DNA from: Akkermansiaceae bacterium
Lineage (GTDB): Bacteria > Verrucomicrobiota > Verrucomicrobiia > Verrucomicrobiales > Akkermansiaceae
Direction of reading: 5' to 3'
Assembly (NCBI GenBank): GCA_017857425.1
Contig: JAFMDE010000003.1
Location: 1-34,798 of the forward strand
DNA length: 34,798 nucleotides
Each line of letters starts with the position of its first letter. Within the stretch, counting starts at the first letter, position 1. Below, one piece after another: positions 1-34,798 of this stretch. A model generated the notes under the pieces. That model had not been told where the DNA came from. It ran no database searches and worked only from the letters and a program-made list of their open reading frames with translations. The position numbers and the translations under genes are program-made.

Positions 1-190
1 TGAAATAGTAAGCTGGAAAAAGGTGACGGGTGCCACCATTAAAGAGACGAAGAATATCATCAGAGTATGCGAGCATCAGAAAGAGGGCCCCTCTCGGCCA
101 TCTAGATCTGCCAAATCCTCCAAATCATCCCCGCCGACTTGCACGCGGTGGCAGAAATGCCAGAGCGTGCAAGGCTTCTTGGATGATAAA

Positions 191-604
191 TTAGCGGCGG
201 ATAACTAAGCCGATAACGACGCCAACCCCTAGTGCTGTGAGTATCGACTTGGTGGGGTGCTTGCGGACGTAATCTTCAGCATCAGCATGAGCTTCACGTG
301 CTTTGACTCGCCCTTGTTCTACTTGCTCACCAGCAGCTTGCTTGAACTGCTGAGCTTTTACTCCCGCTGTTTCCTTGAGATCGCTTGCTTTGGATCCTGC
401 AAATTCACGGAACTGCTGAGCTTTTTCCGTCGCGGCTTGTTTGAAATGCTGAGCTTTGACTCCAGCTTCTTGTGCAATCTGCCTAGTCTTGCTGGCAGGC
501 TCAGTTACAGCCGAACGAAGGTCGCTAGCTGCTGATTGTGATTTGAATGCATCGCTAACGGGACCGTCAGCCATGAAGTTTGTGTCTGTGAATGTTTCTT
601 CCAT
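191..604 (-). CDS. DUF883/ElaB-YqjD-like protein: 11-residue amphipathic repeats plus C-terminal glycine-rich TM anchor
   Basis: ORF 137 aa; repeats AGVKAQHFKQA/ATEKAQQFREF/AGSKASDLKET/AGVKAQQFKQA; C-terminus RKHPTKSILTALGVGVVIGLVIRR resembles the DUF883 anchor. Confidence 0.75.
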   Translation of the reverse strand: MEETFTDTNFMADGPVSDAFKSQSAASDLRSAVTEPASKTRQIAQEAGVKAQHFKQAATEKAQQFREFAGSKASDLKETAGVKAQQFKQAAGEQVEQGRVKAREAHADAEDYVRKHPTKSILTALGVGVVIGLVIRR

Positions 605-855
605 TTTTTTAATAGTTTGTTGTGATTATTAGGGTGAAGAGTTGTTGTATTGTCAGTGTGTAGTTCGACTTTAGAGAAGGCGGTATCAACCAAGGGTTGC
701 AGGCTAGCAGTCATTAGAAATGAATAAGTAACATGAAACCATAGTATCAAACACCTTCACCGTAAGGTTGGCACTTTTATTGGCGTAAGGCAAGAGGTCC
801 TACGAGAAAATTTTTCATTATTTGCCATGAAGGGGATAAAGGACATCGCTTTCCG

Positions 856-1530
856 TTATAGAAAGGGGTTTGTCGCTTTTTCGAGCTCGATGGTTGTATC
901 AGGTCCATGCCCTGGAAATACTTTTGTAGAGTTAGGTAAAGTTAACATTTTTTCTCTGATGCCTTCAACCAGTAGGTCCATGTTTCCATCCGGCAAATCA
1001 GCTCTACCAATGCCACTTGCAAAGAGGGTGTCACCACCAAAAACAAGATCGTTATGGATAAAGACGACACTATCAGGCGAGTGGCCAGGCACATGTTCTA
1101 GTTGGAAAGCTAATCCTCCAGCCTCTAATACAGATTGTCCCTCTAGGATCTGATCAATAGCGTATGGGGTGATGTTGAGTGGAATCCCTGACTGCTGCAA
1201 TAGTATCTCTAGGGTCAGGCTTTGGGCGTAAGGGGAATAGGCGTAGAGTTTGGTGCCTTTTGCCGCCATTTTAGCCGCGTCTTCTATGTGGTCGTAGTGT
1301 TGATGGGTGAGCAAGAGGCTACTGGGCACCTCGTTAAGCTCATCAAGCCATTGGCTGATGCCAAGAGGTGCATCAATGAGCACACAGCTGCCCCCGTTTT
1401 GGCTTGAGCCAAGAAGATAGCCATTGGTTTGTGCCATGCCACCTGTGAAGCTTCTGATTTGTAGATCGTGATCACTCATAAGCAGGATCATGCCGTATTT
1501 TGATGCAAGAACCATTCCTTTTTGTGCCAT
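856..1530 (-). CDS. MBL-fold metallo-hydrolase (glyoxalase II-like); true start may be internal (about 1479, MSDHDLQ)
   Basis: LLTHQHYDHIED (HxHxDH-type), HVPGHSPDS, FGGDTLF, FPGHGPDTT motifs. Confidence 0.88.
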   Translation of the reverse strand: MAQKGMVLASKYGMILLMSDHDLQIRSFTGGMAQTNGYLLGSSQNGGSCVLIDAPLGISQWLDELNEVPSSLLLTHQHYDHIEDAAKMAAKGTKLYAYSPYAQSLTLEILLQQSGIPLNITPYAIDQILEGQSVLEAGGLAFQLEHVPGHSPDSVVFIHNDLVFGGDTLFASGIGRADLPDGNMDLLVEGIREKMLTLPNSTKVFPGHGPDTTIELEKATNPFL

Positions 1531-1608
1531 GATCGTGTGCCAAAGCGGACGAGACCCCCTTCAAATGAACATGTTCTCACAAACAGTGATCTTTTGAACA
1601 GTTTTTTG

Positions 1609-1637
1609 TTGACCTAAGTAAAAGCTTCAGGCAATAT
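1609..1637 (+). promoter_or_regulatory. Putative sigma70-type promoter of recA
   Basis: TTGACC (1609-1614), 17-nt spacer, CAATAT (1632-1637); recA ATG at 1664. Confidence 0.45.
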
Positions 1638-1663
1638 GCGAAAAATCAAAAACAACTATTGTC

Positions 1664-2824
1664 ATGAGTACCGCAACCACTAGAACTACAAATAAGTCCG
1701 CAGCAGCCAAGTCTACCACTGCCCCATCAGAGGTGTCCGCAGCTTCTGCGAAATCACCACTTCCACAAGCACCTACCACTAAAAAATCCATGGCATCTAC
1801 CAGCCCTAATAAATTAGACGATAAAGTCATTGCAGCCCGCAAGAAAAATCTAGATCTCGCCATCTCACAAATTCAGAAAGACTTTGGTGAAACAGCCATC
1901 ATGCGTTTAGGCGATGGCCATCGTGTAGATGTAGATGTCATCCCGACAGGAAATCTATTGATAGACCGCGCGCTCGGAGTAGGTGGGTTCCCCCGTGGTC
2001 GTATTGTCGAAATCTATGGGCCTGAGTCCTCAGGTAAAACAACACTTACACTCACGGTGATTGCCCAAGCGCAAAAAGCGGGGGGTCTTGCCGCATTTAT
2101 TGATGTAGAGCATGCGCTTGATCCCGCCTATGCGGCCAAACTGGGTGTTAATATCGACGACTTACTTGTCTCCCAGCCTAACTCCGGTGAGGAAGCCCTG
2201 CAGATTTGTGAGACGCTTGTCCGCTCAAACGCCATTGATGTAGTGGTGCTCGACTCAGTGGCTGCATTAGTAACCAAGCAGGAGCTTGCAGGTGAAATCG
2301 GTGACAGTACGGTGGGTGCCCAAGCGCGACTCATGAGTGCCGCCATGCGCAAACTTACCGCGCTTATTTCGAAGGCGCGCACAACTTGCATTTTCACCAA
2401 CCAGATCCGCGAGAAGATCGGGGTTATGTTTGGTAGCCCAGAGACCACCCCCGGTGGTCGCGCACTGAAATTTTTCTCATCTGTGCGTATTGATATCCGC
2501 CGCATAGGGCAGATCAAGGCGACTGACGGTACAGTCCAAGGAGCTAGAACCCGTGTCAAGGTAGTGAAGAATAAGGTGGCTGCACCCTTCAAAGAAGCTG
2601 AGTTCGATATCATCTATAACGAAGGTATCTCATCGGTAGGGTCCTTGATCGACCTAGCTATTGAGTTTGATATTATCCAGAAGCGAGGTAGTTGGTTCAG
2701 TTATTCGGGGAACCAGCTTGCTCAAGGCCGCGACGGTACAAAGGTTGCTTTGAAGGACGATGAGAACCTTTACAAGGAGATCGAGGTCAAGGTCAAAGAG
2801 GCCATGGCGGAAGCTTCTGAGTAG
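1664..2824 (+). CDS. recA: Recombinase RecA with Ala/Ser/Thr/Lys-rich N-terminal extension
   Basis: [10 protein letters not shown] Walker [44 protein letters not shown]; classic RecA core. Confidence 0.98.
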
Positions 2825-2836
2825 GCCTAGATCTGC

Positions 2837-2867
2837 TGCAGCCATGGTAGCACAAACCATGGCTGCA
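2837..2867 (+). repeat. Perfect 12-bp inverted repeat (7-nt loop) just downstream of recA, embedded in a 15-bp x3 tandem repeat (2842-2886)
   Basis: TGCAGCCATGGT-agcacaa-ACCATGGCTGCA; units CCATGGTAGCACAAA/CCATGGCTGCACAAA/CCTTGGCAGGACAGT. Confidence 0.85.
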
Positions 2868-2998
2868 CAAACCTTGGCAGGACAGTCACCGAGATAGATG
2901 GCTTGCTTAACATGCCTATCAAGCTAGCTGTTTTTGATCTAGCCTATTGAGAATGGCTTATTGAGAAAGTGCCTTGGTTTATCGCTAGGGTTTTACTC

Positions 2999-3463
2999 TC
3001 AAGGCAATAACCTGTCTCTGAAGCGTTGCTTTGGTAGCGGGCAACTTTTGTTGCCACCTAGCCGGTGCCTGTTTCTGGCGATGAAATCGTAGACTGTATT
3101 CTTCAGAAAGCTCGGCAGGAAATAGAAGATCCAAAAAATAGCTAACGGACCTCGAGTAAGATAAAGGGCGCGCAGGGTAGCATTAGCTCCCCGCCATCTC
3201 AGTTCGTTACTTTGGCCGCACGACTCAATCAATACGGCATTACCCGAGGCGCGTCCTTTGGTGTCTGTCGTATTTCTCCATGTGGGGGGAAGCATTGATG
3301 CCGTTTCCCCTTGCAGACTAGTAAAGTAGGTTGTTTGCGTATTATCCCAACGATACAAAATCTGTGCTGTTTTTTGGCAAAACAGGCAGTCACCATCAAA
3401 GAAAAGAATATGTTTTCCTGTAGTATCCATAGTATTTGCAGAGCTGGTATCTGATGGGGTCAT
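2999..3463 (-). CDS. Thiol-disulfide oxidoreductase-like DCC family protein (DUF393)
   Basis: HILFFDGDCLFCQKTAQILYRWD N-terminal DCC-type motif; 154 aa. Confidence 0.85.
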   Translation of the reverse strand: MTPSDTSSANTMDTTGKHILFFDGDCLFCQKTAQILYRWDNTQTTYFTSLQGETASMLPPTWRNTTDTKGRASGNAVLIESCGQSNELRWRGANATLRALYLTRGPLAIFWIFYFLPSFLKNTVYDFIARNRHRLGGNKSCPLPKQRFRDRLLP

Positions 3464-3475
3464 GCATGATGACTG

Positions 3476-5281
3476 CTACTGGTTGGTTGCCTGTCCTCCT
3501 AAGGTATCAACATTTGCGCGGTAGATGTCTTCGATGTCTTTTTCTGCCCGTACCCAGCCAAAGGCATATATACGATCAATACTAAATTGTTTTCTTTTGT
3601 GAGTTTCCTGGTTTGAAGAAACCTGTAACGTTAGCTGAACGGATTTTTCTAATGCTGCGTTTTTGAATGCAGCATCCAGTAGTTTGCCCGTTGTTGTTTG
3701 TTTGAGGCTATATCCGTAGATGATATCCTCAAAGTCGGGGCTTGTTAGTTCGAAAGCGGTCCAGCGTTTGTCATCTCGGTATGTGAAGTTGTAGTAATGT
3801 GATTTTCTGGCGAAAATGCGCAATTCCGCAGATTGGGTTTTGCCTTCTAGCAACAATGGCACGGCTTTAGCGTTATGACGTGCGTAACAATCCCAATCAA
3901 CACGCAAGCCATCCTCGGTGGAGACTATGCAGATTAATCGTGAGCTGTTGTCTGCGAATTTTGCTACAAAGCGTGCGGCCATGATGCCTCCAAGGTTAAC
4001 AACATCAATGAATGTTACCTCAGTGGCTGCTTCACTCAGAGCCCTTTCAGGATAGCTATCCAGCCGTTTGCTGATCTGGTCGGGGTATCTACACATTCTC
4101 AGTCTTATCTGTGGATTAGTCGACTTGGCAAAATCATCGGCAAGTTGTCGTGCTTCCGTGTCATAGAGACGGACGGTCATCTCAGCAAGCTGCTGTTTTT
4201 TAGTATCAAGCTTAGTCTGAGCCATCTCTAATTCTTGTTGGGGCTGAGTTTCACCATTGGCAATATTCTCGGTATTGGGTGCTGAGCTAGCAAGCTTAAG
4301 AGCGTTTGTATTGGCCTCATATTTACGCCATTCTTTCACGGCGATGATGGTCGCTGCTCCGATTACTATGATCAGGATCGTGCTCATTAGCCTGAGCTTC
4401 ATCTTGTGACTCATCGGCTTGGGGGGAGTGGAAGCCTGAGGCGCTATGTGCTCTGCTAAGTTATCTATGGTCTGGTTTACGGTTCGATTACCGCGCTTGC
4501 TTGTTGACCTTGATGGTTTTTTCCCTGGGCGGGCGGTAAGAGTTTCTTTCCTGAGTGTGTTATGAGCGGGTTGGCTACAGTAGCCCAGCTCCTTGATGTC
4601 TGACGCATTAACTGCGGCTGATCTCATGAGCTCTCGGAGGCCATCTAAAGCATCCTCATCGCCACGCATGGCATCGGCGAATCCGCACCAGTATTTGCGT
4701 GGCTCAGATCCGTCATCATGAAGAACGGCATCCTGATCCATGCGGCAGGCAACATCACGTTGTTTTTGAAGTTGATCCAGATAAACTTGGGTTATTTCTT
4801 TACGACAAACATTGCCCTCAAGTGTCTCGTAAAGTTGCGGTCGGTTTTTTTTAACCCACCGGGCAAATGCCTCATTGATTCCCTCAGCGAATTTTCTGGG
4901 TGTGCCAATGCGGCGGGTGCAGCGTTCCCAAAATGTCTGAGTATCTTCCCCGCGCTGTGTGAGTGATTGGTACTCAGCAGTCAGACCCTCGACATGGGAG
5001 GCAGTATAGAGCTTGCGTAGATGTTGGAAGAGGCGTTGCATACCGCTACCAGCAGGCTCATTTTCCCCATCTTGAAAATATTCCATGTGATGCTCCCGTG
5101 CCGGGCAGCTAACCAGCATGCTTAAGTTGCCCGATTCGATGCTATAAGTGAGCACAGTAATGCCACAGAATCTCGAGAGATTACGCATGATAGATACCAT
5201 CGCAGCATGCTCCTCTTCGTCCATAGATTCGTATGAACGAGACGATTTGCATTGGATCCAGAATGTTTTTTGGGCAAACAT
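3476..5281 (-). CDS. RAYT/Y1 transposase-like (HUH-degenerate) N-terminal domain fused to TM helix and uncharacterised extracytoplasmic domain
   Basis: FCGITVLTYSIESGNLSMLVSCP, FAEGINEAFARWVKKNR, VYLDQL...EPRKYWCGFADAMRGDEDALDGL parallel RAYT motifs; TM LMSTILIIVIGAATIIAV; about 280-aa C-terminal domain. Confidence 0.7.
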   Translation of the reverse strand: MFAQKTFWIQCKSSRSYESMDEEEHAAMVSIMRNLSRFCGITVLTYSIESGNLSMLVSCPAREHHMEYFQDGENEPAGSGMQRLFQHLRKLYTASHVEGLTAEYQSLTQRGEDTQTFWERCTRRIGTPRKFAEGINEAFARWVKKNRPQLYETLEGNVCRKEITQVYLDQLQKQRDVACRMDQDAVLHDDGSEPRKYWCGFADAMRGDEDALDGLRELMRSAAVNASDIKELGYCSQPAHNTLRKETLTARPGKKPSRSTSKRGNRTVNQTIDNLAEHIAPQASTPPKPMSHKMKLRLMSTILIIVIGAATIIAVKEWRKYEANTNALKLASSAPNTENIANGETQPQQELEMAQTKLDTKKQQLAEMTVRLYDTEARQLADDFAKSTNPQIRLRMCRYPDQISKRLDSYPERALSEAATEVTFIDVVNLGGIMAARFVAKFADNSSRLICIVSTEDGLRVDWDCYARHNAKAVPLLLEGKTQSAELRIFARKSHYYNFTYRDDKRWTAFELTSPDFEDIIYGYSLKQTTTGKLLDAAFKNAALEKSVQLTLQVSSNQETHKRKQFSIDRIYAFGWVRAEKDIEDIYRANVDTLGGQATNQ

Positions 5282-5437
5282 TACATGCCTGATATAGCAA
5301 AAACAGCGAAATGATGAAGGAGTAACTGCATATTTCTTAGATGATTAAATGAGGGGATTAGCTGTTATGTACAGCTGTGCTTAGTGTTAGGGCGCGGCAA
5401 TAAATCACCAGGATGGGGTAGTAAAAGACGGAGCTAT

Positions 5438-7861
5438 TTACCAAGCCTGTTCACCGTCTCGATCATAGGGCAGCCAGCCGAGAGCGATGGTTTGAATATC
5501 GATGTCTTTTTTGTAAGGTTTGATGACCTCATTCTCAAGTTTGACAGTGGCAGGATTGAATTCGAGTTCCAGCTCTTTGATTTCTTCGGCAAGCTCGGCT
5601 TCAAGCTCGGCAATATCCTCCTCAAGGTTTTTGATTTTGTTTTCGGCAATCTTGACATCGCGGCGTTGTTTATAGGCACGTCCAGCACTGCTAACAGTAC
5701 TGGATGATGAGCTGCGGCGGCCTCCTAATAAATTACCCAACAATCCTCCGAGGACTTTGGCTCCGATGTCCCATGCGGCGCTGCTGGCTTCGGCTTCTTC
5801 CTTGGCGAGGGTGTTTTCGGCTCGATCAACCTGCCCTTCCTTGGTTTTGATCTTAGCTTCATATTTATCGCGAAGTTTTTCCACAGCTTCATCACGTATT
5901 TCACGGGCCTGAGTGGCGAGACGGCCGCGGAAGGCTCCTTCGCTTTCGCCGAGTTGAGAGTAGGATTTAAAAAGTGGGCAGTAGAAAATTTCCACTCGCT
6001 CGTTGCGATAGATGTAATCAGCAAAGTCTTTGGTAACTTGTTTGTAGTTATCGGCATTCATGGCAAAGCCAGGTAGCTCATGGAAGCCGCAGCCTTTGCG
6101 CGGTTTGTCCTTCAACGACTTCACGGGGTGGGTGCAGCCAGCATCATGGTTCCAGTCGATTCCTTGGTCTGTGATGGCATTGGTGAAGCGCATCAGGCGT
6201 GAGCCGTCGATGCCGCATTTGCTGGAGGAGAAGTGCACATTGGCTTCGCGGATCAATGCAGGCTTGTAGGTGATGCCGTCCGACTCACCGGCGAAGGGAA
6301 CGAAGTATTCTTTAACACCTGAGCCGACGACGGGTCGTTCGCCTGCTGCGCTTTCCTGGGAGGCTCCAGGCATTGCCATGGGGTTGGACGACTGTGCTGC
6401 GATCGCTTGCTTGCCTTTGCCCGAGGTGAACTGGTCGCGCTTGGGGTCCATGAGTTTTTTGATCTTGGTTCGGGTGAGGGGACCGCATAGGTAGCTCATC
6501 ACCCAGCGGACATGGAAGACGACGGCAGAGTCTTCATGCACGTTGTTCATCAGGAAGACACGAGAGCCGAGACCGGCGAGCAGTTCTTCCATCCTTCGGC
6601 GATTGAAACCGCCATCCTGCGAGGCTGCGGCACCTTCGAGGCCATCTAGCACACGAGCCTTGTCGCGTTCGGTTTGTAGTCGGCCCAGCCACCAGGTTCC
6701 GATGTTGGAGAGTGCCTTGTAGTCGAGGTCGACGGGGTTCTGAGTAGCTAGCAGGCAGCCGAGTCCAAATGCGCGACCTTGTTTAAGCATGGTCATCATT
6801 GGTTTTTTGCTTGGTGGGTTTGCTGACGGAGGTAGGAAGCCGTAGATCTCATCCATGTAGAGTAGCGCGCGCAGGCTAGTCGTGCCGCTTTGAGTACGCA
6901 TCCATCCTAACATTTGGTTGAGCAGCAGGCTGACAAAAAACATGCGCTCGGCGTCGCTGAGGTGAGCAATGGAGAAGATCGACATGCGCGGTTTGCCTTC
7001 CGGGCTGTGCATCATGTTGGATATGTCTAGTGGAGGGCCTTCCATCCAGGTTGAGAAACCCGGAGAGGCGAGTAGTGCATTGAACTTCAACGCGATTTTC
7101 TGACGCTGTTTGGCGTTCATGAACGAGTTGACGTCGAGGACGCCCACCTTATCAAAGGGAGGTTTCTGCAGGTGGCGGATGAGGGACTCAAGCGAAAGAT
7201 TTTGTCCGTTCTGCCAGCAGTGGTTGAAGATGGTGCCTAGGATGACAGCCTCGGGGCTTTGAATGGGATCGGCATCCACACCGACCAATGAAAGCAGCGA
7301 GCTGACCGTGCTTTCGATTCGGTCACCGAGTAGTTCACCATCGTCGAGAACCTCGAAGGGAGGGACTTCAAGAGAACTTAAAATGGATACCGGTATGCCG
7401 GCTTTGCTGCCAGGCGTGAATATGTTCACGTCCACTTTGTCGCGCAATTCTCTGACCCTTTCTGGGCTTTGTCCCCATGAACCAATGCCTTCTTTCCACA
7501 TGGTGGCGGTTTTTTCTGCGAACTCGTCGGGTGTTTTGCCCTTTTTAGCAGCGTCATCTTCATTAATCCAGGGTCTGAAATCTGAGGGCTCAAAATCGGG
7601 AAAGTTGAGCATCAAGTTTGAGATGTCGCCTTTAGGGTCAATGACAATAGCAGGTATGTTGTCCATCGCTGCTTCCTCGAGAATAGAAATACAAAGGCCT
7701 GTTTTACCCGATCCCGTCATGCCAAGCACGACACCGTGGGTAACCAGGTCCTTGGAGTCATAGAGAACTAATTCATCCTTGAGTTCATTTTTTTTGAGAT
7801 CAAAGCCACGACCTAAATAGAAAGAGCCCAATTTTTCGTAATCACTCGCTTGGATGTGCAT
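5438..7861 (-). CDS. HerA/DUF87-type P-loop ATPase (FtsK/HerA superfamily) with C-terminal coiled coil
   Basis: VVLGMTGSGKTG Walker A, ALLYMDEIYGFLPP Walker B; IDPKGDISNL; coiled coil KQRRDVKIAENKIKNLEEDIAELEAELAEEIKELELEF. Confidence 0.85.
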   Translation of the reverse strand: MHIQASDYEKLGSFYLGRGFDLKKNELKDELVLYDSKDLVTHGVVLGMTGSGKTGLCISILEEAAMDNIPAIVIDPKGDISNLMLNFPDFEPSDFRPWINEDDAAKKGKTPDEFAEKTATMWKEGIGSWGQSPERVRELRDKVDVNIFTPGSKAGIPVSILSSLEVPPFEVLDDGELLGDRIESTVSSLLSLVGVDADPIQSPEAVILGTIFNHCWQNGQNLSLESLIRHLQKPPFDKVGVLDVNSFMNAKQRQKIALKFNALLASPGFSTWMEGPPLDISNMMHSPEGKPRMSIFSIAHLSDAERMFFVSLLLNQMLGWMRTQSGTTSLRALLYMDEIYGFLPPSANPPSKKPMMTMLKQGRAFGLGCLLATQNPVDLDYKALSNIGTWWLGRLQTERDKARVLDGLEGAAASQDGGFNRRRMEELLAGLGSRVFLMNNVHEDSAVVFHVRWVMSYLCGPLTRTKIKKLMDPKRDQFTSGKGKQAIAAQSSNPMAMPGASQESAAGERPVVGSGVKEYFVPFAGESDGITYKPALIREANVHFSSSKCGIDGSRLMRFTNAITDQGIDWNHDAGCTHPVKSLKDKPRKGCGFHELPGFAMNADNYKQVTKDFADYIYRNERVEIFYCPLFKSYSQLGESEGAFRGRLATQAREIRDEAVEKLRDKYEAKIKTKEGQVDRAENTLAKEEAEASSAAWDIGAKVLGGLLGNLLGGRRSSSSSTVSSAGRAYKQRRDVKIAENKIKNLEEDIAELEAELAEEIKELELEFNPATVKLENEVIKPYKKDIDIQTIALGWLPYDRDGEQAW

Positions 7862-8046
7862 ACTGACATTTGAGATATTTTAGGCGGTCTTGGGAAGGCG
7901 CAATTGCGGCAGAGAGCTATTTTTAACAAAAAAAAGCCGGCGAATACCGTAAATCAGGGCTTCCGATACTTAAGAAATAAAAATAGTAAGGAAATCTTAA
8001 ACTTTTTCTTGCAAGACGGAAAGTTTTTAGAATAATAGGCTCCGTT

Positions 8047-8943
8047 ATGAATACCTTAGTCCTTAATTCCATTATTGCATGCCTCTCTGTGACCACCGCT
8101 TTTGGTCAAACTCAGAGTGATGTAGAATTTCTCCGTGCACGTGCCGATGCGCATGAACGTAAAATCAGCCAACTTGAGCAAGACTTGAGCCGCTTAAAAG
8201 CACTACTCGCTGAAAAGCCGGCTACTGCGATGGCTGCCAAACCAGAACAAACACCCAAATCGCCAGCTGTCGCTAGAGCTGAGCCGGTAGCAAATAGCTA
8301 TGTGGTTAAACAGGGGGATGTGTTGAGTCGCATCGCGACCTCTCATCAAACTTCAGTCGCCGCTATTCTTAAGGAGAACGATCTCCCGAATGATCGTATC
8401 ATCGTTGGTCAAAAGCTTCGTATCCCTAGCGCTGCAGCTCCGGTTACCTCATCAACGCAAGTCAGCACGCCTGACGCCAAAAAATTAGCAAAGCACCAAG
8501 TGAAAAGTGGTGAGACCTTTTACTCCATTGCCCGGATCCACAATGTATCTATGAAGAGTTTGCAGGCAGCAAACCCGGAGGTTGTGCCGACCAAAATGTA
8601 TGTCGGTCAGACTTTGCGAATTGATGGCAGCGCAATGGCCTCAGTTTCGAATGTTGCCAAAAACAGTAAAAAGCCACAAAAAGCAGTTGCTAGAACTGCA
8701 CCCAAAAGCACGGAGCTAGCAAACCAGAAAAAAACTCCAGTGAAGCAGCCCGCACCTTCCGCATCGAAAGCTGGCGCACAGCCTACGATACGAACCATCA
8801 CGGTAGACCAGCAAATCACCTACGGGCAATTTGCTTCAAGGCATGGTGCTAGCACCACACAACTCAATGAGCTGAACGGTCTGAGCCTAAGCCAAAACAC
8901 AACTTTAGCCAAAGGTTCAGAGCTGTATGTGCCAAAATTTTAA
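8047..8943 (+). CDS. LysM-repeat cell-wall binding protein (two clear LysM domains, one degenerate)
   Basis: YVVKQGDVLSRIATSHQTSVAAILKENDL...VGQKLRIP and HQVKSGETFYSIARIHNVSMKSLQAANP...VGQTLRI; N-terminal signal-like segment. Confidence 0.9.
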   Translation: MNTLVLNSIIACLSVTTAFGQTQSDVEFLRARADAHERKISQLEQDLSRLKALLAEKPATAMAAKPEQTPKSPAVARAEPVANSYVVKQGDVLSRIATSHQTSVAAILKENDLPNDRIIVGQKLRIPSAAAPVTSSTQVSTPDAKKLAKHQVKSGETFYSIARIHNVSMKSLQAANPEVVPTKMYVGQTLRIDGSAMASVSNVAKNSKKPQKAVARTAPKSTELANQKKTPVKQPAPSASKAGAQPTIRTITVDQQITYGQFASRHGASTTQLNELNGLSLSQNTTLAKGSELYVPKF

Positions 8944-9005
8944 TGACCATTTGTTAGCGACAGGAAAACGCAGACAATTCTCCCCAGGGAGAACATAACG
9001 ACGAA

Positions 9006-9054
9006 AAGGGCTGGGCGTCTGGTTGGATTTATCCGCTGGGCGCCCTTCTTTTTC
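9006..9054 (+). terminator. Possible terminator downstream of the LysM gene
   Basis: AAGGGC...GCCCTT outer stem followed by CTTCTTTTT; a separate hairpin TTCTCCC-CA-GGGAGAA lies at 8978-8993. Confidence 0.4.
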
Positions 9055-9262
9055 ATCTATTCCATCCATCTAAAAGACAAACTTGTGCTTCGCCTCTTGC
9101 TTTGAAATGAGAACAAAGCTATTTTTCAGATCTTGAGCCGCTGTTCAGCGTGACCTTTATTGTTGACTTAAAATAATATTATTATATAATACACATCTAA
9201 CTGGATATTTATTATAAAGAATATTTGAATATTCATTTACCTTAACTTAAGCTGATAATTAT

Positions 9263-10000
9263 ATGACAGAAGGCAATAATCCCAAACCAATGAAGAAAAC
9301 TTCAGCAGTTCCTCTTCGGAAAGAGACTGTTCGTGTTACTCTCAAAGCAAATCCAAGTGATAATGGCAATTCTGGTGCCGCTGGTTCTCCGCCTGCGCCT
9401 GCGCCAACCATTTCTCTCAAAGCACCGGCATCTGGTCCTCCTGCGGTGCCGCCGCCTGCGCCAACTACCCCGACTCCTCCTCGCGCACCTAAAGCCCCGC
9501 CCACGGTCAAGTTGCAAACAGCTCCAAATCCGGTTGCGGCGCCGACTGTTGCTGCATCATCCTTTGCTGGGGCAAAAAATTTGGTGCCGCCACCCAAGCC
9601 CTCTACGCTAAAAATTGCTTCCCCCGATTTTGATGAACCCAAGGCAACCGATTCGGCTGTGCCAGAACCAGCACCAACAGTCGGGCTAGCCACTCCGGGA
9701 ACAGATCAGCCAGCGGGGGCTTCAAGTCAGCCTTTGCCCAAGGCCACGGTTCAAATCCAGCAGGGGGAGCCCATGCCAACACCAACACAGGCAGAGGGGA
9801 GTGACTCGTTGTTATCCACCGTTAGTGTCGAGGATCCTGAAGAGGCTGCTGCTCAGAGAGCAGAAGGCACTGCTACCGTCTTATCTGCTGTTGCTCTTGT
9901 TGCTGCGGTCATCGTGCTCGGAATTCAACTTGGCACAGCCAATATTTGGGTCAATGATGAGACCCACGAAAGCCCAGGCTGGGGCCGGCTTTTTGATTAA
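9263..10000 (+). CDS. Pro/Ala-rich protein with C-terminal TM segment, unknown function
   Basis: 245 aa; low-complexity PAPAPTISLKAPASGPPAVPPPAPTTPTPP; TM VLSAVALVAAVIVLGIQLG; AT-rich upstream region. Confidence 0.7.
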   Translation: MTEGNNPKPMKKTSAVPLRKETVRVTLKANPSDNGNSGAAGSPPAPAPTISLKAPASGPPAVPPPAPTTPTPPRAPKAPPTVKLQTAPNPVAAPTVAASSFAGAKNLVPPPKPSTLKIASPDFDEPKATDSAVPEPAPTVGLATPGTDQPAGASSQPLPKATVQIQQGEPMPTPTQAEGSDSLLSTVSVEDPEEAAAQRAEGTATVLSAVALVAAVIVLGIQLGTANIWVNDETHESPGWGRLFD

Positions 10001-10050
10001 GCTGAGAAATGCGCATGCTATTTTCTACACATGACTAATAATATTCTGAA

Positions 10051-10143
10051 ATGACCAAAGACTTCATCATCCCCATTGTTCTTTTTGTAATCGGTGGCTT
10101 GATTGTTTATCTGGCCTTGTCAACAGGCAGCATGCCCCGTTAA
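10051..10143 (+). CDS. Small (30-aa) single-TM protein, not in the ORF track
   Basis: MTKDFIIPIVLFVIGGLIVYLALSTGSMPR, complete ATG..TAA, 50 nt after the upstream membrane-protein gene. Confidence 0.5.
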   Translation: MTKDFIIPIVLFVIGGLIVYLALSTGSMPR

Positions 10144-10296
10144 CAGAATCTACAAGATCAAGTGCATGATATCGGCGATGTGGCCGATATTCTCTATTGC
10201 GCTTTATTGCGTAGTTTGATGGCTGTGAGATCTTCAGATTAAGCATCACGTCATCTAGCGGCTTGACGTATCATGCATGTTGTTCATATTTCGATC

Positions 10297-10617
10297 ATGG
10301 CTAACGCATATAATGAAGCAAATTTTGAGACCGAGGTAATAAACTCGGACAAGCCCGTTCTGGTAGATTTCTGGGCTGAATGGTGTGGACCGTGTAAAAT
10401 GATCTCTCCTTTGATTGACCAACTTGCTGAGGCAGTTGGTGATACGGCAAATGTTGGTAAGGTAGAGGTTGATACCAATCAAAGCCTTGCGGCTAAGTAT
10501 GGTGTTCGTTCCATCCCATGTTTGCTTTTTTTCAAAGACGGCGAGGTGAAAGACACCATCACAGGAGCTAATGTAACGCTTGATCAGTTAAAGTCGAAGC
10601 TCGAGGAGCTGGCCTAG
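10297..10617 (+). CDS. trxA: Thioredoxin (start taken at MANAYNEANF, not the 10273 ATG)
   Basis: VLVDFWAEWCGPCKM active site, KYGVRSIPCLLFFKDGE. Confidence 0.95.
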   Translation: MANAYNEANFETEVINSDKPVLVDFWAEWCGPCKMISPLIDQLAEAVGDTANVGKVEVDTNQSLAAKYGVRSIPCLLFFKDGEVKDTITGANVTLDQLKSKLEELA

Positions 10618-10645
10618 TTTTAGCATATCAACCGAGCTCTGGAGC

Positions 10646-11095
10646 ATGTTTCATAAACTCTCCGCTGTTCTCAATCAAACTGCCGCGCGCCTTCCTGCAA
10701 GGTCCGCGGCATATTTTTGGCTGTTTAGTGGCTGGGCCATTATGCTCTGGGTGCTTTCCTCAGGAAATCCCTCCCTCAAGCAGGCAAACGAGATTTCACA
10801 TATAGATAAAGTGCTACATTTCATCTATTTTTCTGTGGGAGGAGCACTACTGGCAGCATCTGGGGGCCTGCAATGGCAGCGTCTATCGCGAGGGTGGCTT
10901 TTTTTACTGGTTGTCCTCGTCTGCTCACTGATTGGCAGGCTTGACGAGTATCATCAAGGATTTGTTCCTGGGAGAACAGGTAATGACACCGGTGATTGGC
11001 TTGCTGACACGCTAGGGGGGCTATCCGGCGGGGCTGCCGTTATTTGGTATCTATTGCCGAGAATTGTCACTGCTGCTGGGCGTAATCGAGGCTGA
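10646..11095 (+). CDS. VanZ-like family membrane protein
   Basis: IDKVLHFIYFSVGGALL; LDEYHQGFVPGRTGNDTGDWLADTLGGLSG motif. Confidence 0.85.
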   Translation: MFHKLSAVLNQTAARLPARSAAYFWLFSGWAIMLWVLSSGNPSLKQANEISHIDKVLHFIYFSVGGALLAASGGLQWQRLSRGWLFLLVVLVCSLIGRLDEYHQGFVPGRTGNDTGDWLADTLGGLSGGAAVIWYLLPRIVTAAGRNRG

Positions 11096-11152
11096 ATAGA
11101 CATCAAAACGGGCTTGAGGCACAATAATTTCTATGAAATCACGCAAATTCCC

Positions 11153-11180
11153 TTGACTGCCAGCTAGCGGAGTGTATCTC
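11153..11180 (+). promoter_or_regulatory. Putative promoter of rpmB
   Basis: TTGACT (11153-11158), 16-nt spacer, TATCTC (11175-11180); about 100-nt leader to ATG 11280. Confidence 0.45.
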
Positions 11181-11279
11181 TCCCCGCCCGTATCACACGC
11201 TTCATTCGATACGTGGATCATAACTCATCAGTGAGTTTAACTCCCGAAGCGAGTCCCAATTTTAAATCAATTCAGAAAA

Positions 11280-11543
11280 ATGGCCAGAGTATGTAGCATC
11301 AGAGGTTCCCGTGTCCGTATCGGTGGTAGAATTCACCGTTCAGGTCTCGCCAAGAAAAAAGGTGGAATCGGTCGTCACGTAACAAAAGTGGTAAAGCGTA
11401 GTGTTTCTCCTAACTTACACACCAAGCGTATTTATATTCCTGAGCTCGATCGTCACGTCAAAGTGAAGCTGAGTGCCAAGGCAATCAAGACCATCAACAA
11501 AAATGGAGCCTACGCTACACTCAAGAAGGCGGGCTTAATCTAA
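11280..11543 (+). CDS. rpmB: 50S ribosomal protein bL28
   Basis: MARVCSIRGSRVRIGGRIHRSGLAKKKGGIG...KRSVSPNLHTKRIYIP...VKLSAKAIKTINKNG. Confidence 0.93.
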   Translation: MARVCSIRGSRVRIGGRIHRSGLAKKKGGIGRHVTKVVKRSVSPNLHTKRIYIPELDRHVKVKLSAKAIKTINKNGAYATLKKAGLI

Positions 11544-11574
11544 ATTGCTAAACATTTAGTGCAAATTTCAGAAA

Positions 11575-11600
11575 CGGTGACCTAAGGGTCATCGTTTTTT
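11575..11600 (+). terminator. Rho-independent terminator of rpmB
   Basis: CGGTGACC-TAAG-GGTCATCG stem (one G-T pair) followed by TTTTTT. Confidence 0.85.
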
Positions 11601-11641
11601 GTGCGCTGTAGTTACCCTCTGTAGTTACCTTGAGCGCACCT

Positions 11642-12784
11642 CTACCGCAGGCAGTGAGCTAATGCCTGAATGGATTCCGTATCGTGGCAGCTACTCATCG
11701 TGATGCGCAGACGGGCAGTTTGGCGGGAGACAGTGGGGTAGCGGATTGCCGGCACAAGAAACCCCTTGTCACGCAATTGTGAGGAGAGTTTGAGAGCCTT
11801 ATCGGAATCGCCAACCATCCAAGGAATGATCGCAGACTGGCAATGACTCGTCATCTCCGATGCAGCTCTGAATGTATCGATGTTGTTCCATAGCTGCGTC
11901 CGCAACCATTGACCTTGCTCGTTCTGAATGATTCTCAGCGCCTCAGCAGCGGCTGCGGCTTGGGCTGGAGGCGGGGCTGTTGAGTAGATAAAAGAGCGCG
12001 CTCGGTTAATCATGAGCTCAGCCCATACGCGAGAAGTTGCCAGATAGCCGCCCGCCACACCGGCGGCCTTGCCCAGTGTTCCCATATGGAAATCGATTTG
12101 ATCCTGGATGCCGAGTTCTTCAGCGAGCCCCATACCAGTGGGGCCAATAACTCCAAGAGCGTGTGCTTCATCTACCAGCAGGAGGCAGCCATATTGCTTA
12201 CTGAGCCGACTTATTTCTTTAAGCGGCGCCGCGTCACCGTCCATGCTGAAAATAGATTCTGTAATGACGAGGATACGGCTATTTGCGTCTGCCTTTGTGG
12301 TCGCTGTTTGCAGAAGTGATTCAAGTTTTTCTGTGTGGTTGTGAGGAAAAACACGTAGAGTAGCTCCACTCATGCGGGCGCCGTCAATCAAACTGGCGTG
12401 GCAGAGTTTGTCGAGAATGACTACATCACCTTTACCGAGTAAGGATGTGATGACGCCGACTGATGTTGCGTATCCTGTCGCAAAGCTAAGCGCAGCCTCC
12501 GTTCCTTTGGCGGTTGCTATCGTTTCTTCCAAGTTCCGGTGCGGTTCCATTGTGCCGCAAATAAGGCGTGAGGCAGTTGACCCAGCACCGTATTTCTCAA
12601 TCGCTTCTTGATATGCCTGTTTGATCTCAGGGTGCTGAGAAAGACCAAGATAGTCGTTGGATGAGAAGTTTTTTAACGATGAGTCAGTATCTGGAATGTG
12701 TCGTAAAAGTGATGCGCTCTTTAGAGCTGCAAGTTCATCCTCCGGAAGTCGCATATAGGAAAAGTTAATAATGGCTGCTGGCAA
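11642..12784 (-). CDS. PLP-dependent alpha-oxoamine synthase family (8-amino-7-oxononanoate synthase/BioF-like)
   Basis: NFSSNDYLGLSQHPEI, GAGSTASRLICGTMEPHRNLEE, LLVDEAHALGVIGPTGMG, GTLGKAAGVAGGYLA; likely TTG start. Confidence 0.85.
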   Translation of the reverse strand: MPAAIINFSYMRLPEDELAALKSASLLRHIPDTDSSLKNFSSNDYLGLSQHPEIKQAYQEAIEKYGAGSTASRLICGTMEPHRNLEETIATAKGTEAALSFATGYATSVGVITSLLGKGDVVILDKLCHASLIDGARMSGATLRVFPHNHTEKLESLLQTATTKADANSRILVITESIFSMDGDAAPLKEISRLSKQYGCLLLVDEAHALGVIGPTGMGLAEELGIQDQIDFHMGTLGKAAGVAGGYLATSRVWAELMINRARSFIYSTAPPPAQAAAAAEALRIIQNEQGQWLRTQLWNNIDTFRAASEMTSHCQSAIIPWMVGDSDKALKLSSQLRDKGFLVPAIRYPTVSRQTARLRITMSSCHDTESIQALAHCLR

Positions 12785-12796
12785 GATGCCAGAGAA

Positions 12797-13681
12797 TTAA
12801 TCAGCCTGGGGCCGCTCCAGTGCCCAGCGGAGCAGTTTTTCCGAGTCAGACCATACATTTCTGGATGTTGCACCAAGGATGACGACGATGGCCGTTCGAC
12901 CACGGAGGGTGCCACTAGATACGAGGCAGCGTCCCGATGCTCGTGTGGTGCCCGTTTTCATGCCGTTGCAATAGTCCACTTTTTTGAGGATCTTGTTGGT
13001 GTTGTCTAGCCGCTTTGATCTACCGTTAGCATAGCGGAAAGTATAGGTCTCGGTGTCCATGATGCCACGCAGGGTGGAGCTGCTAAATGCGGCGCGTCCA
13101 CAGATAGCCATATCACGCGCTGTAGAATACTGACCGTTGGCTGTGAGCCCATGTGGATTCATGAAATTCGAGTCTCGCATGCCTAGGCTGAGAGCTTTTT
13201 GATTCATGACTTTTGAAAAGTTAGTTTCACTACCTGCAACACTTCTCGCTAAAGCGCGGGCTACATCGTTGCCGCTCTTGACCAGCAGGGCTCCGAGCAG
13301 CGTGCGTCGTGAGTAAACTTCCCCGGGAAGAATGCCCAGCTTGGTAGGGACTACCCAGGTGTCACTTTTCTGAATGGTGAACTTATGGGTGAGGCTGCCG
13401 TGGTCCAAGACGCAGAGCGCGGTCATGAGTTTTTGTGTGCTGGCAACCGCACAGCGTTCACGGGCATTTTTTTCATACAGGACCCGCCCGCTGGCATAAT
13501 CAACTACGATCGCTCTTGGGGCTCCTATGTTGGGGGCCGGCGAACGAGGGATCGTTCCAACCTTAACAGCAGGGGTCGCCACTGGTGTCGTCAGCCGCGA
13601 GCTGTGGATTCCCAGAGGTGTCTGTGCACAGGACACCAAGCTTATCATGGCGAGCAACTGGAGAAGGATGAAGAAGCGCAT
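12797..13681 (-). CDS. D-alanyl-D-alanine carboxypeptidase (peptidase S11)
   Basis: SxxK (STQKLMTA), SGND (SxN), MKTGTTRASG (KTG); lipoprotein-like N-terminus LLAMISLVSC. Confidence 0.92.
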   Translation of the reverse strand: MRFFILLQLLAMISLVSCAQTPLGIHSSRLTTPVATPAVKVGTIPRSPAPNIGAPRAIVVDYASGRVLYEKNARERCAVASTQKLMTALCVLDHGSLTHKFTIQKSDTWVVPTKLGILPGEVYSRRTLLGALLVKSGNDVARALARSVAGSETNFSKVMNQKALSLGMRDSNFMNPHGLTANGQYSTARDMAICGRAAFSSSTLRGIMDTETYTFRYANGRSKRLDNTNKILKKVDYCNGMKTGTTRASGRCLVSSGTLRGRTAIVVILGATSRNVWSDSEKLLRWALERPQAD

Positions 13682-13768
13682 AGTTCAATAAAAAAATTCT
13701 ACGCAAAACTCCACCATAAGTGAATGAAGTCAAGCGGGAACACAGTGTGCTGGTCGACAAAGTTGCAC

Positions 13769-14356
13769 TCAGGGAGTGTTGCTTTTTGAAGGGGCGCGTA
13801 ATTCAACCTGCACCGGTGCACGCTCCAATGATTCTATTTCAAAAAATTCGACAGCATCGGGCGGGAAGTTAAACACCCCTGCCACGAGATTACTTGGAAA
13901 GGTCTGGCTCTTGTTCCTGTAATCACGAACGTTGCCGTTGTAAAAACGTCGGGCGGATTGCAGACGGTCTTCTGTATGAGTAAGCTCTTTTTGCAGTTTG
14001 AGGAAAGCCTGGTCAGCTTTCAGCTCAGGGTAGGCCTCGGACAAGGCAAAAAGGCTTTTGATCCCGGAGATAAGCTCTTGCTCCGAGGCTGCCTGCTTGG
14101 CAGGAGAACCATCGTTTGCCTTACAGAGATTGCGCTGGGCAATGACGGACTCCAGTAGCTCCCGTTCGTGCTTGGCGTATGCCTTGGTGACGGAGACCAG
14201 ATTGGGGATCAGGTCGTAGCGCCGCTTGAGCTCTGTATCGATGTTTGCCCATGCATCACGGATGTGATTGCGGATCGTCACCAAGGCATTGTAGGTTGCG
14301 GTCACATAGACCAGAGGCATACCAACGATGACAACAAGAATGATAATGGGTGTCAT
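13769..14356 (-). CDS. LemA family protein
   Basis: YNALVTIRNHIRDAWANIDTELKRRYDLIPNLVSVTKAYAKHE; ARRFYNGNVRDYRNKSQTFPSNLVAG. Confidence 0.95.
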   Translation of the reverse strand: MTPIIILVVIVGMPLVYVTATYNALVTIRNHIRDAWANIDTELKRRYDLIPNLVSVTKAYAKHERELLESVIAQRNLCKANDGSPAKQAASEQELISGIKSLFALSEAYPELKADQAFLKLQKELTHTEDRLQSARRFYNGNVRDYRNKSQTFPSNLVAGVFNFPPDAVEFFEIESLERAPVQVELRAPSKSNTP

Positions 14357-14358
14357 GC

Positions 14359-15045
14359 TTAGGTGAAGAGGTGAGATGGAATAAGGGAACGAATTTGTTG
14401 CAGCTGACGGAGACGCCCCAGAGATGTGTGAGCAGATAATTTACCGCGGTAAGTTAGTGCCAGAGTGTGGCGCTCTACTTCAATCACAAGGTTTTGCTTG
14501 TTAAGAAGATAGTCAATCATTCGTGCATTGCAAAAATCATAAGCAAATTTTTTGTCCCTTGATTCCACCTGGTAGCGTTTGGAAAATTCAAGGGACTCGA
14601 AATCAATGTCATCAAAGCCAAAGGCCTGTGTCAGTTTGGCAAAAAAACCTTCCGGCTTGATGACGAGCTCAGGAAAGCTCCGGGGCATGGAGAGAGTGAA
14701 GACGCTGAAATAATGATGCTGAGTTTTTGAATTGCCATCACTGTCACTTGAGCTTGTTTGGTAATGATACTCAAAAAAGCTCACGGCCTCTCCACCGCTC
14801 TCGCCTGTGAAGATGTGTTGAGCATAACGATTACTTCCCATGCCAAAATGCTCAAGGAAATGAAAACGTTTGGCGATCCCGCGGTCTTCATGAGCCGAGA
14901 ACCTGAAATTAAGTGAGGCAGCGAGCTGCCGCAAGGCAGTCTGGCGTTTGCGCTCAGAAATTGTATGGTAGATGATAGCCGCAATGAAAATCACCGCGAA
15001 TATCCCGAATAATAGAGGCACGGATAAAGTGGTAAACATAGGCAA
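14359..15045 (-). CDS. Membrane-anchored protein of unknown function in operon with lemA
   Basis: N-terminal TM (LSVPLLFGIFAVIFIAAIIYHTI); 2-nt gap to lemA. Confidence 0.75.
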   Translation of the reverse strand: MPMFTTLSVPLLFGIFAVIFIAAIIYHTISERKRQTALRQLAASLNFRFSAHEDRGIAKRFHFLEHFGMGSNRYAQHIFTGESGGEAVSFFEYHYQTSSSDSDGNSKTQHHYFSVFTLSMPRSFPELVIKPEGFFAKLTQAFGFDDIDFESLEFSKRYQVESRDKKFAYDFCNARMIDYLLNKQNLVIEVERHTLALTYRGKLSAHTSLGRLRQLQQIRSLIPSHLFT

Positions 15046-15104
15046 GCTCGAGTTTTTTCTAAGTGATCATCTAAGGTGGATTCCCCAATTTGTTGCCTGT
15101 CTGG

Positions 15105-15476
15105 TTAATAACGACGTGAAGAGAATATCGAGCGGATGATCAGCACAAAGATGGCGATGAGCCCGAGGGGGATAACCAAGAGAACGCCCAGAATAACAAT
15201 CGGTACGATGACGAATTTTCCCCAGTTTTTACTGCGCAGAAGCACAAACCATTGAGTCAGTGTGATCGTAAGTCGCGCTTTCCAAGGCAGTGATTGACGG
15301 AAATTGGCAAAGGGATCCTCACCGCCTGTCTCGCTTGGATTAGGGCCATTGGCGGTTTTTTTTGCAAATCCACCAGATGAGGATGTGGACCAATCTTGTT
15401 GATCCCCGAAGGCGTCACCCGCGGATTTTTCTGGGGTGACAACTTCGTCGATCTCAATCGTTTTGCTTTTTGGCAT
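15105..15476 (-). CDS. Small membrane protein, unknown function
   Basis: 123 aa, acidic N-terminus, hydrophobic C-terminus FVIVPIVILGVLLVIPLGLIAIFVLII. Confidence 0.65.
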   Translation of the reverse strand: MPKSKTIEIDEVVTPEKSAGDAFGDQQDWSTSSSGGFAKKTANGPNPSETGGEDPFANFRQSLPWKARLTITLTQWFVLLRSKNWGKFVIVPIVILGVLLVIPLGLIAIFVLIIRSIFSSRRY

Positions 15477-15493
15477 TGGGTGCGTTAGCTCGT

Positions 15494-17080
15494 CTATGCT
15501 TGATGCAGGTTTTTTTCTGTTTCGGCCTCGATGATGGCGAAGCGTTCGCGATGCAGAGCAGGGTCAGTGCGGAAGGTGAGACGGCCGCTGTGAGAGCGCT
15601 CAAGCTCGACAAAGAGGTTGGAATCTTCATTTTTAAAGCGATTAAGGACTTCGGTATTAACCACAATGACGAGGTCGCCGAGTTTACCCTCACCACGTTG
15701 GATGACTGTATTGAGTGCGCGCTGCACTTCGACACTCATTGTCATGGGTGTTTTTACCCGGCCGCGGCCTTCACAATACGGGCATGGTTCGAGGAGGCTA
15801 TCGCGCAGTGACTCATTGAGGCGCTGACGGGTCATTTCCATGAGCCCGATAGAAGAAATCTGAAGGACTTGGGTCTTGGCCTTGTCACGCTTAAGGCGCT
15901 CTTTCATTGCGCGATAGACGGCCTGTTGATCACGTCGATGGCGCATATCGATGAAGTCGACAACCACGAGGCCGCCGATGTTACGTAACCTGAGTTGCCT
16001 TGCCACTTCTTCAGCGGCTTCAACGTTGGTTTCCATGAGCATTTTATCGACATCCTTAGAGCCTCTATTTCGACCTGTGTTGACATCGACAGTGATCATG
16101 GCCTCGGTTTCATCAATGACCAAATAGCCACCGCATTTGAGCCATACTTGGCGTGAGAAGGCCTCATCGATTTGTTTTTGGATGCCAATTTTCTCGAAAA
16201 CAGACTGGCGAGAGGGCAGATATTGAATGCGGCGTTTGGCCCTGCGAGAAATGCGTCCTGCGATCTCACGCATTTCATTGGTAGTGTCTTCATTGTCGCA
16301 GATGACCTGCCCGACATTGTCAGTAAGGAAGCTTCGCACGCTTCGTTCGATGAGATCAGGCTCACGATAGACACAGACAGGAGCAGGGGTGCTGTCACGC
16401 TTGTCTTCAACGGCATACCATTGCTCAAGGAGGATGGCTAAATCTCTGACAAAGTGGCGTGCACGCTGGCCTGTGGCAACGGTGCGCATAATGATACCCA
16501 TGCCTTCAGGAACTTGAAGTTTCTGCATGATGTGGCGAAGACGCTGACGCTCTTTGGGGTCATCCACTTTACGGGAAATGCCAAATTGGTCTGAATAAGG
16601 GGTGAGTACAAGATAACGTCCAGCGAGGGAAATATTGGTAGTGACACGGGGTCCTTTGTTGCCGATAGGCCCTTTAGATACCTGGATCATAATTTCAGAT
16701 CCTTGTGGGTAGATACTAGGAATGTCTTTTGAACTGATGCGTTTTGGCTTCTTTTTCTTTTTGCCGGCTCTTTGGATTTCCTCGAGGCCAGTATCGAGAG
16801 CCGCGGGAATTGCGTCCCAGAAATGCAGGAATGCGTTTTTATCCAGTCCGATATCGACAAACATGGCCTTGAGACCAGGTTCGATGTTTTTGACGGTGCC
16901 TTTGAATATGCCGCCAACAATATTGAGGTCGCCTTCACGCTCGAGGTTGTATTCCTCAAGAGAGCCGTCCTCAACGAGGGCAACACGGCGTTCAAGCTTT
17001 TCTGAATTGATAATGAGTGATGCTCCTTCGGTTGGTGACGATGCACCAATTCCGAGAGCGCTTTTAATACGTTTAATCAT
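15494..17080 (-). CDS. rng: Ribonuclease E/G family protein
   Basis: GTVKNIEPGLKAMFVDIGLDKNAFLHF S1 domain; MITVDVNTGRNRGSKDVDKMLMETNVEAAEEVARQLRLRNIGGLVVVDFIDM; CPYCEGRGRV. Confidence 0.95.
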   Translation of the reverse strand: MIKRIKSALGIGASSPTEGASLIINSEKLERRVALVEDGSLEEYNLEREGDLNIVGGIFKGTVKNIEPGLKAMFVDIGLDKNAFLHFWDAIPAALDTGLEEIQRAGKKKKKPKRISSKDIPSIYPQGSEIMIQVSKGPIGNKGPRVTTNISLAGRYLVLTPYSDQFGISRKVDDPKERQRLRHIMQKLQVPEGMGIIMRTVATGQRARHFVRDLAILLEQWYAVEDKRDSTPAPVCVYREPDLIERSVRSFLTDNVGQVICDNEDTTNEMREIAGRISRRAKRRIQYLPSRQSVFEKIGIQKQIDEAFSRQVWLKCGGYLVIDETEAMITVDVNTGRNRGSKDVDKMLMETNVEAAEEVARQLRLRNIGGLVVVDFIDMRHRRDQQAVYRAMKERLKRDKAKTQVLQISSIGLMEMTRQRLNESLRDSLLEPCPYCEGRGRVKTPMTMSVEVQRALNTVIQRGEGKLGDLVIVVNTEVLNRFKNEDSNLFVELERSHSGRLTFRTDPALHRERFAIIEAETEKNLHQA

Positions 17081-17150
17081 AATAATATTTGGGTAATGGT
17101 TAATGAGTGTTTTGAGATTTTCTATGTGTAATGGTAGATACTAAGTTTGT

Positions 17151-19277
17151 TTATTCTTCGATGACGATGGCTTTGGGGGCGATGGAGCCTTCTGCATCAG
17201 CGCCTTGTCTGATGGACGGCTCAACGAAACGAGGGCTTTCTGGAACAGTATAAGCTCTTGCGATTGGAACATCTGATATTTCATTGCCGGTCTCACCACT
17301 TTCGTCATACGCAATGGCTAGTAGATCGCCTTCATCGGGCAGTTCGATTTTCTCTCGAACGATGAAGTCTCCAGCATATTCTTTCATTTCAGTGAGAGGC
17401 AATTCTAGCCCTTCATCTTTAGCAAAGAGCCCGCGCATAATGAGGTGGACGAGTGGTCCTGCCACTGCGCCGCCACTACTACCACGTTTAACAGCGACAA
17501 CCACAACATATTTAGGCTGTTCGTGTGGGGCGAAGGCCACCGTCCATGCATCATGTGATTTGATGCCTTTATCGACGGTTTGCGCGGTTCCTGTTTTGGC
17601 ACATACATCACGGTCTTTAACCGCGGCACTGCGGGCCGTGCCCCCAAGCTCATTAGCGGCAAGCCACATTCCTTGGCGAATGCGCTCCAGATCTTTTTCT
17701 TTGATGCCTTGTTTTAAGAGATTTGTTTTAAGAACGGGTCGATTGTGTAACAGGGTGCCCTGGTGGGGGTGTACGACCCGTTTGATGATGCGTGGCTTAT
17801 AATAGCGGCCATTGTTGGCGATGGTGGAAACAAGGGCTGCAAGTTGTAATGGTGATGCAGCGCTGTCTGATTGGCCAATCGACATCATGCCCGTGATCGA
17901 GGGTGTTACCTTTGCTCCAGGGCGTAATTCCTGCCGCCAGTAGCGGCTACCGGGTATGAATCCAGCTGATTCGGAGGGGAGCTCCAATCCCGTTTTTGAG
18001 CCCAGTCCTAAAAGTTGAAATGCATCGAGCATCTTGGTGCTACCGATCTCATTAGCAACCCGCATGAAGTAGCAATTGCATGATCTCTGAATGGACTCTT
18101 CAAGGTTAAGTTGGCCATGCCCCAGACGTTTCCAGCAGTGGATTTTTATATCTCCGTAGGTAACATAACCTGGGCAATACTCTGTATCATAAGCATGTCC
18201 ATGTATTGCAGCGGCAATCGCTGTGGGGAGTTTGAAGGTAGAGCCTGGTGTGAAGTTATTAATGGCCTTGTTGACCAGTGGGTTGGCTTGGTTGGTGTTG
18301 TAGTTTTTCCAAGCATCGGGATCAATGCTGGGAACAAAATAGCTTGGCGTAAAATCGGGAACGGAAGCCATCGCGAGGATTTCGCCAGTGTTCGGGTCCA
18401 TCACTACCGCCGCAGCTCGGCCAACACGTCTTAGGGTGTTTTCGACCAAGCACTGCACATGCGAGTCAATGGTGAGTTCCACGCGAGAGCCGACGTCAGG
18501 CTTGATGTAATCAACCATTTGTAAAACGGCACCCTTATCATTTTTAAGGAGGGTTTTGATGCCTTCTTCGCCGGTTAAGTAAGCGTTCATGGTGGCTTCG
18601 ATACCGGCGATGCCTTTGCTCTCTCCTGTGTAATGCTTAAACTTCCGTTTGTCTTCAGGGGATATGTCACCTTTTCCCCATTGTTTGACGTAGCCAAGGA
18701 TGTGGGATGCTAGTGAGCCATAGAGATATTCACGGCGGGGGCTCACCCGGACGCTGACGCCTGGTAGTTCGAGATTGTGCTCTGCGAAATTGGCAAATTG
18801 ATCATACGTCAAATCATCTCGGAAGGTGAAGGGTACCAAACCGCCGTGAGTAATGTAATGGGTGTCGAGTGCACTGGCACGGTATTTTTTGTCAAGCTGG
18901 TGAACAGCAAGTTTTGGCCGAACCCATTCATTGACGATTTCGTGGGTTTTGATCTTTCTGAAGTTCTTCACCGATGGGTCATCTTTACCACGGGTCTGGA
19001 GCAAGTAGCGCTTGTAGTCGTTACGTATTTCCTCAAGGTTGAAGATAACTTGGTAGTTGCGTTGGTTTTGAACAAGAACAACGCCGTTACGATCAGTGAT
19101 ATCCCCACGTATTCCCGGCTCACGGATGGTGACGGCGTAGTTGGATGGTACTTGCTTGAGGAAACGGGGGCGTTCCTTGATTTGGTATTGGTAAAGCCGC
19201 GACAATAGAGCCCCAAACCCAACCAAGACGAGGGCAGTGAGGAGGTATAGTCTAAAGCTGTAACGAGGTTCTACCAT
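17151..19277 (-). CDS. mrdA: Penicillin-binding protein 2 (transpeptidase)
   Basis: PGSTFK (SxxK), SCNCYF (SxN), KTGTAQ (KTG); adjacent to mreBCD. Confidence 0.93.
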   Translation of the reverse strand: MVEPRYSFRLYLLTALVLVGFGALLSRLYQYQIKERPRFLKQVPSNYAVTIREPGIRGDITDRNGVVLVQNQRNYQVIFNLEEIRNDYKRYLLQTRGKDDPSVKNFRKIKTHEIVNEWVRPKLAVHQLDKKYRASALDTHYITHGGLVPFTFRDDLTYDQFANFAEHNLELPGVSVRVSPRREYLYGSLASHILGYVKQWGKGDISPEDKRKFKHYTGESKGIAGIEATMNAYLTGEEGIKTLLKNDKGAVLQMVDYIKPDVGSRVELTIDSHVQCLVENTLRRVGRAAAVVMDPNTGEILAMASVPDFTPSYFVPSIDPDAWKNYNTNQANPLVNKAINNFTPGSTFKLPTAIAAAIHGHAYDTEYCPGYVTYGDIKIHCWKRLGHGQLNLEESIQRSCNCYFMRVANEIGSTKMLDAFQLLGLGSKTGLELPSESAGFIPGSRYWRQELRPGAKVTPSITGMMSIGQSDSAASPLQLAALVSTIANNGRYYKPRIIKRVVHPHQGTLLHNRPVLKTNLLKQGIKEKDLERIRQGMWLAANELGGTARSAAVKDRDVCAKTGTAQTVDKGIKSHDAWTVAFAPHEQPKYVVVVAVKRGSSGGAVAGPLVHLIMRGLFAKDEGLELPLTEMKEYAGDFIVREKIELPDEGDLLAIAYDESGETGNEISDVPIARAYTVPESPRFVEPSIRQGADAEGSIAPKAIVIEE

Positions 19278-19294
19278 GGTAAGTGATTGGAAAA

Positions 19295-19882
19295 TCAGTC
19301 GATATATCGGTGTTTTTGCCTAAGTCCTTCGTAGCGAATATTGTGACGGCAGCTGGAGGCAAGTTGATAGATGATCCAGAAGATAAGAGGTGAAAAAAGC
19401 ATGGTAAGTGCACTGGTCAGATAAATCCGGTAAAGAACACTTGGGGGGAAGGTGAAATCTCCTCGGACGAAGTTCAGAAGAAGATATTCGGTAAACAGGT
19501 ATGAGAAAATGGCAATGCCGGCAAGAATAGACGAGATATGCCACTTCACCTTGCGGAAAAGAGGCTGAATGAATTGCATCAGAAGTCCCATCATTGCGTA
19601 GAGAATAATACTATACCCAAATCGAAGGGATTCAACGGGGTCTGTATAAATGGTTGGGTCTCCACCTTGAGCTCCCAGTGTATGTTGTGCATCCCACAAG
19701 AACCCACAAATGAAAGCGAGCACAAGCATTGAGGCAAAGTTCACACAGACAGAGCAGCATAAAAAGACAAGCGGCAGAATGAGTATACGGGCACCAAAGA
19801 GGCCGCCAATCGCCGGTGAAAATTGCTGAACCATGCACGCAGCAAGGATGAGCAGAATAATACTAAAATGGTATTTGCTCAC
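19295..19882 (-). CDS. mreD: MreD-like rod shape-determining membrane protein
   Basis: 195 aa, multi-TM, between mreC and PBP2; overlaps mreC by 4 nt. Confidence 0.75.
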   Translation of the reverse strand: MSKYHFSIILLILAACMVQQFSPAIGGLFGARILILPLVFLCCSVCVNFASMLVLAFICGFLWDAQHTLGAQGGDPTIYTDPVESLRFGYSIILYAMMGLLMQFIQPLFRKVKWHISSILAGIAIFSYLFTEYLLLNFVRGDFTFPPSVLYRIYLTSALTMLFSPLIFWIIYQLASSCRHNIRYEGLRQKHRYID

Positions 19883-20733
19883 TTTTTGGTTGAGTTGGCG
19901 GTTGCATCTCTAATCTCCCGAGCGGAGGTTAGGGGTTTAGGGATTTTGACAAACACGGTTTGTAGTGTTGTGAAATCCACCGCTGGCTCAACGAGTGCTT
20001 CTCCGAACAAGGGTCCTGGGGCGAACGTCTTGATCTTTCCAAGGAGAATGTCTGGAGGGAAGAGGCCACCCCGCCCAGTCGTAAAGACCAGCATGCCGGG
20101 TTTAAGGTTGGCATCTTTACTCAAGAAACGCAGCAGTAGAGAAGGTGATTCTCCAGCTGTGTCTCGAAGTCCGCTGATGATTCCTGCTTCAGGTGTTCCG
20201 TCGACTTTTGCCGATACTTGGCATTTTTCGTCGGTAAGCAAGATAACGGTGGATGTGTCTTTTGATGGGGCATCGATTTTACCAACAAGGCCCTCTGGGG
20301 AGAGCACGGGGAGTTGGACACCAACGCCGTGTTTGTCACCACGATCAATAGTGACAGTGTGCCACCATGTTGATGGTTGGCGACGAATGATTTTTGCCGC
20401 AATCACATGAAAGGGAACGTTCTCTTGGAACTTCAATGCTTGGTTGAGGTGGGTGTTTTCTGCTTCTAGTTTTCTTAAATGGGCCACTTCCATTCGCCTC
20501 TGATCAAGCTCCTCCTTAGCCAGCTTGTATTTCATTTCCAGCGCTTTCGAGTGTTCAACTTCTTGGATGAATTCGGAGGCCTTGGTCTCGATGGCAGCCC
20601 CGCCTTTGAGGAACGGGCTTATGGCGGTGTAATAAGTACTTTGGATGTTGCGCACAGAGCGCTCACTGCGTGTGAGTGCCCAAACGGCACCCACGATAAA
20701 TAGTAACAGCGCTATGAGGTTTTGTGGCTTCAT
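19879..20733 (-). CDS. mreC: Rod shape-determining protein MreC
   Basis: TM + coiled coil + VIAAKIIRRQPSTWWHTVTIDRGDKHGVGVQLPVLSPEGLVGKI. Confidence 0.92.
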   Translation of the reverse strand: MKPQNLIALLLFIVGAVWALTRSERSVRNIQSTYYTAISPFLKGGAAIETKASEFIQEVEHSKALEMKYKLAKEELDQRRMEVAHLRKLEAENTHLNQALKFQENVPFHVIAAKIIRRQPSTWWHTVTIDRGDKHGVGVQLPVLSPEGLVGKIDAPSKDTSTVILLTDEKCQVSAKVDGTPEAGIISGLRDTAGESPSLLLRFLSKDANLKPGMLVFTTGRGGLFPPDILLGKIKTFAPGPLFGEALVEPAVDFTTLQTVFVKIPKPLTSAREIRDATANSTKK

Positions 20734-20782
20734 GATATCCGGTCAGCTCGCAGCCTTGATGGCTGGCAGGGAACTGGATCAA

Positions 20783-21844
<1,062 letters not shown>

Positions 21845-22113
21845 TTAAGTTAATAAAGTAGTTTCTTAGAGCGGAATCAATAGGATCGAGGGAAATTGGA
21901 TTGCTTGAGAATCAAGCATTGAAGGCTAATATTGAGAGGCTGTGATACTAGCCTGAAATTTTCAGAAGTAGTATTTTTTGTCACGGTTCTCTCAGACTGC
22001 GTGACTATTGATTCATAGCCCTTGCAGGTCAAGTGGTAAGAACTCGAAATCATTGAAAAGCAGAGGCTTGTTGGTGCGCCCGCTGTTCTAGCCAATAGAT
22101 GAGCAATAGCGCT

Positions 22114-22614
22114 TCAGGATAGCTTTAAGCGCTCATCGCTATCTAAAGCATCAGTCATGGCAGACCAGCCCTCAGGTGTCTGAAGATTGAATGTGCGCAG
22201 ATAGAGGGTTACCAGAGCAGGGTCATTGCCTTCAAGTAGGGCGTCAATCGCGGCCTTAAGCTTTTCAGCATCAAGAGTTTCTGGGATCTCGCCCTCGACT
22301 TGCCCCTTGCCATTGTGGGGGATGTCGAGTGCGTCACAGAAAGTAACTAGCAATGCCTCCTGACCTTGCATGAAGTATACCTGCAGCAAGTGCTCAGCAA
22401 TCATGTTGCTTGTTTTGCTCTGTAGATTTTTATGGACCCAAGCGATCTGTTCAGTAACTGGCTTTTTCTGCAGGAAAGGTAAACGTAGCTTTCGGTTCGA
22501 TGCCAGACCGCCCAGCGCTGTTTTGTAAAGATTGCGGTCCGTTTCACGCATCCACATGAGCATGTCGGAGACGATGGATGGTTTGACAGCTTGGAAAAGT
22601 TCGTATGCGTGCAT
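22114..22614 (-). CDS. Hypothetical protein, probable operon with tyrS
   Basis: 166-aa ORF, 23 nt downstream of tyrS, no overlapping stronger ORF. Confidence 0.7.
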   Translation of the reverse strand: MHAYELFQAVKPSIVSDMLMWMRETDRNLYKTALGGLASNRKLRLPFLQKKPVTEQIAWVHKNLQSKTSNMIAEHLLQVYFMQGQEALLVTFCDALDIPHNGKGQVEGEIPETLDAEKLKAAIDALLEGNDPALVTLYLRTFNLQTPEGWSAMTDALDSDERLKLS

Positions 22615-22637
22615 AGTGGGAATGGATAAATGATGAA

Positions 22638-23822
22638 TTAGATGAATTTGACAGATTGTTTTTTGCTTAGTCGAAGAATGTCTCCCAAAGCTGGTGCTAT
22701 TGCCGCCATGGGATCACTGAGTTTTGTTCCGTTGAGTTGAACGGCGCCCGTGGTAATGAATTGTTTACGAAGTTCACCATTGGATTTTTGCATATCAAAA
22801 GCCTCAGAGAAGGTGAAACTGACAAGGGTGAGAAGGTTAAGGTCTGCAGGCAATGCTGTCAGCTCTATCTCCACGGCTCCAGCGGCAGTATCACGATTTG
22901 AAAAGCGAGCCTCCCAGGTGATGCGTGCATCTGCAGCATCTTGTTCGCTGTGGTAGCGGGTGGTGATGTCAGCTGCGAGCTGTTTTTTGGCCTCCATTGG
23001 ATGCAGTGAAACATCCCGATCTGTGCCCAGTAAAAGTGTATAGTAGCGATCCATGAGCTCATCTGAAATGCTCATGATCTTGCCGAACATCTCGTTGGCT
23101 TCATCGCTCACGCCGACATAGTTGTGAGCAGATTTGGACATTTTTTTCACTCCGTCAAGTCCCTCAAGCAGAGGCATGAGGATAACAACCTGCTGCGGCT
23201 GCCCCTCTTCTTTCTGGAAATCACGTCCAACTAAAATGTTGAAAAGTTGATCCGTGCCGCCGATTTCGACATCGGCTTTGAGCTCTACAGAATCCCAACC
23301 TTGCATGATCGGGTATTGAACTTCATGGAGACGGACTTCTTGGCCTTTATCGATGCGTGATTTGAAATCCTCACGTTGCAGCATTTGCTGCATGGTAACG
23401 CGGCTATTGAGTTTGAGCACTTGCTCGTAAGTCATGGAGCGGAACCACTTACCGTTGAAGACAACCTCGGTTTTATCGGGATCGAGGATCTTGAATGCCT
23501 GAGTGGTGTAGGTCTCAGCATTGGCAAGCACCTCATCTCGGGTCAGAGGGGGGCGTGCAGCGGAGCGTCCGGTAGGGTCTCCGACGGTAGCCGTAAAGTC
23601 GCCAATAAGGAGCACCGCCTGATGTCCCAGTTCTTGAAACTGACGCAGTTTTTCGATGGCAACCGTGTGCCCAAGGTGAATGTCTGGTGCGGTTGGGTCT
23701 ACACCAAGCTTGATGCGTAGAGGTCGGCCTAGTTCAAGCTTCTCCTTGAGTTCTTTTTCACTGATGACTTTGGCTGTTCCAGCGGTCAGTATATTCAGGG
23801 ATTCTTCGACAGAATGAGGCAT
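22638..23822 (-). CDS. tyrS: Tyrosyl-tRNA synthetase
   Basis: GVDPTAPDIHLGHTVAIEKLRQFQ; LLEGLDGVKKMSKSAHNYVGV; S4-like C-terminus. Confidence 0.97.
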   Translation of the reverse strand: MPHSVEESLNILTAGTAKVISEKELKEKLELGRPLRIKLGVDPTAPDIHLGHTVAIEKLRQFQELGHQAVLLIGDFTATVGDPTGRSAARPPLTRDEVLANAETYTTQAFKILDPDKTEVVFNGKWFRSMTYEQVLKLNSRVTMQQMLQREDFKSRIDKGQEVRLHEVQYPIMQGWDSVELKADVEIGGTDQLFNILVGRDFQKEEGQPQQVVILMPLLEGLDGVKKMSKSAHNYVGVSDEANEMFGKIMSISDELMDRYYTLLLGTDRDVSLHPMEAKKQLAADITTRYHSEQDAADARITWEARFSNRDTAAGAVEIELTALPADLNLLTLVSFTFSEAFDMQKSNGELRKQFITTGAVQLNGTKLSDPMAAIAPALGDILRLSKKQSVKFI

Positions 23823-24050
23823 GACGGGCGGAGGTTGGAATGATTGTGGGGCTGTGTCGAGCCGGAAGATAGTTCATTAGTGCTATTATTTACTTCATAA
23901 AGCACCAAGCACAAATAATGCATTATGTTCACTGAGGGTATAAAGAACTCCATGTGAGAGGTTTTTTACCCTGATGGTCAATTTTTGGCTTTGCAAGGTG
24001 GGGCGAATGCCTTATCTCCGCGCCGCGACTCTATTCGTAGTGGGAGTAAT

Positions 24051-24126
24051 GGTGACTGTAGCTCAGGGGTAGAGCCCCGGATTGTGATTCCGGTTGTCGC
24101 GGGTTCGAATCCCGTCAGTCACCCCA
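24051..24126 (+). tRNA. tRNA-His (GTG), with G-1 and encoded CCA
   Basis: GTGACTG/CAGTCAC acceptor, GATTGTGATTC anticodon loop, GGTTCGAAT T-loop, C73 then CCA. Confidence 0.95.
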
Positions 24127-24270
24127 CTCGCCAACTCAAAAAGATTGATTGGTTGGTTTCTCGTATGGTTTGAATTACTTTGGTTTGAAATACTTTCGCC
24201 TGAAACGCTTTCATTCTTTTACTCCATGCTTTTTTATTCATAGATCACCTTATCTTACGCGGTTTATTAT

Positions 24271-24963
24271 ATGTCTAAGCTTGAAGAAGTCATCGGTTAC
24301 AAATTTAGCGACGCGTCTCTTTTGACGGAGGCGCTGACTCACCCGAGTAAGACGTTTGAAAGTAATGAATCTTGTCCCCACAACCAGAGAATGGAATTTC
24401 TTGGTGATGCGGTCATTGAGCTCGTGATCACCGAGCGGCTCTACAAAATGTTCCCAACGTTTCCCGAGGGGCAATTAACGAAGCTGCGCGCACGCCTGGT
24501 ATCCAGAAGTGCTTTGTTTAAATTTGCCAATGCGATGGAGCTTGGTGAATCGGTGATGATGGGAAAAGGGGAGGAAGCATCGGGAGGCCGCAGCAGACCA
24601 TCTACATTGGCTGATGCTTTTGAATCAGTGATGGGAGCGGTCTACTTGGATGGCGGTCTTGATGCCGCCAAGGCGGCTATTGAGAGAGTTTGTAAAGAGT
24701 GGATTGAGCAGGTTGCTGAGTCGCCCGATGAAAGAAACCCGAAAGGCAAGCTGCAAGAAAAGCTGCAGGCACTGGCACCGGAGAGTCCTTGCTACCAAGT
24801 TCTCGAAGAAGCGGGACCCGATCACTCAAAAATATTCAAAATATCAGTCGAGTGGCAGGGGATTCTTTTGGGCAAAGGTATGGGTAAAAGTAAAAAAGAT
24901 GCAGAGTCTAGGGCCGCCAAGGATGCGCTCAAGAAAGAGAATTGGCTCGGCATTTCCGAATAG
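24271..24963 (+). CDS. rnc: Ribonuclease III
   Basis: NQRMEFLGDAVIELVITERLY, LADAFESVMGAVYLDGG, C-terminal dsRBD. Confidence 0.97.
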   Translation: MSKLEEVIGYKFSDASLLTEALTHPSKTFESNESCPHNQRMEFLGDAVIELVITERLYKMFPTFPEGQLTKLRARLVSRSALFKFANAMELGESVMMGKGEEASGGRSRPSTLADAFESVMGAVYLDGGLDAAKAAIERVCKEWIEQVAESPDERNPKGKLQEKLQALAPESPCYQVLEEAGPDHSKIFKISVEWQGILLGKGMGKSKKDAESRAAKDALKKENWLGISE

Positions 24964-25028
24964 ACTCTTATCGGCGGTTTGGAAGGGGAGGCGATCCATC
25001 GTTGAACCAAGGTCGTTTTATGCCGCAG

Positions 25029-25796
25029 CTACCCCCTCAGCAGGGTCAGAATGGCAACACTCGATGCTCCATGATGCAGCAGGACCTTAGAGCATTCATG
25101 GGTCGTTGATCCGGTGGTAAAAATATCATCCACGAGGATGATGCGTTTTCCTTGAATGTAATTTTTGTATTTTGCTCTGAGCTCAAAGGCGTCACGTAGG
25201 TTTTCAAGACGCTTGGAGCGGCTGAAGCGTGTTTGGGTAGCGGTATTGCGGATACGCTTCAATGCGTTGATGTAGGGTAGGCCCGTTTTTTTCTTGAGAC
25301 AGATCGTCATTTCTTCGGCTTGATTGAATTTTCTTTTTCTGAGCCTTGCCCAATGAAGGGGAACCGAAACGAGGATGCCTTCGTCAAGATATGGTGCAAA
25401 TCTGGGGTCATCCAGACCTATGCTCAATAGGTCTCCAAGCGTGTCGGAAAGATGGATTTGCCGACGGTATTTATAGTCATGCAATAAAGTCCTGCTTTGG
25501 CCGTCACTGTGAAGAGGTGCACGAGCGAATTCAAAGTCGAGCTTGAGGTCGTTGCAGTTAGGGCAGGAGAAATCAGAGCTGATATCACCATCGTAACACT
25601 CGCCACAAAGCTTACAAAATGGAGCTTGTGTATATTTTAGAGATTCCGAGCAGGGCTCACATAAGTGCCTGCCATGAGTTAGCGGGCATTGGCAAAGGTG
25701 ACAATGAGCCGGGTAAATATAATCGAGGATTCTGCTGGTTTGGCGTAGCATTGAAGCAAGTGTTGACGCGCGGTTATGAAAATGGGCGCTTTTCAT
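25029..25796 (-). CDS. ComF family protein (start re-assigned to MKSAHFHNRA)
   Basis: CHLCQCPL...CEPC...CKLCGE zinc motif; RIILVDDIFTTGSTTHECSKVLL PRTase motif; the longer ORF overlaps the neighbouring gene. Confidence 0.92.
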   Translation of the reverse strand: MKSAHFHNRASTLASMLRQTSRILDYIYPAHCHLCQCPLTHGRHLCEPCSESLKYTQAPFCKLCGECYDGDISSDFSCPNCNDLKLDFEFARAPLHSDGQSRTLLHDYKYRRQIHLSDTLGDLLSIGLDDPRFAPYLDEGILVSVPLHWARLRKRKFNQAEEMTICLKKKTGLPYINALKRIRNTATQTRFSRSKRLENLRDAFELRAKYKNYIQGKRIILVDDIFTTGSTTHECSKVLLHHGASSVAILTLLRG

Positions 25797-25806
25797 TTCT
25801 CGGATT

Positions 25807-26844
25807 TCATGTCTCAGATCTACGTTTTGATTCGGACACCTGGATAAAAACATGCACAAGTAATGCGCTGAGAAGTAGCAGGCAAAACGGCAAAAGGCCT
25901 GATCTTCCATCAGTGCCGATGAGAAGTCTCGACAAGGGAGAATGTTGTGGCCCTGACTCAGTGAGTTGCTGCAAAGTTTGGTATGGGAAAATGAAGCCGA
26001 AATGTAGGCCGATGGGTAACCAGAGTGACGCTGTCCGATAACGAGCATAAGCAAGAACAAGGCCAAGACTGAAAAGTAATATAAAGCTGAAGGTGAACGT
26101 TTCGGGGCTTAGTAGATTCTTGGCTATCGTTACCATCATTCTAAATCCAGCGTCAGCTTTTTCAGGATTGGCGATCACTTCGTCACCCGTCGGTAACAGA
26201 GAGTAGATGATAGCGTAGAAGAGAGAAATAAGGACCATCGCTATGGCTGGGCGCATGGCACGTAAAAAAATACCCATTAAGATGCCGCGAAAGAGCCACT
26301 CACTCACGAGGGTAATGACGATCGCTGATGCCACGCCATTGCAAATAGCGCTCCAATAATCCGGCGACTGAGTAAACGAAAACCAAGCAATCACCTCGAG
26401 CAGCCATATTGAAATGGAAACTAGGCTGCCTGTGATCAGAAACCCAATGGCAAGATGAAGTTTGGCCTTTGGGTTGCGGCATAGTGCCTGTCCGTTTTGC
26501 CTAGTATTAGCCGATGTTGGAAGCCTTATACGCCATGGTTTTGACAGCTGCAGGGAGCTTTGATTTGAGAGCTTGCACCACATGATAAATGGTCCTGCTA
26601 AGATGATAGCGTAACCCAGCAGCGTATAGTTATAAAAAGATGCAAAGTTGGCGTCTGCGCAGCGATGGGCCAACCAGTCGAGCAGGGGGTTCAGTGCGCG
26701 TGACTGACCGACCTCGGCAAGAAGCATCCCTGCATTATAGATCCAAGGCGAAGTGATGGCCGAGGCTATAATGGTAAGGGTGAAAAAGAGGATGACTTTG
26801 CTGAAGTCACTTTGGATGAGGCGCAGCACGGCGTGCATTGTCAT
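25807..26844 (-). CDS. CPBP-family intramembrane protein, catalytic motifs degenerate
   Basis: multi-TM; LVSEWLFRGILMGIFLR (motif 1), SLFYAIIYS (motif 2), LPIGLHFGFIF (motif 3). Confidence 0.75.
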   Translation of the reverse strand: MTMHAVLRLIQSDFSKVILFFTLTIIASAITSPWIYNAGMLLAEVGQSRALNPLLDWLAHRCADANFASFYNYTLLGYAIILAGPFIMWCKLSNQSSLQLSKPWRIRLPTSANTRQNGQALCRNPKAKLHLAIGFLITGSLVSISIWLLEVIAWFSFTQSPDYWSAICNGVASAIVITLVSEWLFRGILMGIFLRAMRPAIAMVLISLFYAIIYSLLPTGDEVIANPEKADAGFRMMVTIAKNLLSPETFTFSFILLFSLGLVLAYARYRTASLWLPIGLHFGFIFPYQTLQQLTESGPQHSPLSRLLIGTDGRSGLLPFCLLLLSALLVHVFIQVSESKRRSET

Positions 26845-26876
26845 GAAAATAATGCCTTACGTCAATGACTTGAATC

Positions 26877-27167
26877 ATGGAAGTTTCGCATTCTCTTTCG
26901 AGAAAATTTGGCATAGCTAAGTTCATGCAGAAACATCAGTGGAGAGAAGAAGGTGACGACGGTACATTTTTTTATCGTGCCACCTACCACGCTTCTGAGT
27001 GGAAATTATACTCTCAGTCAAAGGGAGATGAGGAATGGCAGCACCATGATCCTATTCCCGACGAACTACTGCACAAGCTGCGCGAGGTGATGTGGAACAA
27101 GTATCAGCGGGGGAGGTGTCCTCATAAGCTGGTGACGAAGATCGATAAAATGTTAGGAAAGGACTAG
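26877..27167 (+). CDS. Small hypothetical protein (start may be 26925)
   Basis: 96-aa ORF; stop overlaps the trmD stop. Confidence 0.6.
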   Translation: MEVSHSLSRKFGIAKFMQKHQWREEGDDGTFFYRATYHASEWKLYSQSKGDEEWQHHDPIPDELLHKLREVMWNKYQRGRCPHKLVTKIDKMLGKD

Positions 27168-27838
27168 TTGTCCAATAGGTCAGGTCTGTTCGCTTTTGTT
27201 CGTGCGAGAGCTTGTTCTTTTTTCCAGCTTGAGATTTTCCCGTGATCCCCACTCAGTAAAACATCTGGAACCTTCATGCCGCGAAACTCATTGGGCTTCG
27301 TGTATGCCGGCGCTTCAAGCATGTTGGGATCAGAGAATGATTCTTCTACTGATGATCTGGCATCACCTAAGGCGCCTGGCAATAGCCGAACGATAGCATC
27401 AGTGAGCACTGCTGCAGCTACAGCGCCATTGGTTAGTATGTAGTCTCCAATGGAGATTTCCTCGTCGACGAGCGCGTCAATAATGCGGTGGTCTACACCT
27501 TCGTAGTGACCACACAGAATAATCAAATGCTGAGAAGTGGAGAGGCGCTGGGCGTCTGCTTGTATGAATGGCTTCCCCTGTGGTGTCATCAGGATGATGC
27601 GCGTATCGTTCTGTTTGAGGTCATCTACAGCTGCGAAAACCGGCTCTGGCATCATGAGCATTCCTTGACCACCACCACAGAGGTAATCGTCTGTTTTGCG
27701 ATGCTTTCCCTTGGCCCAATCGCGTAGTTGATGGGCGTGTATGTCCACCAAACCCTGCTCTTGTGCACGTTTGATAATGCTGTCGCTCAATGGGCTGAGG
27801 GCAATTTCCGGAAAAAGCGTGATGATATCAATGCGCAT
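27164..27838 (-). CDS. trmD: tRNA (guanine37-N1)-methyltransferase
   Basis: MRIDIITLFPEI, LCGHYEGVDHRIIDALVDEEISIGDYILTNGAVAA. Confidence 0.97.
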   Translation of the reverse strand: MRIDIITLFPEIALSPLSDSIIKRAQEQGLVDIHAHQLRDWAKGKHRKTDDYLCGGGQGMLMMPEPVFAAVDDLKQNDTRIILMTPQGKPFIQADAQRLSTSQHLIILCGHYEGVDHRIIDALVDEEISIGDYILTNGAVAAAVLTDAIVRLLPGALGDARSSVEESFSDPNMLEAPAYTKPNEFRGMKVPDVLLSGDHGKISSWKKEQALARTKANRPDLLDN

Positions 27839-27933
27839 GCAACGTGAGAATCAAGAATCCGGGGGCAACAATCAAGAAGGAAGAAGAAAGATTGAAGTTT
27901 GCAGTTTTTTTTAACCTAGCTATCCATGTCTTG

Positions 27934-29073
27934 GTGAGCGGAGCAAATCAGAAATCGATCTACATTGTCGCAGGTGAGGTCAGCGGGGATACTCATGGAG
28001 CCTGCCTGATGGAGGCCCTGCTTGCCCGTGTGCCCGCTGCTTCCTTTCATGGCGCAGGTGGGCCTGCGATGCAGGCGGTGGCAGGCAAAGGCTTAGCGAA
28101 CTGGGTAGAGGATGCCGCGGTCATGGGCATATGGGAAGTTCTTAAGCATTATCAATGGTTTAAAAAGCGTTTCAATGAGATGCTTGCGGAGGTTGAAGAG
28201 CTCAATCCGGATGTGCTCATTTTGATTGATTACCCAGGTTTCAATTTGCGGCTGGCTTATGCGGTTAAAAAGAGCCTGCCGAACACGAAAATAATCTACT
28301 ACATTAGCCCCCAGGTGTGGGCATGGAATAAGGGTAGGATACCCAGAATGGCGGAGACGCTGGACCTGATGTTGTGTATTTTCCCGTTTGAAAAAGAGAT
28401 ATTTGAGTCAGCTGGACTTACTACCGTTTTCACCGGGCATCCGCTGGTGGATGAGTTAGAGCATAAGCGTGAAGATGTCTCCCGTGAGCAAGACTTGATA
28501 GGTTTGTTTCCAGGGAGCCGAGAACGTGAGGTCTCGAGGCTTTTTCCTGTTATGGTGGAAACTGCGAGACGGATTCATTCACATAACCCAGAATGGAAAT
28601 TTGAGGCTGCTGCAGCATCTGAGGTGTTAGCGGAGCGCATGCGTGATATTGTTCAGCATGCCAAGTTGCCGGAATCTCTTATCACCATCAGGACAGGCTC
28701 AAGTTACTCCTTGATGCAGCGTGCGACTTCTGGAGTGGTGGCGAGCGGAACGGCTACTCTTGAGGCAGCTGCGTTGGGGCTGCCTTATTGTCTCGTTTAC
28801 AAAATTTCATGGCCAACTTGGGCCATGGGCAAGCTGTTGGTGAAATTAGACTATATCGGCTTGGTTAATATTCTTGCTGGCGAGGAAGTAGTTGAGGAAT
28901 TTATTCAAGGTGACGCCGAACCTGGGCGTATCGAGCTAAGCATATCGAGGCTGATGAACGATAGCGATAGCCGAGACGCCTTGCGGCAAAAATTACTGGC
29001 GACAGCAGCGAAACTTGGTGATTGTGGTGCTCACCAAAGAGCAGCTTCCGAGGTAGTGGCACTGCTCGAGTAA
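27934..29073 (+). CDS. lpxB: Lipid-A-disaccharide synthase; start likely GTG at 27934 rather than 27844
   Basis: SIYIVAGEVSGDTHGA, YYISPQVWAWNKGRI, TGHPLVDE, LFPGSREREVSRL. Confidence 0.93.
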   Translation: MSGANQKSIYIVAGEVSGDTHGACLMEALLARVPAASFHGAGGPAMQAVAGKGLANWVEDAAVMGIWEVLKHYQWFKKRFNEMLAEVEELNPDVLILIDYPGFNLRLAYAVKKSLPNTKIIYYISPQVWAWNKGRIPRMAETLDLMLCIFPFEKEIFESAGLTTVFTGHPLVDELEHKREDVSREQDLIGLFPGSREREVSRLFPVMVETARRIHSHNPEWKFEAAAASEVLAERMRDIVQHAKLPESLITIRTGSSYSLMQRATSGVVASGTATLEAAALGLPYCLVYKISWPTWAMGKLLVKLDYIGLVNILAGEEVVEEFIQGDAEPGRIELSISRLMNDSDSRDALRQKLLATAAKLGDCGAHQRAASEVVALLE

Positions 29074-29105
29074 CACCTTTAAGCAACGCATTTTTATTTC
29101 ATACT

Positions 29106-29996
29106 ATGACTGATACAACAGCGATGCATGCCGATAATAGCTCCCCGCGCATCTATAAAATACTGCTGATGGTTTTACCTGTAGGGGTAGTGCTTGGAAC
29201 CATCATCTTCATGTTCATGTATTTTTACCTCGAGCGTGAGGATGAGAAAAACCATGCGGTCATCGTGTCTCATGGACTTCGGGTCAGTGATTTAGAAGAT
29301 ATGGTGGGTAAATTCACCAGCCGCATCGGATTGCGGGAAATCGAGACGGAAGCGGGAAGGGCTGGATTGCTCAGGGCGGCGTCCATGATAGAAGGTCGCC
29401 TAGGGCCTCAGAACGTGGGCTACCCAGTACGCAGGTCAGAGGGGGAAGCCGCTCATGGGCTGCTGTGGAAAAATTTATCGGTGGAGATTCTTGGAGAAGA
29501 AAAACCGCAAGAGGTTATCTTTGCCGCTGTCTCCTATGCCGGTGCTGGTGAGGATGCTGATGCGAATACGGTATCCACTATGATGATGTTAGCATCATCC
29601 ATGGCACGCGAAAAACCGGCGCGCACGATCCGCTTTGTTTTCATGCCTTACAACGATGCACCTCAAGACCAGAACCAACGGCTATTAGCGGGTTGCTTGA
29701 AATCAGGTGAAAGCTGCGTTGGAATCATCGGGTTACAGACAACGGGTGAAATACCATCGGCCGGTGATTCGGCCTGGCAAATGCAGACGAAGTCTCCTGT
29801 TGATATAGCTTGGTGGAATTCGCTCACAGAGGGAAGATCAGTGATGGAATCCCGTAATAATGTCGTGCCCTCAGCCTGGTTGACCCACCCAGTCTACTCG
29901 TCCCAGACTTGGATTGATAATAGAGACCTGCGGCTCGAGCGTACTTTGGCTGCAGCGCAAGATGTCAGGAAGTGGTTGCTCAAAGCGTCACAATAG
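29106..29996 (+). CDS. Membrane-anchored M28-peptidase-like protein lacking recognisable metal ligands
   Basis: TM ILLMVLPVGVVLGTIIFMFMYFY; AGLLRAASMIEGRLGPQNVGYPVRR...EVIFAAVSYAGAGEDADANTVSTMMMLASSMAREKPARTIRFVFMPYND resembles M28 layout. Confidence 0.6.
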   Translation: MTDTTAMHADNSSPRIYKILLMVLPVGVVLGTIIFMFMYFYLEREDEKNHAVIVSHGLRVSDLEDMVGKFTSRIGLREIETEAGRAGLLRAASMIEGRLGPQNVGYPVRRSEGEAAHGLLWKNLSVEILGEEKPQEVIFAAVSYAGAGEDADANTVSTMMMLASSMAREKPARTIRFVFMPYNDAPQDQNQRLLAGCLKSGESCVGIIGLQTTGEIPSAGDSAWQMQTKSPVDIAWWNSLTEGRSVMESRNNVVPSAWLTHPVYSSQTWIDNRDLRLERTLAAAQDVRKWLLKASQ

Positions 29997-30117
29997 CGTG
30001 CGGCGGATTGCTCCAGCTGTAAAAAACATCTTGCCACAGCCGCTTAGGTGGGATACCTCCGCCCCGCACAACCTGTTTTATCTGCAATGTAGATATGATC
30101 GGTAATACTGAAAACAA

Positions 30118-30190
30118 GGGGCATTAGCTCAGTTGGTAGAGCACCTGCATGGCATGCAGGGGGTCAGCGGTTCGAATCCGCTATGCTCCA
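30118..30190 (+). tRNA. tRNA-Ala (GGC), CCA not encoded
   Basis: GGGGCAT/ATGCTCC acceptor, CCTGCATGGCATGCAGG anticodon arm, AGCGGTTCGAATCCGCT T-arm. Confidence 0.95.
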
Positions 30191-30302
30191 TTTTGTTTTT
30201 ATTGTATGGTCTCGGCTTCACTAGCTGCCGACCAGTGAACGATGACTGATGAGTCGCCGCCAATCAGGGCGGTTTTTTTATCCCTATAAATCAAACAACC
30301 CT

Positions 30303-30659
30303 ATGGCTATCGAAGGACAACAACTTGCCATCGCCTGCGCCCGCGCAGCGGAGCAAATGCAGGCCGAGGACATTCGTGTTATTGATATCGGGGGAGTATC
30401 ATCGCTCACCGACTTCATGGTTATCTGTTCAGGAACCTCTCTGCCTCACCTCAAGGCGGTGATGCGCGATGTTGAAAAAGACATCATCGAGAAATACCAG
30501 GTACATACCGTGAATGCAGAGGGCGATGCGGCCTCTCGCTGGGTGGTGCTTGATTACATCGATGTCATGGTGCACATCATGCATAATGATTTGCGTGAGC
30601 TATATAGCTTAGAGGACCTCTGGGCTGAGGGTAAAGAAGTTCACTGGCAAGAGGAGTAA
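30303..30659 (+). CDS. rsfS: Ribosome silencing factor RsfS
   Basis: DIRVIDIGGVSSLTDFMVICSGTS, GDAASRWVVLDYIDVMVHIM, YSLEDLW. Confidence 0.95.
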   Translation: MAIEGQQLAIACARAAEQMQAEDIRVIDIGGVSSLTDFMVICSGTSLPHLKAVMRDVEKDIIEKYQVHTVNAEGDAASRWVVLDYIDVMVHIMHNDLRELYSLEDLWAEGKEVHWQEE

Positions 30660-30703
30660 GCTCAGGATTTTTCCTGAATGCACCGGTGAGCATTGGTGAG
30701 TGT

Positions 30704-32428
30704 TTATTTGAGAAACGATTGATGAGATAACTCAGCATATTTGCCGTTTTTATTCATCAATTCCTCGTGAGATCCACTTTCAATAATCTGACCGCGGTCA
30801 AGCACGTGAATCATATCTGCATCTCGGATCGTCGAGAGGCGGTGGGCGATCACAAATGCGGTTCGATTCTTCATTAGGTGTTCTAAGGCCTCCTGAATCA
30901 GACGTTCCGTCTCACTATCTACAGATGCGGTGGCTTCGTCTAGGAGCAGGATAGGGGGGTTCTTAAGCAGAGCTCGCGCAATCGATAAACGTTGGCGCTC
31001 GCCGCCTGATAGTTTGACTCCTCGCTCTCCGACAATGGTGTCAAGAGCATCCGGTAATTCGCTAACAAATTGATCTGCGTTGGCTGCTTTGAGCGCGCTC
31101 CACATTTCCTCATCAGAGGCGTCCCTTTTTCCGAGATGCAGATTTTCCCTTACTGGACCATTGAAGAGAAAAGCATCTTGAGTGACATAACCAATGGTTG
31201 AACGCAGAGATTTTTTCGAAATGGTGTTCAGCTCCGTATTGTCGATGGTAATGGAGCCGGAGTCATATTCATAGAAGCGACATAAGAGATTGACGATAGT
31301 CGATTTGCCAGCGCCTGTAGTGCCGACTAGGGCGATGGTTTGCCCTGGTTGCGCCTCCAGAGTAATATTCGTCAGCGTTGGTTGCGCTGAGTAGGAAAAA
31401 CTTAAATTTTGAAACTTCACATGGCCGCGCGTTGGTTGCGGTAAGTCGGCCCCATCCGTAGCATGGATTTCATCCTCTTCATCGAGTATGGTAAACACAC
31501 GTTCTGCGGCGGCTCTTGAGGATTGTGCCATCTGATTGAGCTGATGGAGTCTTCCAAGAGGCTCATAGAGGGCCCAAATGATGGTGAAAAACTCCAATAG
31601 CACGGCGTTGTCCAAACCATGATGATAGATTTGCCAGGCACCAATTGCGAGAACGAGGGTGTAGCCAATAGAGTTGAAGAAACTCATGGTGGGGGAGTAG
31701 ATGGCCCACGCTTTCATCACGGTAAGATTGGCATCACGCACTTGAGCCGATGATTGATTGAAACAGGCAAATTCGTCATCCTCAGCAGCGTAGGACTTGA
31801 TTTGTCTGATTCCGGCAATGTTATCGTGAAGCATGGCATTCATTTCTCCAGTGGCTTTGCGGACAATCCGGTAACGTTTGCCGGCGTGACGTGTATATAG
31901 CCACGCTCCGATGATGAGTAAGGGTAATGGTGCCAGTGCGCTGATGGCGAGGATGGGGGAGCGGGTGAAGAGAAAGATGGTGACGATGAGTACCTGGAGA
32001 AGCGCGATGAGACCCTGTTCAATACCATCAATAAGAACACGTTCCATCTGAGGGACATCTTCAGCCACTCGGGTCATAATATCTCCTGTGCGCCGTTCAT
32101 CAAACCACTTCAAGCGGAGACGCTGTAGCTTGTTGTAGAGTGATGAGCGTAAATCATAGATGGCTTTTTGCTCAAAGATGTTGTTGATCAGAATTCGCAG
32201 ACAGTTGAAAAAGTCCCTCAAAAAGAAGGCGACAACGACGACGGCAACGTATGGCCATAGTTTTTCAATCTCGCCCCCGTCGATGACCTCGCGCTTGATT
32301 CGTCCCGTCATCATGGGGAAAACCAGCAGCATAAGAGTCATTAAAATGGCACAAACTAGCTGGGCAGTAGCCAGTTTAGGATACTTGCCGAGGTAGGAAA
32401 AAATGCGCAAAATAGTCTGCATAGACAC
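30704..32428 (-). CDS. ABC transporter, fused permease/ATPase (MsbA-like)
   Basis: GTTGAGKST Walker A, KLSGGERQRLSIARALL signature, ILLLDEATASVD. Confidence 0.95.
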   Translation of the reverse strand: MSMQTILRIFSYLGKYPKLATAQLVCAILMTLMLLVFPMMTGRIKREVIDGGEIEKLWPYVAVVVVAFFLRDFFNCLRILINNIFEQKAIYDLRSSLYNKLQRLRLKWFDERRTGDIMTRVAEDVPQMERVLIDGIEQGLIALLQVLIVTIFLFTRSPILAISALAPLPLLIIGAWLYTRHAGKRYRIVRKATGEMNAMLHDNIAGIRQIKSYAAEDDEFACFNQSSAQVRDANLTVMKAWAIYSPTMSFFNSIGYTLVLAIGAWQIYHHGLDNAVLLEFFTIIWALYEPLGRLHQLNQMAQSSRAAAERVFTILDEEDEIHATDGADLPQPTRGHVKFQNLSFSYSAQPTLTNITLEAQPGQTIALVGTTGAGKSTIVNLLCRFYEYDSGSITIDNTELNTISKKSLRSTIGYVTQDAFLFNGPVRENLHLGKRDASDEEMWSALKAANADQFVSELPDALDTIVGERGVKLSGGERQRLSIARALLKNPPILLLDEATASVDSETERLIQEALEHLMKNRTAFVIAHRLSTIRDADMIHVLDRGQIIESGSHEELMNKNGKYAELSHQSFLK

Positions 32429-32594
32429 TAAAAGTAGTTCATTCTTCTGTACGAATGTCGACTGATCATTATAGATACAAGGAAAAACTAAATAAAAATA
32501 AACAAATTTTGCATTGCGGGTTAAGCATAAAATTTGTAAAATAAGGTAAGTTAGTTATGTCAATCAAGACATCTGTAACAAATTTCTACCCGTC

Positions 32595-33404
32595 ATGTCT
32601 AAAATAATTGGAATCATAGCCGCTGCCGTTTTGGTCATTGCGGCTTTTGTCGCGTTTAAGAACCAGCAGGCTTATGGCAAGGAAATTGATAATTTCCGAT
32701 CTGCGCAGGCAGAAAAAAAAGATACCATACAGCGGCTTGAGGATCAGCAAAAAAGATTTAAGGAGGCTGAAGAAGGCAAGGCAGCCTTGACGCTTAACCT
32801 TGTAGAGAGGGGCAAGAAGCTAGCCACTGCCATTAGAGACTACGATGATCTGAAAAAAGAAGTCAGTTCCTTGAAAGAGAGTCATAGCATCAAAGAAGAA
32901 CAGATCGCTACAGCAGGAGACATTCTTAAAGGATTGCCTGAGCCAGATGACCTCATACCTAAGCTTAAACGTTTGCGCAATCAACTCATGGAGGCTGAGG
33001 AAGGTACAGCTAATGAAGTGGACCGAGTAAAAAAGCTCACCCAACAAGACCAAGATGCTAAGCAAAAGATTCAATCCCTAAGCCAAGTCATTGATGGCTA
33101 CTCAATGGGTCGTTCCCTGATGAGTCTCAAAACGAGCATTAGCGCCATCTACAGTGGGTGGGGCTTTGTGATTCTCGCAGGCGGAGACAATGAAGGTGTC
33201 GTTCCCGGTTCCATGCTTAATGTGGTGAGAGCAGGCGAGGTGATCGCCAAGCTTAGAGTGACTGCCGTTGAGGCAGGGCGTTCTGCCGCTGATATTGTTG
33301 TAGATTCCATGTCCGCTGACACAATGCTTCGAGCCGGGGATGAGGTAGTTGCAGAAGAAAAACTAGAGCAGTCATCCAATGAACTGAGTTTGCTAACTCG
33401 ATAA
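32595..33404 (+). CDS. TM + coiled-coil + C-terminal beta-rich domain protein (paralog 1)
   Basis: 269 aa; N-terminal TM; SGWGFVILAGGDNEGVVPGSMLNVVRAGEVIAKLRVTAVEAGRSAADIV. Confidence 0.75.
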   Translation: MSKIIGIIAAAVLVIAAFVAFKNQQAYGKEIDNFRSAQAEKKDTIQRLEDQQKRFKEAEEGKAALTLNLVERGKKLATAIRDYDDLKKEVSSLKESHSIKEEQIATAGDILKGLPEPDDLIPKLKRLRNQLMEAEEGTANEVDRVKKLTQQDQDAKQKIQSLSQVIDGYSMGRSLMSLKTSISAIYSGWGFVILAGGDNEGVVPGSMLNVVRAGEVIAKLRVTAVEAGRSAADIVVDSMSADTMLRAGDEVVAEEKLEQSSNELSLLTR

Positions 33405-33510
33405 CATGAAAGCATTTGTAGATTCTCCAATTCTACATAATTATCCTATCATGTGCTGCATGACTTTATAAATCAACCACCTCAATTCTCCCTTAACACA
33501 CCCACAGACC

Positions 33511-34320
33511 ATGAAACTTGCCGCCTATATTATTTCCATCGTTATCATTCTCACAGGTGCATGGTTCTCTTACAGCACCATGAGTAAATTTGCTACACTG
33601 CAAGATGATCGTATCGAGCTCGATCAGCAGAACAAAACCCGTAGTGCCTATATCATCAAAACAAAGAAGGAAGCCAAGGACATGGAGACTGAGCGAGATC
33701 AGGTAAAGACCTCACTTGCCGAGGCTGATGCCGAGCTAGGTAACATGGAGGCGAACATCAAACTTACGAAGCGCGAAGCATCGATTTTGAGCGATAAAAT
33801 AGCAGACCAGGATAGGCAGCTTAAAAAAACTCAGGATGTTATTGCCAATATCAAGGCTGCATTTGAGGAATTGGGTGGGGATATTGAGCTGAATCAAGTT
33901 CCGGATCTTATTACAAAACTCGAGGACGATGTGAAAAAAGCGAATAGGGCATTTGAGGATCAACAAATACTCGCTGAATCTTTGAGTGAAAGTGTGGTAG
34001 CCAATGAACAAAAAATTACCGATCTCAACGATCGAATTCAAAAACGAAAGAAGCGCATAGCAGGCAACAAAGCAGAAGGTCGTATTACCGCTACCGACCA
34101 CAACTGGGGTTTTGCCGTCATTGACGTGCCGGACAACATGCCTGTAGATAACACATCCAAGCTGATTGTTAAAAGAGGTGCCGCCTTCATCGGCAAACTG
34201 AGCATTAATGCGATTGAGGGAAAGCGTGTGATAGCAGACATCGACTACCCAAGCATGACGGCAGGTATGGTGGTTCAGCCAGGTGATGCGGTTATTCTGG
34301 CAAAGCCAGTGACCAACTAA
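33511..34320 (+). CDS. TM + coiled-coil + C-terminal beta-rich domain protein (paralog 2)
   Basis: 269 aa; N-terminal TM; HNWGFAVIDVPDNMPVDNTSKLIVKRGAAFIGKLSINAIEGKRVIADID. Confidence 0.75.
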   Translation: MKLAAYIISIVIILTGAWFSYSTMSKFATLQDDRIELDQQNKTRSAYIIKTKKEAKDMETERDQVKTSLAEADAELGNMEANIKLTKREASILSDKIADQDRQLKKTQDVIANIKAAFEELGGDIELNQVPDLITKLEDDVKKANRAFEDQQILAESLSESVVANEQKITDLNDRIQKRKKRIAGNKAEGRITATDHNWGFAVIDVPDNMPVDNTSKLIVKRGAAFIGKLSINAIEGKRVIADIDYPSMTAGMVVQPGDAVILAKPVTN

Positions 34321-34331
34321 ACAGCGGATTT

Positions 34332-34798
34332 CTATCGAATGAACCTTTGTTGAAGGTTCTTGAGAATATCCTGAAGTTCCTTGGCTTCATTCATCAGGGC
34401 GACCATTTGCTCAGGCCCTAGATCAGGTTGGCGTAGTCTTGCGCGCACTGCGGCCTCTTTATTTTGAAAATGAGTGCTTACTAGCATGGCTGTTGTTTCT
34501 TCAGCGGCACGAACAGGGCTCTTAGGGGTATCTCCAGTGAGGGTGTTGCGCAGAGCTTGCTGGTCATCAGGCTTTAAGGAGGTGAGGTAGGTCTGAATCG
34601 CGGCAGCACTATTGGGGTTGGGTAGTTTAGCAAGAATATCACGCAAGATTGAGCCTCCGGAGAGTGAGCTCAAAGGGTCAACAATGGTTTCAAGTTGTTC
34701 GCCAAGCCAATCCTGTGCATCTTGAGAGGTTAAGGCCAAGTGGCAAAGGTAGGCAATAGATCCGTTCATGGGAGTAGCTTGCACCTTTGGAGTCATTG
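34332..34798 (-). CDS. dnaG: Probable C-terminal part of DNA primase (DnaG), continuing past the window edge
   Basis: IAYLCHLALTSQDAQDWLGEQLE... and ...MVALMNEAKELQDILKNLQQRF resemble DnaG helicase-binding C-terminus; M at 34796 may be internal. Confidence 0.5.
   Translation of the reverse strand, partial: MTPKVQATPMNGSIAYLCHLALTSQDAQDWLGEQLETIVDPLSSLSGGSILRDILAKLPNPNSAAAIQTYLTSLKPDDQQALRNTLTGDTPKSPVRAAEETTAMLVSTHFQNKEAAVRARLRQPDLGPEQMVALMNEAKELQDILKNLQQRFIR

Follow-up and report, generated by a model that had tools for sequence, protein, structure and literature searches.

Gene arrangement at the fusion locus

The window analyzed here is a stretch of 34,798 nucleotides from an Akkermansiaceae bacterium (contig JAFMDE010000003.1 of assembly GCA_017857425.1), whose genome, G000 in our set, is a 2.2-Mb draft of 237 contigs. 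It contains a gene that joins a RAYT-like domain via a basic linker to a transmembrane (TM) helix and an extracytoplasmic domain (ECD) (Table 1). The intact frame of 601 residues and the TM helix had already been recognized in the original prediction and both are real.

Table 1. Features of the fusion gene and its neighbours in window coordinates
Feature	Position	Strand	Description or basis
Fusion ORF, 601 aa, ATG start	3476..5281	minus	Putatively dead RAYT domain, basic linker, TM helix and ECD; homologues in G089, G075, G060, G081 and G097, truncated in G110
Residues 1-220, Y1/RAYT-fold domain, predicted to be catalytically dead	4622..5281	minus	phmmer, AlphaFold, Foldseek
Residues 51-54, GNLS in place of the HUH motif (NHFH in 55/55 intact RAYTs)	5120..5131	minus	Alignment column counts
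Residues 180-189, RMDQDAVLHD at the YIDLNPVRAG position; catalytic Tyr to Arg, metal-ligand Asn to Asp	4715..4744	minus	Alignment
Residues 226-297, basic Ser/Thr/Pro-rich linker, fast evolving	4391..4606	minus	70% identity where the RAYT part has 95%
Residues 299-316, single TM helix; N-in, C-out implied by the basic flank before the helix	4334..4387	minus	Sequence, hydropathy scan, charge count
Residues 354-601, ECD of a Verrucomicrobiales family; predicted helices and beta sheet, then an OB-like beta barrel	3479..4222	minus	AlphaFold, weak OB-fold matches, family searches
DCC1-like thiol-disulfide oxidoreductase gene, 12 nt downstream of the fusion	2999..3463	minus	Pfam PF04134, E 7.8e-15; synteny
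HerA-like ATPase gene, upstream neighbour	5438..7861	minus	Pfam DUF87/HerA_C

In the window, the DCC1-like gene is followed by recA. Synteny comparisons revealed that the gene for the HerA-like ATPase is present throughout the genus, also in the absence of the fusion, and that the DCC1-like gene likewise occurs without it. A role in anti-phage defence was considered and rejected, as the PADLOC defence profiles gave no match for the fusion and the HerA-like neighbour is found in the genus without it. Inverted repeats flanking the fusion gene were not found between positions 2800 and 5950. The one palindrome present there lies beside recA: it is a perfect 12-nt palindrome (TGCAGCCATGGT-7-ACCATGGCTGCA, positions 2837-2867) situated just after that gene and possibly a terminator.

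Origin and catalytic residues of the RAYT domain

A Pfam scan gives no match for the window protein, Y1_Tnp included; the latter family matches 30 of 36 aligned sequences, a number identical to that of the intact RAYTs in this set. In phmmer searches of the family genomes, residues 20-219 align with intact Akkermansiaceae RAYT ORFs at E values from 4e-22 to 1e-8 (best about 1e-22), and the identity of residues 1-220 to these proteins amounts to about 29-33% over 200 aa. The matched ORFs comprise 300-450 aa and have intact NHFH, GTLW and YIDLNPVRAG elements. The AlphaFold model of the RAYT part (pLDDT 86.8, pTM 0.82) is matched by Foldseek to the IS200/IS605 transposase TnpA (2xm3, E 2.7e-5, probability 1.00), with TM-scores by target of 0.6-0.7 for the IS200/IS605 transposase matches; the structure of a REP-bound RAYT, 4er8, follows lower in the list (E 0.036, probability 0.99). 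The alignment supplied to AlphaFold contained intact RAYTs and the fold result thus partly depends on sequence homology. On the basis of sequence and model, residues 1-220 are homologous to RAYTs and are predicted to adopt the IS200/RAYT Y1 fold, just as the original prediction had proposed for residues 1-240; a chance resemblance is ruled out by the phmmer matches together with those to known folds.

The nearest DNA-processing relatives of the fusion domain are the intact Akkermansiaceae RAYT ORFs (e.g. L025, L030 and L031). Unlike the fusion, these proteins are soluble, often encoded in several copies per genome and have kept every catalytic residue. The sole recognizable Y1 transposase found in G000 is an intact IS200-type TnpA of 151 aa (L001, G000:C235:739-1083). 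With RAYT/TnpA_REP proteins in general (class 2 TnpA-Y1; PMC6006769, PMC8266576; 4ER8), the fusion shares fold and sequence ancestry over residues 1-220, including a series of structural positions (F38, G40, T45, L56, F69, H87, R124, F131, W142, G156, G200, A204, G207 and G214). It differs from them by the absence of the HUH motif, the catalytic tyrosine, the asparagine ligand and the GTLW and NPVRAG elements, by its acidic instead of basic character, by the missing C-terminal part of RAYTs, by the added TM helix and ECD, and in that no flanking REPs were seen.

Residues were compared position by position between 55 intact RAYTs and the five fusions with a readable RAYT domain. The catalytic residues H, H, Y and N are invariant in all 55 intact proteins and replaced in all five fusions. 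The exchange of NHFH for GNLS, noted in the original prediction, is thereby confirmed: the histidine pair has become N and S in the branch of the window and N and M (ANIM) in G081 and G097. The original prediction had further aligned an upstream YLDQL with the YIDLNP block that contains the catalytic tyrosine. This assignment must be corrected, since the alignment favours RMDQDAVLHD at this position, and it follows that the tyrosine is lost too. Across the fusions, the site reads RMDQDA, SMDEDA or EMDHAA, with the tyrosine replaced by R, S or E and the metal-ligand asparagine by D or A. In TnpA_REP from E. coli, N119 is the third metal ligand, and class 2 proteins carry a Y---NP signature (PMC6006769), which none of these sequences displays. 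The GTLWEGRF and NPVRAG elements had been described as eroded; their loss is correct, but both blocks are absent from the window protein rather than merely degraded. Judged from these replacements, the nuclease function is lost in the fusion.

Membrane-bound half and distribution of the fusion

The TM helix and C-terminal domain of the fusion belong to a multi-copy Verrucomicrobiales family whose members already bear a TM helix. In a phylum-wide draw, this family was present in 22 of 243 genomes, all from families f1 and f4, and a profile search detected further members in G000. The C-terminal domain of the fusion matches the family profile with an E value of 1.4e-76, a profile built with the window sequence included, and standalone members in pairwise phmmer comparisons with E values from 1e-38 to 1e-22. 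According to a hydropathy scan, the TM helix directly precedes the ECD in most family members as it does in the fusion. It follows that the membrane anchor of the fusion was inherited from its partner. In many members the cytoplasmic tail carries a CxxC...CxxC zinc ribbon and in many others it does not, such that the ribbon is optional and not a defining trait of the family. The fusion qualifies as a member through its C-terminal half; other members consist of short tail or zinc ribbon, TM helix and ECD, and in the fusion the putatively dead RAYT domain stands in for the cytoplasmic tail or ribbon. The family is unnamed (e.g. L131, L132, L044 and L175), its ECD comprises about 220 aa and many genomes of genus g3 contain a single copy.

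The structured C-terminal domain postulated earlier is borne out by an AlphaFold model (pLDDT 94.1) in which helices and a beta sheet precede a beta-beta-beta-alpha-beta-beta unit. Foldseek returned weak OB-fold matches only (best E 1.8e-3, TM-score under 0.3). The domain had been called novel, which is appropriate insofar as it corresponds to no Pfam family; it is not private to the fusion, however, as it belongs to the multi-copy family just described. The sequence just ahead of the TM helix is strongly basic, which by the positive-inside rule suggests a topology with the N-terminus inside and the C-terminus outside.

Full fusions are encoded in six independent genomes, i.e. G000, G089, G075 (where the gene is split over two contigs), G060, G081 and G097, while a seventh, G110, contains the C-terminal part only, at a contig edge. 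The recurrence of the same architecture in independently assembled genomes excludes an assembly chimera, which had been named as a possible objection. Outside genus g1, the fusion was not seen in 195 genomes of the family, 388 of the order and 385 of the class, and a scan of viral contigs found none. The co-occurrence of HUH loss and TM fusion, on which the original prediction had called for a homolog search, thus applies to all five readable fusions and is confined to a single genus. The fusions form one clade in a tree of RAYT domains (support 100/98), and the fusion copies, including L137-L139 from G000, G075 and G089, make up one group in the ECD tree (97/79). With the RAYT part and the ECD each forming one clade, we conclude that the fusion arose once. 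In a recA tree the carriers fall in two clades, and loss or transfer between these clades is therefore required. The gene resides between the HerA and DCC1 genes in G000, G089 and G075. In G110, the HerA and DCC1 genes are adjacent and the fusion is absent between them; here, as in G081 and G097, it is located at a different locus that these three genomes have in common. Accordingly, no conserved gene neighbour is common to both branches of the fusion: the locus differs, and the HerA and DCC1 genes also occur without it.

Selection and possible function

In the lineage of the window, the RAYT part is the best-conserved segment of the fusion. Between G000 and G089 its identity amounts to 94.7%, compared with 74.4% for the ECD, 71% for the TM segment and 70% for the linker; between G000 and G060 the order is the same (RAYT part 77%, ECD 57.5%). 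Its dN/dS is 0.08 (G000 vs G089) and 0.083 (G000 vs G060), values that indicate strong purifying selection and answer the dN/dS check suggested along with the original prediction. In the close pair G081/G097, where dS is low, dN/dS is 0.29 and purifying selection is weaker. When positions 2999-4000 of the window are compared with L035 from G089, dS is saturated against G000 and G075 over the 3' half of the ECD and the DCC1 gene, while flanking genes have values of about 0.4. This points to a recombination tract in G089 across the two regions, by which the ECD divergence between G000 and G089 is inflated. Sequence evolution thus marks the RAYT part as functional, at any rate in the branch of the window. 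Exaptation, as claimed originally, is supported by the single origin, strong purifying selection and fixation in part of the genus, and the domain was probably recruited for a new job other than transposition.

Several explanations have to be weighed. That the fusion still works as an active or trans-acting RAYT/REP-processing enzyme by means of other residues appears extremely improbable: RAYT homology is all that speaks for it, nucleophile and metal ligands are all replaced, and neither an intact RAYT partner in the window's genome nor REP-like flanks around the gene were found. The original prediction tentatively proposed a membrane-tethered regulator that binds DNA or RNA hairpins; binding by the dead RAYT domain would then be under ToxR-like control of the ECD. 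The retained RAYT fold would agree with this, as would the adjacent basic linker (net +8), which could contact nucleic acid, and the presence in the partner family of zinc ribbons and, once, of an IS5-type transposase N-domain, i.e. of folds of nucleic-acid-binding origin. The linker is poorly conserved, however (70% identity), the residues of the GTLW and NPVRAG blocks are gone and flanking palindromes were not found. Moreover, of 21 conserved basic positions, defined as Lys or Arg in at least 80% of the 55 intact RAYTs, the window protein retains five and the distant branch (G081) one. Net charge per 200 aa is reversed to -5.2, -6.2, -3.5, -15.9 and -13.3 in the RAYT parts of the fusions; intact RAYTs have a median of +7.4 (range -1.9 to +12.1). 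The reversal is stronger in the distant branch. The usual DNA-binding surface of RAYTs thus appears to be largely gone, even though a small nucleic-acid site would be compatible with a negative net charge, and we consider a hairpin-binding regulator unlikely.

We rate it just as unlikely that the fusion is a passive accident, in which the RAYT part is either in decay or an inert anchor in the cytoplasm without a specific role and only TM helix and ECD are of importance. Such a view could draw on the wide variety of N-terminal tails, some of them very short, with which the partner family functions, on the loss of catalytic and basic residues and on a second transposase fragment, unrelated to the RAYT, at the equivalent position in a G041 protein (see below). 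It is difficult to reconcile with a RAYT part that is better conserved than the ECD at a dN/dS of 0.08 in the window's lineage, with its intact predicted fold and with new residues common to both branches (e.g. NRPQL, GSG and MD).

We therefore lean, with some reservation, towards a bitopic inner-membrane protein with an ECD that faces the envelope for binding or sensing and a dead RAYT fold that serves in the cytoplasm as a protein-interaction or scaffolding module and not as a DNA binder. In such a scenario, an ancestor within the Akkermansiaceae genus would on one occasion have acquired a fusion in which a RAYT gene fragment, encoding the core without the C-terminal helices, took the place of the short tail or zinc ribbon ahead of the TM helix in a Verrucomicrobiales protein. 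Nuclease function would have been lost by replacement of H, H, Y and N while purifying selection maintained the fold. The product would be a one-pass inner-membrane protein with its N-terminus inside, the ECD of which may bind or sense something in the envelope. Protein interaction by the RAYT domain is arrived at by exclusion, and we infer the topology and the sensing role of the ECD.

Domesticated RAYTs have been described as active HUH enzymes that kept nuclease activity on REP palindromes (PMC6006769, PMC8266576). In one of these studies (PMC6006769), a protein had to contain the HUH as well as the Y motif to be selected, and sequences of unusual length were set aside as fusions or misannotations. 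The open-access literature searched yielded nothing relevant on a transmembrane RAYT. What is new here is a domesticated transposase without its chemistry that has moved to the membrane. A membrane-attached RAYT fold that selection maintains although its nuclease residues are gone would represent a different route of exaptation. The two branches of the fusion, intact RAYTs in sister species and a second capture offer a natural comparison by which the role of the fold without catalysis becomes testable.

As a tentative and still rather doubtful generalization from this second case, a Verrucomicrobiales family of one-pass membrane receptors may repeatedly take up inactivated transposase domains as its cytoplasmic effector or adaptor half, a RAYT in one instance and an IS5-type protein in G041 in the other. 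If true, such an envelope sensor would signal through a transposase fold. L074 (970-2568; G041:C27:24969-26567, minus strand) encodes a truncated IS5-type DUF772 N-domain (Pfam E 1.8e-7, above cut-off) followed by TM helix and ECD of the same family, a fusion that arose independently. Like the RAYT fusion, it thus carries a dead transposase fragment at the same cytoplasmic position; in contrast to it, the fragment stems from an unrelated transposase superfamily (DDE) and the arrangement was seen in one genome only, from a different genus of the same bacterial family. Intact IS5-type N-domains are acidic too, so that a comparison of charge is uninformative for L074. Its N-domain is 38-41% identical to transposase ORFs of 337-357 aa in other genomes and ends before the DDE core, and in our reading of the alignment the site of the first catalytic aspartate appears altered from VDASF to SIAAF.
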